A stretch of 64,000 nt of DNA, from NCBI GenBank assembly GCA_014762645.1, contig JABURP010000071.1, positions 1 to 64,000 of the forward strand, in the 5' to 3' direction. The translations under genes and the position numbers were made by a program. Source of the stretch: Crocinitomicaceae bacterium (GTDB taxonomy: Bacteria > Bacteroidota > Bacteroidia > Flavobacteriales_D > Crocinitomicaceae). Below, piece by piece: positions 1-64,000 of this stretch. Below the pieces are notes generated by a model. That model made no database searches. It was not told the origin of the DNA and was given only the letters and a program-made list of their open reading frames with translations. Within the stretch, counting starts at the first letter, position 1; the number at the start of each line of letters is the position of its first letter.

Positions 1-129
1 ATAATGGGAATTTTATTAGGGTATGTGTACGTCTATACAAAAGACATCCGATACAGCATATTAATCCACTTTCTATACAATGCCACTCAGATAACCATTC
101 TCTTTTACTGGCCGGGATTAGTGGAATAA
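1..129 (+). CDS. C-terminal end of a CPBP-family intramembrane metalloprotease (partial)
   Basis: The frame is open from the first base of the window and stops at 127-129, giving 42 residues. They show a hydrophobic GILLGYVYVYT segment, then SILIHFLYNAT, then a last hydrophobic stretch. The pattern of Gly-rich helix, then HFxxN with a conserved His and Asn, matches the last conserved motif of CPBP (CAAX protease/bacteriocin-processing) membrane proteases. The start and the other catalytic motifs lie outside the window, so the family call rests on this one motif. The gene is convergent with the ExbB/ExbD operon and shares a hairpin terminator region with it. Confidence 0.6.
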   Translation: MMGILLGYVYVYTKDIRYSILIHFLYNATQITILFYWPGLVE

Positions 130-162
130 AAAAACCCATCCTCAAAAGATATGAAGATGGGT
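127..162 (-). terminator. Rho-independent terminator of the exbB-exbD operon
   Basis: A 7-bp stem (134-140 pairs with 156-162, ACCCATC/GATGGGT) with a 15-nt loop is followed on the minus strand by a run of seven T. It lies 22 nt past the stop codon of the last minus-strand gene. On the plus strand the tail is not T-rich, so it should work mainly for the minus-strand operon. Confidence 0.75.
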
Positions 163-184
163 CTTAGAACTTTAAAATAATAGT

Positions 185-637
185 TTACTCTCTGGCATCA
201 GCCGAGTAGTTGATTTTAATAGCATCAATTTCTCGCAATGATTCTTTTACTTCTGATACGATACGCATCCCCACATTTTTGTGAACTTTTAAAGAAGTAA
301 CAATATCAAAAGGAGTTTTTCCTTCTCTGGCTTTAGCCTGCTTCCACATAGGAATTCGGTTCACATCTGAAATAAGCTCATCATCCAGCTGAATTCTTGG
401 AACCGAACCTTTCGAAGCGTCCTTTGGAAATCCAATATAGATAAAATCCACATTGTCTTTGTCCTCTATTTCTTCTGCCTGATCGGCAACAGGTTTTTTA
501 ATTTCAACCTGCATATCTACCTCTTTCATTGTGGTAGCCACCATAAAGAAGAAAAGCAGCATAAAAATAATATCCGGCAATGCAGAAGTATTTACTCCTG
601 GGATATCTCTCTTTTTATTTTTAGCAAACTTTGACAT
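185..637 (-). CDS. exbD: ExbD/TolR-family biopolymer transport protein (second copy)
   Basis: This 150-residue protein has a short cytoplasmic N-terminus rich in Lys, one membrane helix (about residues 22-40) and a periplasmic domain. The helix carries the conserved channel Asp in ALPDIIFMLLFFFMVATT, which in ExbD/TolR proteins takes part in proton flow through the ExbB ring. It is the last gene of a minus-strand operon with exbB. ATG at 637 is preferred over an in-frame GTG at 643, because the ATG sits 5 nt after the stop of the upstream exbD. The periplasmic domain probably contacts peptidoglycan or a TonB-like partner. Confidence 0.88.
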   Translation of the reverse strand: MSKFAKNKKRDIPGVNTSALPDIIFMLLFFFMVATTMKEVDMQVEIKKPVADQAEEIEDKDNVDFIYIGFPKDASKGSVPRIQLDDELISDVNRIPMWKQAKAREGKTPFDIVTSLKVHKNVGMRIVSEVKESLREIDAIKINYSADARE

Positions 638-642
638 ACTCA

Positions 643-1353
643 CTACTTTTCAATTTTAGCCTCAATAATACGTTCAGGCACTAGAATTCGTAACTTCTTG
701 ATGATTTCTTCATCTGCAGGGTCACCCTCTTTTAAGGAGTAGTAATCCACGCCCCAGTACTCTTCAGCACGCTCGGCGCGTAATCGGTTAACAACCTTTT
801 TAAGGATGTTCTGTATTTGAATGTACAACCCGTAAGAGGTGCCAGCCTGGTTTTCAAGTCTGATCATAGCCATTTTTGCAATCTCTTTGTACTCACCTGT
901 TGGTAGCTCCTCACAAAGAGCCAACTTAGTTTTCCAGTTTTCCAGTTCGGTTTTATAGAAAACATCATCAGGATGTTTTTCCACAGCCTCCTGTAAACGC
1001 ATAATTTCGGTTTGACATTTACCTACATTGATATTGGTGTAGCGCGGCATGGTTTTATCTCGCTCGCCATTCATGTTAATGGTGTAAAAATCCATAACGA
1101 TCTCTTCCAGGTCTTCAAGTTCAGTACGCTTACCCTCTACCAATAGCTGGTCATTAGAGTTTGCTTTAATTACAAGAATGTCCCGGTCGTGAATTTCAAT
1201 ATCCTGTGGAGGGTTATCTCTTTTTAATGGCAACACACGACCAATTCCCGCATCAACTTCCATGGTGGTCGTTACCAAGAAGAAGATCAACAAAAGGAAG
1301 GCAATATCTGCCATGGACCCTGCATTGATCTCTTGTATTTCTCTTCTTGCCAT
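643..1353 (-). CDS. exbD: ExbD/TolR-family biopolymer transport protein (long form)
   Basis: At 236 residues this is clearly longer than a usual ExbD (about 130-150). The N-terminal helix has the conserved Asp in GSMADIAFLLLIFFLV. After the helix an ExbD-like region is interrupted by a charged insert (about residues 85-150, with several Lys/Glu-rich helices), and the normal C-terminal fold resumes with IQIQNILKKVVNRLRAERAEE. Bacteroidota commonly have two ExbDs behind one ExbB, one of them enlarged. The gene lies 20 nt after a four-helix membrane protein and ends 5 nt before the second exbD. Confidence 0.88.
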   Translation of the reverse strand: MARREIQEINAGSMADIAFLLLIFFLVTTTMEVDAGIGRVLPLKRDNPPQDIEIHDRDILVIKANSNDQLLVEGKRTELEDLEEIVMDFYTINMNGERDKTMPRYTNINVGKCQTEIMRLQEAVEKHPDDVFYKTELENWKTKLALCEELPTGEYKEIAKMAMIRLENQAGTSYGLYIQIQNILKKVVNRLRAERAEEYWGVDYYSLKEGDPADEEIIKKLRILVPERIIEAKIEK

Positions 1354-1373
1354 AATTATTACTTATTTATTAT

Positions 1374-1844
1374 TTACGATTTAGAAAAGTACCTCATAAT
1401 ACCCATTACACTACCAAATAAAATAAGTGCCAGCGCAAGGATTACGAGAATTATTGTCGTGTTTATTCCAGCGCCACCCCACTTGTGTGCTTTGGCTGTT
1501 GCTTCAGGGTTTTCTGCCAGTGAAGGTAAGATTTCACTTGAAGCCATAGAATAACCGATCAAGACTAAAATTCCGAATACCACGACACCAATAAGTGTCG
1601 GAATAAATCTTTTTGGATGTTGTATGATCGACCAGACCCCAAAAACGACAATCGCAATTAGCGCACCGATTACAAGGTAAACAGCATAGTTTACAGAGGT
1701 CACAACAGAAGTAACGCTTCCTATTGGCTCATTGGTGTCCGGGTCAACTTCTGTCCCCATAGCGCCAATAATAAAGATGGCCCCCAGCAACAGGAGTAAA
1801 CCAACTCCAAGTGTTCTGATCAACCCAACTACTTTTTGACTCAT
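1374..1844 (-). CDS. Four-helix membrane protein of the ExbB/ExbD operon, function unknown
   Basis: This 156-residue protein has four predicted membrane helices (about residues 5-30, 51-74, 80-102, 128-149) joined by short loops. I recognise no named domain. It lies between exbB and the first exbD, with gaps of 47 and 20 nt and the same direction, so it is very likely cotranscribed. Its position suggests an accessory subunit or assembly factor of this proton channel, which is an inference from context. Confidence 0.7.
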   Translation of the reverse strand: MSQKVVGLIRTLGVGLLLLLGAIFIIGAMGTEVDPDTNEPIGSVTSVVTSVNYAVYLVIGALIAIVVFGVWSIIQHPKRFIPTLIGVVVFGILVLIGYSMASSEILPSLAENPEATAKAHKWGGAGINTTIILVILALALILFGSVMGIMRYFSKS

Positions 1845-1891
1845 AATTTCAATTTTTTATTTATAAAAAGCCCGCTAAGGCAAATTAGCTA

Positions 1892-2752
1892 TTATGCTGT
1901 TTGTGCAGATGCACCAGCTCCTGCATTGTGACGAATAAGAACGTCAATCAAAGAGATGGAAGCATCTTCCATGTCATTGACAATGCTATCAATTTTAGCC
2001 AATAGGTAGTTATAAAATATCTGAAGTATAATTGCTACGATCAAACCGAATACGGTTGTCAATAGGGCAATCTTAATACCTTGTGCAACAACTGTTGCTG
2101 AAATAGTACCTGCATTCGCGATATCATCAAAGGCTTTGATCATACCAATTACAGTTCCCATGAACCCAAGCATTGGTGCCAGTGCGATAAACAATCCAAT
2201 CCAGGACATTCCTTTTTCCATCAATCCCATTTGAACACCTCCATAAGCAACTACTGCCTTTTCAACATGGTCAAGACCTTCATCTGATCGGTCAAGTCCC
2301 TGATAGAAAATTGAGGCAACAGGCCCTCTTGTGTTTCTGCACACTTCTTTTGCTGCTTCAATACCCCCATTTGCTAGAGCATCTTCAACATCCTGAACTA
2401 GTTTTTTCGTATTGGTCGAAGCAAGGTTTAGGTAAACAATTCGCTCAATGATCAATGCTAAACCAAAGATCAAACAAAGCAATACGATACCCATAAACCC
2501 AGGTCCACCTTCAATGAAACGCTGCTTTAAGATAGTTGTTAAGCTGTAGCCACCAGTGTTGGCGGTATCAGCGTTTTCATCTTCTCCTGCAACCTCTTCT
2601 ACAATTGTTTCTTCGAGATTTTCATCTGTAACTGACATGGAATCGTTTTCAGTTGTAACTGAATCACCTTCCCCATTCTGCGCTACGACATTCGTAGAAA
2701 TTCCAAAGGTCATAAAACCCGCAATAGCGAATAATGCTAATACTTTTTTCAT
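1892..2752 (-). CDS. exbB: MotA/TolQ/ExbB-family proton channel protein
   Basis: This 286-residue protein has a signal-like N-terminus (residues 1-25), an acidic linker (26-65), a first membrane helix (about 84-106), a cytoplasmic loop and two further helices (about 182-206 and 224-248). The last two carry the family signature APMLGFMGTVIGMI and a Thr-rich pore helix. ExbB forms the ring around ExbD helices and converts proton flow into force on TonB or on other periplasmic partners. It is the first gene of the four-gene operon. The cleavable-looking N-terminal extension is typical of Bacteroidota ExbB rather than of E. coli ExbB. Confidence 0.9.
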   Translation of the reverse strand: MKKVLALFAIAGFMTFGISTNVVAQNGEGDSVTTENDSMSVTDENLEETIVEEVAGEDENADTANTGGYSLTTILKQRFIEGGPGFMGIVLLCLIFGLALIIERIVYLNLASTNTKKLVQDVEDALANGGIEAAKEVCRNTRGPVASIFYQGLDRSDEGLDHVEKAVVAYGGVQMGLMEKGMSWIGLFIALAPMLGFMGTVIGMIKAFDDIANAGTISATVVAQGIKIALLTTVFGLIVAIILQIFYNYLLAKIDSIVNDMEDASISLIDVLIRHNAGAGASAQTA

Positions 2753-2898
2753 TTTTCTTGTTTTTATTTTAAAGTTCCTTGCCTTTCATTTAATGCCCGT
2801 ATATAAACCTTAGTGGGCAGAAAAGCGTCTGCTAAAGTACAAATTTTTATCACTTATGCTAATTGAAAAGGCGTAATTTCACGGCTTTAAATGTTCCG

Positions 2899-3927
2899 TT
2901 AAATAGTTACCTCTCCACACAGATTCTGACTCAGTAGTTCAACCCTTTCTTCCGGGTCCCTTGTCTTACCAAGAACATACATCATTTTTGTAACTGCAGC
3001 TTCTGTTGTAATATCGCGTCCGCTCAGCACTTGCAAGCGCTTGTAATGAATTGAGGTTTCGTATAGTCCCAATACTACATTCCCTTGAGCACACTGCGTG
3101 ATATTCAAAACAATTCCTCCATTGGCCATGTAATCTGCAATCATTTTTTCAAAGGCAGCAGAAGAAAAACTGTTGCCATTTCCAAATGTTTCCAGGATGA
3201 TTCCTTCTACTTTAGAAACATCAAAAATGGCGTCGTAAATGGACATATCCATACCGGGAAATAATTTGATCAGTGCAATGCGCGTATTAAAGTCAGTGAA
3301 TTTTTCCAGTTCAGTTAATGACGGTCTGTACAATGCATTTTGATCAATCCGAATATTCGTTCCGGCTTCTGCCAGCAGCGGATAGTTGTAACTCTTGAAC
3401 GCTTCAAAGTTGAAGGTACTTATTTTACTTACCCGGTTTCCTCTGTACAACTGAAATTCAAAGTACAGTGCTACTTCCTGAATGACGGAATGCCCACTCA
3501 TGTCCAACATGCCCGCCAACTCAATGGCAGTGATCAGATTTTCTTTTCCGTCGGTTCTAATTTTACCTATAGGTAATTGTGATCCGGTGAAAATAATGGG
3601 TTTCTTTAATCCTTGCAGCATAAAACTCATTGCTGCAGTTGTAAAGGCCATGGTATCTGTTCCATGCAGGACAACAAATCCTGTGTAATCAGCATAATTT
3701 TCAAAGATCGTGTTGGCTATGCCTCCCCATAATTTGGGATTCATATCCGAGGAGTCAATTGGCTCCTCAACTGAATAAGTATCCAGTTCATAATCAAACT
3801 GCTTGAGTTCAGGAATGCTGCTATACAGCGATTCGAAATCAAACGGCTTTAATGCACCGGTTTCCGGGTCATTGATCATACCAATGGTCCCACCGGTATA
3901 AATTATCAGGACTTTAGGGTTGTTCAT
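2899..3927 (-). CDS. ansA: Type I (cytoplasmic) L-asparaginase
   Basis: This 342-residue enzyme hydrolyses asparagine to aspartate and ammonia. Both signature blocks are present: the N-terminal IIYTGGTIGM with the nucleophilic Thr, and LHGTDTMAFTTAAMSFML with the second catalytic Thr-Asp pair. Further on is GSQLPIGKIRTDGKENL. There is no signal peptide, which fits the cytoplasmic type I enzyme. The length matches the family (about 330-350). It stands alone on the minus strand with about 190 nt on its 5' side and no detectable partner gene. Confidence 0.93.
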   Translation of the reverse strand: MNNPKVLIIYTGGTIGMINDPETGALKPFDFESLYSSIPELKQFDYELDTYSVEEPIDSSDMNPKLWGGIANTIFENYADYTGFVVLHGTDTMAFTTAAMSFMLQGLKKPIIFTGSQLPIGKIRTDGKENLITAIELAGMLDMSGHSVIQEVALYFEFQLYRGNRVSKISTFNFEAFKSYNYPLLAEAGTNIRIDQNALYRPSLTELEKFTDFNTRIALIKLFPGMDMSIYDAIFDVSKVEGIILETFGNGNSFSSAAFEKMIADYMANGGIVLNITQCAQGNVVLGLYETSIHYKRLQVLSGRDITTEAAVTKMMYVLGKTRDPEERVELLSQNLCGEVTI

Positions 3928-4119
3928 GTGGCCTATCCGCTTTTTGTGCTTCGAAAATAATCATTTTAAAGCGCGGACTTACCAATTATGCATTGGATTG
4001 TGGACGACCAGAAACAAATTTAAGTGATAAGTATTGAGATACAGAGGAGTAATTGATTGTTCGGGGCAAACTATTGAGTGTAGTATTAGATTTTGTTCAA
4101 AGTTCCTCAAATAAAAGTG

Positions 4120-4890
4120 TCAGATTCCAAACAACTCCTCTGCATTTTTGGTGGTGATTTCAGCCACCTCTTCAATGGGGATGTTTTTAATTTCAGCCAA
4201 TTTAGAAGCCACATACGTTAAATAGGAGCTTTCATTTCGTTTTCCACGGTAGGGCGTTGGAGCGAGATACGGAGAATCTGTTTCCAAAACAAAATGCGCC
4301 ATATCAATCTGTTTAATTACTTTATCCAGCCCGGAGTTTTTGAAAGTGAGTACACCACCTAATCCCATTTTAAAACCACCATAACTAATAATGTGTTGAG
4401 CCTGTTCTACTGAACCCGTAAAACAATGAAACACTCCAGTAAGGCGTTCATCATTTAATTGATCCACCACCTCAAAAGCCTCATCAAATGCATCTCTTAC
4501 GTGAATAACAATCGGAATTTGAAGTTCTTTTGCCCACTCAATTTGCTGTGCAAAGGCTTGTTCCTGATAGTTCTTTGTGGATTTATCCCAGTAAAGATCC
4601 ATACCGATCTCACCCACGGCAATATAATCCCTTGAAAATAAATGTCCTTTTATTACACTCAATTGGTCTTCCCAATTTTCAGTGACTGAACAAGGGTGTA
4701 AGCCCATCATAGGGATGCAATTTTCGGGATAATCCGATACCATTTGATGCACGGCATCTATGCTATCCAAATCGATATTAGGAAGTAACAGTTTTGAGAT
4801 CCCGGCCTCAACAGCCCTTTGAACCACCTCTTTTCGATCCTCATTAAACTGTTCAGTAAATAAATGGGTATGTGTGTCAATAAAATTCAA
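4120..4890 (-). CDS. tatD: TatD-family metal-dependent hydrolase (DNase-like)
   Basis: This 256-residue TIM-barrel hydrolase has the metal-binding set of the TatD family: the N-terminal DTHTH, Glu in AVGEIGMDLYWD, HVRDAF, GVFHCFTGS and the closing LETDSPYLAPTPYRGKRNE. TatD proteins are divalent-metal 3'-5' exodeoxyribonucleases with proposed roles in DNA repair. The start must be TTG at 4890, because an in-frame stop lies just upstream and no ATG precedes the essential DTHTH motif. A TACCTTTG promoter box lies 16 nt upstream. Confidence 0.92.
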   Translation of the reverse strand: MNFIDTHTHLFTEQFNEDRKEVVQRAVEAGISKLLLPNIDLDSIDAVHQMVSDYPENCIPMMGLHPCSVTENWEDQLSVIKGHLFSRDYIAVGEIGMDLYWDKSTKNYQEQAFAQQIEWAKELQIPIVIHVRDAFDEAFEVVDQLNDERLTGVFHCFTGSVEQAQHIISYGGFKMGLGGVLTFKNSGLDKVIKQIDMAHFVLETDSPYLAPTPYRGKRNESSYLTYVASKLAEIKNIPIEEVAEITTKNAEELFGI

Positions 4891-4906
4891 ATCAACTTTT
4901 TAATCG

Positions 4907-4914
4907 CAAAGGTA
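4907..4914 (-). promoter_or_regulatory. Bacteroidota-type -7 box (TACCTTTG) of the tatD gene
   Basis: On the minus strand the sequence fits the TAnnTTTG consensus of the Bacteroidota housekeeping sigma factor, 16 nt before the TTG start. I found no convincing TTTG -33 box. Confidence 0.4.
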
Positions 4915-4982
4915 ACTTGCAATAATGAATTAACGAGTGGTATTAGAATGAAGAATGGCTACGTGGAAATTTTCAAAGCCAA

Positions 4983-5846
4983 TCAATGCCAATCCGGACA
5001 GGTGTCACAGCCATTTTTCGTTCGAAGGTACCACAACACACCAAGCGTAATCTCCCAAGAGGCATACATGAACTTATGGCTGGCGTAATCTCGTGAACCA
5101 GAAGGCAAACCATTTTTAGGCAAGTGAATAAATCCGGTAGCAAATGAATTTTGTAGATATATATGATTGAAAAAATCAAACCGAATCCCCCCGTGCAGAG
5201 ATATTCCGTATCCGCCAAACTGTGGATCACTGTGGTATTCTTCTCCATTCCAGTTAAAATCTGTTTGGGTCAAAACAACACCCAAGCCCCCTCCAAGCCT
5301 TCTTTGGATGGCAAACTTTCTGTTGTCGGTTTTGTATATCGGAGCGGTATTATTTAGCTGAAACGAGACATAATTTAAACCGTTTGTGTTTTCATAATGC
5401 AGGTCATCCGGGCGAATTAATATCAGGCCATCTGAATCTGTATAGGTTCCGTCTAGATTGGTATTGCCTTCTATCACACCGTTGATATACAATGACTGGT
5501 AATCTCTAACAACATATTTCATATGATCCCAACCAAAGGACCAATCCCATCTGAATTTATAATACCAACCTATGCGTACATTAAATTGAGGAACGGTAAA
5601 TTTCCCGGGATTAAAATAGGAGGCAAAATCATTGGTTGGACGATCTTTAGCCGCCGCTTTTTTTAACTTAAAATTGAAGGTAGATCCTACGAAGTTGATG
5701 GTGCTTTTGGTATAAATAGACCGATTATACCCCCAATGCAGGTACATGGTATTCTTTTGCGTACCAAATTTCTTTTTATACGAATAACGCTGACCGTAAC
5801 TTGTTATGGCTACTCCAAAAAATAATAGTAAAAATAAACCTTTCAT
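4983..5846 (-). CDS. Predicted outer-membrane beta-barrel protein, function unknown
   Basis: This 287-residue protein has a clear signal peptide (MKGLFLLLFFGVAITSYG) followed by alternating aromatic/polar strands ending in a short C-terminal WYLRTKNGCDTCPDWH tail with two Cys. The strand pattern (FNVRIGWYYKFRWDWSFGWDHMKYV and similar stretches) suggests an 8-12 strand outer-membrane barrel. I recognise no named family. It is divergent from yraN with about 77 nt between the starts. A TATTTTTG box on the minus strand at 5900-5907 could be its promoter. Confidence 0.7.
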   Translation of the reverse strand: MKGLFLLLFFGVAITSYGQRYSYKKKFGTQKNTMYLHWGYNRSIYTKSTINFVGSTFNFKLKKAAAKDRPTNDFASYFNPGKFTVPQFNVRIGWYYKFRWDWSFGWDHMKYVVRDYQSLYINGVIEGNTNLDGTYTDSDGLILIRPDDLHYENTNGLNYVSFQLNNTAPIYKTDNRKFAIQRRLGGGLGVVLTQTDFNWNGEEYHSDPQFGGYGISLHGGIRFDFFNHIYLQNSFATGFIHLPKNGLPSGSRDYASHKFMYASWEITLGVLWYLRTKNGCDTCPDWH

Positions 5847-5923
5847 TGCAGGCGTCCTCTATGCTTATAAGGAATACGCAACATTTTGTTACGCGTTGGC
5901 AAAAATACAACTATTTTAGTTAC

Positions 5924-6289
5924 ATGGCAGATCACAACGAATTAGGAAAAATCGGCGAAGAAATGGCCGTGAAATTCCTGACAGACAAGGGATATAATAT
6001 ACTCAGACGCAATTACCGGTTTAAAAAACTGGAATTAGATATTATTGCGCAGCAAGATGAAGAGATTGTTGTGGTAGAAGTAAAAACCCGTCAAAGTGAT
6101 TATTTAACGGACCCAACAGAGTTGCTTTCCAGAAAAAAGCAAAGCGACATCATTAGAGCGGCCGATTATTTCATTAATGAAGAAGAAATTGATCTTGAAT
6201 GTCGGTTTGATGTCATTATTATTGTGGTCAACCAGCATCAAAAAGAAATACGTCATATCGAAGACGCATTTTATCCCGGATTAAACTAA
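5924..6289 (+). CDS. yraN: YraN-family (UPF0102) predicted endonuclease
   Basis: This 121-residue protein has the compact YraN restriction-endonuclease-like fold: GKIGEEMAVKFLTDKGYNIL, then LELDIIAQQDEEIVVVEVKTR. The latter carries the D...ExK catalytic pattern, with Leu-Glu-Leu-Asp in place of the more usual Gly-Glu-Ile-Asp. The ATG at 5924 is chosen because the family begins right at GExxA; a longer in-frame extension would run into the divergent gene. The biological role is poorly known, with DNA repair or recombination suggested. The 3' end overlaps the convergent coiled-coil gene by 4 nt. Confidence 0.88.
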   Translation: MADHNELGKIGEEMAVKFLTDKGYNILRRNYRFKKLELDIIAQQDEEIVVVEVKTRQSDYLTDPTELLSRKKQSDIIRAADYFINEEEIDLECRFDVIIIVVNQHQKEIRHIEDAFYPGLN

Positions 6290-6570
6290 TCAAGGAGTTC
6301 TGAGAGTTCATTTATTCCTGATTTAATAGAGTCTGCAGTGTTGTCGAAAGACTTTTGAACGATATTCCAGTTAATTTCAGATGCGCTCTTGAATTCATCA
6401 TAGGTTTGCACCAGTTTTTCTCTTTGTTCTTTCAAATGCTCCAGCTTTTCTTCAAATGTAGCCTGAGCGTCTTCTGTCAATTTATCTCTTTGTTTTTGAA
6501 GTTTCTCAAGTTTTTCATTGAGCTGTTCAACTTGTTCTTTTGCGTTTTGTTTGATTTTGTCAGTGTCCAT
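6286..6570 (-). CDS. Small coiled-coil protein, function unknown
   Basis: This 94-residue protein is dominated by Lys/Glu/Gln heptads (residues 5-55, for example LNEKLEKLQKQRDKL), predicting one long coiled coil followed by a short mixed C-terminus ending SGINELSELLD. It has no signal peptide or membrane helix. I recognise no family. It is convergent with yraN, and the two stop codons overlap by 4 nt. The composition is compatible with a stress-related or apolipoprotein-like small helical protein, but nothing here proves a role. Confidence 0.65.
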   Translation of the reverse strand: MDTDKIKQNAKEQVEQLNEKLEKLQKQRDKLTEDAQATFEEKLEHLKEQREKLVQTYDEFKSASEINWNIVQKSFDNTADSIKSGINELSELLD

Positions 6571-6700
6571 TTTTTTGAAAATTAATGTGAATTGGTGTAT
6601 ACTATAAGATAAGGATTTTTAATGAAATATCCAGATTTTATGGGCTTTTATTGGTGACCGCATGTAAAAATGTTAATAAAAGAAGATTTCAGGAGTATGC

Positions 6701-8023
6701 ATGGAAGAATCTGTAACTTTGTATAAAAATTTTCAGATGAACATTCCCGAAACAGACTTACCACGGGTTGTGGTGATTGGCGCGGGATTTGCCGGACTGA
6801 AACTAGCCAGACAAATCAACACTCACCATTACCAACTCGTCTTATTTGACAAGAACAATTACCATACGTTTCAACCTCTTCTTTACCAGGTAGCATCTGC
6901 AGGACTTGAGCCGGATTCTATTGCTTACCCGGTTAGAAAAACGCTCCGTCGAAAGAAAAACATGTATTTCAGGCTGACGGAAGTGAATAAAGTAGATCGG
7001 GAACAAAAAAAGGTTTTTACAGAGATCGGTGATTTGAGGTATGATTACCTGGTGATCGCTACTGGGGCAACGAACAATTTCTTTGGAATTGATGCCATGG
7101 AAAAAAATTCCATGCCCATGAAGTCACTCACAGAAGCACTGGACCTCCGAAGTAAAATGTTGGAGAATTACGAAAGGGCCATTTATACGCAAGATTTGAA
7201 TGAGCGTATTCGATTAATGAATGTTGTTATTGTTGGCGCAGGCCCCACCGGTGTTGAGTTAGCCGGAGCTATTGCAGAATTAAGAAATAAAATTCTTCCC
7301 AAAGATTTTCCTGATCTCGATTTCAGACAGATGAGTATTCACCTGATAGAAGCAGCTCCGCGCGTGCTGGTAGCTATGAGCGAAAAGTCCTCCAAACGAG
7401 CCCTTAAATACCTGAAAAAACTCAATGTCAACGTACATCTGGATACTGCTGTTAAAGATTATAAGAATGGCGTAGTTACCACCAATCAGGAGCGTGAATT
7501 TTTAGCGGATACAGTTATCTGGGCAGCTGGTGTTGCCGGTGATCATCCAGAAGGATTTCATACGGATGAACTCGCAAAAGGCAACCGCATTAAAGTCAAT
7601 TCATATTGCCAAGTTCCGGATGATGAGCAAGTTTATATTCTCGGTGATTCAGCCTATCTCGAAACAGAAGAATACCCTAAAGGATTACCTATGTTGGGCT
7701 CTGTAGCCATGCAAGCCGGAGCCTATTTGGCAAAACAATTTAACAGAAAGGCAAAAGGCAAGGAGATAAAACCTTTTCAGTATGTGGATAAAGGAACCAT
7801 GGCCACAATTGGTAGAAACCTGGCGGTGGCTGACTTTAAACGGTATAAACTGGGAGGAGCTTTTGCCTGGATTACCTGGATGTTTGTGCATTTAATGTTG
7901 CTGGTTGGGTTTCGAAATCGCGTGATCGTGTTTATTAATTGGACATGGAATTATTTTAGGTATAACAATGGACTGAGATTGATCGTAAGACCTTTCAGAA
8001 AAAAGAACAAGTCAAAGGAATAA
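6701..8023 (+). CDS. ndh: Type II NADH dehydrogenase (NDH-2)
   Basis: This 440-residue flavoprotein oxidises NADH and reduces quinone without pumping protons. The FAD-binding GxGxxG is in VVVIGAGFAGLKLARQI near residue 25, and the NAD-binding one is in VVIVGAGPTGVELAGAIAE near residue 180. The C-terminus has the hydrophobic and Arg/Lys-rich helices expected for peripheral attachment to the inner membrane. The start at 6701 is supported by AGGAG 5 nt upstream, a rare good Shine-Dalgarno for this group; an internal ATG at residue 13 is possible. A GT39 gene follows after 9 nt. Confidence 0.93.
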   Translation: MEESVTLYKNFQMNIPETDLPRVVVIGAGFAGLKLARQINTHHYQLVLFDKNNYHTFQPLLYQVASAGLEPDSIAYPVRKTLRRKKNMYFRLTEVNKVDREQKKVFTEIGDLRYDYLVIATGATNNFFGIDAMEKNSMPMKSLTEALDLRSKMLENYERAIYTQDLNERIRLMNVVIVGAGPTGVELAGAIAELRNKILPKDFPDLDFRQMSIHLIEAAPRVLVAMSEKSSKRALKYLKKLNVNVHLDTAVKDYKNGVVTTNQEREFLADTVIWAAGVAGDHPEGFHTDELAKGNRIKVNSYCQVPDDEQVYILGDSAYLETEEYPKGLPMLGSVAMQAGAYLAKQFNRKAKGKEIKPFQYVDKGTMATIGRNLAVADFKRYKLGGAFAWITWMFVHLMLLVGFRNRVIVFINWTWNYFRYNNGLRLIVRPFRKKNKSKE

Positions 8024-8032
8024 CACACGGTT

Positions 8033-9484
8033 TTGAAAAAGATTCTTCAACACAAACATTTACCATTCTGGTTATTGACATTTGCATTAATGGCCGGTTT
8101 AATTTTGCCTAAACTCATTATGGATGGCATGTTCATGGATGGTGTGCTTTATGCATCTGTCTCTAAAAATCTTGCCAATGGTTACGGTTCTATGTGGTGG
8201 CTGAAGTATAGTGAATATGGTTTCGCAGAACACTTAACTTTTCATGAACATCCTCCCTTGGTTTTCTGGATACAAAGCCTTTTCTTCAAAACAATGGGGG
8301 ATAGTATGTACGTGGAGCGCTTTTATTCCTTTTTAACAGCCATAATCACGGCGCTTTTAATGGTGAAAACATGGAAGTTGATTACGCGGGACAATGAAAA
8401 CTTATCACGGATGTCCTGGGTAGCGATTATGTTATGGATAATCATTCCTGTAGCGTTTTGGGCGTATCAGAATAATATCCAGGAAAACACCATGGGAATA
8501 TTCTCCCTATTGTCAATCTACTTTACGATCAAAGCAGTACATCTTCAGAAAAAAGTGTGGTTGTATCTTTTCTTTTCCGGAGTTATGATCTTCTGCGCAG
8601 GTTTTTCAAAAGGAGTTCCGGGGTTTTTTACGTTAGGTGCTGTCTTCTTTCACTGGCTATTTTTCCGCAAACAAAGTTTTGGTAAGATGCTGGTGCAAAA
8701 TGCCTTTGTATTAGTTGTAACCTTAGGGGTACTTGGGTTGATTTTACTTATTCCGGACGCACATGAAAGCCTCTCCATTTATTTTAATGACCGATTGGGA
8801 GGGAGAGTTGCCGGAGCACACAATCGGGACACACATTTTTATATCGTTGAACGATTGTTTTGGGAATTGCTGCCTTCAATGATTATTTGCGGGATAGTTT
8901 TGTTGGTTTATCGTATCAAAAAAATCCCCCATAAATTAACACCTGATATTTATAAATGGATTGGGTTTTTTACCGTCATTGGTCTTTGTGGATCAGTTCC
9001 CATTATGCTGACCCTTGTTCAAAAGACCTTTTATTTTGCAGCCTCTCTGCCGTATTTCGGAATTGCATTGGGTCTGGTAATAGCACCAGGTTTAGCAGAC
9101 AGAATTGCCAGCCGTAATGTCAGTGGAAGTGCACACAAAGTATTCACTGCTGTTTCAGGGCTAATTGTCCTGGTAGTTTTTGTTGTCACGGCGCTTCAGG
9201 CGGGAAAGGTCAGTAGAAACAAAGAAGTATTGCACGATTTGTACCTGGTGGATAACCATATCCCGAAAAATAGCACCATTAACATTCATCCTTCTATGCA
9301 TAACGAATGGGATATGCGCGTTTATCTCATACGGTACTACCGCATTTCTGTTGATTTCAATGAAGAGCGAAAGCATGCTTATTATTTAATCAACCAGGAT
9401 TTGGGAAGAACACCAGATAGTACGTATGTTTTGATTGATCTTCCAACCAAAAAGTATGATTTGTATAAGCGGATAGCAGATTGA
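8033..9484 (+). CDS. GT39-type membrane glycosyltransferase (ArnT/PMT-like)
   Basis: This 483-residue protein has about ten membrane helices. The first periplasmic loop carries acidic residues and an FHEHPPLVFWIQ motif that matches the ArnT/PMT superfamily. Such enzymes transfer a sugar from a polyprenyl-phosphate donor to lipid or protein acceptors on the outer face of the inner membrane. The start is probably the TTG at 8033, 9 nt after ndh, with no in-frame ATG before the first helix. The downstream GT2 gene could make the lipid-linked donor. The acceptor cannot be predicted. Confidence 0.78.
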   Translation: MKKILQHKHLPFWLLTFALMAGLILPKLIMDGMFMDGVLYASVSKNLANGYGSMWWLKYSEYGFAEHLTFHEHPPLVFWIQSLFFKTMGDSMYVERFYSFLTAIITALLMVKTWKLITRDNENLSRMSWVAIMLWIIIPVAFWAYQNNIQENTMGIFSLLSIYFTIKAVHLQKKVWLYLFFSGVMIFCAGFSKGVPGFFTLGAVFFHWLFFRKQSFGKMLVQNAFVLVVTLGVLGLILLIPDAHESLSIYFNDRLGGRVAGAHNRDTHFYIVERLFWELLPSMIICGIVLLVYRIKKIPHKLTPDIYKWIGFFTVIGLCGSVPIMLTLVQKTFYFAASLPYFGIALGLVIAPGLADRIASRNVSGSAHKVFTAVSGLIVLVVFVVTALQAGKVSRNKEVLHDLYLVDNHIPKNSTINIHPSMHNEWDMRVYLIRYYRISVDFNEERKHAYYLINQDLGRTPDSTYVLIDLPTKKYDLYKRIAD

Positions 9485-9489
9485 AATCC

Positions 9490-9497
9490 TATATTTG
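9490..9497 (+). promoter_or_regulatory. Bacteroidota-type -7 box (TATATTTG) before the GT2 gene
   Basis: It matches TAnnTTTG and ends 25 nt before the ATG at 9523. A TTTG lies at 9460-9463, but the 26-nt spacer is too long for a standard -33 box. The glycosyltransferase may therefore be transcribed on its own as well as from ndh. Confidence 0.45.
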
Positions 9498-9522
9498 TGC
9501 GCGAAATTGATAAGATCTCACC

Positions 9523-10266
9523 ATGATCAACGGTAAAAAAGTAGCAGTCATCATGCCGGCATATAACGCCGGAAAAACCCTGGAGAAAACGTACAATGAA
9601 ATCCCCAGGGATATTGTAGATGACGTAATCCTTACGGATGATCGCAGCACAGACAACACGGTTGAAGTAGCCAAGCGGCTGGGTATTGAGCACATTGTTG
9701 TACATGAAAAAAACCGCGGATACGGCGGGAATCAAAAATCCTGTTACAATAAAGCCCTTGAAATTGGTGCGGATATAATCATTATGGTGCACCCGGACTA
9801 TCAATACACTCCCAAGTTGATCACTCCAATGGTATCATTGATTGCCAATGAAGTGTACCCGGTAGTTATTGCTTCCAGAATTCTTGGTAAAGGCGCATTG
9901 AAAGGCGGAATGCCACGCTATAAATGGATTGCCAATCGCTTTCTTACCCTCTTTCAAAATGTATGGATGGGGCAAAAACTTTCAGAGTATCATACGGGAT
10001 ACCGTGCCTACTCAAGAAAAGTGCTTGAAGAGATTCCATACAATGACAATTCAGAAGACTTTGTTTTTGATAATCAGTTTTTAGCGCAGATTCTGTACAA
10101 AGGCAATGAAGTAGCAGAAATCACCTGCCCAACTAAATATTTTGAAGAAGCTTCTTCCATCAATTTTAAGCGCAGTTCAGTTTATGGACTTGGGGTGATG
10201 AAAGTATCTATGCAATATTTTTTCTCTAAATTAGGGATGAAAGCAAAGATCTTTAAGAAGTTGTGA
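9523..10266 (+). CDS. GT2 glycosyltransferase, dolichol/polyprenyl-phosphate sugar synthase-like
   Basis: This 247-residue soluble GT-A fold enzyme begins with VAVIMPAYNAGKTLEKTY, has an acidic pair in ILTDDRSTDNT, and has NRGYGGNQKSCYNKAL followed by a metal-site region IIMVHPDYQYTP. This arrangement is typical of DPM1-like enzymes that load a sugar from a nucleotide onto polyprenyl phosphate. It has no C-terminal membrane helices, so it resembles the short soluble class. Its position between two GT39 genes suggests it supplies their lipid-linked donor (inference). Confidence 0.85.
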   Translation: MINGKKVAVIMPAYNAGKTLEKTYNEIPRDIVDDVILTDDRSTDNTVEVAKRLGIEHIVVHEKNRGYGGNQKSCYNKALEIGADIIIMVHPDYQYTPKLITPMVSLIANEVYPVVIASRILGKGALKGGMPRYKWIANRFLTLFQNVWMGQKLSEYHTGYRAYSRKVLEEIPYNDNSEDFVFDNQFLAQILYKGNEVAEITCPTKYFEEASSINFKRSSVYGLGVMKVSMQYFFSKLGMKAKIFKKL

Positions 10267-10278
10267 TTCAAAGCTACT

Positions 10279-12012
10279 TCACTGCATCACTACTTTGAGC
10301 ACTTCCCGGCTGCCAAATTCATCACGCAACTCTACTAAGTAAACGCCTCTTGGTAAATTATAAACGGTATATTTTTTTACTCCGTTTTGAAGCGTGATTT
10401 GTTGATTTTCCTGCCCCACCATATTGTAAATAATACAACTTCCATTTTGTGGGATATGTTCAAAACTTAAGGTAAACTGCTCTTTGGCCGGGTTCGGGTA
10501 GGCTTTCATACCGTAACCGATATTGCTGTAGGCGGCTAAGCCAACAGAGTTAATCACATGAATGGGCACCGTCATGGTATCAGAACACATACCGTGAAAG
10601 ACAATCAGGCTCACGTCATACCATCCGGTGTCTGTAAAAGTATGAGTAAGTTGTGCATCTGTGTAATCCATAGTACCATCACCAAAGCTCCAAACGCGTG
10701 AGGTGGTATTGGAAGATGAGTTAGTGAAAGTGACCTGGCCGCCAAATGCTAAATCAACAACGGTTTCACTGGCAGTAAAATAAGCATCAATGGGGTATTG
10801 GGTACAATCGTATTGTTGACAGGGAGCACCGGTAGTATACATACTGTCTTCGGCTCCGTTGCAATCTGTTTTGATGAGCCAGGCGCGTTGGATGTTGGTG
10901 TCGGGTTCCAGGGCCCAACCACCCATTAGGTAGCCGCCATCTGATGTGGGTGTCATGTCATAAATATATTGAGAATGATCCTCATTCGTATAATATTCTT
11001 TTGTCCATAAAGTATCTCCTGCCGGCTCAAGTTTTAGCAGTCTTGATATCATCTTGCCTTGTGCATTCCTTGCAGATTGTTCAACCATCAATGTTCCATC
11101 CGCGTTTTCTATGGCATTGCTCCATGCAAAGGCGGTGTAATCAATATAAGGATAGGTTTTGGACCAAATAATATCTCCGTTTCCATCTAACTTATCTATA
11201 TGACCTGTGGATACGGTGCCTAAAGATCCGTCATCTTCATTGTGATAAACCAGAAAGGTGTGATCAGACAAAGCCGTTAAATCTCCTCCAAAGTCATAAA
11301 TATTATGCCCGTAGTCTTTCTCCCAAATAACATTGCCTGCAGTATCTATTTTGGCCAGGTAAATATTCCACTCTGGGTCAACATAGCGTTTGCGCCCGGT
11401 CAATAGTATATTTCCATCCTGTGTAGCTCGTATTGACTTGGCCAGTTCAGCATTTGCAGAGCCATAGGTGTGCTCCCATATAACATTGCCCAGGGTATCG
11501 GTTTTTACAAGATACAAATCTGAACTTCCCGCACCGTAGCTAAGCGTAGATGACAACCAATATATTTGTCCGTTAACTAATTTAACATCTGTAGGTAATT
11601 CCTGCGCCCCCCCTCCAAGATTTATACTCCATGTACTATCCAGATTGTCATTAAACCTTGAAGTCAACACGTCAAATGAACTTGCGTCATAAGGGGGAAT
11701 GTTGTTTATTCCTATACTGAGGAAATATTGGCCGGAGCTTGAAATTTCCATACACGAATTCGAACTCACAACACCATTTTCTGTTAAAGTATCCACTATT
11801 GTATTTTGCCCAATAGAATCCAGTTTATGTAAGAATACCGCAACCGTACCGGAGTCATGATAATTTCCTCCTGAAGCAAAATAACCAAAATTAGATTCAC
11901 GAACCTGTAAAAAGGCAAGCGAAAAGGTATCCAATCTGTTGAAGTAATTTTGAGCCTTCAACTGCAAGCACAAAAAGATTGTTATAGTCGATATAAATGC
12001 TTTTAATCTCAT
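10279..12012 (-). CDS. Secreted protein with beta-propeller-like repeats, PKD domain and T9SS type A sorting domain
   Basis: This 577-residue protein has a signal peptide (residues 1-20, ending LQLKAQ). It then has repeats with W-x-x-T/Y-G and 'NVIWEHTYG/NVIWEKDYG'-type strands (about 130-390) resembling a propeller. A PKD domain with SRVWSFGDGTMDYTDA follows (about 405-485). The end is a type A T9SS sorting domain (about 500-577) with YPNPAKEQFTLSFE and PRGVYLVELRDE. It is expected on the cell surface or released. The start codon overlaps the stop of a short sorting-domain-only frame by ATGA. Confidence 0.88.
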   Translation of the reverse strand: MRLKAFISTITIFLCLQLKAQNYFNRLDTFSLAFLQVRESNFGYFASGGNYHDSGTVAVFLHKLDSIGQNTIVDTLTENGVVSSNSCMEISSSGQYFLSIGINNIPPYDASSFDVLTSRFNDNLDSTWSINLGGGAQELPTDVKLVNGQIYWLSSTLSYGAGSSDLYLVKTDTLGNVIWEHTYGSANAELAKSIRATQDGNILLTGRKRYVDPEWNIYLAKIDTAGNVIWEKDYGHNIYDFGGDLTALSDHTFLVYHNEDDGSLGTVSTGHIDKLDGNGDIIWSKTYPYIDYTAFAWSNAIENADGTLMVEQSARNAQGKMISRLLKLEPAGDTLWTKEYYTNEDHSQYIYDMTPTSDGGYLMGGWALEPDTNIQRAWLIKTDCNGAEDSMYTTGAPCQQYDCTQYPIDAYFTASETVVDLAFGGQVTFTNSSSNTTSRVWSFGDGTMDYTDAQLTHTFTDTGWYDVSLIVFHGMCSDTMTVPIHVINSVGLAAYSNIGYGMKAYPNPAKEQFTLSFEHIPQNGSCIIYNMVGQENQQITLQNGVKKYTVYNLPRGVYLVELRDEFGSREVLKVVMQ

Positions 12013-12242
12013 TCAATAATAAGACGTAAATTCTTCTGATTGGTCCCCTGGACATCCACGCGTACTAAATAAACGCCTTTAGCCAGACCACTTAAATCAA
12101 GGTGGTTAACGACACCTGTAACCTTATACGTATTTATAAACCTTCCAGTTTGATCAAAAATATAGAAGGAACCCGAAGCTTCTTCGCTCAATTCGATCAC
12201 TAAATTGGGTTGATCGCCCCAAACCTGTATTCCCTGCCACAT
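12009..12242 (-). pseudogene. Orphan T9SS type A sorting domain without signal peptide (gene remnant)
   Basis: These 77 codons encode only the C-terminal strands of a type A sorting domain: VIELSEEASGSFYIFDQTGRF, then GLAKGVYLVRVDVQG. There is no signal peptide or cargo domain. In frame upstream a TAG stop comes 15 codons before the ATG, and the divergent GT39 gene begins there, so no room is left for the rest of a gene. Its stop overlaps the ATG of the next secreted-protein gene (ATGA), so it might be translationally coupled. The simplest reading is the tail of a truncated gene. Confidence 0.6.
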
Positions 12243-12292
12243 GGCATTGATATTAAACTTTCTAATACCTGAACCAATAATTTTTCTCTAAA

Positions 12293-14017
12293 TTGGATGC
12301 AAAAATCAAACGATCACCAAACGCCCTGATGCAACTCTTTTTCAAGGAATTATATCATTCACCGAATTTTCGTTTACTTATTATTCTTTCTGTAATCGCC
12401 TTTGTTCCAACGCTCGGTGCAGTTCATCTGTTTGATTGGGATGAGATTAATTTTGCGGAATCAGCCCGGGAGATGATCGTTACCGGAGACTATTTTCATG
12501 TACAGGTCAATTTTACCCCTTTTTGGGAAAAACCACCACTTTTTTTCTGGTTGCAAGCCGGTTCAATGCACCTGTTTGGCATCAATGAATTTGCCGCTCG
12601 ATTTCCCAATGCACTGGCAGGAATTATCACCATAGCCGTCATTTATTTTCTAGGGAAACGCGAGCGGGATGAACGTTTTGGCTTGATCTGGGGATTTCTC
12701 TATTTATGCGCCTTTTTGCCCCAAATGTACTTCCGGTCAGGAATCATTGATCCGGTTTTTAATCTCTTTATTTTCTTGTCTGCCTATTACCTTTTCAAGG
12801 CTTTATCTGAAGATGAAAAAAAATATATGCGCTCCATGTGGTCAGGAGTTTTCTGTGGATTAGCCATTTTGACCAAGGGGCCGGTGGGATTATTACTGGT
12901 TATATTGACCTTCCTTATTTATGTGGGTATAAAACGCTTCAAGGTACTGCCAAACGTTAAGCAGGTTGGCATTTTTGCACTCTGCGTATTCTTCGTTTCA
13001 TTCTTGTGGTTTGGTGTCGGAGTCCTGGAAAGCGGGCCATGGTTTATTAAAGAATTCATTGACTATCAAATTGACCTTCTGACAAGACCTGTAGCCGGGC
13101 ACGAACAACCCTTTTATTACCATTTTGTAGTCGTTTTCTTTGGAACATTTCCACTTTCGGTTTTGTCACTGCCCTCCCTGGCGAAAAGGAAAAGAGATAC
13201 CGAAATGGAACGTTGGTGGACCATTCTGTTCTGGGTTGTAATGATCTTATTTTCTATTGTTTCAACCAAGATCGTACACTACTCGTCAATGGCGTATTTG
13301 CCCCTTTCATTTTTGGCTGCAACAGTTGTTGCTAAGGTGAAGTGGGGAGAATTGCGCCTGTATATCCGCATTGTTTTTATGGTGCTGGCATCCATTTTTA
13401 CATTGATCTTTGTTGGTCTTCCACTATTTGGTGTCTTCAGAGACCGATTCTACCATGTGATGAAAGACCCCTTTGCCGTGGAAGGATTTAAAAATCCGGA
13501 CGTAAGCTGGACGGGCTTTGAACCTTTGGTGGTGCTCTTTTTCATTGCGGGAATTGTTATGCTTGTTATCTACTGGCGGCAGAATCAACTTTTAAGAGGG
13601 TTGAAATGGAACGCCGTGTTGTTTTCCGTTACGTTGAGTTTAACCACAATTTTTGTGGTGCGGAAAATTGAAGCTCATTCACAAGGGCCTTTAATCGATT
13701 TTCTAGAAAGCATAAAAGGGGAAGAGGTTTATGTTGCTCCGGTAGGATTTAAAAGTTATGCGCAGTACTTTTATTTTGAGCAGCCAGAATACCCCAATGC
13801 CTTTAAAAAAATTCAGGATGAAAAATTTGACGGAGAGCCAACCCTCTACACACCATTAGAAGCTCAGGTGAGGCCTTTTATGAAATATGGTGATATTGAG
13901 TATGACGCATATTTCATTGCCAAAGTGACCACAGTTGAATTGGATACGATTCCTCATATTCATAAGATTGGACAAAAAGGCGGGTATAAATTCTACAAAC
14001 GCGAAGCGACTCAATGA
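12293..14017 (+). CDS. GT39-type membrane glycosyltransferase (ArnT-like)
   Basis: This 574-residue protein has about 11 membrane helices. The first loop has the catalytic-type DWDEINFAESAREM and FWEKPPLFFWLQ, which strongly resembles ArnT and related 4-amino-arabinose or other undecaprenyl-phosphate-sugar transferases. The C-terminal 120 residues form a soluble periplasmic domain. The start may be TTG at 12293 or ATG at 12329; the ATG still precedes the first helix. It is separate in sequence from the other GT39 at 8033, so two different acceptors or donors are possible. Confidence 0.85.
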   Translation: MDAKIKRSPNALMQLFFKELYHSPNFRLLIILSVIAFVPTLGAVHLFDWDEINFAESAREMIVTGDYFHVQVNFTPFWEKPPLFFWLQAGSMHLFGINEFAARFPNALAGIITIAVIYFLGKRERDERFGLIWGFLYLCAFLPQMYFRSGIIDPVFNLFIFLSAYYLFKALSEDEKKYMRSMWSGVFCGLAILTKGPVGLLLVILTFLIYVGIKRFKVLPNVKQVGIFALCVFFVSFLWFGVGVLESGPWFIKEFIDYQIDLLTRPVAGHEQPFYYHFVVVFFGTFPLSVLSLPSLAKRKRDTEMERWWTILFWVVMILFSIVSTKIVHYSSMAYLPLSFLAATVVAKVKWGELRLYIRIVFMVLASIFTLIFVGLPLFGVFRDRFYHVMKDPFAVEGFKNPDVSWTGFEPLVVLFFIAGIVMLVIYWRQNQLLRGLKWNAVLFSVTLSLTTIFVVRKIEAHSQGPLIDFLESIKGEEVYVAPVGFKSYAQYFYFEQPEYPNAFKKIQDEKFDGEPTLYTPLEAQVRPFMKYGDIEYDAYFIAKVTTVELDTIPHIHKIGQKGGYKFYKREATQ

Positions 14018-14052
14018 GTGCGTCTACTACAAAAGCTAAAGTCTGGTAAGCA

Positions 14053-14192
14053 ATGGTCTATAACTTCTTTATTTGGCTTGTGCCAGGCACTTTATTATTG
14101 GCACTGCATTGGTGTGTGTCTTGCTCGGAGTTTGGGCCTTAAAATATGATTACAAAAGACTAACAAAGGTTTATACTCAAGGACAAGCTTAA
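14053..14192 (+). pseudogene. Possible frameshifted remnant of a small membrane protein
   Basis: From the ATG at 14053, one frame reads a hydrophobic MVYNFFIWLVPGTLLLALHW segment before stopping. The neighbouring frame continues with GTALVCVLLGVWALKYDYKRL and ends at 14192. One single-base shift would join them into a protein of about 46 residues with one helix and a basic tail. This is suggestive only, and no family is recognised. Confidence 0.25.
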
Positions 14193-14253
14193 CCTGAACC
14201 GAAACCTATTGATTGTTTGGACGTAAGCTAGAACAACAACAAGCCAAACAGTC

Positions 14254-14553
14254 ATGAAGACAATAGCTCTTATTTTATTATTATTTCCGGTGATTACATT
14301 TTCTCAGGAAGGAAACAGTGTGAAGATTGCCCCGGCTCTTGTTAAGGATCAAATTAACGTATCCATAGCAGATCGAAACGATAAAGTATCGGTGAAAATA
14401 TATACTCAGGATGGAGAAGAAGTCTGGTCGGAGTATCGGGAAGAATCTGAATTTAATTTGAATCTTAAATTGTATCCGGCAGGGGTATATTTTGTGAAGA
14501 TAGGTGTCTCAGATAAAGAAGAAACCCTAAAATTCATCAAAAGATATTCCTAA
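14254..14553 (+). CDS. Small secreted protein that is nearly only a T9SS-type sorting domain
   Basis: This 99-residue protein has a signal peptide (MKTIALILLLFPVITFSQ) followed directly by a domain with the strand order of a type A sorting domain: VSVKIYTQDGEEVW, then LYPAGVYFVKIGVSD and a basic end. The usual YPNP entry motif is degenerate (IAPALVKDQ). There is no room for a cargo domain. It could be a genuine mini-substrate, a decayed gene, or a periplasmic protein of similar fold. It lies between a possible remnant and another T9SS cargo gene. Confidence 0.65.
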   Translation: MKTIALILLLFPVITFSQEGNSVKIAPALVKDQINVSIADRNDKVSVKIYTQDGEEVWSEYREESEFNLNLKLYPAGVYFVKIGVSDKEETLKFIKRYS

Positions 14554-14884
14554 AAACCCGCCTGTAGAACCATACAATTCAGCTCTACAAGAGGGGGTTG
14601 AATTAGTATCTCCCCCGTTCGTGTGAGGATAGGAGACAGGTCTGATTCGACTTAATATCTTTAGTGTATAATCGCTGGTCAAATCATCTCCTTGCACATT
14701 TCAAAACACACAAAACACATGCCATAATACTTAAATTAAAAGTTTTAGAAAGGCATTTAGCCATCTGTCTTATTCAGAAATCAGCTAAATTCCATGGGTT
14801 GACAAACTAAAATCTACCAATTCTATAGATTAAGACAACCATCTGATTTAGAGGATCGTCAATAGGGAGAAAAAAACGAAAAAA
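14554..14884. other. 331-nt intergenic stretch without recognisable genes
   Basis: I see no coding frame with plausible composition here. A weak inverted repeat (AATTCA at 14576-14581 with TGAATT at 14599-14604) sits just after the mini-CTD gene and lacks a T run. The 3' part is A-rich and leads into the ATG at 14885, so a promoter is probably located here, but I cannot point to a clear -7 box. Confidence 0.4.
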
Positions 14885-15586
14885 ATGAAAAAAACTATTC
14901 TTACTTCTTTAATTGCTTTTGGTGGTTTTATGGTCTTTGGACAATGTAACCCAAATGTATCTGCATCTGCGACGTCATCATTTTATACGGGTGATACGCT
15001 TTACTCAGGAACACACCACATCTGTTTTAATTCTTACCTGTCTTATTTCGGTAATGGATACGACACGCTCTATCTTGAGCCGCAAGTGACTCTTACCATA
15101 TTATGGAGCGATAATCTCGTTATTTATGCCAGTGATGGCGTGAACATATTTAAAGGACCAAACGCTTCCAATAACTACGTAATAAAAGAATTGAATTACG
15201 GAGATTTAGGTTCGGCAGCGGATACGGCTAACATGACCATTCAATCTCAGACGTATTGTCCGGGAATGACATTTAATTATGGGTTGATGCCAAATCCACC
15301 GGGTCCTTCATGTACAGGAACAACGGCTTCTGTTGAGAACAATACTGTCAGCGAAATCAAGATTTTTCCGAACCCGGCTTCATCTGATATTACATTCGAT
15401 TTTGAAGGACTTACTCAGTCAAAAAACCTAACAATTTTTGACGCAACTGGACGCGTGGTTTATTTCATAAATGATTTGAACGACACTTACCTCCAACTGG
15501 ATGTAACTGACCTCAAAAATGGCATATATTACGTGCAGGTAGAGTCGGAGAATTCAGTAATCAAACAAAAATTCATCAAAGAATAA
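14885..15586 (+). CDS. Secreted protein of unknown function with T9SS type A sorting domain
   Basis: This 233-residue protein has a signal peptide (residues 1-19, ending MVFGQ). A unique region of about 130 residues is rich in Ser, Thr, Tyr and Asn, with a few Cys (CNPN, HICFNS, YCPGM, PSCTG) that could form disulphides. A sorting domain follows (about 155-233) with IFPNPASSDITFDFE and LKNGIYYVQVESE. The unique part resembles a short beta-sandwich but I recognise no family. It is monocistronic, with a terminator 27 nt after the stop. Confidence 0.8.
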   Translation: MKKTILTSLIAFGGFMVFGQCNPNVSASATSSFYTGDTLYSGTHHICFNSYLSYFGNGYDTLYLEPQVTLTILWSDNLVIYASDGVNIFKGPNASNNYVIKELNYGDLGSAADTANMTIQSQTYCPGMTFNYGLMPNPPGPSCTGTTASVENNTVSEIKIFPNPASSDITFDFEGLTQSKNLTIFDATGRVVYFINDLNDTYLQLDVTDLKNGIYYVQVESENSVIKQKFIKE

Positions 15587-15612
15587 TAGATCTTTTCAAT
15601 AGTCAGACAGGG

Positions 15613-15649
15613 AAGGGGAATCCGTAATACGGGTTCCTCTTCTCTTTTT
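15613..15649 (+). terminator. Rho-independent terminator after the 233-residue secreted protein gene
   Basis: A stem AGGGGAA-CCGT / ACGG-TTCCTCT with a 3-nt AAT loop and one internal mismatch is followed by TCTCTTTTTG. It begins 27 nt after the stop codon. Confidence 0.75.
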
Positions 15650-15824
15650 GATTCATTGCATCATAACATTTTTAAAGTAAACCATTGTTCTAACTATTTC
15701 ATTCAGTATTAATTATTAGGGTTCTAACGATTCTCAAATTTGTATAATTTATTATTACCGCATAGGAAACGAAGCTTTAGATTTGTTACCTTAGAGCAAA
15801 ATTAATCCCTAAAAACCTCAATTT

Positions 15825-16019
15825 ATGAAGACAATAGTATTTGTTGGATCTTTAATTATGCTCGTTGGTATGTCAACTTCTTGTAAAAAAGGAACCTGTA
15901 CCTGTACGGTTTTTGGTTCTGAAATTTCTACAAAAGTCACTGCTGACGATCATCAGGAATATAAAGATGCCAAGAAAAGTTGCGAACAAAACGGGTGCGA
16001 TTGGTCTCCGGGTCATTAG
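15825..16019 (+). CDS. Small Cys-rich lipoprotein, function unknown
   Basis: This 64-residue protein has a short hydrophobic leader ending in the lipobox-like STSC (Cys at residue 20), then KKGTCTCTVFGSE and a C-terminal KKSCEQNGCDWSPGH. Five Cys in such a short chain suggest one acylated N-terminal Cys and two disulphides or a metal site. Small lipoproteins with a 'KKGTCTC' start are common in Flavobacteriales. It is an independent unit with its own terminator. Confidence 0.75.
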   Translation: MKTIVFVGSLIMLVGMSTSCKKGTCTCTVFGSEISTKVTADDHQEYKDAKKSCEQNGCDWSPGH

Positions 16020-16038
16020 CACATAATTTTAATGGATA

Positions 16039-16071
16039 TAGTCAATGTCGAGTTGCATTGGCTATTTTTTT
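16039..16071 (+). terminator. Rho-independent terminator after the small lipoprotein gene
   Basis: The 9-bp stem TAGTCAATG (16039-16047) / CATTGGCTA (16056-16064), with one G-T pair and an 8-nt loop, is followed by seven T (16065-16071). The stop codon is about 20 nt upstream. Confidence 0.8.
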
Positions 16072-16146
16072 GCCCTTATCCTTCATGGATTTTATTCAAA
16101 TGGAATCAGACTTTTCTGAAAAGGTCTTCAAAACCTAGAAAATCAC

Positions 16147-16154
16147 TAATTTTG
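16147..16154 (+). promoter_or_regulatory. Bacteroidota-type -7 box (TAATTTTG) of ileS
   Basis: It matches TAnnTTTG and ends 25 nt before the ileS ATG, which is the normal distance. No clear -33 TTTG is visible. Confidence 0.5.
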
Positions 16155-16179
16155 CTCCCCTAAATTACTAAGGAGCACA

Positions 16180-19100
16180 ATGGCCGAAAAATATCCCGAA
16201 TACAAAGGTTTAAACCTACCTAACGTTGCAAAAGATGTACTTGATAAATGGGAAGCCGAACAGACCTTCCAAAAAAGTATAGAAGTGCGCGAAGGAAGCC
16301 CATCATTCGTATTTACGGAAGGACCTCCTTCTGCCAATGGTTTGCCGGGTATTCACCACGTGATGGCTCGTACCATTAAAGATATTTTTTGCCGTTATAA
16401 AACCCTGGCGGGTTATCAGGTGAAACGAAAAGCCGGATGGGATACACATGGTTTACCGGTAGAATTGAAGGTGGAGAAGGAATTAGGCATTACCAAAGAG
16501 GATATTGGCACCAAAATCTCAGTTGATGAGTACAACAAAGCTTGTCGTGAAGCAGTGATGCGTTACACAGACGAGTGGGAAAAATTAACCATGGAGATGG
16601 GTTATTGGGTAGATATGGATGATCCTTATATTACTTACGACCCTAAATACATGGAATCCGTATGGTGGCTGTTGGGTCAGATCTATGAAAAAGACCTGAT
16701 GTACAAAGGATACACCATCCAACCGTACTCGCCAAAAGCCGGAACCGGACTAAGCTCTCACGAGATCAACCAACCGGGTTGTTATCGGGATGTAAAAGAC
16801 AATACCTGCGTTGCTCAATTCAAAGTCAAACCAGGAGAAAAGGTTCCATTTGACCAGGCGAAGGTTGATCAACTTCATTTACTGGCATGGACAACTACGC
16901 CGTGGACCTTACCCTCCAATACGGCACTAACTGTAGGTCCGAAAATTGAATATGTTCTGGTTCAAACCTGGAATCAATATACGCATGAACCTATACAGGT
17001 TATCCTTGCAAAGAATTTGGTAACAAAGCAGTTTGGTAAAAAGTTTGTAAAAGTGGAGGACGCTTCATCCATGAACTATCAACAAGGGGATAAAAAAATT
17101 CCCTATGCTATAATTGGAGAATGTTTGGGAGCAGATCTTGTCGGCATCAGATATGAGCAACTGCTTCCTTATTGCCAACCACATGAAAATGCAGATCAGG
17201 CATTTAGGGTAATTCCAGGAGATTTTGTGACCACTGAGGATGGTACAGGGATCGTTCATACCGCACCGACCTTTGGAGCAGATGATGCTTTTGTGGCTAA
17301 ACAGGCTGGAGTTCCGCCCATGTTGATCCTGGACGAAAATGAAAACCCGGTTCCACTTGTTGACCTGCAAGGAAGATTCAGAAAAGAACTTGCAGACCCT
17401 GTTTTTGGATTAGGTGGTGAATATGTTAAAGCGGAGTATCTGGAAGAAGGTGAAGAAGAGAAAGAGTTGGCGCGACAACGCGAAATGCTCAAAGACATCA
17501 TTGCTGATTTGAAAAGCTATTTATCGGTGGATGAGCGGATCACCTTGAAGTTAAAGATAGAAAACAAGGCATTTAACATTGAAAAATACGTTCACTCCTA
17601 TCCACATTGCTGGAGAACGGACAAACCGATTCTTTACTACCCACTGGATTCGTGGTTTATAAAAGTGACCGAAAAGCGGGAGCGGATGGTTGCTCTTAAC
17701 AAAAAGATCAACTGGAAACCAAAATCTACCGGTGAAGGTAGGTTTGGAAATTGGTTGGAAACTGCTAATGACTGGAACCTGTCGCGGTCTAGATACTGGG
17801 GAATCCCAATTCCGGTGTGGACCTCAGAAGACAAAACAGAGCAAATTTGTATTTCTTCTGTTGAGCAGTTGAAATCTGAAGCTCAAAAAGCAGTAGATGC
17901 TGGGATGATGGACAAAAACCCATTAGCTGAATTTGTTCCTGGAGATTTTTCAAAAGAGAATTACGCAAAAATCGACCTTCACAAAAACTATGTGGATGAG
18001 ATCATTTTGGTATCACCTTCGGGGAAACCTATGAAACGAGAAGCAGATCTGATTGACGTCTGGTTTGATTCCGGTTCAGCACCATTTGCACAACAACATT
18101 ATCCATTTGAGAATAAAGAATTGATAGATAATGGTGTCGAAGCGTTTAAGAATGGTACCGCACCTAAAGGACCATCTGCTTTTCCAACGGATTACATTGC
18201 TGAAGGCGTCGATCAAACAAGAGGATGGTTTTATACACAACATGCTATTGCCACACTTGTGTTTGATACGGTTTCTTATAAAAATGTTATCTCCAACGGA
18301 CTTGTGTTGGATAAGAACGGACAAAAAATGTCCAAGCGACTTGGGAATGCTGTCGATCCTTTTGAAACGTTGAGTACTTATGGTGCTGACCCTACAAGAT
18401 GGTACATGATCACCAATGCACAACCCTGGGATAACCTGAAGTTTGATCTGGAAGGAATCACGGAAGTGCAACGTAAATTCTTTGGAACCCTATACAATAC
18501 CTATTCTTTCTTTGCACTTTATGCCAATATTGACGGGTTTACTTATTCCGAAGCAGATGTGCCAAATCGTCCTGAGATTGACCGTTGGATCTTATCCAAA
18601 ATGAATTCTCTCATTAAGGATGTTACCGCGGCTTACGAAGATTATGAACCCACCAAAGCAGGGAGACTGATCCAGGAATTTGTTACGGATGAACTATCTA
18701 ACTGGTACGTACGATTGTGTCGAAGAAGATTCTGGAAAGGAGACTATACAGAAGATAAAATATCAGCCTATCAAACACTTTATCAGTGCCTTGAAACAGT
18801 AGCCGTTTTAGGTTCACCGATTGCACCATTTTATATGGATCAGTTATTCTGTGATTTAAATTCAGTTTGCAACAGGCACACGGCAAGTTCCGTTCATTTA
18901 GTGGATCTTCCAAAAGCCAATGAAGCGGAAATAGATATTGACCTGGAAGAGAAAATGGACATTGCCCAAAAAGTGTCGTCCATGGTATTGAGTTTACGTA
19001 AACGCGAACAGATAAAGGTACGTCAACCCTTACAGAAGATAATGGTACCGGTATTAGACAAGGATTTTGCTCGCAGGCTGGAAGATGTAAAAGACATTAT

Positions 19101-19683
19101 TTTATCCGAAGTTAATATTAAGGAAATAGAGTTGTTAGAAGACACGGAAGGAGTCATTAACAAAAAGATAAAGCCCAATTTCAAGACCATTGGCCCGAAA
19201 TACGGTAAACAAATGAAGCAAATTGCTGCCATGATTGGTCAGTGGGGAGCAAAAGAAATTTCTGAGGTAGAAACTAACGGTGGTTGGAAAGGTGAACTCA
19301 ACGGAGAAGAAATAGCACTGGACATATCTGATTTTGAGATCACGACAGATGATATTCCCGGATGGCTCGTTGCATCAGAAGGGCGCATCACTGTGGCACT
19401 TGATATCACAATAACAGATGAACTTAAATCGGAAGGAATTGCCCGAGAGTTGATTAACCGAATTCAGAATTACAGAAAAGATTCAGGTTTGGAAGTGATG
19501 GACAGAATTAAGCTGACTTTTGATGCTAATGACGTGGTAAAATCAGCTATTGAATCGAACAAAGAGTACATCAAGAATGAGGTATTGGCACTGGACATTC
19601 AATATGCCACCCTCAGTGAAAATGATGGCGTTTTAGCTGACTTGGAAGAGGGGGATACACGAATTGATCTTGTTAAGGGATAG
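16180..19683 (+). CDS. ileS: Isoleucyl-tRNA synthetase, type 2 (eukaryote-like), with altered HIGH motif
   Basis: This 1167-residue class I synthetase attaches isoleucine to tRNA-Ile. It shows the N-terminal catalytic block PPSANGLPGIHHVMART, the CP1 editing region (about 190-420, including LLAWTTTPWTLPSNTAL), KMSKRLGN (about residue 715) and the anticodon-binding and C-terminal domains. The length and block layout match the long eukaryote-like type 2 enzymes usual in Bacteroidota. At the HIGH position the sequence is G57-I58-H59-H60, so the first and third residues are swapped compared with HxGH. Type 2 enzymes are generally much less sensitive to mupirocin than type 1. Confidence 0.97.
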   Translation: MAEKYPEYKGLNLPNVAKDVLDKWEAEQTFQKSIEVREGSPSFVFTEGPPSANGLPGIHHVMARTIKDIFCRYKTLAGYQVKRKAGWDTHGLPVELKVEKELGITKEDIGTKISVDEYNKACREAVMRYTDEWEKLTMEMGYWVDMDDPYITYDPKYMESVWWLLGQIYEKDLMYKGYTIQPYSPKAGTGLSSHEINQPGCYRDVKDNTCVAQFKVKPGEKVPFDQAKVDQLHLLAWTTTPWTLPSNTALTVGPKIEYVLVQTWNQYTHEPIQVILAKNLVTKQFGKKFVKVEDASSMNYQQGDKKIPYAIIGECLGADLVGIRYEQLLPYCQPHENADQAFRVIPGDFVTTEDGTGIVHTAPTFGADDAFVAKQAGVPPMLILDENENPVPLVDLQGRFRKELADPVFGLGGEYVKAEYLEEGEEEKELARQREMLKDIIADLKSYLSVDERITLKLKIENKAFNIEKYVHSYPHCWRTDKPILYYPLDSWFIKVTEKRERMVALNKKINWKPKSTGEGRFGNWLETANDWNLSRSRYWGIPIPVWTSEDKTEQICISSVEQLKSEAQKAVDAGMMDKNPLAEFVPGDFSKENYAKIDLHKNYVDEIILVSPSGKPMKREADLIDVWFDSGSAPFAQQHYPFENKELIDNGVEAFKNGTAPKGPSAFPTDYIAEGVDQTRGWFYTQHAIATLVFDTVSYKNVISNGLVLDKNGQKMSKRLGNAVDPFETLSTYGADPTRWYMITNAQPWDNLKFDLEGITEVQRKFFGTLYNTYSFFALYANIDGFTYSEADVPNRPEIDRWILSKMNSLIKDVTAAYEDYEPTKAGRLIQEFVTDELSNWYVRLCRRRFWKGDYTEDKISAYQTLYQCLETVAVLGSPIAPFYMDQLFCDLNSVCNRHTASSVHLVDLPKANEAEIDIDLEEKMDIAQKVSSMVLSLRKREQIKVRQPLQKIMVPVLDKDFARRLEDVKDIILSEVNIKEIELLEDTEGVINKKIKPNFKTIGPKYGKQMKQIAAMIGQWGAKEISEVETNGGWKGELNGEEIALDISDFEITTDDIPGWLVASEGRITVALDITITDELKSEGIARELINRIQNYRKDSGLEVMDRIKLTFDANDVVKSAIESNKEYIKNEVLALDIQYATLSENDGVLADLEEGDTRIDLVKG

Positions 19684-19752
19684 GTTATTTGCTAAACACA
19701 ATTTATATTCCGCGTCTATTGTGGTTAAATTTTGGGTAGTAAAAAAGGTGAA

Positions 19753-20619
19753 ATGAAACGATTTGTTCAATACGCATATTATCCTTTCCTGTTGGCAGGA
19801 ACTTTCGGAATCACCTATATGATGATCCATTTTTACCCGGAGACGGCTTATCCATTTATTCCAATTTCACTGATTATATTATACGCCTTAATTTTCATTT
19901 TTGGAGAACGACACTTGCCTTTTAAAAGTGAATGGAATGGAATTCTAATTGATACTAAAGCCGACTTTTTGCAATCATTTATTTCTTTACCTGTAGCGTC
20001 TAAACTGGCAGAACTAGCACTTCCTTTTTTAATGTATTATCCTCTAATATATGTTCAGGAACACGTGGGGCTAATTGATTTGCGTAAAGAATATGGTTTT
20101 ACTTTTCAGGTTGCTGTAGCTTTGATAGCAGGAGAGTTTTGTTATTACTGGTTTCACCGCGCAACACACACATGGCCTTTATTGTGGAGGCTCCATGCTG
20201 TTCATCATGGGGCAAAGCGCGTTTATTGGATGAATGCCGGCAGGTTTCATTTTATTGAAATCTTTTTAGGTGGATTCGCATTTTATATTCCCCTGGCATT
20301 TTTTCAACCATATCCGGACGTTACAATTATGATCATTGCAATATCAGGTATTACTGGGTTTTTAGAACACATTAATATTGATTTTAAAGCAGGTTGGTTG
20401 AATTATATTTTCAATACAGCTCAGCACCATAGGTGGCATCATTCAAATGTGGTGAAAGAATCAAACACAAATTATGGCAAAGTGCTTATCATTTGGGACC
20501 TTCTATTCGGAACATTCTTTCTTCCTAAAAACCGAGAAGTTGAAGAAGTTGGCACAATCGCTGATGTACCCTATGATTTTATTGGACAAGTAAAGTACCC
20601 ATTTACACATAAGGGGTAA
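19753..20619 (+). CDS. Sterol desaturase/fatty acid hydroxylase superfamily membrane enzyme (copy 1)
   Basis: This 288-residue membrane di-iron oxygenase has the family's His boxes: HRATH, then LHAVHHGAKR, EHINIDF and QHHRWHHSN, the eight-His pattern that binds two irons. About four membrane helices surround them. Members hydroxylate or desaturate sterols, fatty acids, carotenoids or sphingoid bases; the substrate here is unknown. ATG at 19753 is chosen over the upstream TTG at 19732, because the protein then begins at the hydrophobic region. A second, divergent member lies at 26447. Confidence 0.87.
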   Translation: MKRFVQYAYYPFLLAGTFGITYMMIHFYPETAYPFIPISLIILYALIFIFGERHLPFKSEWNGILIDTKADFLQSFISLPVASKLAELALPFLMYYPLIYVQEHVGLIDLRKEYGFTFQVAVALIAGEFCYYWFHRATHTWPLLWRLHAVHHGAKRVYWMNAGRFHFIEIFLGGFAFYIPLAFFQPYPDVTIMIIAISGITGFLEHINIDFKAGWLNYIFNTAQHHRWHHSNVVKESNTNYGKVLIIWDLLFGTFFLPKNREVEEVGTIADVPYDFIGQVKYPFTHKG

Positions 20620-20696
20620 TAATAATCGCCGGGAATAAGAAAAAAGACTAATCCTTTTTGCAGTGTGATCATTAAACACGGATGAAAATACCTTTG

Positions 20697-20771
20697 TCGG
20701 GGGTGAGAGGATTTGTACCTCCGATCTAACCCCCCCAGATGTGCGCTTTATCCGGACTAAGCTACACCCCG
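20697..20771 (-). pseudogene. Decayed tRNA-Pro(GGG)-like gene
   Basis: On the minus strand the 75 nt begin CGGGGTGTAGC and show an acceptor-like stem, a good D arm (GCTT/AAGC) and a T arm (GGAGG/CCTCT), so it is clearly tRNA-derived. CTGGGGG points to a GGG anticodon for proline. Several defects argue against function: the anticodon stem no longer pairs (CACAT against GGTTA), the T loop reads TACAAAT where position 55 should be T, and one extra C in the 3' acceptor strand breaks pairing with C1. Homopolymer sequencing error could explain the extra C and G but not the TAC. Confidence 0.6.
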
Positions 20772-20862
20772 ATAAAGTAAATTAGAAGGAAAAACGATTA
20801 GTGTCTTTCTGAACAGTCCAATATAATTAATCTCATTTCTAACAAGTACAAAACGCTTGTTC

Positions 20863-21111
20863 TTATTCTGGCTCCATGGGCAGACGCTTCAGGTTACTCA
20901 CATACCTTTGATGATTATAAGTTGCGCCATTTTCAATAACATCCATTAATTCGATTGACAGACACTTGGCGATTAACTCTTTCGCCGATTGCTCATCCAA
21001 CCCCATGCTTATAAGTTTTTCCAAAGTTTCTTTAGTTTCTTTGGGGTCATTATCCGCAATCTGGTTATCAATGATGTTGAAAATCTCTTCTCGTAATGCT
21101 TCGTTGTCCAT
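20863..21111 (-). CDS. Conserved-looking small hypothetical protein between two tRNA genes
   Basis: This 82-residue acidic, all-helical protein (EEIFNIIDNQIADNDP, then KLISMGLDEQSAKELIAK and ELMDVIENG) ends with YNHQRYVSNLKRLPMEPE. It has no signal peptide or membrane helix. It resembles a widespread family of about 80-residue proteins of unknown function with the pattern 'eTxxrLxxxGxsxxeakxlIaxclaxEl', but I cannot name it. It lies on the minus strand between the tRNA-Arg island and the decayed tRNA-Pro, and a strong hairpin lies upstream of its start. Confidence 0.65.
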   Translation of the reverse strand: MDNEALREEIFNIIDNQIADNDPKETKETLEKLISMGLDEQSAKELIAKCLSIELMDVIENGATYNHQRYVSNLKRLPMEPE

Positions 21112-21131
21112 GGAATACGTTTTCTATACTT

Positions 21132-21152
21132 AGATATGATACCATCATATCT
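21132..21152. repeat. Perfect inverted repeat upstream of the 82-residue gene
   Basis: AGATATGAT (21132-21140) and its complement (21144-21152) are separated by 3 nt, and the pairing can extend outward to ACTTA/TAAGT with one bulge. There is no T run on either strand, so an operator, or a processing or termination hairpin between the tRNA and the gene, is more likely than a standard terminator. Confidence 0.6.
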
Positions 21153-21155
21153 TTA

Positions 21156-21255
21156 AGTAGCCCCGGCAGGAATTACCGATTAGTAATTTGTAAAGCTCAT
21201 AGCATTCGCAACAAATTATCTATCGGCATAAACTTCTCTTCCTGCCACTCCTACT
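21156..21255. repeat. 100-nt imperfect palindrome at the 3' flank of tRNA-Arg
   Basis: The two arms pair in three blocks: AGTAG/CTACT at the ends, GGCAGGAA/TTCCTGCC next, and a CCGAT-TAATTTGT-type arm of about 16 nt in the middle (around 21176-21191 with 21215-21230). The left arm contains the last 16 nt of tRNA-Arg, so part of the palindrome is built from tRNA sequence. It is compatible with a small palindromic mobile element or a structured RNA. Confidence 0.6.
21158..21173 (-). repeat. Extra copy of the tRNA-Arg 3' end (16 nt)
   Basis: TAGCCCCGGCAGGAAT (plus-strand reading) is identical to 21260-21275, the last 16 nt of the intact tRNA-Arg, and lies in the same orientation 102 nt away. 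Direct copies of a tRNA 3' end are the usual scar of integrase-mediated insertion, but only 86 nt lie between the two copies and no integrase is present. Confidence 0.7.
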
Positions 21256-21259
21256 AGCG

Positions 21260-21331
21260 TAGCCCCGGCAGGAATCGAACCTGCATCTAAAGTTTAGGAA
21301 ACTTCTATTCTATCCATTGAACTACGGGGCC
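21260..21331 (-). tRNA. tRNA-Arg (anticodon CCT)
   Basis: The 72-nt cloverleaf is complete. The acceptor stem is GGCCCCG/CGGGGCT with a terminal G-T pair, the D arm is GTTC/GAAT, and the anticodon stem is GAAGT/ACTTT with loop TTCCTAA. The T arm is GCAGG/CCTGC with the canonical TTCGATT loop, and the discriminator is A. No CCA is encoded. It reads AGG codons. The gene is immediately preceded (9 nt) by the stop of a GIY-YIG nuclease gene, and duplicated pieces of its 5' and 3' parts lie on both sides. Confidence 0.95.
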
Positions 21332-21340
21332 AAAACTGGA

Positions 21341-21574
21341 TTACAAAGATTTCAAAAATTCTTTACCTGCTCCACTTTTAAGATATTTTTCTCTGTCTCT
21401 GGCCTGCGTTCTGGATGTATACAGTTCTGTATATATAATCTTCCATGGTCGATAGCCCTTAGTTGATCTTGTTTTACCCGCATTGTGCTCTTTAATTCTG
21501 TTATCAAGGTTTTGAGTGAATCCGACATAGATTCTTCCATCTACAAGACTTTTTAAAGCATATACCGTATACAT
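21341..21574 (-). CDS. GIY-YIG (URI/UPF0213-type) endonuclease
   Basis: This 77-residue protein is essentially one GIY-YIG domain: YTVYALKS (GIY block), RIYVGFTQNLDNRIKEHN (YIG block with catalytic Arg), then KIIYTELYTSRTQARDREKYLKSG with the metal-binding Glu. Such single-domain proteins are widespread but poorly understood; larger relatives are homing and repair nucleases. Here the gene sits exactly between a displaced 5' half of tRNA-Arg(CCT), which ends 3 nt before the ATG, and the intact tRNA-Arg(CCT), which starts 9 nt after the stop. The context suggests a tRNA-targeting mobile nuclease gene (inference). Confidence 0.9.
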   Translation of the reverse strand: MYTVYALKSLVDGRIYVGFTQNLDNRIKEHNAGKTRSTKGYRPWKIIYTELYTSRTQARDREKYLKSGAGKEFLKSL

Positions 21575-21630
21575 AAAAAACTTCTATTCCCTGCCTGCCG
21601 GCAGGCAGGTATCCATTGAACTACGGGGCC
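21575..21630 (-). pseudogene. Displaced 5' half of tRNA-Arg(CCT) interrupted by a palindrome
   Basis: On the minus strand it reads the first 21 nt of tRNA-Arg (21630-21610), then a 20-nt perfect palindrome, then tRNA nucleotides 22-33 (21589-21578, GAATAGAAGTTT). Identity stops at T33, directly before the anticodon. After TTT the ATG of the GIY-YIG gene follows. It cannot make a tRNA because the 3' half is absent. It is a 33-nt split direct repeat of the intact tRNA 5' half. Confidence 0.85.
21590..21609. repeat. 20-nt perfect palindrome within the half-tRNA
   Basis: CCTGCCTGCCGGCAGGCAGG is fully self-complementary. It is inserted cleanly between nucleotides 21 and 22 of the tRNA-Arg 5' half, at the D-loop/D-stem border. 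As far as I recall, similar TGCCGGCA-core palindromes are frequent dispersed repeats in environmental Bacteroidota genomes; that recollection is not verified here. Confidence 0.8.
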
Positions 21631-21642
21631 ATTTTTCTTTGT

Positions 21643-21711
21643 GGCCGCGTAGTGAAATGCCTGTCCCGGCAATTAGTGTCCTTTGACACTTTGTCGGGAA
21701 ACTACGGGGCC
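21643..21711. repeat. 69-nt nested palindrome beginning with the tRNA-Arg 5' end
   Basis: The outer arms 21643-21653 (GGCCGCGTAGT) and 21701-21711 (ACTACGGGGCC) pair with one mismatch. The right arm, read on the minus strand, equals tRNA-Arg nucleotides 1-12. Inner arms are TCCCG/CGGGA (21664-21668 with 21695-21699) and AGTGTC/GACACT (21675-21680 with 21685-21690) around a CTTT loop. It looks like a second broken tRNA 5' end that became one arm of a hairpin element. Confidence 0.7.
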
Positions 21712-21759
21712 AATATCTTATGGGAAAGCAAAAATATATAATTCATGGAATAGATTAAA

Positions 21760-23121
21760 TCAAAGCTCGTAAACATCATTTAATCTTGGAACTTCCACAG
21801 TCCAACCTAATTCTGTTTCAATTTTCACTCTAAATGCATTTGTCTGATGCGGTTCACCATGATTTAGAAACACCGTTTTCGGTTCAGATTTAAAATTTTT
21901 CATCCACTCCACCATTTCTTCTCTATCTGCGTGTGCGGACATTGATGAAATGGTCTGTATTTCACAATTGATGTCCTGATACTGACCAAAAAACTTGATT
22001 TTTCGAGTGCCTTGCTGTAAATCTCTTCCTCGGGTACCTACAGCTTGAAATCCCACAAACAATAATGTGTTATTGGCATTACTTCCGTGATTGTTGAGGT
22101 AATGTAAAATTCGACCGCCTTCTAACATTCCGCTTCCTGCCAGCACAATCTTCGGTTTTTTATCGGCAACCACGGCTTTAGATTCTTCATGGCTCTGAAT
22201 GTAATGTATAGCACCAAACATGTGGTCGGTATCGTGTTTGGGTAAATCCTGTATTTCCGGGTAACGGTCAAATACCATGGTTGATTTTGTCCCCATTGGA
22301 GAGTCAAGGTAAATAGGTACATTCGGCATTTTGCCCTCCTCCTTTAGCTGATAAATAAGGTATATCAACTCTTGTGTTCGCTCAACAGCAAAGGACGGAA
22401 TCATCAATATTCCTCTTCGGTTATAAGTGGTATTGATTATTTTTTCGAGTTCTGATTTTACGTTTTCTACTTTATGCGTGCGATCCCCATAAGTTGATTC
22501 CATGATCAAATAATCGGCATATTCAACTTTCTTTGGCGGGTATAAGAGCATAGGGTCACTTCTTCCAATATCTCCTGAGAACAGGAAAGTTTTATCAAAT
22601 ACTTTTAATTCAACCATAGCAGAACCTAAAATGTGTCCCGCATTTACAAGTTGGAACTTAATTTCTGTATCAATTAATACCCATTCGTGATATTCATGGG
22701 CACTAAATAATCCAAAACTTGATTTGGCATCTTTTTGAGTATATAATGGTTTGGGATGTAAATGACCACTGTAATGCAAACGCGCAGCTCTTTCTGCATC
22801 TTCTTCCTGAATTTTGGCACTGTCCAGTAAAATGATCTCCGTTAATTCAGCTGTTGAAGGAGTACAGTAGATGGGACCAGTAAACCCATTTTTTACTAAT
22901 ACGGGGATATATCCGCAATGGTCCAAATGAGCATGGGTCAGTATAATGGCGTCAATTGTTGAGGGGTCAATGGCAAATTTGTTCCAATTTAGATTTCTCA
23001 GATCCTTTAACCCCTGAAATAAACCACAATCAATTAGAACATTTTTACCATTTGCCTGAACAAGTGATTTTGATCCGGTAACTGTTCCTGCCCCTCCCAG
23101 AAACTGTAGTTGTATCTTCAT
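21760..23121 (-). CDS. MBL-fold beta-CASP ribonuclease (RNA-processing exonuclease family)
   Basis: This 453-residue protein has a metallo-beta-lactamase core with LTHAHLDHCGYIPVL (the HxHxDH zinc motif), SGDIGRSDPMLLYPP, and the MESTYGDR turn. A beta-CASP insert follows (about 240-380), then the C-terminal RMMBL motif SMSAHADREEM with the last zinc His. Relatives are CPSF-73-like nucleases acting on RNA ends, but the RNA target is unknown. ATG at 23121 is preferred, since longer forms add a low-complexity N-terminus before the conserved KIQLQFLGGAGTVTG. Confidence 0.9.
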   Translation of the reverse strand: MKIQLQFLGGAGTVTGSKSLVQANGKNVLIDCGLFQGLKDLRNLNWNKFAIDPSTIDAIILTHAHLDHCGYIPVLVKNGFTGPIYCTPSTAELTEIILLDSAKIQEEDAERAARLHYSGHLHPKPLYTQKDAKSSFGLFSAHEYHEWVLIDTEIKFQLVNAGHILGSAMVELKVFDKTFLFSGDIGRSDPMLLYPPKKVEYADYLIMESTYGDRTHKVENVKSELEKIINTTYNRRGILMIPSFAVERTQELIYLIYQLKEEGKMPNVPIYLDSPMGTKSTMVFDRYPEIQDLPKHDTDHMFGAIHYIQSHEESKAVVADKKPKIVLAGSGMLEGGRILHYLNNHGSNANNTLLFVGFQAVGTRGRDLQQGTRKIKFFGQYQDINCEIQTISSMSAHADREEMVEWMKNFKSEPKTVFLNHGEPHQTNAFRVKIETELGWTVEVPRLNDVYEL

Positions 23122-23250
23122 GTCTTGCATAGTACTAAAGTACTTAAACAAAATATAGAAAATATGATTTGTTTCAGTCAAAAAGGTGATCTTATTGCAG
23201 GATCAATAAATCAGAGTTTTTATGTAGATTAGAACCTCAAACATTTTCAC

Positions 23251-23562
23251 ATGATAGCACTTATTATTGTTGCCGGGGGCTTGTATAGCCTGGCTAAAAA
23301 GAGAAATATGAATGCCATTGTTTGGGCCATAATAGGTGTAGCCGCCTGGTTTGGCGGACAGTTTATTGGGGGGCTAATATTAGGTTTGGCCGACCCAGGA
23401 TCGGTTTATGATGATGGTGCATTGCTGGCTTACGGTTTAGGAGGAGCTATTGGTGCATCTATCTTTGCATTTGTGATGCTCGAAGTAATTTACAGAAACA
23501 AACAAAAGAGCTTGCCGGAATCTGATGAGGTGATGGATGACGTTACAGTTGATGAGCTCTAG
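23251..23562 (+). CDS. Small two- to three-helix membrane protein, function unknown
   Basis: This 103-residue protein has a hydrophobic N-terminus (IALIIVAGGLYSLA), a Gly-rich membrane region (WAIIGVAAWFGGQFIGGLILGLAD) and a third hydrophobic segment (GLGGAIGASIFAFVMLEVIY), ending in an acidic tail (PESDEVMDDVTVDEL). I recognise no family. It is divergent from the beta-CASP nuclease and about 100 nt before hpf. Confidence 0.65.
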   Translation: MIALIIVAGGLYSLAKKRNMNAIVWAIIGVAAWFGGQFIGGLILGLADPGSVYDDGALLAYGLGGAIGASIFAFVMLEVIYRNKQKSLPESDEVMDDVTVDEL

Positions 23563-23665
23563 GTGGTGTGAAAGCTTACGTATGACATGTTTCAGGAAAA
23601 GAAGTGATCTTTAAAAGGAAAAGTCTGCACCATCTTAACTAATTTAGTCGAAAATATAGTTTGAC

Positions 23666-23968
23666 ATGGAAATAGAAATACAATTTATACGTGCTCGTAA
23701 AAATGACAGTCTTGAGTCACAAGTTCACGATAAACTTGAACGCTTAGGTAATAAATATGATTGGATAACAAAGGCAGTTGTATTTCTCAAAGAAGAAAAA
23801 CATCCACAGGGGAAAGATTACGAATGCGAAATGCGCCTTTCAGTTCCGGGTCCGCAAATATTTGCACAAAGTCAGGAGGTGAATTTTAACAAGGCTATTA
23901 ACGAAACCATCCATGATCTTGGGATGCAATTAGAAAAAAAGAAAGATAAAATGCAGGAAAAGCGTTAA
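23666..23968 (+). CDS. hpf: Short ribosome hibernation promoting factor (HPF/RaiA family)
   Basis: This 100-residue protein has the beta-alpha-beta-beta-beta-alpha pattern of HPF: IEIQFIRARKNDSLESQV for the first strand and helix, ITKAVVFLKEEKHP and YECEMRLSVPGPQIFAQSQ for the sheet, and a Lys-rich terminal helix. It binds the decoding centre of idle 30S subunits. Only the single domain is present, so this is the short form that needs another factor for 100S dimers. A small membrane protein gene follows after 14 nt. Confidence 0.88.
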   Translation: MEIEIQFIRARKNDSLESQVHDKLERLGNKYDWITKAVVFLKEEKHPQGKDYECEMRLSVPGPQIFAQSQEVNFNKAINETIHDLGMQLEKKKDKMQEKR

Positions 23969-23982
23969 ATTGCAAACCTGCA

Positions 23983-24210
23983 TTGAAACTCACTTTTCTA
24001 AATACAATCCCCAAAAGAGTAGGCTTTTCCCTATTACTAGGCGCTTCTGTATATCTGGCAACTGCCCTTTTTGTTGAGAATTGGGAGTTCGATATTCTCT
24101 CGGTGCTTATTTATTCGGTGATAGCGTTTATCCCGGTAACCTTGTTTTACGCTATCGTCAGCACTTTTTACTCCGACACAAATGATGATGAAGATGTGAT
24201 TGATACGTGA
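23983..24210 (+). CDS. Small two-helix membrane protein, function unknown
   Basis: This 75-residue protein starts at a TTG (23983) 14 nt after hpf. It has two hydrophobic helices (about 12-30, VGFSLLLGASVYLATALFV, and 38-63, LSVLIYSVIAFIPVTLFYAIV) and an acidic C-terminus (YSDTNDDEDVIDT). The close spacing suggests cotranscription with hpf. No family is recognised. Confidence 0.55.
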   Translation: MKLTFLNTIPKRVGFSLLLGASVYLATALFVENWEFDILSVLIYSVIAFIPVTLFYAIVSTFYSDTNDDEDVIDT

Positions 24211-24237
24211 TTTACGTATATTTATTTCTTTCGCATC

Positions 24238-25683
24238 ATGAGAGTTACATTGTTCATAGTCTTAATACTCGCCTTTTTATTTCCGGAAAATCTGTTGTCT
24301 CAGGCTAACTGGAACAACTCCTCTTTTGTTCATCAAGGCGGTAAGTACATTTTAGATGGAAATAATGATACCATACGTTTAAATGGTGTAAACCTTGGTG
24401 GTTGGCTGATGTGGGAAGGCTGGATTTGGGGAGGAGGATTTATACAAGAAAAGTCTATATATAATGATATCGAATCTATTATAGGAACCACCGAAGCAGA
24501 TGCTTTTCGCGATTCAGTATATGAGAATTATATCACAGAAGAAGATATTGCAGCCATTTCGGCCCAGTGTCACAACGTGGTGAGGATTCCCTTTAACCAC
24601 TTTATTCTGGAAGATGATTTTAATCCATACGTTTACAAACAAAGCGGTTGGGATCGATTGGATTCCGTATTAAGTTGGTGTGAAAACCACAATGTTTACG
24701 CCATTTTAGATCTTCATTCAGCACCCGGCGGACAGTCAAATTTATTTACCTCTGATCCGGACCTTTTTATCAATTTATGGAACGGTTCAATAAATCAGCA
24801 ACGAACCTATAGATTATGGAAAGCCATAGCATTACGGTATAAAGACAGAGGAATTATTGCGGGATACGATTTGCTGAATGAACCAGATGTCAATAATGAC
24901 TCTACCTTGCTGTATGTTTACCAAAACATCCGGGATAGTATCAGATCAGTAGATACCAACCACATGCTTTTTATTGAAGGAAATAATTATGCGGAAGATT
25001 TTTCCATGTTTACCTCACCACTGGACAATAATATGGCGTATGAATTCCATTTTTACACCTGGTTCATAAGCAGTGGCAAAGCCGATTCACTTGCAAAGTT
25101 TACCACATTGGCAGATACGTCTAACATTCCGGTATGGTGTGGAGAATGGGGAGAAGAAAATTATACAGCACTGAGTGAAAATAAGGCGTTGTTTGACGAT
25201 CCTGCAAACAGTATTAGCGGCTCTGCCATCTGGACCTGGAAAAAAGTGATAAAACCATCTGCTCAACCGTATTATGTAGGTGTGGATACCACCTCAGATT
25301 GGAATAAATCCGTGAATTGGATAGGGATGAACTGGAATCCACAACCCAGCTACAGTGAAATGACAAACGGTATCAACGAATTTATCAATAACCTAAGTTT
25401 AGCGAACGCCAACTTTAATACAGCACTGAATGATATTGTATACAATTGCTTAAATGCCGGACTTGATCAAAATTCAATGGAGGATGGATTTCTGATTTAC
25501 CCAAATCCAGCTACAGAGATTCTCTATTTAAATACCACCAGCAACATTAAAATTCTGGATCTTTCCGGAAAGGAACTGATGGTGCTAAACATGACCAATA
25601 AAATTGACATCTCGGAACTAGAGGCCGGCACTTACATTCTAATTAGGGATGACGGAAAATATCAAAAATTTATAAAGCAGTGA
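24238..25683 (+). CDS. Secreted GH5-type glycoside hydrolase with T9SS type A sorting domain
   Basis: This 481-residue protein has a signal peptide (residues 1-22, ending ENLLSQ). A GH5 TIM barrel follows (about 30-385) with LNGVNLGGWLMWEGW, the acid/base Glu in YDLLNEPD, and the nucleophile Glu in VWCGEWGEE. The opening 'LGGWL' and the overall layout resemble exo-beta-1,3-glucanases or related GH5 enzymes more than cellulases, but specificity is not certain. A sorting domain (about 410-481) has IYPNPATEILYL and LEAGTYILIR. The 3' end overlaps the convergent NRDE gene by 14 nt. No sus-type transporter is nearby. Confidence 0.9.
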   Translation: MRVTLFIVLILAFLFPENLLSQANWNNSSFVHQGGKYILDGNNDTIRLNGVNLGGWLMWEGWIWGGGFIQEKSIYNDIESIIGTTEADAFRDSVYENYITEEDIAAISAQCHNVVRIPFNHFILEDDFNPYVYKQSGWDRLDSVLSWCENHNVYAILDLHSAPGGQSNLFTSDPDLFINLWNGSINQQRTYRLWKAIALRYKDRGIIAGYDLLNEPDVNNDSTLLYVYQNIRDSIRSVDTNHMLFIEGNNYAEDFSMFTSPLDNNMAYEFHFYTWFISSGKADSLAKFTTLADTSNIPVWCGEWGEENYTALSENKALFDDPANSISGSAIWTWKKVIKPSAQPYYVGVDTTSDWNKSVNWIGMNWNPQPSYSEMTNGINEFINNLSLANANFNTALNDIVYNCLNAGLDQNSMEDGFLIYPNPATEILYLNTTSNIKILDLSGKELMVLNMTNKIDISELEAGTYILIRDDGKYQKFIKQ

Positions 25684-26392
25684 TTTGAACCTCGCTTTCA
25701 TAAACGGGTTCCTGCGGCTTTGATATTTCATCATACTTCATAATGGCTTTCTGTTGGTTGATAATTATCTGTGTTACACTGGTGGTTTGAATTACGCTAT
25801 GTTCATTTAACAACAGCCCGTGTTCTGATTTGGGCATTTTGTGTAAGGACAAGATTTTCTCTGAAGCATGATTCTCGGGGTTTTCAATGAAGTTTAAAAA
25901 GTAATTTTTTCGCAGTTCACGCAAGGGTTTATCGTAGAGTTTTACAGACGACCAAATCTGATTAACAGGGTCAACTTTTGTTTGGGTGTAGGCCTTTTGT
26001 CCGTTCCATAACAACTCCTCTACTTTTCCGGGTTCGTTTATGTTAAATACAAGCAGTGTAAAGGGATTAACGCCATTAAAGGATTCCTTTTCCAATTGTC
26101 GTTCTAATGAATCATATCTGAAAGCATCCAGCAGAACCAGACCTTTACTTTTAATGGGTGAACTTATCCAATGATCTGTTTCATCCGCACCATTTAATAA
26201 ACAAGCCACTTTCCCATTCGGGTCAAGTGCAATCCATGAACCACCGGCCACTTTGTCTTTTGGGAACAGGACCTGTTTACCGTGAACAGTGTGTTTCTTT
26301 GGGGGCTCAGTGGCTCTCTCAGCCCTTTCATCCCGATTAGAGGTAATGATAATATCCCCCTTTTTGTTTTGTATAAATGTTAATGTGCACAT
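25670..26392 (-). CDS. NRDE-family protein (TANGO2-like)
   Basis: This 240-residue protein begins MCTLTF, with Cys directly after Met, and has the family signature ITSNRDERAERATEPP. NRDE/TANGO2 proteins are N-terminal-nucleophile-hydrolase-like, and the penultimate Cys is expected to become the N-terminal nucleophile. Bacterial functions are unclear, with heme trafficking and lipid metabolism suggested for eukaryotic relatives. The length fits the family. The gene is convergent with the GH5 gene, and the last 14 nt overlap. Confidence 0.9.
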   Translation of the reverse strand: MCTLTFIQNKKGDIIITSNRDERAERATEPPKKHTVHGKQVLFPKDKVAGGSWIALDPNGKVACLLNGADETDHWISSPIKSKGLVLLDAFRYDSLERQLEKESFNGVNPFTLLVFNINEPGKVEELLWNGQKAYTQTKVDPVNQIWSSVKLYDKPLRELRKNYFLNFIENPENHASEKILSLHKMPKSEHGLLLNEHSVIQTTSVTQIIINQQKAIMKYDEISKPQEPVYESEVQITAL

Positions 26393-26446
26393 CTATGTAT
26401 TGGATGATTAATGTTGTCTACCTGCAAAATACGACAATTAACGCAT

Positions 26447-27340
26447 TCACTTCTCATCCGGTGTCTTGCGAAACCCTGAGAAAATCAACCCAAAAAACCT
26501 TCGGGGATATTTTTCCCTGTTCTTGAAGCCAAGTGGGATATCTCTCCCGGATGATGGGATGTAATTGGTTCTGAAAAGATAATCCCAAAGACTCAGTGAA
26601 ATTCCAAAATTTACACCGTAACGTCTTTCCTTAGGGAGTTCCTTTGCGTGATGCCAAATATGCATTTTTGGATTGTTGAAAATGTATTTTAATGGACCAT
26701 AATCCCAACCAATATTGGCATGGTTTAAATGCCCAATGGCAATGGCTAAAAAATAGACAATAAAGGCATGAGAAGGATTGAAGTTTCCAATGAGGATAAC
26801 TGCAATATACTTCATGGGAGTATAGAAAACATTTTCCATCCAGTGATAGCGTAAATGTGCTGCAAATCCCATCTGTTCTACTGAGTGATGCACCTTATGA
26901 AAACGCCACAAGACGTCAAATCGGTGTAATAATAAGTGAGTGAACCACTGAATGAAATCCGTGGCCAGGAAAAACACCAGTAACTGAACCCACAGCACAT
27001 ATTGAGACATATCTACCAGCACCAAACTATCTGCATTAATACCAAGTGTTTCAAAGAGAAACTTACTTACCACTTTAGAGAAAGCAATAAAAATGATCAG
27101 GTTGAAAATGTAAAAGTTGAAGAACATGAAAAATGCATCCAACCAAAAGTCTTTCCTGATCTTGGGCTGATCTTTTCGCCAGGGGAATATGAGCTCCAGC
27201 CCCCAAACTAGAAGGGACAATATCACCAGAAACCAGAAGTAATTCTCATACCAGGGATTTGCCTGAAATGTAATTTGTTTCCACAAATAATCGGCATATT
27301 CCCCAAATGACCTTAGAAATATTTCACTGTACGTTCCCAT
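26447..27340 (-). CDS. Sterol desaturase/fatty acid hydroxylase superfamily membrane enzyme (copy 2)
   Basis: This 297-residue di-iron membrane enzyme has His boxes FTHLLLHRFDVLWRFHKVHH, HLRYH, HLNHANIGWDYG and MHIWHHAKE. Four to five membrane helices precede and separate them. It differs enough from the copy at 19753 (for example THLLLHR in place of HRATH, and a longer N-terminus) to suggest a different substrate. It is monocistronic, and divergent from kbl with about 93 nt between the starts. Confidence 0.88.
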   Translation of the reverse strand: MGTYSEIFLRSFGEYADYLWKQITFQANPWYENYFWFLVILSLLVWGLELIFPWRKDQPKIRKDFWLDAFFMFFNFYIFNLIIFIAFSKVVSKFLFETLGINADSLVLVDMSQYVLWVQLLVFFLATDFIQWFTHLLLHRFDVLWRFHKVHHSVEQMGFAAHLRYHWMENVFYTPMKYIAVILIGNFNPSHAFIVYFLAIAIGHLNHANIGWDYGPLKYIFNNPKMHIWHHAKELPKERRYGVNFGISLSLWDYLFRTNYIPSSGRDIPLGFKNREKYPRRFFGLIFSGFRKTPDEK

Positions 27341-27399
27341 GCTCTAATAAGACGAATATCATTGTTGATCCTGACCCAAAGATAAAACAACAGAACGGT

Positions 27400-27407
27400 T
27401 ATATTTG
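27400..27407 (+). promoter_or_regulatory. Bacteroidota-type -7 box (TATATTTG) of kbl
   Basis: It fits TAnnTTTG and ends 26 nt before the kbl ATG. No clear TTTG at -33 was found. Confidence 0.5.
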
Positions 27408-27433
27408 TAACACACCTCACACAACAAAAGGAT

Positions 27434-28624
27434 ATGATAGGAAAATTAAAACAGCAGCTAGAAAATGAGCTTGCCGAAATTAAAGAAGCAGGCCTTTACA
27501 AAGAAGAACGTATAATAATTACTCCTCAGGGAGCAGAAGTAAAAGTGGATTCAGGGGAAGAGGTAATTATCATGTGTGCCAATAACTATCTTGGCTTATC
27601 GTCTCATCCAAAAGTAATTGAAGGATCTAAAAAAGCTTTGGATTCACATGGATACGGTATGTCTTCCGTTCGGTTTATTTGCGGAACACAGGATATACAC
27701 AAAACCCTGGAAAAGAAGATTGCCGACTTTTTAGGGATGGAAGATTCTATTTTGTATGCCGCATGTTTTGATGCCAATGGAGGCGTGTTTGAACCGTTAC
27801 TTACGGCAGAAGATGCTATTATTTCTGATGAATTGAATCACGCGTCCATTATTGATGGTGTGAGATTGTGTAAAGCGGCAAGATATCGTTATAAAAATTC
27901 AGACATGGCGGACCTTGAAGAGCAGCTTAAAAAAGCACAGGACCAACGCAACCGAATTATTGTAACGGATGGTGTGTTCTCTATGGACGGATACATTGCC
28001 AAACTGGATCAAATCTGTGATCTGGCAGAGAAATATGATGCATTGGTGATGGTAGATGATTCGCACGCAACCGGGTTTATTGGAAAGACTGGACGTGGAA
28101 CGCACGAGTATCACAATGTCATGGGACGTGTAGATATTATCACCTCTACGCTTGGAAAGGCATTAGGTGGTGCTATGGGTGGTTTTACCGCCGCATCCAA
28201 AGAAGTTGTGGACATGCTCAGACAACGTTCAAGACCGTATTTGTTTTCTAACTCTCTTTCACCGGCAATTGTTGGAGCAGCAATTGAAGTATTTGACCTG
28301 TTAAGTTCTACTACCGAGTTGAGAGATCGACTGGAAGAAAACACCAATTACTTTAAAGCAGGAATTAAGAAAGCAGGCCTGGAAATAAGAGAAGGAGATT
28401 CACCTATTGTACCGGTAATGTTATACGACGCTCCATTAGCTCAGGAATTTGCGAACCGATTGCTGGAAGAAGGTATTTATGCCATTGGTTTCTTTTACCC
28501 GGTAGTACCTAAAGGAGTAGCGCGTATCAGAGTTCAATTATCTGCAGCACACACCAAAGATCAACTTGACAAGGCTATTGCAGCTTTTGAAAAAGTAGGG
28601 AAAGAGTTGGGCGCGATCAAATAA
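27434..28624 (+). CDS. kbl: Glycine C-acetyltransferase / 2-amino-3-ketobutyrate CoA ligase
   Basis: This 396-residue alpha-oxoamine synthase has [13 protein letters not shown], the cofactor-stacking [12 protein letters not shown], the pyridoxal-contact [15 protein letters not shown] and the PLP Lys in [14 protein letters not shown]. It cleaves 2-amino-3-ketobutyrate from threonine to glycine and acetyl-CoA, or runs in reverse. The length matches Kbl exactly (about 395). Its usual partner, threonine dehydrogenase, is not adjacent. A YdjC-type gene follows after 50 nt in the same direction. Confidence 0.93.
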
Positions 28625-28674
28625 GCAAATTACTATTATTTATTATCTTGTTCGTTCGATAAAACACTGATCGA

Positions 28675-29826
28675 ATGAATGGTAAGGTCATTATAACGGC
28701 AGATGATTACGGCGTCTGTGATCGTATTGATAAGGGAATTGATGATGCTATTCTGAACAAAAAAATCACCGCCGTATCGTTCATTGTTACGCATGATGGT
28801 TGGCAAAACCGATTAACCCATTTGAAATCTGTTATTGATCAGGTAGAAGTAGAAGGACATAAAGTGGGAATCGGACTACATTTTTGCATCACTTCAGGAA
28901 AACCACAGGCTCAAAATCCCGATAGTACATTGTTTGACCCTGAAAACAAGACTTATTTCAGACGAATCTACAATTACAACTTTAAAGCTATTGACCGCTA
29001 CGACCTGCGGCAGGAATTAGATGCCCAGATCACCGAATTAAAGAACGCCATTGGTCTGGAAAATATCGATCATCTTACGAATCACCACGGTGTTGTGTAT
29101 TTCCAGCAAGAACTTTTTGAAGAGTTTGCCATGGCTGCGGCCAGATTCAATGTTCCGATCAGAAGTCCCATGTCCTGGTACCGGAAATTTAAGAAGTTTC
29201 AGGAGTTGCCGGATTTTGATAAAGATCCCATCATCAACCCTACAATGGAACGAGGCATAAAGATTGGAATGTGGCGAAAACTAAGTAAAATGTCATACGG
29301 GAATTTCCTCAAACGGATGAATACGGCTGAAGTCAATGGAGTGAAGTATCCGGACGTCTTGTGTGAATATTTATACGGACAATGTCACCCTCTGGACAAT
29401 GATGGAAAAAAGGTATTGGACCATGTTTTGACGCAATTTATTACTGAAAAGAGAAGGGATGCGTTTAACAGCGGCTCACTCCTTGATAAAGTAAAAATTG
29501 ATAGACGCGGAATTAAAATCGCAAATGAGTTTACGGTAAAGAAAAGCAGGCGGTCCAGGAATCCTGTAATGACGAGGGTAGCTGAGAAGTATGAAGAGAA
29601 GATTGCCAGGGAAGAATTTGTAATAGAGTTGATGTTTCATTTGGCCAAGGCCGGGTTACCAGATGATGGATATGATAAGGATAACCCACCACACGGAATT
29701 TATGAAGGCTACTTCAATTTCCGGGATGGTGAGTTACAGGCTCTGTTGGATTATAAATGGGAGCAAACGCTTGAATTTTTGGAGCTTTCGGATGAAATAA
29801 GGCTAAGCACATTTAAAGAAATGTAA
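28675..29826 (+). CDS. YdjC/ChbG-family polysaccharide deacetylase-like protein
   Basis: This 383-residue protein begins with the family metal motif ITADDYGVCDRIDKGI and continues with VGIGLHFCITSGKP and a HLTNHHGVVYF block, giving the Asp and His metal ligands of ChbG/HpnK-type deacetylases. The family removes acetyl groups from amino sugars such as chito-oligosaccharides or hopanoid-linked GlcNAc. The protein is about 100 residues longer than E. coli ChbG, with an unassigned basic region (about 180-330). It is probably cotranscribed with the next membrane protein (11 nt gap). Confidence 0.78.
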   Translation: MNGKVIITADDYGVCDRIDKGIDDAILNKKITAVSFIVTHDGWQNRLTHLKSVIDQVEVEGHKVGIGLHFCITSGKPQAQNPDSTLFDPENKTYFRRIYNYNFKAIDRYDLRQELDAQITELKNAIGLENIDHLTNHHGVVYFQQELFEEFAMAAARFNVPIRSPMSWYRKFKKFQELPDFDKDPIINPTMERGIKIGMWRKLSKMSYGNFLKRMNTAEVNGVKYPDVLCEYLYGQCHPLDNDGKKVLDHVLTQFITEKRRDAFNSGSLLDKVKIDRRGIKIANEFTVKKSRRSRNPVMTRVAEKYEEKIAREEFVIELMFHLAKAGLPDDGYDKDNPPHGIYEGYFNFRDGELQALLDYKWEQTLEFLELSDEIRLSTFKEM

Positions 29827-29837
29827 AGCAAGAAATT

Positions 29838-30554
29838 ATGGACTATTTTATACAGGTAACGTTTGTTTTGCTGGTACTGAGCATGATTACAGAAAAATTT
29901 GCCAACTGGATCAAGCTGCGTTTACCGGACAATCCTGTTAAGCGAATGCTGGTAAAGAACATTGCCCACAAATATGCCAATACACTGGATGAGTATGAAG
30001 AGATGCAAAAGGATAAGAAGGTGCGGGAAATTCAAACGCTCACTTTTCTTATCGGCTGTGTGGTTGCCTTTGCTACCAGGGCAAATCTTTTCAAACTGTA
30101 TGATCCTGAATTTAAACTCAGTTGGTTTGAAGTAGAATATAGTTCCTACACGGCTCTGGATGGGGTATCAGATTTTATTGGCTGTTTCCTAACAGGTGTG
30201 TTTTTGAGTTTCGGATCCAAATTTTTTCATGATCTATTGGGTGTTTTGATGGAGACCAAAAACCTCAAAAGAAAATTGCGTAACCGCGAAAGTGTAGAGG
30301 ATTTGAATACCATTAACGAAGTTGACAGCTATCTTAAGGAGATAGAACCCGTGGTGATCGAAAAGAAAATAGAGGAGTACTTCAAAGATTTCCCGTATGT
30401 CAATGGCTTTGAATATTCTGATGTCGATAAAACGGTAGATGTTTTTGTTTCTGAAATGTCAGCTGATGAGCAGAACAAACTAGACAAATTTATTCGCCTG
30501 GAATTATCTAACCGAAAACGCACAGATATTGAGGTGAATTATATTGGGATTTGA
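29838..30554 (+). CDS. Membrane protein with C-terminal soluble region, function unknown
   Basis: This 238-residue protein has a first helix (about 3-20), a charged cytoplasmic stretch, a second hydrophobic region (about 65-80), a third helix (about 108-130, IGCFLTGVFLSFGSKFFHDL) and a charged C-terminal domain with a possible beta-alpha-beta fold (VNGFEYSDVDKTVDVFVSEM). I recognise no family. It directly follows the deacetylase-like gene (11 nt) and ends 43 nt before the AlkD-like gene. Confidence 0.6.
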   Translation: MDYFIQVTFVLLVLSMITEKFANWIKLRLPDNPVKRMLVKNIAHKYANTLDEYEEMQKDKKVREIQTLTFLIGCVVAFATRANLFKLYDPEFKLSWFEVEYSSYTALDGVSDFIGCFLTGVFLSFGSKFFHDLLGVLMETKNLKRKLRNRESVEDLNTINEVDSYLKEIEPVVIEKKIEEYFKDFPYVNGFEYSDVDKTVDVFVSEMSADEQNKLDKFIRLELSNRKRTDIEVNYIGI

Positions 30555-30597
30555 ATCTAATTAAACGACTTTTGTTCCAACTAATGTCTTTTACTGC

Positions 30598-31278
30598 ATG
30601 CAAGATATTCAAGAAATTCGCACAGTTTACCAGCAATCAGCCAACCCGGAACATGCAAAATCTATGCAGGACTATGTACGGGGTAAGTTCAAATTCTTTG
30701 GGATTAAAGCACCCCTGCGCAGAGAGATTAGTAAGCCCTTTATTGGTGAAGTAAAGAATTCTACCAGGGAAGAGGTCTTTGATCTGGTAAAATCACTTTG
30801 GAACCAACCGGAAAGAGAATTACATCATCTCGGTCAGGAAATTCTTTTTAGAGCTAAGAAGCATTTGGATGAAAAGGAGGATATCGAGTTCCTACAATGG
30901 ATGGTTCTTAATAATTCCTGGTGGGATACGGTAGATTATATTGCTCCGAAACTGATGAAAGAGTATTTTGAGAAATTCCCTGAAATGCGCAATAAGAAGG
31001 TAGATGAATGGGTGGCATCCGATAATATTTGGTTGAAACGGTCAGCCTTATTAATCCACCTCAAACAAAAAGAAAACCCTGATTTACCCTATCTATTTGA
31101 AACTATTCTTCGGCTTACAGGCAGTAAGGAATTTTTTATCAATAAAGCAATTGGATGGGTATTGAGAGAGCACGCCAAAAAAAGGCCTGAAATCATTTAC
31201 AATTTTGTAAAAAAGCATGAAAAAAGCCTCTCCAACTTATCCGTTAAAGAGGCTTTGAAACATAGTCCCTCGAAATAG
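30598..31278 (+). CDS. AlkD-family DNA alkylation repair protein
   Basis: This 226-residue all-helical protein is made of HEAT-like repeats of the AlkD type. It has the RGKFKFFGIKAPLRREI opening, WNQPERELHHLGQEIL, and the NNSWWDTVDYIAPKLM and WLKRSALLIHLKQKENPD blocks that carry the conserved Trp and Asp lining the DNA-binding groove. AlkD removes 3- and 7-alkylpurines without base flipping. The last 20 codons double as a terminator on the opposite strand. Confidence 0.9.
   Translation: MQDIQEIRTVYQQSANPEHAKSMQDYVRGKFKFFGIKAPLRREISKPFIGEVKNSTREEVFDLVKSLWNQPERELHHLGQEILFRAKKHLDEKEDIEFLQWMVLNNSWWDTVDYIAPKLMKEYFEKFPEMRNKKVDEWVASDNIWLKRSALLIHLKQKENPDLPYLFETILRLTGSKEFFINKAIGWVLREHAKKRPEIIYNFVKKHEKSLSNLSVKEALKHSPSK
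31221..31256 (-). terminator. Terminator for the minus-strand BNR/T9SS gene, lying inside the alkD-like coding sequence
   Basis: A 9-bp stem AAAGCCTCT (31223-31231) / AGAGGCTTT (31248-31256) has a 16-nt loop. On the minus strand it ends in a TTTTTT-containing tract, 39 nt after the stop of the convergent gene. It overlaps codons 209-219 of the AlkD-like protein, so both functions share the same bases. Confidence 0.65.
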
Positions 31279-31294
31279 AGGATGAAAAGATATT

Positions 31295-32566
31295 TTACTG
31301 ACTCACCATAAACTTATTGCTGTATGTCTTGCCATTTGATTGCAGTTCGGCAAGGTAAATTCCCGGCACTAATCCCGACACATCCAGTTGTTTTTCACCA
31401 AACGTCTCCATAATGATTCTACCTGATAAATCGCGAATAATGAGTTGAATTCCAGATTCACTGACACCCACAGGTAATACAATATTGAGAGTTGTGTTCG
31501 TTGGATTAGGGTAAACATCCATGCTATTTATTTCAAAGTAATCGTCTGAAATTCCTAAACTAGCCGGCGGAACATTTGTCACAACGTAACCACTATCCCC
31601 AACACCCCAAACGATAGAATCACTATAAGAAGTCATGTTGTAGATAATCTGATCAGCTGCATGAGCGTACCAAACACCACCAGAATTTGACTCGAAAATA
31701 AGTCCATTTTCTACAGAGGAAGGCTGGGCTCCGGCGTATATAATTCCATTTCCGGCCGTATGAACATCATGAAAAGCGGGGTAATAAAAGGTGGCTGAGT
31801 TCATATCCATGGCCCAGGTGAGTCCTGCATCTGTAGTCATGAGCAATCCAAATCCTCCTCCAAGATCATCATAGCCTGCATAAGCAAGGGTGTCATTGAC
31901 AATGGTGACAGAAGTTAGCGGGATGCCATTCCCCAATCCGGACGGAATCGTATCCCAGGTATCACCTGAATCTGTAGTGCGTAGAATTCTTCCTCCTGAA
32001 CTAACGGCCAAGCCATAAGATCCAAATTGGTTCATGTCAAAATCTATATCTACAATCATATCCATGGCATCCCATGATGGTGTGTTTATGGTCACAGGAC
32101 TGGATACACCCCCAACGAATTTATCCATGTTTTCTCCCTGAAAACAACCGGAACCTCCTACAAAACCGTACCCGTCATCCAAAAAATACAAACCGTGATT
32201 GTAACACAAACTTCCTGTAGTTGTCAGTTGGGTCCAGGTAAGGCCACCATCTGTTGTTTTGTACGCGCCTGAGTAAGGTCCAACCGTGGCAAACCCAATA
32301 TCGGCCGTCACAAAGTCTAATCTTAAAAAATGTTCTCCGCCGGCAAAGAAATTGATGCCTGTAAATGAAACTTCATTCCAGGTTGTTCCACCATCTGTGG
32401 TTTTAAGAAGAAGGCTGTCATTTCCTCCAATATAACCCACTTGTGGTGTTGGAAAATCAATGGTGTTTAATTTTTTGGTAGTATTCGTTGACACCTGATA
32501 CCAGGTAGATTGCGCACTGGTCATCAGAACCGTAATCATACAAATTATGCTTAGTAAAGTTTTCAT
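31295..32566 (-). CDS. Secreted BNR/Ycf48-like beta-propeller protein with T9SS type A sorting domain
   Basis: This 423-residue protein has a signal peptide (residues 1-18, MKTLLSIICMITVLMTSA), then repeated TTDGGxTW-type turns (LLKTTDGGTTWNEV, YKTTDGGLTWTQL, LRTTDSGDTWDTI, LMTTDAGLTWAMD) spaced about 50-80 residues. These are the Asp-box/BNR turns of a sialidase-like propeller. The end is a sorting domain (about 347-423) with VYPNPTNTTLNIVLP and LVPGIYLAELQS. Surface exposure is expected, and the ligand is unknown. It is related in design to the larger protein at 60305. Confidence 0.9.
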   Translation of the reverse strand: MKTLLSIICMITVLMTSAQSTWYQVSTNTTKKLNTIDFPTPQVGYIGGNDSLLLKTTDGGTTWNEVSFTGINFFAGGEHFLRLDFVTADIGFATVGPYSGAYKTTDGGLTWTQLTTTGSLCYNHGLYFLDDGYGFVGGSGCFQGENMDKFVGGVSSPVTINTPSWDAMDMIVDIDFDMNQFGSYGLAVSSGGRILRTTDSGDTWDTIPSGLGNGIPLTSVTIVNDTLAYAGYDDLGGGFGLLMTTDAGLTWAMDMNSATFYYPAFHDVHTAGNGIIYAGAQPSSVENGLIFESNSGGVWYAHAADQIIYNMTSYSDSIVWGVGDSGYVVTNVPPASLGISDDYFEINSMDVYPNPTNTTLNIVLPVGVSESGIQLIIRDLSGRIIMETFGEKQLDVSGLVPGIYLAELQSNGKTYSNKFMVSQ

Positions 32567-32635
32567 CTCAAATAGTTTTTTTGTTTACCGCTAAATTAGG
32601 TCCTTAACATGCCGCATGAAATGTATAATTACGAC

Positions 32636-33469
32636 TTATGCTTGTACATTTTGGAACTGAGAAGGGCTGTATCCGGTTTGTGACTTGAAAAACTTGCTAA
32701 AATGGGCGGGGTCCTCAAAGTTTAATTCATAGGCCACTTCTTTACTTGAGATATCGGTATTCAGGAGCCGCTTTGCTTCAAGTATCAATTGCTTATAGAT
32801 GAGTCCACTGCAGGACATGCCCGATTTGGATTTTACAATTTCATTGAGTTTTTTTTCGGTAATATTTAAAGCTGCGGCGTAATCCTTTACTTTTTTAATC
32901 TCTTTAAAATTGTTGCGCAATAATCTTCTAAACGACCTGTAGATATCAGAGTTAGCTGTTGATGCCACAGCTTTTTGTTCCAGAGTTCTCAAACAGGAAA
33001 TGCAGATCAAAAACAAGTGGTTTTTTAGAAATTCGTTTTTGAGTTCATTGTCCGAATTGTAATCTTTCCAGATAGTGTTGGCTGCACTTAAAATCTGATC
33101 ACCTGTTGCATCATCAAACTTATACGCCGGAGACAATTCTTCCACGTCGTAGCACATGTGATCAAATAAGAAGTTACTAACTACCGGATTAGATTGAATA
33201 ACAGATGTGTCAAATAAAATGACATAGCCATTGGTATCCAATTCGCGCCTTACCTGGTGAACCTGACCCGGAGCAACAATATGAATGGATTTAGAAGTGA
33301 TTTCAAAAGGGTGAAAATCAATATCATGAACACCTAATCCACGATCAAAGATGAAGATTTCAAAGTAATTGTGTCGGTGGGGCTCTGTGGCGTCATAATG
33401 TGTCAGAGCACTCAGTTTAACCACACGGATATCCTGCACTTTATCTATGAGATCATGAATCGGAATCAT
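32636..33469 (-). CDS. AraC-family transcriptional regulator
   Basis: This 277-residue protein has an N-terminal cupin-like sensor (THYDATEPHRHNYFEIFIFD, HIVAPGQVHQV) and a C-terminal double helix-turn-helix (about 180-277). The HTH region has KKLNEIVKSKSGMSC and the family signature VAYELNFEDPAHFSKFFKSQTGYSPSQF. It binds DNA and may sense a small ligand. The neighbouring DUF255 gene lies 43 nt upstream in the same direction, so it may be cotranscribed. Targets are unknown. Confidence 0.92.
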   Translation of the reverse strand: MIPIHDLIDKVQDIRVVKLSALTHYDATEPHRHNYFEIFIFDRGLGVHDIDFHPFEITSKSIHIVAPGQVHQVRRELDTNGYVILFDTSVIQSNPVVSNFLFDHMCYDVEELSPAYKFDDATGDQILSAANTIWKDYNSDNELKNEFLKNHLFLICISCLRTLEQKAVASTANSDIYRSFRRLLRNNFKEIKKVKDYAAALNITEKKLNEIVKSKSGMSCSGLIYKQLILEAKRLLNTDISSKEVAYELNFEDPAHFSKFFKSQTGYSPSQFQNVQA

Positions 33470-33512
33470 ATTTTATCAACGTAATTATCAATTAAATAGC
33501 TGCACAAGTAAG

Positions 33513-35258
33513 TCAATTTGAGGTGAGGAAATCTTCAAGTTGTTCAACTTTTTGCATAGGGGCAGAGCAAAAAGATGAAGTACACATAAATAACGTTCCT
33601 GAGGGCATGCCGCTATAAAGCAGTTCCTGCTCTTTTGAAAATTTACCAATAACGGCGCGTTCAAACACAATGTACGGGTTGGGGTAATTGAGTAGCGTGC
33701 GGTAAAATTCCTGTGCACGTTTTTCATCCGAACCATCTGTTATATACACAGCGTGGAAAGGTTCCTGTTCTAACTCAACCTTTGCGCGCAGTAATAATGG
33801 TAGATAACCCACCTTTTCAGCAAGGCTCTTTTTATCGATTTTTTGGTATAAATCCTGCGCATAGTTTATTAGGTCATCATCACCAGATAGGTGCCCTAAC
33901 AGATTAAATGTGAGTACGGCGTTGAGATTATCAAGCGGCACAATTGGAGCGGGGATGGGAAGGTCACTACTGGTAGCCAGCAAACCTTGTTTACTGTCAA
34001 AGATCCGAATCATATTATGCGCAAGTGCTTTGGTCATTTCAAGATATTCCTCTGACCCCGTTAGCTGACTCCACAACATTAATAAATGTAGGAACTGACG
34101 ATTTCCTTCAAGGGAGAGAATTTCCCGATCACCCCTCCAATAGACACCATTGGTCTGTTCCACATTTTCATCTATATGGCTGATCATTGCCTGTACTTTA
34201 CCCAGATATTTTTCATCCCCAGTGGCTGCCCACAGATAGAGAAGTGCCTTTCCCATCATAGCGTTTTCTTTCAGATAACAGTGTTCATCCACCGAGGGTG
34301 TTCCCTGTTTCAAACGCTCTTGTTCCGTTGAATTATAATATTCTTCCGAATCCTGACCTTCTATTACATCTGCATTTTGGCTGTTGTAAAATAAGGGGCT
34401 ATCACTGCCTAAAAATCGTTCACAGTAATTGTAAATTTCAATGGCTGTCTGGGTGGCTTTTTGGTCACCTGTATAGCTTCCATACTTTGCATAAGCCTGA
34501 ATATAATTGGCCTGTATTCTAAGTAGTTTTTCATAATGTTGGTTTTTCCAGCTCTTTTTTGCTGAATATTGATAAACACCACTCCATACAGGGTCTACCA
34601 ATAGATATGACTGTTCAATGGTAAAATCGGTCCATTTTTTTAAACTGTCATTTTCATTATAATAAGCAAGGCCATGAAATATTCCAGGAGGATGCAGGTA
34701 TTTATGATTCCAGGGATATCCACCTTTTTCATGATCTATTCTTTTCAAAAAGAAGGTAAAAAGTTCCTGATTTGATGCGTTGAGATTGGAAGATGCAACA
34801 CGATCACTCTTTATTGGTTCAGGATTGGCTACGGTTTCTTTAAGCTTCTTGAGGAATTTTGTCTTTTCCTGATAACCTTTGAGTTTTAATACCTCTTCTT
34901 TATTGCTGTTGAACACAATGATGGCCGGCCATCCCCAAGTACGATACAAACTATAAAGGTCTGGTCTTGAATCCTGATCTTCACGGGTGAGAACAAAATG
35001 TTCGTTGAGATATTCCTGTACTTCAGTATCTGCGTATGTTTTTTCATCCATGACATGGCACCAGTGACACCAATTGGCACCAACTTCTAATAACACCAGT
35101 TTATCAGTTGATGCCGCATGTTCAAATGCGCTTTCATCAAATGATTTCCAATTAATTTCAGCTTTATCGGAAGCTTTTGGCGTTTCTTTCTCTGAATTTG
35201 ATGAAGATTCACAGGACAATATTGTCACAAGGAGACATATATAGAAGATGCGATACAT
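33513..35258 (-). CDS. DUF255 thioredoxin-like lipoprotein (SPATA20/YyaL type)
   Basis: This 581-residue protein has a lipoprotein leader (MYRIFYICLLVTILSC, Cys at residue 16). A thioredoxin-like domain follows (about 35-150) with ANWCHWCHVMDEKTY, a CxxC of sequence CHWC, and the cis-Pro region WGWPAIIVF. The remaining 400 residues form an (alpha/alpha)6-barrel-like region with WRGDREIL and SAPMQ ends. Most family members are cytoplasmic, so the lipobox suggests an envelope-located variant. A periplasmic disulphide or thiol function fits, but no substrate is known. Confidence 0.85.
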   Translation of the reverse strand: MYRIFYICLLVTILSCESSSNSEKETPKASDKAEINWKSFDESAFEHAASTDKLVLLEVGANWCHWCHVMDEKTYADTEVQEYLNEHFVLTREDQDSRPDLYSLYRTWGWPAIIVFNSNKEEVLKLKGYQEKTKFLKKLKETVANPEPIKSDRVASSNLNASNQELFTFFLKRIDHEKGGYPWNHKYLHPPGIFHGLAYYNENDSLKKWTDFTIEQSYLLVDPVWSGVYQYSAKKSWKNQHYEKLLRIQANYIQAYAKYGSYTGDQKATQTAIEIYNYCERFLGSDSPLFYNSQNADVIEGQDSEEYYNSTEQERLKQGTPSVDEHCYLKENAMMGKALLYLWAATGDEKYLGKVQAMISHIDENVEQTNGVYWRGDREILSLEGNRQFLHLLMLWSQLTGSEEYLEMTKALAHNMIRIFDSKQGLLATSSDLPIPAPIVPLDNLNAVLTFNLLGHLSGDDDLINYAQDLYQKIDKKSLAEKVGYLPLLLRAKVELEQEPFHAVYITDGSDEKRAQEFYRTLLNYPNPYIVFERAVIGKFSKEQELLYSGMPSGTLFMCTSSFCSAPMQKVEQLEDFLTSN

Positions 35259-35306
35259 ATCCTCAAGATAACAAATTAAAACCGGGAAAGTTGGTTCAGG
35301 TTCGAA

Positions 35307-36047
35307 TCAAATATCTGCTTGAGCAGGAATGTGCCAGCCAATTCTGAACCCTATGATAGGTGTGGCATAACCGTATTTATGACCGTCTCTTAATTCCCAA
35401 TTCATCAGGTTCCACCAGGGCATTAACTGCCCACCTTCGGGTCTTTCGGTATTGCTAATTACATTGTTTCTTCGGAGGCTAAGTCCGGTATAGAAATCAA
35501 TCAGGAGTCTTTCTCCTTTTAAGAATTGCCATCCTACTTTAATGTTGAAGTGTGTAGAAAAGCGGTGATAGAGCATGTTTTGTTCAACGAAATAGGCAAA
35601 ATTACCCATCCCGTCTCCTTCCATACCGAAAATAGAGTTGTCATTTATTATCAGGTGACGCATGGAGAGTTCAGTGGAAACATAAACCCAGGGTTTTCTA
35701 AACCCCCAGAATCTACTTTCAAAACGAACGCGATAACCGTTCATCCAGTTGAATTGTTCTTCCATGTCACCTACCAAAAACTGAAAGAAGGAAGGAATTA
35801 CTGCTGCACCAAACTGAAAGCTGGTTAATGGATTCATTTTGACTTCATGATCTATTCCAAATGTGGGTACAATTGAGAAGATATCAAATGGAGTGAACTT
35901 CCAGTTTTTTTCCATGCGCCAGTAGGGAACATGTTCTTTGAAGGCATTATATTCCAATGAATCTTCCGGGTTGGAAGATGAATAATCCTCCTGTGCATAA
36001 GTAACACAGGAGGATGATAGTATAATGATATACAAAAACCTTTTCAC
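35307..36047 (-). CDS. Outer-membrane-type protein in an LVIVD operon, function unknown
   Basis: This 246-residue protein starts at a GTG (36047) and has a signal peptide (MKRFLYIIILSSSCVTYAQ). The mature part has alternating strands with a C-terminal ATPIIGFRIGWHIPAQADI. Motifs such as RFESRFWGFRKPWVYVSTELSM and HFNIKVGWQFLKGERLLIDFYTG suggest a small beta barrel. It is the last gene of an operon with two LVIVD lipoproteins (6-nt gap), so it may anchor or work with them in the outer membrane. Confidence 0.7.
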   Translation of the reverse strand: MKRFLYIIILSSSCVTYAQEDYSSSNPEDSLEYNAFKEHVPYWRMEKNWKFTPFDIFSIVPTFGIDHEVKMNPLTSFQFGAAVIPSFFQFLVGDMEEQFNWMNGYRVRFESRFWGFRKPWVYVSTELSMRHLIINDNSIFGMEGDGMGNFAYFVEQNMLYHRFSTHFNIKVGWQFLKGERLLIDFYTGLSLRRNNVISNTERPEGGQLMPWWNLMNWELRDGHKYGYATPIIGFRIGWHIPAQADI

Positions 36048-36053
36048 TGCAAC

Positions 36054-36857
36054 TTATTGCACAGGGATAAATGACTTTTGTATAAGTTGAGTTGGATTTG
36101 ATGCATCAAACTGATACACACCCATTCGGGACAATACGATAAGGTTATCTGTTCCGTCTGCAATAACGTCAAGTGGTTCAAGATTCACATCTGACATTAC
36201 CATATCAGGATTGGATGGATTACTGATATTAAAAGCTTTAAGCCCATCCATTCCGTCACAAACGTAAACGATATTCGGATCAACTTCTGATAATCCCAAA
36301 CCGTACGGGTTGCCCAGTTCAACTTCACCAATCAAAGTTGGCATGTTGATGTTGGAGATATCAATTACGTCCAATTGACTCAATACACCTCCGCATTCTG
36401 TGCCTCCCCGTAGTGTGGCCAGAGCAAGGTTATCATTTGCCACAACCGGATCACAACTGGTAACGTGTTCAAATTGTGATAATTCTTGCGGATTTCGTGG
36501 ATCGGAGATGTCATAAATATGTACACCATCTGTTGAACCGATAAACAACCTTCCGTTTTGATGGAACACTGTTTCCATTCCTACGCCCATATCAATTGTC
36601 TCAGTAAGTTGAGGATTGTCTGGTGAAGTAAGGTTAAAGATGTTCAGTGTTCGATAGTCAATTGTATATAAATAATCGCCTACAATGGTAAATTGTGCCA
36701 ATGATCCACCAACACCATTACCCACCTGTTCTTTGGTTTGGTTTGGTGTCTGATCTTCATTTTTGCTTGTTGTGACTTCTTCTTTTTCACAACTTGCCAG
36801 AGTCCCCAATACGAATGCTCCAGCAATAAATAATCTTAACTTTTTCATAGTTCTCAT
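36054..36857 (-). CDS. LVIVD-repeat lipoprotein (second of two)
   Basis: This 267-residue protein has a lipoprotein leader (MKKLRLFIAGAFVLGTLASC, from the internal ATG at 36848). It is followed by LVIVD-type propeller repeats with the motif 'hxIxDISxPxxP': LNIFNLTSPDNPQL, VHIYDISDPRNPQEL, LDVIDISNINMPTLI, LKAFNISNPSNPDMV. The repeats are expected to form a surface- or periplasm-exposed beta-propeller. ATG at 36857 or 36848 are both possible starts. It follows the first LVIVD gene after 3 nt. Confidence 0.82.
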   Translation of the reverse strand: MRTMKKLRLFIAGAFVLGTLASCEKEEVTTSKNEDQTPNQTKEQVGNGVGGSLAQFTIVGDYLYTIDYRTLNIFNLTSPDNPQLTETIDMGVGMETVFHQNGRLFIGSTDGVHIYDISDPRNPQELSQFEHVTSCDPVVANDNLALATLRGGTECGGVLSQLDVIDISNINMPTLIGEVELGNPYGLGLSEVDPNIVYVCDGMDGLKAFNISNPSNPDMVMSDVNLEPLDVIADGTDNLIVLSRMGVYQFDASNPTQLIQKSFIPVQ

Positions 36858-36860
36858 TTT

Positions 36861-37373
36861 TTATCTGAAACATTTAGGGTTTTCTAACTTGGTTTTTTCC
36901 CAGCCAACTACTGTTCCTTTGTCCGGGTCTACGCATTCAAAGGCGCCAAATTCATCCGGGAACTGTTGAATTGGAAATACATTTTCTATTCTGTTACTGT
37001 AAGTCGGAGCAGCAGGATTGGTAATATCAATGATCACCATATCTGTAATATTATCTGCGTAGACTTTGTTTTCACGAACAGAGAAATCCATGTTTCCCGG
37101 AATTCCAATAAAAGAAAGCTCAACGGGATTTGAATTGTCCGTGTTGTCGTAGATGTGAATACCTTTAGATTGATCGTTGATCATTAAAAGGTTTTCGTAG
37201 ACGTATATACGTCCTGGGTTTTCAAGTGGTTCGGATGCTTTAATATCCACCGTTTGGTTGTCAGATTCTGATGCGTAGATGGGTTTCCATCCATCCACAA
37301 TCTCTGTCTTGTCATTACAAGACATCATCACCAAACCGGTCAAAAGCAAAACGAAGAAGGGTGCTTTTTTCAT
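36861..37373 (-). CDS. LVIVD-repeat lipoprotein (first of two, short)
   Basis: This 170-residue protein has a lipoprotein leader ending VMMSC (Cys at residue 19) and fewer LVIVD repeats: GIHIYDNTDNSNPVEL and DMVIIDITNPAAPTYS. It ends KLENPKCFR with a late Cys. Because it has only two clear repeats it cannot form a whole propeller alone and may pair with the next protein. It is the first gene of the operon, and a GTTCTC/GAGAAC inverted repeat lies about 20 nt upstream at 37392-37411. Confidence 0.78.
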   Translation of the reverse strand: MKKAPFFVLLLTGLVMMSCNDKTEIVDGWKPIYASESDNQTVDIKASEPLENPGRIYVYENLLMINDQSKGIHIYDNTDNSNPVELSFIGIPGNMDFSVRENKVYADNITDMVIIDITNPAAPTYSNRIENVFPIQQFPDEFGAFECVDPDKGTVVGWEKTKLENPKCFR

Positions 37374-37391
37374 AAGTGATTTATTTGTTGT

Positions 37392-37411
37392 GTTCTCCTT
37401 TCTTAGAGAAC
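37392..37411. promoter_or_regulatory. Inverted repeat upstream of the LVIVD operon (possible operator)
   Basis: GTTCTC (37392-37397) and GAGAAC (37406-37411) are perfect complements with an 8-nt spacer, lying 19 nt before the first start codon. There is no T run. It could be a regulatory protein site or a leader hairpin. Confidence 0.3.
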
Positions 37412-37594
37412 GGGTGAAACAATTTTTTGTGTTCTTAACTAACGGACACTTGAGTTAAAAAGTGTGGTAACCGATAGATTTTAACATTTTTTTCGTGGGG
37501 TAACCAATTTGTTTTTACTCAACGGGTCTATAATAAGACAAGTTGATAGACAAAAAGTTACACCCCTGAATAGACACAAAAATTGTACCGAAAA

Positions 37595-38659
37595 CTACAA
37601 GGTGTCTGGAACTCCAAGTATGAACTGAACAGGAATGGTATAACGCAAGTCAATAGGTTTGCCATCCCGTTTTCCCGGCTCCCATTTTGGCATCTCCGAG
37701 ACCACGCGTTTGGCTTCTTTATCCAGCTCCCTATCAACAGATTTTACCACTATGGTGTTCATGATATCACCCGTTTTGGAAATGGTAAATGAAACGTAGA
37801 CGGTTCCTTCAACTTTTCTGTACTGTGCACCTAGAGGATAGTTCATGTTTTTCCATAAGTATTCCTGCAGGGCAGACTCTCCCCCTGGGAAACCGGGTTG
37901 TTCATCTATGCGGCCGTTTTTCAGATCATTTTTATCCTGAATGGATTTTAGAAGTTGGTCATCCGGTTGATACGTCTTGGCCTGTTGATTGTCTTTCTTT
38001 TCTGATTCTGTAATATCATTGACTGAGACGGAGTCTGCACCAAAAACAGCATTTTCAAATTCGCTTGTTACGCCAATATCATCTCCTTCATTGTTTATAA
38101 CTACATTATTGCTGTTGCTTACATGATTGCCGGATTGCTCTTCGACAACTTCAGAATCAGGTGATTCATCCACACAGGTATCCAGAATTAGTTCAAAGCC
38201 AAAAGGATGAAATTCATCTGGCTGGATGTCAGACTGGACTTCACGTGTGGAGCGATAATCCTCATACGATTGGCAGCAGTTATCTGGTAAGGCAGCATGA
38301 TCTTCAACTGCATCACTATTTATTCTGGATTCGTAGATCTTTGTGCAGTCCCTGCAATCTTCTTCACTGTTTACCATTGTCCATGCATACCAGCTTCCAA
38401 ATAGTGCACCAGCTATGAGTATACTTACGGAGGCACGCATTAACCATCTTCTCAATTTCCAGGCGCCGTATGCACTTGCAGCAGCAGTTTTAACGCCCAT
38501 TCTTCTGATTGCACCAACCACTGCTTGTTGGGCATTGACCTTTTGTTTTAACTGCTCATTTGTGTTCATGTGCGATTCAAATTCCACTTTTTCCTCTGCT
38601 GACATTTGATTGAGCAAATACTTTTCTATCTGTTCTACCTGTTCTAATTCTGCTCTCAT
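37595..38659 (-). CDS. Anti-sigma-like membrane protein fused to a TonB C-terminal domain
   Basis: This 354-residue protein has an N-terminal cytoplasmic helical region (about 1-70) beginning EQVEQIEKYLLNQMSAEEK, which resembles anti-sigma N-termini, then one membrane helix (about 72-93). The periplasmic region is Cys-rich (CRDC, NCCQSYED) and acidic. The C-terminus is TonB-like (about 265-354): GFPGGESALQEYLWKNMNYP, then GTVYVSFTISKTGDI and PVQFILG. Its start overlaps the stop of the ECF sigma gene by ATGA. The fusion could link TonB contact at the outer membrane to sigma-factor release; this is inference. Confidence 0.82.
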   Translation of the reverse strand: MRAELEQVEQIEKYLLNQMSAEEKVEFESHMNTNEQLKQKVNAQQAVVGAIRRMGVKTAAASAYGAWKLRRWLMRASVSILIAGALFGSWYAWTMVNSEEDCRDCTKIYESRINSDAVEDHAALPDNCCQSYEDYRSTREVQSDIQPDEFHPFGFELILDTCVDESPDSEVVEEQSGNHVSNSNNVVINNEGDDIGVTSEFENAVFGADSVSVNDITESEKKDNQQAKTYQPDDQLLKSIQDKNDLKNGRIDEQPGFPGGESALQEYLWKNMNYPLGAQYRKVEGTVYVSFTISKTGDIMNTIVVKSVDRELDKEAKRVVSEMPKWEPGKRDGKPIDLRYTIPVQFILGVPDTL

Positions 38660-39237
38660 GACATTTCAGTATTTGAGCCTGCTTGTGAAGCAGACAGGTG
38701 AGACATTTCCAGGGCCATTTGACGTGCGCTTTCCATGCACTTGTACTTTTGCACCTTGGCTGATTTTACAGTTTTATAACCGATTTTTTTGGCAATATTT
38801 TCCATGGAGAAGGATTTGAAATAGAACATCTCCAGAATCTTTTTACATTTTTCTCCCAGTTTTTGGAGGACGTCCTCAATTATTTTGAACTTTTCTTCTT
38901 TCTCCATTTGCTCTTCTATTTCATCTTTAAACTCAAGGCGCCCCAAACCACTGTCATCTCCGGTTCGGACTTTCTTTTTTCGCAGCTCATTGCTCCATAA
39001 TAGCTTGCAGGTATTGATAAGGAACCCGTCAATCTTAATGGGAGAATCCGCAGACATGTTTTGCACTTTTTGATAGAGGATGACGAGTGCGTCCTGAAAT
39101 ATGTCCAACGCTTCTTCTTTTGAACCGGAATTGATGAGAATGTGTTTTTCCACTTTGGGATAATATTTATACAGACGCCGAAAAGCTTTGTCCTGCTTGT
39201 CGTGTTGTAAAAAATGGATGATCTTACTTTCGTTCAT
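38656..39237 (-). CDS. ECF-type RNA polymerase sigma factor
   Basis: This 193-residue protein has region 2 (about 10-85: FRRLYKYYPKVEKHI, ALDIFQDALVILYQK) and region 4 (about 118-175: QKLGEKCKKILEMFYFKSFSMENIAKKIGYKTVKSAKVQKYKCMESAR), connected by a charged linker. It has the usual ECF size. It recruits RNA polymerase to a small regulon when released from its partner. The next gene, overlapping by 4 nt, is the anti-sigma/TonB fusion, a typical arrangement for Bacteroidota surface signalling. Confidence 0.92.
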   Translation of the reverse strand: MNESKIIHFLQHDKQDKAFRRLYKYYPKVEKHILINSGSKEEALDIFQDALVILYQKVQNMSADSPIKIDGFLINTCKLLWSNELRKKKVRTGDDSGLGRLEFKDEIEEQMEKEEKFKIIEDVLQKLGEKCKKILEMFYFKSFSMENIAKKIGYKTVKSAKVQKYKCMESARQMALEMSHLSASQAGSNTEMS

Positions 39238-39340
39238 TTTGAGTTACTTTTCTAAAGATGTAGAAGGACTGAAAAGGTAACCAAAATTTATGGGGGAATT
39301 TTTAAAGGGTTGTTTGCAGGTGCGGGTTGACAGCTTTTTT

Positions 39341-39367
39341 CTGCCCCGCGGTAAGCGGAAAGGGCAG
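39341..39367. repeat. Hairpin between the sigma-factor gene and the hypothetical membrane protein gene
   Basis: CTGCCCCGC (39341-39349) and GCG-GAAA-GGGCAG (39355-39367) form a stem with an internal bulge and a 5-nt loop. It lies just 3' of the 438-residue gene on the minus strand and lacks a T run after it on that strand. Possibly a rho-assisted or pausing hairpin. Confidence 0.35.
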
Positions 39368-39387
39368 CCTACTTAATTCAATAAAAG

Positions 39388-40704
39388 TCAGGATGCTATA
39401 TTTAGACCGAGCTTTTTCTTTTTCCACCAAAGTAACCGTAGGTGTGAAATAGCCATGGCGGCAAAGGCAGGGATGAAAATAAAGGTCCATAATAAGTGAA
39501 TACTGCCAAAAAGGAAGATACAAAGTAATGCAGATATCAGATAGAGTAGAGCGCCAACGATAATGGAAAATCTGAAATTTGAAACTTTTATTTGTTCGTG
39601 CTGCATATACACATTGTGCATGAGTGATTCAGCTTTAAGGAATGCACTGGCTTGCACGGGTGTACGAAGGTCGCCTTGATGTCGCATTAACCGCTGAAAT
39701 TTCAGCGGATCCATAAACACATTTTTCATGTCTTTTTTCTGAAAAAGATGGCTGGGCAAAGAGACATACCTCTTTTCCAGTTCTTTGGCTTTTTCCAGGG
39801 CTTGAATAGCTGCGTCAATTTTATCCTGGCGTTTTGGTTTGGTTTTACCGTAGAAAGCCTGACAAAATTCCTCATAACCAACTGTTTTGGCATCAATACG
39901 ATTCAGGCCCAGTATGGAGCGCCAGAGCGTTCGCCCGTAAAAGAGCAAGGCGGCTTCCAGAATTACGGGGCGATAAGGCGCAAGGTCAGTCATGCGGTCA
40001 ACGGTTAACCAGGCTTTGTGAAGCTCATTCCAATTGAGCCAATGATTGTCGTAAGTATTGTCGACCACATCATGCATGTGGTCCACTTCTTTTTTAATTT
40101 CTTGTAGGGTTGATTTATCAATTCCTGCCTGACTTGCTAAATCTTTTAAAGTTTCGTTAGGGGTGTATTGTATATCATACTGGCCTTTTTCCTGAAGAAA
40201 TACCATTTCGTTGACGAAGGGGCCAATAATATCCTGAATAAAGTAGTCGTAGTATAATTCATCTGGACGAATACCCAGGTCAACCTGAAGGGAGGTGAGT
40301 ATTGTACTGGTAGGTTTGAACAGTTGTATGTATTGTATTTTTCTGAACTTTTTGGGTGTCCATACATTTTGATGTTCGAAGAGGTAAGCCTTTAAGTAAT
40401 CGGCATTGTAGGGATCAAGATTGATGGCTTTTTCAATAAAATGAAGACACAATTCGCGGTAGGATTTTTCATGAGTGGACCGAAGATCAGAGTCATCCTG
40501 GATATGATCAAAAATGAAAAAGTAAAAGGTGGCCTGTTCTTTACGGAGTTCCCATAAACTCGGATCAAAACCCAGTTCAATTGTTAATTCATGCAGAAGC
40601 TGTTTCCTTTCCTGTTCATTTTTATAGCCGGGGTGAAGGTCTTTTGTTTGCTTAAACTGAATAACCTGTTCCAGATATTCTTCTATGTGCGTTGCTGTAT
40701 CCAA
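39388..40704 (-). CDS. Hypothetical protein with two C-terminal membrane helices
   Basis: This 438-residue protein has a large N-terminal helical cytoplasmic part (about 1-375, rich in Lys, Gln, Leu and Tyr) followed by two membrane helices (about 383-403 and 405-425, ALLYLISALLCIFLFG and WTFIFIPAFAAMAIS) and a basic tail. The start appears to be TTG at 40704. I recognise no domain. TPR-like spacing (LDPYNADYLKAYLFEH) is visible near residue 95, but it is not enough for a family call. Confidence 0.55.
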   Translation of the reverse strand: MDTATHIEEYLEQVIQFKQTKDLHPGYKNEQERKQLLHELTIELGFDPSLWELRKEQATFYFFIFDHIQDDSDLRSTHEKSYRELCLHFIEKAINLDPYNADYLKAYLFEHQNVWTPKKFRKIQYIQLFKPTSTILTSLQVDLGIRPDELYYDYFIQDIIGPFVNEMVFLQEKGQYDIQYTPNETLKDLASQAGIDKSTLQEIKKEVDHMHDVVDNTYDNHWLNWNELHKAWLTVDRMTDLAPYRPVILEAALLFYGRTLWRSILGLNRIDAKTVGYEEFCQAFYGKTKPKRQDKIDAAIQALEKAKELEKRYVSLPSHLFQKKDMKNVFMDPLKFQRLMRHQGDLRTPVQASAFLKAESLMHNVYMQHEQIKVSNFRFSIIVGALLYLISALLCIFLFGSIHLLWTFIFIPAFAAMAISHLRLLWWKKKKLGLNIAS

Positions 40705-40806
40705 GGCGTCAAAAACGAATTTGGAAGATAGTATTTTTCCTGAAGATGGAGGTTTTGTCGGCCATAAGAATAGAGTTCCTTTTCTGCCTCATCTTCAAAA
40801 TGTTGT

Positions 40807-40814
40807 TAGCTTTG
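40807..40814 (+). promoter_or_regulatory. Bacteroidota-type -7 box (TAGCTTTG) before the glutathione peroxidase gene
   Basis: It fits TAnnTTTG and ends 19 nt before the ATG at 40834. No matching -33 box is obvious. Confidence 0.45.
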
Positions 40815-40833
40815 TAGTATCCAATTCTGAACT

Positions 40834-41379
40834 ATGAAAAATTTGATTTTAATCCTCTCACTGACTCTTACAACAATGACTATGTCACAGAAAAGCATTC
40901 ACAATTTTGTATTTAAGACAATTGATGGAGAACAAAAATCATTTAAAGATTTTAAAGGAAAGAAGTTGTTAATTTTTAACGGTGCTTCAAAGTGCGGATT
41001 TACTCCACAATACGAGGAGCTTCAAAAATTGCATTCACAATACGGAGCCAAACTAGAAGTTATCGGTTTTCCAGCCAATAACTTTGGATCGCAGGAGCCC
41101 GGGACAGATGACGAAATTGCAGCTTTTTGCAAGAAAAATTACGGTGTTACCTTTACCATGGCATCAAAAGTATCCGTAAAAGGAGATGATATTGACCCGA
41201 TATTTGAATGGCTGTGCTCACAGGAAAACAAGAGCTTTACGGGCCCTATTAAATGGAATTTTGAGAAATTCTTTTTGGATGAGAATGGACTGTTGGTAGA
41301 ACGATTTCGAAGTGATATTAGTCCATTGTCCAAATCTATTACCAAACTCATTTACAAGAAGGCAAAAAAGTCTTACTGA
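40834..41379 (+). CDS. Exported glutathione peroxidase-family protein
   Basis: This 181-residue protein has a signal peptide (MKNLILILSLTLTTMTMSQ) and then the peroxidase core. The catalytic Cys is in NGASKCGFTPQYEEL, Gln in FPANNFGSQEPG, and Trp-Asn in IKWNFEKFFLDENG, so the full Cys/Gln/Trp/Asn tetrad is present. It is a Cys-type enzyme, probably using thioredoxin-like reductants. The signal peptide places it in the periplasm, where it could reduce lipid or organic peroxides. The 3' end overlaps the convergent EI24 gene by 7 nt. Confidence 0.9.
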   Translation: MKNLILILSLTLTTMTMSQKSIHNFVFKTIDGEQKSFKDFKGKKLLIFNGASKCGFTPQYEELQKLHSQYGAKLEVIGFPANNFGSQEPGTDDEIAAFCKKNYGVTFTMASKVSVKGDDIDPIFEWLCSQENKSFTGPIKWNFEKFFLDENGLLVERFRSDISPLSKSITKLIYKKAKKSY

Positions 41380-42125
41380 GAAGGTTTTTCATCTAATTTC
41401 TTAATGGTATCAATTGTAGCGGCTGCTGTAGAAAGCGGCAAGGCAATACAAATACCAATTACCGGAATAAATAGTAGCAGGATAAAAATGAATCCATTGC
41501 CTGCTGCCACACCTTTGTGTTTTCTTACAAACTTTACTGAACCGGAATAATTTCTGTACCGTTCAAGTGTGTAATCCATATTTCCAAACCCGGCGTAGTA
41601 CGATTGAATGTAAAAAATCAACACGGTTGAGACGATATTTACCACTGGTATTAAGCCAAGAATCAGAAGCGGGATTGTCGTTAGAATTTCCAGCACCAAA
41701 TTTCGGACATTGATGCGTGTTGCACGAACAATGGCGGCAATATACTCAGTCATAGAGTCAGTTGGATTGAGTTTTCTACCTGTCAGGTGCATTTCAATTT
41801 TTTCAGATACAGGTGTCATAAACGGAGCAGCAAGTGCCATTACTGCGTGTTTGAATACCATGAGTCCGATTAATATGACAAGGATTCCACCTAAAACTCC
41901 TCCTAAACCTTCAATAAATCCTGATAAGAAATCCCAGGGCCATATATCGGCCACCCATTCACCAATTTTTCGGGCAGATATATACGCCAGAAAAATGACC
42001 ACTGCACCGAGCAATAAGCCAATTAAGATCGGGACAAAAACATATTTCCACAAGCCTAATTCATTAAACAATTTTAAGGCTTGAGAATAAGAACGAACCG
42101 CTGACGAAAAATCTTTCCAGAACAT
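41373..42125 (-). CDS. EI24/CysZ-like membrane protein
   Basis: This 250-residue integral membrane protein has four to six helices (about 22-50, 75-98, 145-180, 215-240) with SYYAGFGNMDYTLERY, which resembles the CysZ/EI24 family signature. E. coli CysZ mediates sulphate uptake, and other members' substrates are unknown. It is convergent with the peroxidase gene with 7 nt overlap, and divergent from gldM. Confidence 0.8.
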   Translation of the reverse strand: MFWKDFSSAVRSYSQALKLFNELGLWKYVFVPILIGLLLGAVVIFLAYISARKIGEWVADIWPWDFLSGFIEGLGGVLGGILVILIGLMVFKHAVMALAAPFMTPVSEKIEMHLTGRKLNPTDSMTEYIAAIVRATRINVRNLVLEILTTIPLLILGLIPVVNIVSTVLIFYIQSYYAGFGNMDYTLERYRNYSGSVKFVRKHKGVAAGNGFIFILLLFIPVIGICIALPLSTAAATIDTIKKLDEKPSQ

Positions 42126-42323
42126 ACTCTAAGGTACCTAAAAAATTCAAGTGGAGTTGAGAATAATTAGTGGATTCTCATTCAAAACATGTCCGGGTCA
42201 AGAAGATTGTACTCCAATCAGCAACTTCCACATTGCCTGTAAAACAAGGGCTTTCAGTTTATTCTGTTACTATTTCTTCAAACTGGTATTGCCTTTATAG
42301 CAAGTAAAATTAAAACAAAGATT

Positions 42324-44057
42324 ATGGCAGGAGGAAAGGAAACCCCAAGACAAAAAATGATCGGTATGATGTACCTGGTACTTACCGCTCTTTTAGCACT
42401 GAATGTTTCGAAGCAAGTTATTGCTGCGTTCATTACCCTAAACGACAAGCTGGACGCTTCAGCAGAAAACATTGATCACAAAATTGAATCCAACTATAGT
42501 GGGTTTGATAAGCGGAGAGCAACATTGAAGCTCAGAGGTGGAGACACAAAACTCGTGGATTTGTGGCAATCAAAAGCAGATGAATTGAAGGATCAATCAG
42601 ATTTGGCAGTAGATTACTTATTGAGAGAATGTAACGCTATGATTGAAGAGGCAGAAGGCAAAGACTGGATTAAGGAAGAAGAGACGATTGAAACCAAGGA
42701 TGGAGAATTTAGTGTAGTGAAAGAATTGCACTCACTTTATGAAATTCAGGCATACGACAACTATGACATTCCAACGGGAATGTTTGTGGGAGGTGATCCA
42801 CGTGATCCAAAAGAAAGAGGATTGATGATTCCGAAAAAGGTGCATGAATTCAGGGATCAGGTTTGCACCCTAATGGGAACCTATAAGGATGGCAGTAATG
42901 ACTGGGTGTTTACGGCACCGTCCAACGAAGATGGATTGCTAGAAGCGCTGGCCAGTTGTAACCCGGATGATACGGCGAAGATCAAACAGGTTTACGAGTC
43001 ACTGACCTATCCTGAAATGCTTCCGGCTCATGGAGAAGGGATGGACCTTCCGTGGCCTTCAGTGATGTTCGATCATGCACCAATTGTGGCAGCAGCAGCC
43101 ATGTTTACCTCTGTAAAACTTGACATCAAAAACACCGAATCTGTCGTGTCTGAGTTCATGTTGTCCAAAATTGACGTGCAGCCATTTGATTTTAATAAAA
43201 TTGAACCGCTGGCTTTTGCCCGGTCAAGTTATTTAAATCAGGGAGATTCAATGGATCTCAGTGTTATGATTGCGGCATATGATTCCAACGAAGTTTCAAA
43301 AATACGCTATGGAATAGATGCGGATACGGCCAACCCGGCGTCCTGGAAAACAACTGAGGGCAAAATCCCGATTCACGCCAGTTCACCGGGTTCTCACATG
43401 ATTAAGGGACAAATTGGTGTAAAAGAAAGAGGAGAACTCAGTTGGAAAAACTTCTCATACAGTTACAACGTTGGTCAGCCTATGGGTGTGGTGGCATTAC
43501 CTGAAATGCGCGTATTGTACTGGGGGTATGACAATGTTGTTGAAGGAACGGCATCCGGTTTTGACCCGAACAAAGTGACTTTATCCGGGCATGGATGTAC
43601 ATTGCGCAGAACGTCAAATGGGAAATACGTTGCAGAAGTAAGTAATGGGACCAGGGATGCAAGTATTACCGTGAGTGCAAGAAGGGATGATGGAAGCTCA
43701 GTAAATCTTGGTAGATACGAGTTTGAATGTAAGCCTTTTCCGCCGGCTAATTTATATATCTCTGGCAAGAAATCGGGTGAGCCGGTTGCTTATCAGGCCA
43801 TCAGAAACATGAACAGAGTTGTGGTGGCAATGGACCCCTCAGCCCCTATTAAATCAGCAACGTATACGATTCTTGGAGGCGAAGTGTTTGTGTCTGGTGT
43901 TCAGGGATCTGGATCCATAAATAGCGGTGGTAGTCTTGACGATCGTGCACAAACAATCATCAATCAATCGCAGGGCAAAACGATTGCGTTTGAGGTGCGT
44001 TATAGAGGACCTGATGGTATAATCAGAATAGCCAACTACACGGGCAAAGTGAGATAA
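42324..44057 (+). CDS. gldM: GldM-type gliding motility/T9SS motor subunit, stand-alone copy
   Basis: This 577-residue protein has the GldM N-terminal signature GKETPRQKMIGMMYLVLTAL with one membrane helix (about 11-35) and a long periplasmic part with Ig-like domains, ending RYRGPDGIIRIANYTGKV. GldM forms, with GldL, the proton-driven motor that powers type IX secretion and gliding. In most gliding relatives gldK, gldL, gldM and gldN are contiguous, but here gldM is flanked by unrelated minus-strand genes. It may therefore be an extra paralogue, or the cluster may be broken. It is 50-60 residues longer than the common length. Confidence 0.9.
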   Translation: MAGGKETPRQKMIGMMYLVLTALLALNVSKQVIAAFITLNDKLDASAENIDHKIESNYSGFDKRRATLKLRGGDTKLVDLWQSKADELKDQSDLAVDYLLRECNAMIEEAEGKDWIKEEETIETKDGEFSVVKELHSLYEIQAYDNYDIPTGMFVGGDPRDPKERGLMIPKKVHEFRDQVCTLMGTYKDGSNDWVFTAPSNEDGLLEALASCNPDDTAKIKQVYESLTYPEMLPAHGEGMDLPWPSVMFDHAPIVAAAAMFTSVKLDIKNTESVVSEFMLSKIDVQPFDFNKIEPLAFARSSYLNQGDSMDLSVMIAAYDSNEVSKIRYGIDADTANPASWKTTEGKIPIHASSPGSHMIKGQIGVKERGELSWKNFSYSYNVGQPMGVVALPEMRVLYWGYDNVVEGTASGFDPNKVTLSGHGCTLRRTSNGKYVAEVSNGTRDASITVSARRDDGSSVNLGRYEFECKPFPPANLYISGKKSGEPVAYQAIRNMNRVVVAMDPSAPIKSATYTILGGEVFVSGVQGSGSINSGGSLDDRAQTIINQSQGKTIAFEVRYRGPDGIIRIANYTGKVR

Positions 44058-44082
44058 TTTTATTGCCGATTAAGCGTTCAAT

Positions 44083-44117
44083 AAAAGGGTGTCAGCATTA
44101 TGTTGATGCCCTTTTTT
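44083..44117. terminator. Bidirectional terminator between gldM and the carboxylase gene
   Basis: The stem AAAAGGG / CCCTTTT continues with a weaker 5-bp extension and a 9-nt loop, flanked by A runs and by TTTTTT (44112-44117). The gldM stop is 26 nt before it and the minus-strand carboxylase stop is 9 nt after it. Confidence 0.75.
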
Positions 44118-44125
44118 ATGATTTC

Positions 44126-45667
44126 CTACAGAGGAATGTTCCCGTGTTTCTTTTTCGGTAAGTGACTTACTTTGTTCTTTAGCATATCAAAGGCGCGAAT
44201 CAATTTTTGCCGTGTGTCTGCCGGTTCAATCACTTCGTCAATAAAGCCATGGGAAGCTGCATTGTAAGGATGGGCAAAAAGCTCTGCGTATTCCGCTTCT
44301 TTTTCGGCTAATTTTGCTTCCGGATCTTTAGCTTCCTGAATTTCTTTTCTGAAGATGATCTCTGCCGCTCCTTTGGCACCCATTACGGCGATTTCTGCAC
44401 TTGGCCAGGCGTAATTCATATCTGCACCAATATGCTTGGAGTTCATTACGTCATAAGCACCACCATAGGCCTTACGCGTAATAACGGTTACTCTTGGCAC
44501 TGTGGCCTCACAAAACGCATACAACAACTTGGCACCATTGGTGATAATACCGTTCCATTCCTGATCTGTTCCCGGAAGGAATCCTGGTACGTCTTCCAAC
44601 ACAAGTAGCGGAATATTAAAGGCATCACAAAAGCGTACAAAACGCGCAGCTTTGTTGGATGAATCAATATCAAGGACTCCGGCCAGGAAAGCGGGTTGAT
44701 TAGCTACCACACCAATACTCTTACCGTCCAGAAAAGCGAATCCTACAACAATATTTTGTGCGAAATTTTCATGTACCTCATAAAATGAACCTTCATCTAC
44801 CACTAGATTGATAACATCTTTGATATTGTAAGGTTGATTTGGGTTTTCCGGTACGATCGAATTGAGGTCTTCTCTGTTACTGCCTTTACCATTATATGGA
44901 TATTTTGGAGATTCTTCCTCACAGTTTTGCGGTAAATACGACAGGAGTTTTTTGATATCATTAATGCATTTCAGGTCATTTTCAACAGAAAAATGAGCTA
45001 CTCCTGATTTTTCAGAGTGGGTTGATGCTCCACCCAATTCTTCAGAAGTTACTTCTTCATGGGTAACCGTTTTTACGACGTTGGGCCCGGTAACAAACAT
45101 GAAGGATGAATCCTGCACCATGTAGGTAAAATCAGTAAGTGCCGGAGAATAAACAGCTCCACCGGCGCATGGTCCCATAATGGCTGAAATTTGAGGGATA
45201 ACTCCTGATGCAAGCGTGTTTCGGTAAAAGATGTCTGCGTATCCACCCAGTGAAACAACACCCTCCTGAATTCGTGCCCCTCCAGAGTCGTTTAACCCAA
45301 TTAATGGGATACCGTTCTGCAGGGCCAGATCCATAATCCGAACTATTTTTTTAGCGTGAATTTCAGCCAGGGAACCTCCAAAAACCGTAAAATCTTGTGA
45401 AAAAACATAAACGGGACGATCGTGAACCTTTCCATAACCTGTAATCACTCCGTCACCGTAAAACTTTTGTTTGTCTAATCCAAAATTGGTGGAGCGGTGT
45501 GTGGCTAACATTCCAATCTCTTCAAAAGTTCCTTCATCCAAAAGCAACTTTATTCGTTCTCTCGCAGTTAGCTTGCCTTTACCGTGCTGAGATTCAATTC
45601 TTTTGTCTCCTCCACCTTTTAAGGCTTCTTCTTTTTTCTTGTTTAATACATCAAGTCTGTTGCTCAT
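44126..45667 (-). CDS. Acyl-CoA carboxylase carboxyltransferase (beta) subunit, propionyl-CoA type
   Basis: This 513-residue protein has the two crotonase-like halves of the biotin-dependent carboxyltransferase. The N-half has LNDSGGARIQEGVVSLGGYA and the CoA-binding GPCAGGAVYSPA; the C-half has VVANQPAFLAGVLDID, EDVPGFLPGTDQEWNGI and TRKAYGGAYDVM. It transfers carboxyl from carboxybiotin to an acyl-CoA, with propionyl-CoA the most likely substrate by overall similarity. The biotin carboxylase and carrier subunits are not adjacent here. The length matches the PccB/MmdA family. Confidence 0.92.
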   Translation of the reverse strand: MSNRLDVLNKKKEEALKGGGDKRIESQHGKGKLTARERIKLLLDEGTFEEIGMLATHRSTNFGLDKQKFYGDGVITGYGKVHDRPVYVFSQDFTVFGGSLAEIHAKKIVRIMDLALQNGIPLIGLNDSGGARIQEGVVSLGGYADIFYRNTLASGVIPQISAIMGPCAGGAVYSPALTDFTYMVQDSSFMFVTGPNVVKTVTHEEVTSEELGGASTHSEKSGVAHFSVENDLKCINDIKKLLSYLPQNCEEESPKYPYNGKGSNREDLNSIVPENPNQPYNIKDVINLVVDEGSFYEVHENFAQNIVVGFAFLDGKSIGVVANQPAFLAGVLDIDSSNKAARFVRFCDAFNIPLLVLEDVPGFLPGTDQEWNGIITNGAKLLYAFCEATVPRVTVITRKAYGGAYDVMNSKHIGADMNYAWPSAEIAVMGAKGAAEIIFRKEIQEAKDPEAKLAEKEAEYAELFAHPYNAASHGFIDEVIEPADTRQKLIRAFDMLKNKVSHLPKKKHGNIPL

Positions 45668-45785
45668 GGTTTGCTTAAATCAATAGGTCGTAAAGGTAAA
45701 AACAATTGGTGAAAAAAATCCGACTAAGATTGAAGCGCAGCCTTTTTGTAGAATTGAAAGGTTCACGCACAAAAGATTATGCTGG

Positions 45786-46196
45786 TTATTCTCTTTTCTT
45801 CAACCAAAAATCTACCGAGTAACGGCTGGGGTTGATGCTGAACACGATCAATATGGCAGCAAACAGCAAATGGATGAATTGTGAAGGCATGGCTCCCCAA
45901 TTTTCTGATAAGCCGGAACCTGTGATCAGTAATATCATTAACAGTCCAACAGCAAAAGCGGTAAGTCTGGTTTTAAAGCCAATCAGCAATAAAATTCCGG
46001 TAAGTAATTGAATTATCGGTATGCAATATCCGGCGAACAGGACGACGTGGGCTGGTAAAAAGGTATCTGAATAGACAGCAACCGTAGAATCTGCAAATTG
46101 GGTGAGTTTCGGGAGTCTGACAATTCCATGTGTAAGCATACTGGCCGCCAGTCCCAGGCGAACCAACAATGCAGCTAGAGGTTCCATTGAGGTCAT
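45786..46196 (-). CDS. DoxX-family membrane protein
   Basis: This 136-residue protein has four membrane helices and the family blocks LAASMLTHGIVRL, GYCIPIIQLLTGILLLIGFKTRLTAF and WGAMPSQFIHLLFAAIL. DoxX-like proteins are inner-membrane components linked to redox or quinone-related functions, with no firm activity assigned here. The chosen start (46196, MTSM) could also be the ATG three codons later. It is 120 nt from the carboxylase gene and in the same direction. Confidence 0.85.
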   Translation of the reverse strand: MTSMEPLAALLVRLGLAASMLTHGIVRLPKLTQFADSTVAVYSDTFLPAHVVLFAGYCIPIIQLLTGILLLIGFKTRLTAFAVGLLMILLITGSGLSENWGAMPSQFIHLLFAAILIVFSINPSRYSVDFWLKKRE

Positions 46197-46261
46197 AGGA
46201 TTATTTTTTATTCAACTACAACCAACTAAAATATAGTGAGAAAAGCAAATAATTCCGGTGT

Positions 46262-46306
46262 AAAAAAGCAACCCTGACATTACACCATAGTGGCGTAAGT
46301 CAGGGT
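46262..46306 (-). terminator. Terminator of the PD40/OmpA gene
   Basis: On the minus strand the stem ACCCTGAC-TTAC-CC / GG-GTAA-GTCAGGGT with a 5-nt ATAGT loop is followed by GCTTTTTTA. It lies 26 nt after the stop codon. Confidence 0.8.
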
Positions 46307-46331
46307 AACAGATTGCTATGAGAAAACTTGA

Positions 46332-48932
46332 CTAGTTTTCGAGTATGGTAAACTCTACTCGTCTATTCAAGGCTTTCCCCTCTTCTGTAGCGTTATCCGC
46401 CACAGGTTTTTCCATACCGTATCCTTTGGCGTCCAAACGTCCGGCATCTATGCCTTTCTGGACCAGATACGCTTTTACGGCAGAGGCTCGTTTTTGAGAA
46501 AGGTCTTTATTAAATTCTTTGTTACCGACATTGTCCGTATGTCCTGATAATTCAATTTTTACTGAAGGATTTGCATTTAAGAACTTGATCACACGATCCA
46601 ACTCTGAAAATGATTCTTTCTTCAATTCAGCTTTTCCGGTTTCAAAGAATATATTATTCAATCGAACAGTTGCACCTACTTCTATGGGTACCAGGTACAG
46701 GTCTCTTTTAATCTCCTGATATTCTCCAATATTGGTAAGGTCAAGATTATCTGAAATTCCAATAAACCCTTCTGCTCCAGCTGTGAAGTCATAATTGATT
46801 CCATAAGGCAGAACAATAGTGTATTCACCTGTAGATGGATTTGTTCTGGCAATACCGTAGTTTTTACCGTCGATTAAGCCGTTGTACACAATAGATGCAT
46901 CAAGCGGTTCGTTGGTTTTTTTGTTCAACACTTTTCCAGAAATCAGTACTACAGGATCTGGTTGTACTTCTTCTTTCAATTTAATTCGTACGATATCTTC
47001 TCTTCCTTTAGAGTTGTTACTGCTGGCCATATAGGCATACTTACCCTGGGCATCAATCGTATAATAGGCATCCCAGTTTTCAGTGTTGATCTCATCACCG
47101 AGATTTACCGGTTCTGTCCAATTGGTCCAGGTATCGTCTTTGCGTTGAACCATCCAAATATCATTGCTTCCAATTGATCCCTCTCGATTGGAAGAAAAGT
47201 ATAAGGTTTTGCCATCAGAGGCCAGGAACGGTGAATGTTCATCTCCATCTGTGTTAATGGTTGGCCCTAACAAGACAGGACGTGACCAGCTACCATCTTC
47301 TTCCAGGTGTGACGCGTAAAGGTCCTGATCGTCGTCACCTTCTTCTTCAGAGAAAGACATAATGATGTGTTTTCCATCTTGCGTCCAATACGCTCCAACG
47401 TATTTTCCCTGTGACATATCGTCATAATCCTTGATTTCACATTTTACAGGGTCTGACCAACCGGTTGTGGTTCGGTAGATCATAGAATACCCTCTTTCTC
47501 CAGTAGATTTACCATTTTCAAACACCCCTTTGATCATCATAGAGTTACCATCCGGACTTACTCCGGCAATCATATTATACTGTTGATTATTCAAGGGTAA
47601 ACTCATACGTTTTGCGGTGGCGTTCTCCAGCCCATTTGAAATATCTGCGTACCATACATCCTGTGAATAAATGGAACCATTATAATTTTGAGGATGATCG
47701 GAACGAATGAAATAAAGTGTTTTTCCATCCGGTGATACTATAGGTAAAATTTCCGTATAAGTAGTGTTGACATGTGGATCAAGATTTTCTACGACTTCTG
47801 ACTTAAAGCCTTTAAATACACGGTCATCCTTCTTCTTTCCAAATTTGTACATCACCTGAAATTGTCCACCAAAAGTTGACATCACAGATCTGTAATCCTT
47901 GTTATCTGTGGTGCCCGGATCGTTGGCTTGAAGTCTGTCATGTAAACCGTTAAAATCAAATGATGGCCAAATATTTAGTTGACCGTACATCCGCAGGCCG
48001 AACATCACCGGAACTTTTTTGAACGGGTTGATGAAGAGTTGCCCCTGGTAGCTCAAACCACCGTTAAAACCTTTACCCACTTTAGATTTTGTCCCCACAC
48101 TGTCAATTGACCAGTTAGCAATATTGGCGTGTAAACCCCATCCGTGGGTAAAGGCAAATAAACCGCCTTCTTTTTTGAAATTTCCTTTCATCATAGTAAA
48201 GCCGATTGTATGCATATTGAATCGACTGTTGATGTATGAGGCTGTTTCATAATCCGTCTTAACAGACCGGTTTTGGTACATCAATTCCAGAAAATTGTGA
48301 CCCTTGGTTCGGAACCCCATCATTAAATTAAATCCTTTGCTGATTTTTTGTGAAGTACCGTCACCGTAGTTTTCAATAACATTATTAAACCCTTTAAATG
48401 GAGACCAGGCTACGTCAAAACCAACGCCACCATAAGCGGGCGCCCAGGAATCTCCTATTTGAGGACCAAATGGACCCGTTGGGCCATCATAGTTGATCAT
48501 TGCGGATAAGTGCGGAGCCAGATTGTGATAAGTTGTTTTATCTACAAACCACATGAGTTCGATAATCCACTTGTCTTTGATGTAACTCAAAAATGTGACC
48601 GCCCTGTCTGTTGTCAACTCCTTTAAAATGTCTGCCACTTTTGATCGCTTGGACGAACTGAGTATGAGCAACAATTTTAACCGGGCATCTTCGTCACCAC
48701 CTTCTGCCTGTTGCATAAGCAGTTCAACGAGTAATGCACCCGTCTCGGCGTCGTTTTCATCAACTACCTGAACAGCTTTAATTTCTTTCGCCCCATCTAT
48801 TGTTTCATAGTGAGGAGTATATTTTGCATGAAATTCTTCGTACGACATTTGGGACCATGCACCCATTCCCAACATTACAAAAGCAGCCATTAGCACAACT
48901 TTTGGTCGAAATACATTAAATACACAATTCAT
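46332..48932 (-). CDS. Outer-membrane protein with PD40 propeller, carboxypeptidase-regulatory and OmpA domains
   Basis: This 866-residue protein has a signal peptide (ending GMGAWSQ). An unassigned helical region of about 100 residues comes first, then a barrel-like region (about 130-370). PD40/WD40-like repeats follow (about 385-620: ILPIVSPDGKTLYFIRSD, PFLASDGKTLYFSSNREG), then a CarboxypepD_reg-like domain (about 645-720). The end is an OmpA peptidoglycan-binding domain (about 745-866: LSGHTDNVGNKEFNKDLSQKRA). The order PD40-regulatory-OmpA matches PorE-type T9SS anchors, but the N-terminal part does not. ATG at 48932 is chosen because a -7 box covers the upstream TTG. Confidence 0.88.
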   Translation of the reverse strand: MNCVFNVFRPKVVLMAAFVMLGMGAWSQMSYEEFHAKYTPHYETIDGAKEIKAVQVVDENDAETGALLVELLMQQAEGGDEDARLKLLLILSSSKRSKVADILKELTTDRAVTFLSYIKDKWIIELMWFVDKTTYHNLAPHLSAMINYDGPTGPFGPQIGDSWAPAYGGVGFDVAWSPFKGFNNVIENYGDGTSQKISKGFNLMMGFRTKGHNFLELMYQNRSVKTDYETASYINSRFNMHTIGFTMMKGNFKKEGGLFAFTHGWGLHANIANWSIDSVGTKSKVGKGFNGGLSYQGQLFINPFKKVPVMFGLRMYGQLNIWPSFDFNGLHDRLQANDPGTTDNKDYRSVMSTFGGQFQVMYKFGKKKDDRVFKGFKSEVVENLDPHVNTTYTEILPIVSPDGKTLYFIRSDHPQNYNGSIYSQDVWYADISNGLENATAKRMSLPLNNQQYNMIAGVSPDGNSMMIKGVFENGKSTGERGYSMIYRTTTGWSDPVKCEIKDYDDMSQGKYVGAYWTQDGKHIIMSFSEEEGDDDQDLYASHLEEDGSWSRPVLLGPTINTDGDEHSPFLASDGKTLYFSSNREGSIGSNDIWMVQRKDDTWTNWTEPVNLGDEINTENWDAYYTIDAQGKYAYMASSNNSKGREDIVRIKLKEEVQPDPVVLISGKVLNKKTNEPLDASIVYNGLIDGKNYGIARTNPSTGEYTIVLPYGINYDFTAGAEGFIGISDNLDLTNIGEYQEIKRDLYLVPIEVGATVRLNNIFFETGKAELKKESFSELDRVIKFLNANPSVKIELSGHTDNVGNKEFNKDLSQKRASAVKAYLVQKGIDAGRLDAKGYGMEKPVADNATEEGKALNRRVEFTILEN

Positions 48933-48950
48933 AGTAATCTGTTTATGAGA

Positions 48951-48958
48951 CAAATCTA
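48951..48958 (-). promoter_or_regulatory. Bacteroidota-type -7 box (TAGATTTG) of the PD40/OmpA gene
   Basis: On the minus strand it matches TAnnTTTG and ends 18 nt before the ATG at 48932. It overlaps an in-frame TTG at 48953, so that TTG is unlikely to be the start. A -33 box is not obvious. Confidence 0.5.
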
Positions 48959-49068
48959 GATTTCAGCATGGCTAGAGACCTAAGGTTCAACACGTAAATT
49001 GGCTAAGGGATTTACCGTAGTTGTGACAAATTTTATCTTGAAAATGAGGAATTAAGGACGGTTTAACA

Positions 49069-50010
49069 TCAATAGAATAGCCCCTGATTAGCCCCAAAAT
49101 TGAAGAAGAATTGTGGCTTTTCGATTTGTTGCCCTTCCAGGTAGAGATACTGACCACCACCCTCTGCTTGCATTGGGTAATGACATGGGCTGCGTTTAAT
49201 AAGTTTTACCGGAATTGGGTAATGATCGTGAATCAACTTATTTTGAAAGAAGTTCCGAACTTGTTCTGCGTCTATTCCAATATCCATTTGAATATTTTGA
49301 TTCAGTGGTACATAATTGTTTGGAATAAGGTAGTTAGCCCGAAGCCCCAGCGTACTGAGACAAAGCCCACCATATTTACATTTTTGATCTGTTTTGTAAC
49401 CGAATCGAGCGGGATAATCTGAGTCCGTCACTTTTCTACAAACCGTATAATCATCTGTCCATAGTGTTGAACTGATCCCGAATTTGAAATTTTGGTAACG
49501 ATATTCAAGGATAAATGCACCGGTTCTGAAACGGTCTCTCCAACCATCACCGAAGCCAAAAAGATCGTTTTGTGTAGCGAATTTCATATCCAAAACATTG
49601 GCACTTAATATTCCTGCGGTTTGAGAGGTATTAAATTTATCCAGATAGATGAGGTAATCATATCCGATTGAATAGTCTTGTAATAAGTTATTTTCAGCCT
49701 GACCAATAAATGGATTTCGATCGTCAACTTTTCTTCCAAATCCTAATTGAAATCCACTGGAAAGTTGAAGTTCCAAACCATTTTCTTTAAGTCCGAATGA
49801 TTGAAAATTGTAGTATCCCCGAACACCTGCATTGACCTGTGCAAATGCGTAGGTGTAATAGGCAGACGCACTCAGCCCAATTCGGTTAACATGTGTTCCA
49901 AATGAAAAACTCAATCCTGCTGAAACCCCATAAAATGACTCCGGAGAGGATTCCTGGGCGACAGTACTCAAGTGAGTAATAATGAACGGTATGAGTAATA
50001 ATTTTCTCAC
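49069..50010 (-). CDS. Predicted outer-membrane beta-barrel protein, function unknown
   Basis: The GTG start at 50010 gives 313 residues beginning with a good signal peptide (RKLLLIPFIITHLSTVAQ); a TTG start further upstream would put charged residues before it. The mature protein has alternating hydrophobic strands (GVSAGLSFSFGTHVNRIGLSASAYYTYAF and similar), a Tyr/Phe-rich middle and FYNFQSFG. A late Cys pair (KCKYGGLC) may form a disulphide. It resembles a PorP-like barrel in design but lacks the clear PorP N-terminus. It is divergent from the vWA gene. Confidence 0.65.
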   Translation of the reverse strand: MRKLLLIPFIITHLSTVAQESSPESFYGVSAGLSFSFGTHVNRIGLSASAYYTYAFAQVNAGVRGYYNFQSFGLKENGLELQLSSGFQLGFGRKVDDRNPFIGQAENNLLQDYSIGYDYLIYLDKFNTSQTAGILSANVLDMKFATQNDLFGFGDGWRDRFRTGAFILEYRYQNFKFGISSTLWTDDYTVCRKVTDSDYPARFGYKTDQKCKYGGLCLSTLGLRANYLIPNNYVPLNQNIQMDIGIDAEQVRNFFQNKLIHDHYPIPVKLIKRSPCHYPMQAEGGGQYLYLEGQQIEKPQFFFNFGANQGLFY

Positions 50011-50107
50011 AACACTAGTGTAGTGCAATAATTAAGCCTAATTTACGAAATGTAATTTGGTCTGTAAATTGTTGTAACAAAAGCATAGATTAAAACTATA
50101 TTAGCAC

Positions 50108-51595
50108 ATGCGCAGGGGTTTCCTACTTATTATATTGTTTTTGAGCTGTCAGTCCTATGGACAGATAGAGCCCAATAAAACGGAGTTTTCGTTTGGAGAT
50201 CTCTATGATGGTTCTCAAACTTATACGGATATAACATTTACCAACAAGTCGGATAAAGTTCAGTATTTACTAACCATTGATAAACCAATGGATGTGTATT
50301 ACATTTTTTCAGGTAAACGCATACTTCCGGATAGTAGTATCACCATTCGTTTTAAGGTTAACGACAGGAAAAAGGGACGCTTTAATTACCGGGTGGATGT
50401 TTATTTCAGTGAGCCCAGAGATCCAATTACCATTGAATTAAGTGGTAATCTTAAAGAGACCAGTCAGCAAAGTTCGCTTACTGCTTGTCCAGACTTTAAT
50501 TCTGCACCACCGGAAAAAATGAACGAATTTGATTTGGTCGTAAGGGTAATTGATTCTATTACACGGGAACCTATTAATAATGCTAAAGTATATATGGTTT
50601 CAAGCGGCGAATTAGTGGGTAGTTACTCAACAAATTTTAAAGGGGTTGTGAAAAAACGAATGATGTTGGGCTACTATTATATTACAGCACAAAAGGAACC
50701 CTATAATTCCAATTATTTTGAAGGATACGTCAATTTTAAGCGAAATTACGTTGAAATTGAATTGAGTCAAAATCCGGTTATTGAAGAAGTACCAGAAGAT
50801 GAGCCGCTCGTTGAAGAACCGGTTGAAGAGGAGCCGGTAATTGAAGAGCTACCCGTTGAGGAAGAGCCTGATGTAATTGAGATTGTTATTAATGAGGATC
50901 CGCCGGAAGAAGAGCCAGTTGTCGAAGAAACGGTGCCGGATCCGGTGGTGGAGAATGATCCACCAGTGGAGAACAATCCGCCTGTGGTAGAGCCAACGAC
51001 TTTAGAAGAATTGCCAGATTCAGTTTTTACACCTGGATATTTTAAGTTCAACAACATTACCTTCATTCTGGACGTGTCACTTTCTATGAATGGAATGGGT
51101 AAAATGGATTTATTGAAATTATCCATGATAGAGTTGACAAAGATTCTCAGGCCGAATGATATTGTTTCTATGATCAAATACTCTTCTGAGGTAGAACGAA
51201 TAATGAATGGGTCTTCTGGAGATCAGAAAGAGGAGATTATTTCTGTAGTAAAAGGACTTAAAACAACCGGAATGACGGCTGGGGGTGATGCCATTAAAGA
51301 TGCGTACCGACTGAACCGCAAAAATTATATTGAAGGAGGGAATAACATTGTTATCATGATCACAGATGGTGTTTTCAATAAAGGTGACAAAGATTACCTG
51401 AAAACAATTCAGAAATACTATAATTCAATGGGTATTCGATTTTCTGTAGTGGGGATAAAAACCTCTGATTTTATTACGGCACACATGAAAAATATAGTCT
51501 CTGAGGGAGGTGGTGATTTTGTTCGTATTCTCACCGTTGAAGACGCCATGACAAAATTGATCAATGAAATCAAAAGGACGTCGTTTAAGTTCTAG
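50108..51595 (+). CDS. Exported protein with DUF1573-like, carboxypeptidase-regulatory and von Willebrand A domains
   Basis: This 495-residue protein has a signal peptide (MRRGFLLIILFLSCQSYGQ; the LSC could also be a lipobox). An Ig-like DUF1573-type domain follows (about 22-118), then a CarboxypepD_reg-like domain (about 140-220). Next come a Glu/Pro/Val-rich linker (about 221-305) and a vWA domain (about 318-495). The MIDAS metal site is intact: DVSLS at about 322, Thr in TGMTAGGDA, and Asp in MITDGVF. Such a layout suggests envelope protein-protein binding with a flexible spacer. The gene is convergent with the SiaC-like gene (6 nt). Confidence 0.85.
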   Translation: MRRGFLLIILFLSCQSYGQIEPNKTEFSFGDLYDGSQTYTDITFTNKSDKVQYLLTIDKPMDVYYIFSGKRILPDSSITIRFKVNDRKKGRFNYRVDVYFSEPRDPITIELSGNLKETSQQSSLTACPDFNSAPPEKMNEFDLVVRVIDSITREPINNAKVYMVSSGELVGSYSTNFKGVVKKRMMLGYYYITAQKEPYNSNYFEGYVNFKRNYVEIELSQNPVIEEVPEDEPLVEEPVEEEPVIEELPVEEEPDVIEIVINEDPPEEEPVVEETVPDPVVENDPPVENNPPVVEPTTLEELPDSVFTPGYFKFNNITFILDVSLSMNGMGKMDLLKLSMIELTKILRPNDIVSMIKYSSEVERIMNGSSGDQKEEIISVVKGLKTTGMTAGGDAIKDAYRLNRKNYIEGGNNIVIMITDGVFNKGDKDYLKTIQKYYNSMGIRFSVVGIKTSDFITAHMKNIVSEGGGDFVRILTVEDAMTKLINEIKRTSFKF

Positions 51596-51601
51596 CAGGG
51601 A

Positions 51602-51979
51602 TTAATTAGCATTGCTGGCAACAAGCTCAAGCACATCCCCATAGAGCGATTGAAGGTCTTCTCCGAACTCCAGCATATCTACATCACCTGGTTCATATTT
51701 CCAGATAACTTTTGTGCGGGTGTTTTGAACGCGCGTGAGTTTCTTGACAAGCTCTGACAGGACAATACCGGTCGCTGTATTTTTATAATCAAGGTCTAAA
51801 ACAACCTCAATAGCGTCTGGTTGATTTTCAATTAACTCGTCAAGCCATTTTGCAACAGGAGTGTAAAAACTAAGAGCGTCTTCGGGATAACTGCGGCCTG
51901 TGATGGTAAGTGTTCCTTCACTTTTTACCCCCACTATATTGGGAGAATTTTCCGTAGCTTTTTTCATGAATATTTCCAT
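51602..51979 (-). CDS. SiaC-like (DUF1987) regulatory phosphoprotein
   Basis: This 125-residue protein matches the SiaC family: EGTLTITGRSYPEDALSFYTPVAKWLDE, then LDLDYKNTATGIVLSELVK, with Thr at the position phosphorylated in SiaC, and VIWKYEPGDVDMLEFGEDLQSLYGD. SiaC is a partner-switch-type protein that controls a diguanylate cyclase (SiaD) in Pseudomonas, through the kinase SiaB and phosphatase SiaA. None of those partners is next to it here. ATG at 51979 is preferred, because a TTG 10 codons upstream gives a non-homologous start. Confidence 0.82.
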   Translation of the reverse strand: MEIFMKKATENSPNIVGVKSEGTLTITGRSYPEDALSFYTPVAKWLDELIENQPDAIEVVLDLDYKNTATGIVLSELVKKLTRVQNTRTKVIWKYEPGDVDMLEFGEDLQSLYGDVLELVASNAN

Positions 51980-52230
51980 AAGTTTTACTGTTGAATTATT
52001 AATAATCAACTATCTGGGTAAATAATTAAGCGACAGCTAAGATAGGCAGATTAGCCTTTGCAAGCAATAGAAACACTGAAAAATTCCTAAAAAATTAGTT
52101 GGTGTTGTGAGGGCCAAACTATTATGAGTGCATATTTTCCATCAGACAATAAGAACTCTGCTACAATTACATTGTTTAATTGTAGTGAGCGGTTTGTTGT
52201 TGTGATGAAATCAGTGGTGTATTGTCTTGA

Positions 52231-52296
52231 TTAGGCTAAAAACCCACCCAAAACAATAAAAGCCGCAAGCACAAATATGACAAGCTTTAATCTCAT
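52231..52296 (-). CDS. Possible 21-residue membrane peptide (very short ORF)
   Basis: The frame reads MRLKLVIFVLAAFIVLGGFL plus Ala and stop. That is a two-Lys/Arg N-terminus and one membrane-helix-length hydrophobic stretch, a design seen in small membrane peptides. There is no good Shine-Dalgarno, but this group rarely has one. Chance occurrence in AT-rich intergenic DNA is also possible. Confidence 0.25.
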   Translation of the reverse strand: MRLKLVIFVLAAFIVLGGFLA

Positions 52297-52449
52297 TTCA
52301 TCAGCAAGGTACTTCTATATGACCTTTGATGAAAATGAATTTGGTCACTCAAACGGTTGAGTTACTAACATCTTTTACACATTTCAGATTAATTTTTGGT
52401 CAAATTCGTGATTAAAGAGGAATCTATTCAGTCAATTAACAGAATGTTG

Positions 52450-52457
52450 TAATTTTG
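52450..52457 (+). promoter_or_regulatory. Bacteroidota-type -7 box (TAATTTTG) of the ALDH7-type gene
   Basis: It fits TAnnTTTG and ends 28 nt before the ATG at 52486. No clear -33 box was found. Confidence 0.5.
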
Positions 52458-52485
52458 TACCAGAATTTAATAAAAACAAGGATTT

Positions 52486-54042
52486 ATGGCTACAGCAGTT
52501 GCAGATACGGAAATTAAAGAAGTATTAAATCAATTAGGAGTGGAACCTGAAAACTCAGGAGCATCCACCGGATCACATTGGTTCACCACTAGAGGGGAAA
52601 AAATTGATTCGTATTCTCCCGTTGATGGAAACCTTATTGCTAGTGTTCATGCTGCAACTGCATCAGAATATGAAGCTTGTATACTGAAAGCACAGGAAGC
52701 ATTTAAAGAATGGCGATTAATGCCAGCGCCGAAAAGAGGTGAAATTGTGCGACAGTTAGGAAATAAACTTCGTGAATATAAAGAGCCGTTGGGAAAACTT
52801 GTTTCCTATGAAATGGGAAAATCCTATCAGGAAGGATTAGGTGAAGTACAGGAGATGATTGATATTTGTGATTTTGCAGTTGGACTTTCGCGCCAATTAG
52901 ATGGGTCCACATTGCAATCAGAGCGTCCTGCCCACAGAATGTATGACCAGTACCAGCCATTGGGAGTTGTTGGAATAATTTCCGCATTTAATTTCCCTGT
53001 TGCGGTTTGGAGTTGGAATACAGCCCTTGCATGGATTTGCGGAGACGTTTGTATTTGGAAACCGTCTGAGAAAACACCTTTGACGGCAGTTGCCTGCCAA
53101 AAGATCACCAATGAAGTATTTCAGGAAAACAATGTTCCGGAAGGGGTATCTAACCTTATTATTGGAGATGCAGAGATTGGAAAATTAATGAGTAACGATA
53201 AGCGTGTTCCTTTAGTTTCCGCTACTGGATCTACCCGTATGGGGCGGGCAGTTGCCGAAGCCGTAGGAAAACGACTTGGAAAATCTTTGCTTGAGCTTGG
53301 TGGAAATAATGCAGTTATCATTACACCATCAGCAGATCTTGAATTGGTGATTCCAGGAGTTGTGTTTGGAGCCGTTGGGACAGCCGGACAGAGGTGTACC
53401 TCTACGAGAAGATTGATCATCCATGAATCGATCTACGATAAAGTGAAAGATATTTTAGTTAAAGCATATAACCAAATCAAAATTGGAAATCCACTTGACG
53501 AGAACAATCACATGGGACCACTTATTGATAAAGATGCAGTGGCCATGTATACTTCAGCTATTGAGAAAGTAAAAGCCAAAGGTGGAAACATGCTGGTTGA
53601 AGGAAAAGTTCTAGAAGGCGAAGGGTATGAATCAGGTTGTTATGTTTCTCCATCAATTGCTGAAGCGCAAAACGAATGGGAAATTGTTCAGCACGAGACA
53701 TTTGCTCCACTACTTTATATCATGAAGTATACAGGAGATGTTTCAAATGCCATTGCAATTCAGAACGGAGTTGATCAAGGATTATCATCAGCGATTTTCA
53801 CGAATAACATTCGAGAATCTGAGTTGTTTTTATCAGCTGCGGGATCTGATTGTGGAATTGCCAACGTAAACATTGGTACTTCTGGAGCGGAAATCGGTGG
53901 TGCCTTCGGTGGAGAAAAAGATACAGGTGGAGGCCGTGAGTCAGGGTCAGATGCCTGGAAAATATACATGCGAAGACAAACAAATACCATTAACTATTCT
54001 ACTGAGTTGCCTTTAGCGCAAGGGATTAAGTTTGAATTTTAA
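52486..54042 (+). CDS. ALDH7-type aldehyde dehydrogenase (alpha-aminoadipate semialdehyde dehydrogenase-like)
   Basis: This 518-residue enzyme has the NAD(P)-binding and catalytic blocks of aldehyde dehydrogenases: LGKSLLELGGNNAVIITP with the catalytic Glu, VGTAGQRCTSTRRLI with the catalytic Cys, and the C-terminal GGAFGGEKDTGGGRESG. The sequence style (GQRCTSTRRL, NVNIGTSGAEIGGAFGG) points to the ALDH7/AmaB group that acts on aminoadipate semialdehyde in lysine breakdown and related substrates. Its length fits. It stands alone on the plus strand, and a strong bidirectional terminator follows. Confidence 0.92.
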   Translation: MATAVADTEIKEVLNQLGVEPENSGASTGSHWFTTRGEKIDSYSPVDGNLIASVHAATASEYEACILKAQEAFKEWRLMPAPKRGEIVRQLGNKLREYKEPLGKLVSYEMGKSYQEGLGEVQEMIDICDFAVGLSRQLDGSTLQSERPAHRMYDQYQPLGVVGIISAFNFPVAVWSWNTALAWICGDVCIWKPSEKTPLTAVACQKITNEVFQENNVPEGVSNLIIGDAEIGKLMSNDKRVPLVSATGSTRMGRAVAEAVGKRLGKSLLELGGNNAVIITPSADLELVIPGVVFGAVGTAGQRCTSTRRLIIHESIYDKVKDILVKAYNQIKIGNPLDENNHMGPLIDKDAVAMYTSAIEKVKAKGGNMLVEGKVLEGEGYESGCYVSPSIAEAQNEWEIVQHETFAPLLYIMKYTGDVSNAIAIQNGVDQGLSSAIFTNNIRESELFLSAAGSDCGIANVNIGTSGAEIGGAFGGEKDTGGGRESGSDAWKIYMRRQTNTINYSTELPLAQGIKFEF

Positions 54043-54068
54043 GGAATGAATTTTCCAATAAGAAAATG

Positions 54069-54101
54069 AAAAACCCCGAACTTTATCGTTCGGGGTTTTT
54101 T
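54069..54101. terminator. Bidirectional terminator between the ALDH7-type and PorP/SprF genes
   Basis: A perfect 8-bp stem CCCCGAAC (54074-54081) / GTTCGGGG (54088-54095) with a 6-nt loop is flanked by A and T runs. It lies 26 nt after the ALDH stop and 8 nt before the PorP stop on the other strand. Confidence 0.9.
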
Positions 54102-54108
54102 AATGATA

Positions 54109-55035
54109 TCAATTTAAACTTGGTTTGTCTTTGAACTTTTTTTCCGGTGTATTGAATCGGTACTGTACCATCACTTCATGACTTCCCTTTGAGTATTGCT
54201 GCAGAGGATTCAGTGAAAAATCAAATGCATATCCCACAATCACAGCATCTTTATAGTTATACTGTAAAAATGTGGATGCGAATCCCAAACTCTTATATGC
54301 TGCTCCCAATCCGATCATATCTTTGTAGTAACAAATCAATGAAACATCTCCTTGTGGTAGTACGTTATTCGTATATTTTACCAGTACAGATGGTTTCAAA
54401 CTAAACTCATTTTTAAGATCGAAATCATACGCAGCACTTAAATAATAGTGGGTTACTAATGAAGGAGCGTTCTCAAAATTGACTGTATTAAATTGGTCGG
54501 TATTCATACTGATCATGCGGGGTATTGAAATACCTACATGCAATCTTTCTGTATGGTAAAATGCACCAAAACCAAAGTGTGGAACAAAAACATTCACATA
54601 ATCATTGGCAAGCAGTTCATCATCTTCATCCCAGTAAACTAAACGGTCAAATTTAGTGTTGACCAGATCAAAACCGGCATTTACACCAAACGCCAACTTG
54701 TGGTTTTCATTGATTTTAATATGATAGCTATACATAGCTCCCACATTGGTTTGGTTGGTAACACCAACGTGATCCTGGTATACCATCCCACCTATACCCA
54801 TGTTGAATTTTTCCAGGGGCATATCAAATGTTACTCCTCCACTTGTAGGTGAACCGTCAAATCCAACCCACTGCTTTCTAAAAGTTCCTGTGACTGAAGA
54901 ATAGTCATTGGATCCAACTGCTGCCGGGTTGTAGAAGGCAATATTATCACCGAAAAAGGTGTAGGTATATTCTTGTTGTGAAAGTGCAGTGCTTCCCGCG
55001 ACTGCTGCAATCAATATGGTTATTAATTTTTTCAT
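54109..55035 (-). CDS. PorP/SprF-family T9SS outer-membrane protein
   Basis: This 308-residue protein has a signal peptide (MKKLITILIAAVAGSTALS) and the PorP/SprF N-terminal QQEYTYTFFGDNIAFYNPAAVG. Fourteen-strand-type alternating sequence follows, with a C-terminal strand region GYAFDFSLNPLQQYSKGSHEVMVQYRF. SprF-like proteins are needed for the export or attachment of type B (gliding-type) CTD proteins such as SprB. The gene follows the 1651-residue SprB-like adhesin after 54 nt, which is the expected pair. ATG at 55035 is used because it starts the signal peptide. Confidence 0.92.
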   Translation of the reverse strand: MKKLITILIAAVAGSTALSQQEYTYTFFGDNIAFYNPAAVGSNDYSSVTGTFRKQWVGFDGSPTSGGVTFDMPLEKFNMGIGGMVYQDHVGVTNQTNVGAMYSYHIKINENHKLAFGVNAGFDLVNTKFDRLVYWDEDDELLANDYVNVFVPHFGFGAFYHTERLHVGISIPRMISMNTDQFNTVNFENAPSLVTHYYLSAAYDFDLKNEFSLKPSVLVKYTNNVLPQGDVSLICYYKDMIGLGAAYKSLGFASTFLQYNYKDAVIVGYAFDFSLNPLQQYSKGSHEVMVQYRFNTPEKKFKDKPSLN

Positions 55036-55089
55036 TGTCATCTCATTTTTGTTGAACATTTCAATATATAGAGGTCAACGGGATGTATT

Positions 55090-58000
55090 TTATTTTCTCC
55101 TTAATTCGACGAAGTTCTTTAATTCAATTTCTCCGTCATTAATTTTTACAATTACATAGTAAACGCCATCCGGTAAATCTTTTCCGTTATTATTTACCCC
55201 GGTCCAGTCGTTGGTGTAGTCATCAGCTTCGAAAACTACATTCCCCCATCTGTTCGTTACCACAAAGCTGTTGTTCGGATAAGCTTCTAAACCTCTGATA
55301 TGGTAGGTATCGTTTTTACCATCTCCGTTCGGTGTCATAGCTGTAGGCAATTCCAGATCGTAAGGTTCAACCAGTTCCATACCCACTTTGTAGGTACATC
55401 CATGGTCATCCGTAATGATCACTTCATAAGTACCTGAAGTTAAACCGTCGAGATCTTCTGTAGATTCACCATTTGACCAGTCGTAATCGTAAGGAGCAGT
55501 TCCGCCAGTTACTTCAAGGTCGAGAGCACCATCTGAACCTCCGTAAAAAGTGATGTGATGATCGTGGAAATTAACAGGTGCATCTAAACTGGCCCAGAGT
55601 GAGTCAGGATGATTCACTGCATAGCTTTCACCCAACACACAGTTGTTGCCGTCCGTGACAGTTACAGTATACTCTCCTTCACTCAGGTTCTCATTGATAT
55701 TTGTAGTAATACCGTTGTCCCAGGAATAAGTATAAGGCAACGTACCACCACTTACCGTCAAGGTAATTTCACCGTCGGAATATCCGTAGCAGAGTGCATC
55801 CGAGATAACTGCTTCGAAACTCAATGAATCAGGCTCATTTACTGCTCCGTTGATTACGGTCCAACAACCATTATCATCTGTTACAGTAACTGCATACGTT
55901 CCTGCCAGGAGGCTGTCAATATCTTCACTTGTAGCTCCTGTGTTCCATAGATATGTATATGGAGGTGTACCGCCGGTCACCGACAAGTCAGCTGCTCCAT
56001 TGCTATCTGACTTACATAGCGCGTCTGTCATTGTTAGGTCAAGATCTATTGCAGTTGGGTCAACCACCAACTCATCCAACACATACACACAACCGTTAGC
56101 ATCTGTTAAACTAACCTGATAGGTTCCTGCTGCCAGGTTCGTTACATCTTCAGTTGTTGGTCCGTGATTCCACTGATAATTGTAGGGAGAAACTCCACCG
56201 CTTGATGTCACATCAATGGCACCGTCATTTCCACCGTTACAGCTAACATCTGTAATTTCGGTAATAATACCAAGGGTATCTGGTTGTGACAGGAAGATGG
56301 AATTATTCGTTTGACAACCGTTGAGGTCTGTTATAACTACATTGTATGTGCCTGTACTCAATCCTGTTGCTGTTGCACCTGTTTGACCATTTGACCATAG
56401 ATAGGTGTACGGGCCAACACCTCCATTTCCGGCTGCGGTTCCCTGACCGTCTGAAGATCCATAACAGCTTACATCTTCACCGTTGTAATTGGAAGAAACG
56501 TTGGCATTAGAAGTTAACTGTGTAGGATTTATCAATGTTATACTTTCATTCAAACTACAGCCATTATCATCTATCACTGTGAGCGTATAGGTACCTGCAT
56601 TTAAACCGGAAAGGTTAGGTGTTGAGGCTCCATTGCTCCATGAGTAGTTATACGGAGTGGTACCTCCGGTAACTGTGGATCCGGCTGAACCATCAGAACT
56701 TCCAAAGCAAGAAATGTCTTCTCCGTTGAAATCTGAGGTAACATTTACTGCCAAAGTCATAACGTCTGGTAGGGTTACGGCATAGGACTCTGAATAACAG
56801 CCTTTGGAATCCATAACCACAATGTTATAGCTGTTGTTGATGTTTACTGAGATATCATAATCCAGTGCAGGATTGAAGGAGACACCATTATCTGTTGATA
56901 CGGAGTAATCTGCGGTTCCTCCGCCTGGTGTAACTGTTATTATTTCTGTTGTCTGTGCTCCGTAGTAACACAGGTTGAAAGAAATATCACTTGCAATCAC
57001 ATTGGTATCAATTTCTACTACATAGGTGTCGGACAAACAACCGTTTACATCCTGAACGACCAGGTTATACGAATTATCTACCGGCATATTTTCATTGTAA
57101 TCTCCGTAGGACAAATAATTGATACCGCCATCAAATGACAGGCTATAATTTGCCGTTCCACCAATTGGAGTTACAGATACCTGTGCAACGGTCGACCCGG
57201 GAACAGGACATGCTACTACAATACTGTCTGCAACTACCTTCTCCGGTTCATTGATAAGAATTGTAATTGGTCCTTCTGTTGAACATGAATTACCGTCAGA
57301 TAAATTGAGGATGTATCCTCCAACATCTAATCCACTAAGATCTTCTGTTGTTCCTCCATTGGACCAATCAAAACTGTAACTTGGTGTTCCTCCAACTACG
57401 GTAATGTCAATACTTCCGTCTGTTCCTTCAAAGCATGTTACATCCTGAGAAGTATATGCCACCTGAAGTACATCTGGTTCTGTCACTGTTGTGCTGGCTA
57501 CAGAAGTACACCCATTTTGGTCGGATACTGTAACGGAGTATGTACCAGGGCTTAGGTTTATTCTATCTTCATTTGTATTTCCATTGTTCCATAAGTATGT
57601 ATATGGAGGGAAAGTTCCACCAGAAACCATCAAGTCAATTGTTCCATTATCTGCACCGTTACAGGTACTTGGTGTTGTCAACATGCCTGTTGTTAGTGCA
57701 CTAGGTTCGTTTACACCAAATGAATAGAATGCGTAGCAATTTTGTGCATCCGTAACTTCTACGGTATAGATATCAGCACTTAATCCTGAAATATATGTTG
57801 TATCGGTTTCAAGAGTACTCCAATTGATACTGAACGGACCCGTTCCGTTTATAATGGTAAGTACTGCATCCCCATCATTTCCGCCGTTACAGCTTACAGA
57901 GCTTGTTCCAACGAAAATGTCGAATGTATTACAAGGAGGTTCACTGATGAATAAACTATCTTGCAATGTACAGCTGTTATCATCCGTTATAGTTACAGAA

Positions 58001-60045
58001 TACCATCCTGTAGGCACACCTGAGATATTGTCAACAGAACTTCCGGTGGACCAGGCGTAGTTGTAGCTTCCTGTTCCGCCTGAAACATTTGCCTGTGCTG
58101 AACCATCACTTCCGCCTTGAACGGTCACATCTGTATGAGTAAATGTATTTGAAACAACATCTGGTTCTGTTATATTTATTGTTCCGTGTGCCAAACATCC
58201 ATTGTCATCTGTTACGGTAATTTCATAGGTCCCGGCTGGTAAATTGTTGGCAGTGCTTGTTGTCTGTGATGCATAATCATTCCACTGGAATGAAAAAGGA
58301 GATGTTCCTCCTACTGTAGTCACAGATGCAGATCCCGTTGAATCTCCAAAACACAAAACAGAAGTGGATGAAGTATTCACCGAAAAGCCGTTACACTGTG
58401 GTTCGTTTACAACGACACTTCCGTTGATTTGACAGCCATTACCATCTGTTACTGTTACGGTATAAATACCATAGCTTAATCCAGTTTCTGTAGCTGCTGT
58501 TCCACCGCTGTTCCAGGAATATGAAAACGGAGGAGTTCCACCGGTAACACTTGCTGTGGCAGTTCCGTCAGATCCACCATTCACAGTGGCAGGAGTACTT
58601 GACATACTGATATTCAATGACGGGGGAACAGAAATGGTAAAACAATCTGAGTACGTGCAGCCATTAGCATCATTTATACTTAGGCAGTGTGTTCCTTCAC
58701 CCAATGTTGTTGAAGTTCCGGAGGTACCATCTGACCAGGAATAAGTTAGCGGAGATAATCCTCCTGTAACTACTGGATCTATAAGTGTCTCAGAAGAATT
58801 ACAGTTGAGTGACATATCTGCCAAATCCGTTTGAATGGTATCAACAAAAAACAAAATAATTTCATCTGAATTGTTTGCACATCCTCCTCCGGCACCGGTT
58901 GAGGTTAGTGTCAAAGTAACAGATCCACTGGCAATTTCTGATGAGGTTGGGATATAGGTTAGGGTGAGATCAGTATTTGAACTGATATAAGACCCTGCAC
59001 CACCTGACCAGATTCCACCAGTTGCATTTTGAACGTTACCAACCAGTGAGCTTGATGGGTTATCCGCACATAATACCTGATCGGCACCGGCATCCACAAC
59101 CGGTGGATTTACCTCACTCACGGTAAATGTTTTGAAGAATTCATCACACGATCCTGGTTCGTAGTTACCATCTCTCACCTCAACTGTATAAGTACCTGCC
59201 TGGTTAGTTGTGAACGTTGGTCCTGTAGCAATTTGATTTAGTGCATTATCATACCAATAGAAGTTATAATTGCCGTCTCCGCCGGTAGCAGATGCATTAA
59301 TTATTGCGTTACCACCGCTACAGAAGGTTGCCGTTTGTGGCGTTGCAAATACTTTTAAAGAATCCTGAATTGTAAAAGAAACAGTATCTGAAAAAATAAA
59401 AGACCCAACGCAATAATCCAGAATTGGATATCCCTGAACTTCAAACTCTACATAAGTGGGCCCGTTTGGATCAGGAGTAAATACTGGGTCAAGGCAATTA
59501 GTGCAGTCCAATAAATAGTTATAATCCCCTGGGTTACCAGGTGAAATAGAGTTCCAGCTAATGGATTGAGCTGTGACGCCCAATGCTTCCACAGGTTGAA
59601 CACAGTTCATTGGAACAACCTGGTCGTCTGGGAAAGTAGGTTTGGGAACTGAAACAAGGGTATAGTTACCATTGTCTGTACCGGGTTTACAAAATGTTAG
59701 CGTGAACGGACCGGGATCAGTTACACAAATGGTGTCTTTTAAATTATACTGAGGACCACAATCAATTTGCCAATTTAAACTTCCGTAAGCTCCGGCACCG
59801 TCATAATCAAAAAAGATTCCAGCTGAATTGGAATCAAGTGTGATGTCGAAACTTATACAATTGTAATTGGATGGTGCTCCACAACATTGCCCTAGTCTGT
59901 CCTGTGCATCTGCTTCATACAAAACCCATGTAGAATCTGGTGCACCGCTAAGGTCAATTACATAATTGGGTACGTTAATACCGCATTGTGAATAGGTAAT
60001 ACTGCTGATCAAAAGGGAGGCGAACGTTAGTATTATTAATTTCAT
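55090..60045 (-). CDS. SprB-like repetitive adhesin with gliding-type (type B) C-terminal domain
   Basis: This 1651-residue protein has a signal peptide (residues 1-20) and two Ig-like/unassigned regions (about 20-400). About 15 SprB-type modules of roughly 75 residues follow, each with the pattern CNGxxDG...GGTxPYxYxWSNG...LxxGTYxVTVTDxNGC. Modules 8 and 9 are degenerate (FDGGINY, TDNGVSF, with no W). The C-terminus is a CHU_C gliding-type sorting domain (about 1560-1651: TAMTPNGDGKNDTYHIRG, TNRWGNVVFEADDYTNDW, DGVYYVIVKI). It is exported by T9SS with PorP/SprF help and displayed or moved on the surface. Confidence 0.95.
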   Translation of the reverse strand: MKLIILTFASLLISSITYSQCGINVPNYVIDLSGAPDSTWVLYEADAQDRLGQCCGAPSNYNCISFDITLDSNSAGIFFDYDGAGAYGSLNWQIDCGPQYNLKDTICVTDPGPFTLTFCKPGTDNGNYTLVSVPKPTFPDDQVVPMNCVQPVEALGVTAQSISWNSISPGNPGDYNYLLDCTNCLDPVFTPDPNGPTYVEFEVQGYPILDYCVGSFIFSDTVSFTIQDSLKVFATPQTATFCSGGNAIINASATGGDGNYNFYWYDNALNQIATGPTFTTNQAGTYTVEVRDGNYEPGSCDEFFKTFTVSEVNPPVVDAGADQVLCADNPSSSLVGNVQNATGGIWSGGAGSYISSNTDLTLTYIPTSSEIASGSVTLTLTSTGAGGGCANNSDEIILFFVDTIQTDLADMSLNCNSSETLIDPVVTGGLSPLTYSWSDGTSGTSTTLGEGTHCLSINDANGCTYSDCFTISVPPSLNISMSSTPATVNGGSDGTATASVTGGTPPFSYSWNSGGTAATETGLSYGIYTVTVTDGNGCQINGSVVVNEPQCNGFSVNTSSTSVLCFGDSTGSASVTTVGGTSPFSFQWNDYASQTTSTANNLPAGTYEITVTDDNGCLAHGTINITEPDVVSNTFTHTDVTVQGGSDGSAQANVSGGTGSYNYAWSTGSSVDNISGVPTGWYSVTITDDNSCTLQDSLFISEPPCNTFDIFVGTSSVSCNGGNDGDAVLTIINGTGPFSINWSTLETDTTYISGLSADIYTVEVTDAQNCYAFYSFGVNEPSALTTGMLTTPSTCNGADNGTIDLMVSGGTFPPYTYLWNNGNTNEDRINLSPGTYSVTVSDQNGCTSVASTTVTEPDVLQVAYTSQDVTCFEGTDGSIDITVVGGTPSYSFDWSNGGTTEDLSGLDVGGYILNLSDGNSCSTEGPITILINEPEKVVADSIVVACPVPGSTVAQVSVTPIGGTANYSLSFDGGINYLSYGDYNENMPVDNSYNLVVQDVNGCLSDTYVVEIDTNVIASDISFNLCYYGAQTTEIITVTPGGGTADYSVSTDNGVSFNPALDYDISVNINNSYNIVVMDSKGCYSESYAVTLPDVMTLAVNVTSDFNGEDISCFGSSDGSAGSTVTGGTTPYNYSWSNGASTPNLSGLNAGTYTLTVIDDNGCSLNESITLINPTQLTSNANVSSNYNGEDVSCYGSSDGQGTAAGNGGVGPYTYLWSNGQTGATATGLSTGTYNVVITDLNGCQTNNSIFLSQPDTLGIITEITDVSCNGGNDGAIDVTSSGGVSPYNYQWNHGPTTEDVTNLAAGTYQVSLTDANGCVYVLDELVVDPTAIDLDLTMTDALCKSDSNGAADLSVTGGTPPYTYLWNTGATSEDIDSLLAGTYAVTVTDDNGCWTVINGAVNEPDSLSFEAVISDALCYGYSDGEITLTVSGGTLPYTYSWDNGITTNINENLSEGEYTVTVTDGNNCVLGESYAVNHPDSLWASLDAPVNFHDHHITFYGGSDGALDLEVTGGTAPYDYDWSNGESTEDLDGLTSGTYEVIITDDHGCTYKVGMELVEPYDLELPTAMTPNGDGKNDTYHIRGLEAYPNNSFVVTNRWGNVVFEADDYTNDWTGVNNNGKDLPDGVYYVIVKINDGEIELKNFVELRRK

Positions 60046-60069
60046 AACTGTTGTCTTAAAATGTTAGGA

Positions 60070-60077
60070 CAAAGCTA
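60070..60077 (-). promoter_or_regulatory. Bacteroidota-type -7 box (TAGCTTTG) of the adhesin-porP operon
   Basis: On the minus strand it fits TAnnTTTG and ends 24 nt before the ATG at 60045. No -33 match is clear. Confidence 0.45.
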
Positions 60078-60304
60078 TTTGTAGATACTTGCCATGGAAG
60101 TGAGTAAAGTCAGTTTGGATGAATACCTTGGTCACATAATGCAGTGACTCTTTCACAAGTAACGGCCTGACTTTTATCTTTATTAGTAAGAGAAATGTAA
60201 GTTTTGCACGGCTTTGTACGTCTAAGCGGCTTATTGCAAAGTAGATAATCGGTAATTCTTAAAAATGCCGTAATTTTAGCATAATCTAAAAGCTACCGTT
60301 CACC

Positions 60305-63061
60305 ATGAAAAAAATTAGCCTGCTCTTTATTCCGTTTATTATAGTTGCCTGTAGTAAGCAGCAGCAAACTACTCCTTCGGAAGAAAATAATAATCAGCAT
60401 GAATTCTCTGATGATGTAATGAGTGAAGGCGATTACACAGACCCTGGTTCCAGGCGTGCATGGGAATATATGCGATTGGCTAATCCGAACACGGGAATGA
60501 TTCCGGCAAATATTCGTAGGAGGGAGCTTGAATTTGCGGCGACACTTCCGGCGAAATGGCAAAAAGCATATAGTTGGGATCGAAGAGGGCCGGTGAATGT
60601 CGGTGGAAGGACAAGAGCTTTTGCATTTGATGTGCAAAACGAAAATGTAATGTTAGCAGGCGGAGTAACCGGAGGAATCTGGAGATCACAAGATGCTGGT
60701 CAATCCTGGAGTAAAGTTACGGATGACCTAGACGCGCATTCAATTACCTCAATAGTACAGGACACCAGACCGGGCCACGAAAATACATGGTATGCAGGTA
60801 CTGGTGAACACTATGCGATTGTTAGCCAAACCACTTTTGAATCCAGATATAGTGGTAATGGTGTTTTAAAAAGTACAGATGGAGGGTTAACCTGGAGCCC
60901 TTTAACATCAACACAGTCAAATACACCACAAACCTATTTAAGTAACGGAGACATGGATTTTGTGTGGCGAATGGTAATTGACCCCACAGATATGGTTAAT
61001 GATGTTGTTTTCGCAGCGGTATATAATGGTGTTTATCGTTCTGAAGACGGGGGTGCCACCTGGACACAAGTATTGGGTTTCAACACGGGCGGATTTAGCA
61101 ACCCGGCATGTAATTATCTGGATTTAGTAGTCACATCTACCGGTGTATTTTATTGTACCATGTCAAGTGATGGGCCTGACAAAGGATTTTATCGTTCGGA
61201 TGACGGAATCAACTGGACCAATATTACGCCGGCAGGTTATCCTTCATCTTATGGACGGATGACTATGGCGATTAACCCGCTCAATGAAAATGTTGTTTGG
61301 ATGTTTGGAGCGTCAAGTACTGGCTTTGGAAATAATCACGGAGTTTTTCGATACGAATACTTATCCGGGGATGGAAGTGGAGCAGGTGGTGCTTTTAGTG
61401 ATCGTTCTGCTGCATTGCCGGACCAGAGTTGTACTATCGTTGGCTTGACCACCGACCTCGCTAAGTTGAACACACAATCCTCATTTGATGTGCATATTGG
61501 CATTCATCCTACTGATACAGCAACCATATATATAGCCGGAACATCTATTTGGAGAAATAATGATGCCTTTACACATGATTCAACCAATAAATGGATTGGC
61601 GGATATCAATGTAATCCATTGCCGATAGATTCTATTGACTGGACCCTGAGTTATCCGAATCATCATCCGGATCAACACTTAATAACGTTTTTACCTTCTG
61701 ATCCTAATACACTCATTAATATTAATGACGGAGGTATTTATAAAACAGTGGACGATCTTGCGGATTCAGTTGAGTGGATACCATTAAATAATGGATATGT
61801 AACGACCCAGTTTTATGCGCTGGCAATTGAACCGGGCGAAGCAACTTCAGACATTATTATATCAGGAGCTCAGGATAATGGGACATGGTTTACGAATAGT
61901 GCCGTATTTGATACAACGTGGAAATATATTGGCTCCGGAGACGGAATGTATTGTGCCCTGGCAAATGGTGGAGATTATTACATCACCTGTAAACAAAGAG
62001 GGAAAATGTACTTAAAGCAGATAGATGCGAATGGAAATGTCCTTGCTCATGAACGCATTGACCCTGAAAATGGTCCATTACAATATAATTGGGCCAACAG
62101 CTTAAAACTGGACCCAAATAATGACAGCCGATTATTCTGGAACGGAAGAACTTATTTGTGGAGGACAGATAGCCTAGCATATATTCCGCTAACCATGGAC
62201 AAGGTGAATAAAGAACCCAATTATTGGTTGAAGATAGATTCAAGTATGGTAGATCCGGGAGCCGGAATTATTTCTGATATTGAAATGTGTGTTTCAGATT
62301 CCGGAAAGGTGTGGTACGGAACAGCTAATGGACGTGTTTATCGATTAGATAATGCCTATGCTAATTTACCGGATACACCTCATAAAGTAAATATTACAGG
62401 AGATGATTTCCCTACAGGTTCCTATGTATCCTGTGTTGCAGTTAATCCTTTTGACTCAGACAAGATCGTTGTGACGTTTGCCAATTATGAAGTACCATCC
62501 ATATTCATTACAAATGATGGTGGCCAAACATGGGAGGATATTTCCGGTAATCTGGAAGAAAATTCAGATGGTAGTGGAGCCGGACCTGCGGTGTTTTGGG
62601 CAGAGTATTATGTAGACGGAACGATTTTCGTAGGAACTTCCACAGGATTATATACCACCACTTTCCCGGATACTACAAATACGGTTTGGACTCTTGAACC
62701 GGGGATTGGAAATGTCCCGGTGGACCACATGGATTTTAGAACGTATGATGGGTTTTTTGCTGTGGCAACACATGGATTGGGTATATTTTCTACCCACCTA
62801 CCGTCTGGATTTATTGGAGTAGAAGAAACGTCAAATGAGGAGTTGTTCGTATATCCGGTGCCGGCAACTGATGTTGTGAATATAGTTGTGCCTAAAGAGG
62901 CAAAGACAATAGAAATCTACGATCTTACAGGTAGACGTATGTTGCAGGAAAATTTAACTGGAAATTTTCAGTTAAACATTTCGAATTATCCTCCGGGAAC
63001 ATATATTGTTGTGGTTCGTTCATCACAATCTAAATGGACGAAAAAGCTGGTAAAACACTAA
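60305..63061 (+). CDS. BNR/VPS10-like propeller protein with lipobox-like leader and T9SS type A sorting domain
   Basis: This 918-residue protein has a leader MKKISLLFIPFIIVAC, in which a lipobox-like IVAC precedes Cys16. Many Asp-box/BNR turns follow (GGIWRSQDAGQSWSKV, GVLKSTDGGLTWSPL, GVYRSEDGGATWTQV, SIFITNDGGQTWEDI) forming one or two VPS10/sialidase-type propellers (about 95-840). The end is a sorting domain (about 842-918: VYPVPATDVVNIVVP, YPPGTYIVVVRSS). The combination of SPII-like leader and T9SS CTD is unusual: T9SS substrates normally use an ordinary signal peptide. It is convergent with the cytochrome gene, with 1 nt between the stops. Confidence 0.9.
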   Translation: MKKISLLFIPFIIVACSKQQQTTPSEENNNQHEFSDDVMSEGDYTDPGSRRAWEYMRLANPNTGMIPANIRRRELEFAATLPAKWQKAYSWDRRGPVNVGGRTRAFAFDVQNENVMLAGGVTGGIWRSQDAGQSWSKVTDDLDAHSITSIVQDTRPGHENTWYAGTGEHYAIVSQTTFESRYSGNGVLKSTDGGLTWSPLTSTQSNTPQTYLSNGDMDFVWRMVIDPTDMVNDVVFAAVYNGVYRSEDGGATWTQVLGFNTGGFSNPACNYLDLVVTSTGVFYCTMSSDGPDKGFYRSDDGINWTNITPAGYPSSYGRMTMAINPLNENVVWMFGASSTGFGNNHGVFRYEYLSGDGSGAGGAFSDRSAALPDQSCTIVGLTTDLAKLNTQSSFDVHIGIHPTDTATIYIAGTSIWRNNDAFTHDSTNKWIGGYQCNPLPIDSIDWTLSYPNHHPDQHLITFLPSDPNTLININDGGIYKTVDDLADSVEWIPLNNGYVTTQFYALAIEPGEATSDIIISGAQDNGTWFTNSAVFDTTWKYIGSGDGMYCALANGGDYYITCKQRGKMYLKQIDANGNVLAHERIDPENGPLQYNWANSLKLDPNNDSRLFWNGRTYLWRTDSLAYIPLTMDKVNKEPNYWLKIDSSMVDPGAGIISDIEMCVSDSGKVWYGTANGRVYRLDNAYANLPDTPHKVNITGDDFPTGSYVSCVAVNPFDSDKIVVTFANYEVPSIFITNDGGQTWEDISGNLEENSDGSGAGPAVFWAEYYVDGTIFVGTSTGLYTTTFPDTTNTVWTLEPGIGNVPVDHMDFRTYDGFFAVATHGLGIFSTHLPSGFIGVEETSNEELFVYPVPATDVVNIVVPKEAKTIEIYDLTGRRMLQENLTGNFQLNISNYPPGTYIVVVRSSQSKWTKKLVKH

Positions 63062-63062
63062 T

Positions 63063-63548
63063 TTATCCTTCAATATATTCGAAAATATCGTCTATATCTT
63101 CATTGCTGAGGTTTTGAGAATTCATTCTTGTTTTTTGATACTTATTGTATAGTTTATTAGCGTAAGGATCGCCCGAATCAATGACTTTCTGTGAGTTTTT
63201 AATAAACTTGTAAAAATTTTCTTCAGAAGAATTCTCTATCCAGCGATCTCTTGCCCCTTTTAGTGCAGGCCCTGTAGCTTCTGTCCATGGAATATGACAG
63301 GCAGAACAGTTTGCTTTGAATAATTTTTCACCATTGGGGTTATTGCCAAGTTTTGGCTGCTCAGTTATTGGATTAGAATTCACCTCGTCACAACAGTTTT
63401 CTTCGTTCGTAGCGTTCAGGGTTTTTAAATCATCAAATGTACCTGCCTGTATACTGCTGAGAAACATAATAGTAAATAATGAACTCAGGAGGAGAATTAG
63501 TACGGCTTTGCGATTTCGCTTACGCATGATTTCTTTTTCTGTATTCAT
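63063..63548 (-). CDS. Membrane-anchored or periplasmic c-type cytochrome
   Basis: This 161-residue protein has one N-terminal hydrophobic segment (about 16-36), a linker with a CC pair (NEENCCDEVNS), and a cytochrome c domain (about 80-161). The heme motif is ANCSACHIPW (CxxCH) and the probable axial Met is in TRMNSQNLSNED. It carries electrons in the periplasm, and the partner is unknown. ATG at 63548 is chosen over TTG two codons upstream. It is convergent with the preceding BNR gene. Confidence 0.85.
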   Translation of the reverse strand: MNTEKEIMRKRNRKAVLILLLSSLFTIMFLSSIQAGTFDDLKTLNATNEENCCDEVNSNPITEQPKLGNNPNGEKLFKANCSACHIPWTEATGPALKGARDRWIENSSEENFYKFIKNSQKVIDSGDPYANKLYNKYQKTRMNSQNLSNEDIDDIFEYIEG

Positions 63549-63662
63549 GCCCAAAGTTTTGCTGGTTATGCATCAAGTTACTGAGGAAGTTGTTTGATTA
63601 CAGAAAGTATTCTACCAACACGCCACTTTTATAAATGAACAAGAAATACCATTAAATGATGC

Positions 63663-64000
63663 CTAGAAACTTTGGGTATCTACCTGACGCAATGATCCAA
63701 ACCATTTTAGAATACGCTCTCCGACACCAGGGACCTCAATATGAAAAATGTATAACCCACTGGCAATAGGGATGCCCTGATCGTTTTTCAGCGTCCAATC
63801 CTGAAAAGTCAATGGATTGTCCTTTTTTATGGTCTTTACAAGTTGTCCTGCCATGTTCCAAATGGTTATTGTACATTTTTCCGGAAGATTGGTGATTTTG
63901 ATTCGGTTGTCCAAACGATTGTTCTCATAAGATGAATACCCATAATAAGGATTTGGGACGATACGTATAAGGTCCAGTTTATCTTCTTGTTGAGCTAATA
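63663..64000 (-). CDS. C-terminal part of a large secreted protein (partial)
   Basis: The frame is open from the window end and stops at 63663, giving about 112 residues. The sequence RIVPNPYYGYSSYENN, then LPEKCTITIWNMAGQLVKTI and GIPIASGLYIFHIEVPG resembles the terminal Ig-like fold of large Bacteroidota secreted proteins, related to but not identical with standard T9SS type A sorting domains. Everything upstream, including the signal peptide, is outside the window. Confidence 0.75.
   Translation of the reverse strand, partial: LAQQEDKLDLIRIVPNPYYGYSSYENNRLDNRIKITNLPEKCTITIWNMAGQLVKTIKKDNPLTFQDWTLKNDQGIPIASGLYIFHIEVPGVGERILKWFGSLRQVDTQSF

Follow-up and report, generated by a model that had tools for sequence, protein, structure and literature searches.

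How a nuclease gene can lie among broken copies of a tRNA gene while the tRNA itself remains whole is the question raised by one locus (positions 21156-21711) in the 64,000-nucleotide stretch of DNA from a Crocinitomicaceae bacterium that was analyzed here (the window). All of its features lie on the minus strand and are described in the 5' to 3' direction. The array starts with an outer displaced remnant that exactly matches nt 1-12 of tRNA-Arg(CCT) (21700..21711), followed by a hairpin insertion recognized by sequence and fold (21641..21700), which runs from TTCCCGA to CGGGACAGGC and then into the reverse complement of the tRNA 5' end (ACTACGCGGCC). Next comes a displaced half tRNA (21578-21630), in which nt 1-21 (21610..21630, 100% match) and the matching nt 22-33 (21578..21589, ending directly 5' of the anticodon) are separated in the D-loop by a 20-bp perfect palindrome, CCTGCCTGCCGGCAGGCAGG (21590..21609). 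After a TTT follow a 77-aa ORF for a GIY-YIG nuclease of the Slx1/UPF0213 type (21341..21574; Pfam PF01541, E=6e-18), a spacer of 9 nt, and the intact tRNA-Arg(CCT) (21259..21331; ARAGORN; Rfam RF00005, 68.6 bits). The array closes with a second hairpin insertion, on the T-loop side and without a GIY-YIG gene (21174..21258, again by sequence and fold), and with another outer displaced remnant, a copy of nt 57-73 of the tRNA (21157..21173, 100% match). This second insertion carries the conserved GAGAAGTTTATGCCGA (21223-21238) and a closing hairpin, ATCGGTA, and its arm GGCAGGAA is complementary to the 3' copy of the tRNA.

The partial copies are also recovered by BLAST within the locus (nt 1-21, E=4e-8; nt 57-73, E=1e-5). 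Both outer remnants are part of long hairpins (DNA fold z = -5.6 and -4.8), the former value being that of the 21641..21700 insertion. A promoter-like sequence of the Bacteroidota type, TATATATTTTTGC, precedes the array (21728..21740, minus strand); its assignment is inferred, and if correct it would drive the whole array. The GIY-YIG gene is the sole ORF between the tRNA repeats, with no integrase or other gene, and an integrase island was rejected as a candidate on this ground. A tRNA-Pro-like sequence, possibly a decayed tRNA, lies nearby at 20698-20771 on the minus strand (Rfam, 35.9 bits; no ARAGORN call). The pieces that the first-pass annotation of this DNA had listed are all present in the minus-strand order that it gave. 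Its half tRNA of nt 1-33 does end just before the anticodon but is not continuous, the palindrome between nt 21 and 22 having been overlooked, and its extra copy of the tRNA 3' end is real but 17 rather than 16 nt long.

The layout recurs at four other tRNA genes of the same genome, which rules out chance. This genome has seven GIY-YIG homologues at E <= 0.001, and five of them, including that of the window, are at tRNA genes and follow the same logic; the other four belong to the adjacent Gly(GCC) and Leu(TAA) genes, to Pro(TGG) and to Ala(GGC). The Gly locus mirrors the window closely, with nt 1-12 and a hairpin (a unit resembling the 21641..21700 insertion), a half tRNA with D-loop hairpins, the nuclease and the intact tRNA, after which come a GAGAAGTTTATCCCGA hairpin and the final 17 nt of the tRNA. 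At the Ala(GGC) locus the order is reversed: the intact tRNA and a terminator come first, then the nuclease, a 3' part of the tRNA, and the same terminator again. The remaining two homologues are near a contig end, and no tRNA was seen beside them.

We extended the comparison to all matches at E <= 1e-10 in 99 related genomes, of which 63 loci were examined. A tRNA gene lies within 700 bp of 45 of these homologues, on the same strand in every case, while by our own estimate the chance expectation for same-strand proximity is about 1% (about 45 tRNA genes per 3.5 Mb). Same-orientation partial copies of the adjoining tRNA were found at 36 of these 45, and four of the remaining loci (L016, L019, L048, L050) have broken tRNAs or fragments without an ARAGORN call. 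Among named species, 62 of 79 loci are near a tRNA, mainly tRNA-Met, in a sample that was picked with a Met-type query; these loci are mostly from Bacteroidota, with a few from Ignavibacteria and Cloacimonadota. Other tRNA genes with a GIY-YIG gene and half-tRNA copies, for which the first-pass annotation had recommended a search, thus exist both in the same genome and in relatives, and the element of the window, which it had modeled as an insertion, belongs to a large family that has both a 5'-side and a 3'-side form.

The same annotation had named two observations that would refute an insertion into tRNA genes, namely homologues at unrelated sites without half-tRNA repeats and tRNA remnants without the nuclease. 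Both do occur, in small numbers, and they narrow the claim without overturning it. In one clade, three GIY-YIG genes (L049, L051, L066) lie directly 3' of the tmRNA gene (ssrA) on the same strand, with no obvious long tmRNA duplicate. At four loci in three genomes of at least two genera (L025, L027, L034, L045), the GIY-YIG gene lies antisense within an IS91-like transposase ORF, which is split immediately 5' of its HPHLHC (HUH) motif. The IS91-like label comes from reading the translation, without a family search. Such an insertion in a conserved catalytic motif of a transposase resembles homing.

The distribution is patchy: when 100 genomes of the order were surveyed at E <= 1e-10, 59 had at least one copy, the copy number ranged from 1 to 11, and the tRNAs that carry copies varied even within one genus. 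The unit is often repeated in tandem (L043, L044, L126, L135, L137, L172, L175). Contigs often terminate at the elements (L014, L017, L122, L139, L152, L174); assemblies probably break there, so that copy numbers are underestimated. Nothing similar to the protein of the window was found in the phages or plasmids searched, and PADLOC gave only weak generic matches to the candidate system PDC-S14.

The nuclease itself is little more than a catalytic domain. Residues 1-67 of the 77 form the GIY-YIG domain, no separate DNA-binding domain is present, and the protein ends after the nuclease domain, without the RING domain that is found only in eukaryotic Slx1. The core residues Y5, Y16, G18, R26, H30 and E62 are invariant in 32 homologues, and the catalytic Tyr, Arg and Glu of Slx1-type domains are conserved. 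Profile searches gave 1zg2 (5e-14), 1ywl (1e-13), SLX1 (3e-8) and, after these, I-TevI (0.0098); judged by its sequence, the protein belongs to the Slx1/UPF0213 group rather than to the I-TevI/Seg cluster of homing endonucleases. It is under purifying selection, with a median dN/dS of 0.14 over 226 pairs, not all of them independent. In a tree built on an unbiased sample, the nucleases cluster by the isotype of the adjoining tRNA (20 changes against 38.8 after shuffling; none of 200 shuffles gave a value as low), demonstrating that nuclease subclades track tRNA isotype.

These properties bear on two alternative explanations. If tRNA loci were simply general insertion hotspots for integrases and recombination, the nuclease gene could be a passive passenger, and tRNA genes are indeed classical integration sites; the lack of an integrase or any other gene in the unit, the uniform orientation and the link between nuclease subclade and isotype leave this very improbable. 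The nuclease could alternatively have been domesticated by the host for tRNA gene repair, copy-number control or expression, with the fragments as by-products. Purifying selection, a chromosomal location outside phages and plasmids, and the constant strand would all suit such a role, but the patchy occurrence, the varying copy number, the differing tRNAs within a genus and the apparent health of the empty loci do not, and we regard it as distinctly improbable.

The strongest evidence on how the arrays arise comes from alleles with and without the nuclease. An empty allele of the window's own locus was not found: the neighboring MBL gene is present in the genus, and synteny is not kept. The tRNA-Arg(CCT) of the window shares 95% identity with its counterparts in other families, while the same-genus genomes G001 and G002 lack a close match (the best is Arg(TCG), at 76%); it was either gained along with its element or lost from these two genomes. 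As the own locus offered no empty allele, filled and empty alleles were compared in other genera. Seven genomes of genus g10 (Fluviicola) have a tRNA-Met with no nuclease gene nearby. The filled tRNA-Met allele of genome G165 (L200) reads, from the tRNA outward, intact tRNA, a different terminator, nuclease, nt 20-37 and nt 48-74 with a palindrome between them, a second terminator, a GAGAAGTTTATGCCGA hairpin followed by nt 58-74 and, finally, the terminator that directly follows the tRNA in the nearest relatives. The distal terminator matches the native one of the empty alleles L197 and L199 at 46/48 and 44/48 positions, respectively, while the proximal terminator reaches at most 33/58 to either, and the inner terminators have no comparable match in them. 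The upstream flank agrees with that of the empty L199 at 85/92 positions, and the restored tRNA is identical to the tRNA of the empty alleles.

The inner terminators resemble foreign ones. The middle one has a hairpin, GGTCAATCGAAAGATTGGCC, in common with the native terminator of another species, and the proximal one is similar to that of genome G150 (47/62), whose upstream flank is unrelated (49/100). The incoming sequence therefore came from elsewhere and not by simple duplication, and the fragments were displaced outward in serial events. A Flavobacterium locus (L137) similarly has two consecutive units with the Flavobacterium-type terminator outermost. A search of 399 genomes with a Flavobacterium tRNA-Met flank as a DNA query (E 1e-30) returned no match and is uninformative.

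For tRNA-Arg(CCT), one genus provides all three states behind the same upstream gene: an empty locus (G099), a nuclease on the 5' side (G086) and a nuclease on the 3' side (G095). The comparison with and without the nuclease that the first-pass annotation had called for can thus be made at this isotype. The filled locus L037, whose empty counterpart is L257, and locus L028 have sister nucleases (support 94), and the tRNA-Arg(CCT) copies of both are interrupted by a palindrome at the 21/22 position that is also used in the window. Filled and empty alleles within one genus, for tRNA-Met as for tRNA-Arg(CCT), show that the old half is displaced together with the old terminator or promoter, and that an intact tRNA stays. 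The outline of the annotation's model, in which a GIY-YIG gene with a replacement half tRNA entered a tRNA gene and restored its function, is supported by these alleles. One qualification is that the outer remnants of the window belong to separate hairpin insertions without a GIY-YIG gene.

The same data can be read as amplification, in which the nuclease breaks its own neighborhood, recombination multiplies segments of tRNA plus nuclease, and surplus tRNAs decay, so that no new alleles are entered. The frequent tandem units fit this explanation, a SegB amplification of tRNA-Tyr has been published (PMC13096335), and L028 and L037, with the element on opposite sides of the tRNA within one genus, look like differing survivors of an array. 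However, plain duplication would repeat one terminator, whereas at L200 and L137 the inner terminators differ from the outermost, native one. Plain tandem duplication as the whole story was rejected for this reason, and we consider the amplification account unlikely, although segmental amplification like that of SegB probably contributes to the tandem arrays.

A further clue lies in where the tRNAs are broken and in what fills the breaks. Outside the Met loci, 50 of 70 internal fragment ends fall in unpaired tRNA positions, against 32.3 expected (P=1.6e-5); the counts take in related loci and are not fully independent. At the Met loci the breakpoints are 37/38 and 47/48, and nt 38-47 are replaced by a hairpin of 14-16 nt. 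Of 80 inserts at fragment junctions, 69 have a perfect stem that is 6 bp or longer, and 67 exceed 95% of their shuffled versions. The type of palindrome seen in the window is also scattered elsewhere in these genomes without a nuclease; over the 99 genomes its count correlates with nuclease presence only weakly, as judged by eye. REP/RAYT elements were considered and set aside: the Y1 transposase is absent, the unit has no other ORF, and the palindromes are scattered in the genome.

The hairpins without a GIY-YIG gene follow the pattern X'-GARAAGTYTATSCCGA...TCGGSA-X, where X is the tRNA 3' end from the T-loop. They include the insertion at 21174-21258 of the window, members at L076, L200, L026 and the Gly locus (L002), and further loci. 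Hairpins with GARAAGTYTATSCCGA were found in 14 of 99 genomes (none with the reversed control) and commonly adjoin apparent tRNA 3' ends; it is possible that they are a separate non-coding element that targets tRNAs.

Such features could point to a hairpin-guided, single-strand insertion comparable to that of REP/IS200-like elements, where folded palindromes and tRNA stem-loops would be cut by the Slx1-like nuclease and pasted into loops. Stems at most junction inserts, junctions in tRNA loops, hairpin arms complementary to the adjoining tRNA fragment, and the presence of the structure-specific SLX1 among the nearest nucleases of known structure would all be accounted for. No strand-transfer enzyme is encoded, however, and palindromes that occur without the nuclease may be independent insertions. 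A folded-single-strand mechanism is the best account of loops and hairpins and the one with the least direct support, and we think it improbable. We see somewhat more in a broader interpretation, possible although still unlikely, that a bare Slx1-type nuclease reading the fold of tRNA genes defines a new class of mobile element. Hairpins and tRNA stem-loops would be its ends and targets and loops its insertion sites, and essential tRNA and tmRNA genes could be parasitized because a complete copy remains after each insertion.

The most economical account remains homing by gene conversion between tRNA genes. We lean, with only slightly more confidence than doubt, toward the interpretation that a minimal homing-type gene-conversion element, built from a single GIY-YIG nuclease gene plus tRNA-gene sequence, occupies a tRNA gene at this locus. 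The nuclease would first cut a tRNA gene that has no element, at a loop or close to one. The two ends of the break would then pair with the homologous sequences of a copy that carries the element and has tRNA sequence on both sides of the nuclease gene, and repair would copy all of the sequence in between. As the donor provides the half that is missing, the recipient would end up with a whole tRNA, the nuclease gene and a displaced old half, and the flanking tRNA sequence of the donor would act as homology and spare part at once. In the window, the two smaller hairpin insertions, on the D- and T-loop sides, would have come before or after the nuclease element. The data directly demonstrate the arrangement itself, the fact that it recurs in many genera and at many isotypes, the displacement of the old half with the native terminator or promoter side, the isotype clustering of the nucleases and the purifying selection on them. 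Cutting of tRNA genes by the protein and spread by gene conversion are inferred, no cleavage or movement having been observed, and a function of the hairpins in inactivating or protecting that displaced half is likewise an inference.

Several points weaken the homing account. Since the restored tRNA of L200 equals that of the empty alleles, the occupied allele should be cut too, unless recognition needs more than the tRNA; with a tRNA restored without recoding, self-avoidance is unexplained. The protein has no DNA-binding domain and belongs by its sequence with Slx1/UPF0213 rather than with homing endonucleases, the role of the hairpins is unexplained, and, with no match in the phages or plasmids searched, a vehicle is missing.

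We found no published description of these elements in the open-licence literature, which does not make priority certain. To judge from their recurrence, they seem to form a widespread family of tiny selfish elements that target essential tRNA genes and have apparently not been described. With copies in more than half of the genomes sampled from the order, the element would be the smallest of its selfish nuclease kind that we know of and an apparently unrecognized reason why broken tRNA fragments occur next to tRNA genes. It would also offer a testable role for the bacterial Slx1/UPF0213 nucleases, whose function is unknown, and it suggests how an element can reside in an essential gene with no intron involved, since a complete copy is left behind each time.

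Known systems share single features with these elements. Tyrosine-integrase islands in tRNA genes supply a replacement tRNA end and leave the displaced end as a repeat, as here, but the present element has no integrase and consists of a single gene in about 0.3-0.4 kb. Group I introns with homing endonucleases occur in tRNA-Arg(CCT), the same target gene, and use the same enzyme superfamily; this candidate was rejected because the intact tRNA is contiguous and Rfam found no group I intron. The closest sequence relatives of known structure, the Slx1/UPF0213 proteins 1zg2 and 1ywl (PDB), are bare GIY-YIG domains like the present one. The function of the prokaryotic proteins of this group is unknown, with a predicted role in DNA repair, and a 2006 survey traced the selfish GIY-YIG members to the UvrC-type lineage and not to Slx1 (PMC1564403), whereas the nuclease described here is of the Slx1/UPF0213 type although its family is apparently selfish.

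The closest analogues are phage SegB and the fungal mitochondrial mORF gene hybrids. SegB of phages T4 and T6 is a free-standing GIY-YIG homing endonuclease linked to tRNA genes, and it shares with our elements the position beside tRNA genes, the recombination and the tandem repeats of tRNA segments; it differs in being phage-borne and of the homing-endonuclease lineage, and neither half-tRNA restoration nor hairpins have been described there (PMC13096335). The mORFs replace gene ends in Allomyces macrogynus (atp6) and Glomus (atp6, atp9, cox2, nad3): an endonuclease ORF with a replacement gene end is joined to the host gene, the native end is displaced downstream, a close relative has an empty allele, and in one case (atp9) the endonuclease is of the GIY-YIG type (PMC3630166). 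An endonuclease ORF beside a replacement end, with the native end displaced, is found at L200, L137, L037 and the window, and empty alleles in close relatives are available for two of these (L197 and L199 for L200, L257 for L037). The mORFs occupy mitochondrial protein genes, encode larger LAGLIDADG or GIY-YIG proteins and, in the described cases, replace the 3' end only, whereas the present element uses bacterial chromosomal tRNA genes on both the 5' and 3' sides, has a bare 77-aa Slx1-type domain, and leaves a displaced copy that contains hairpins. Anatomically, and by analogy, the two would operate in the same way.
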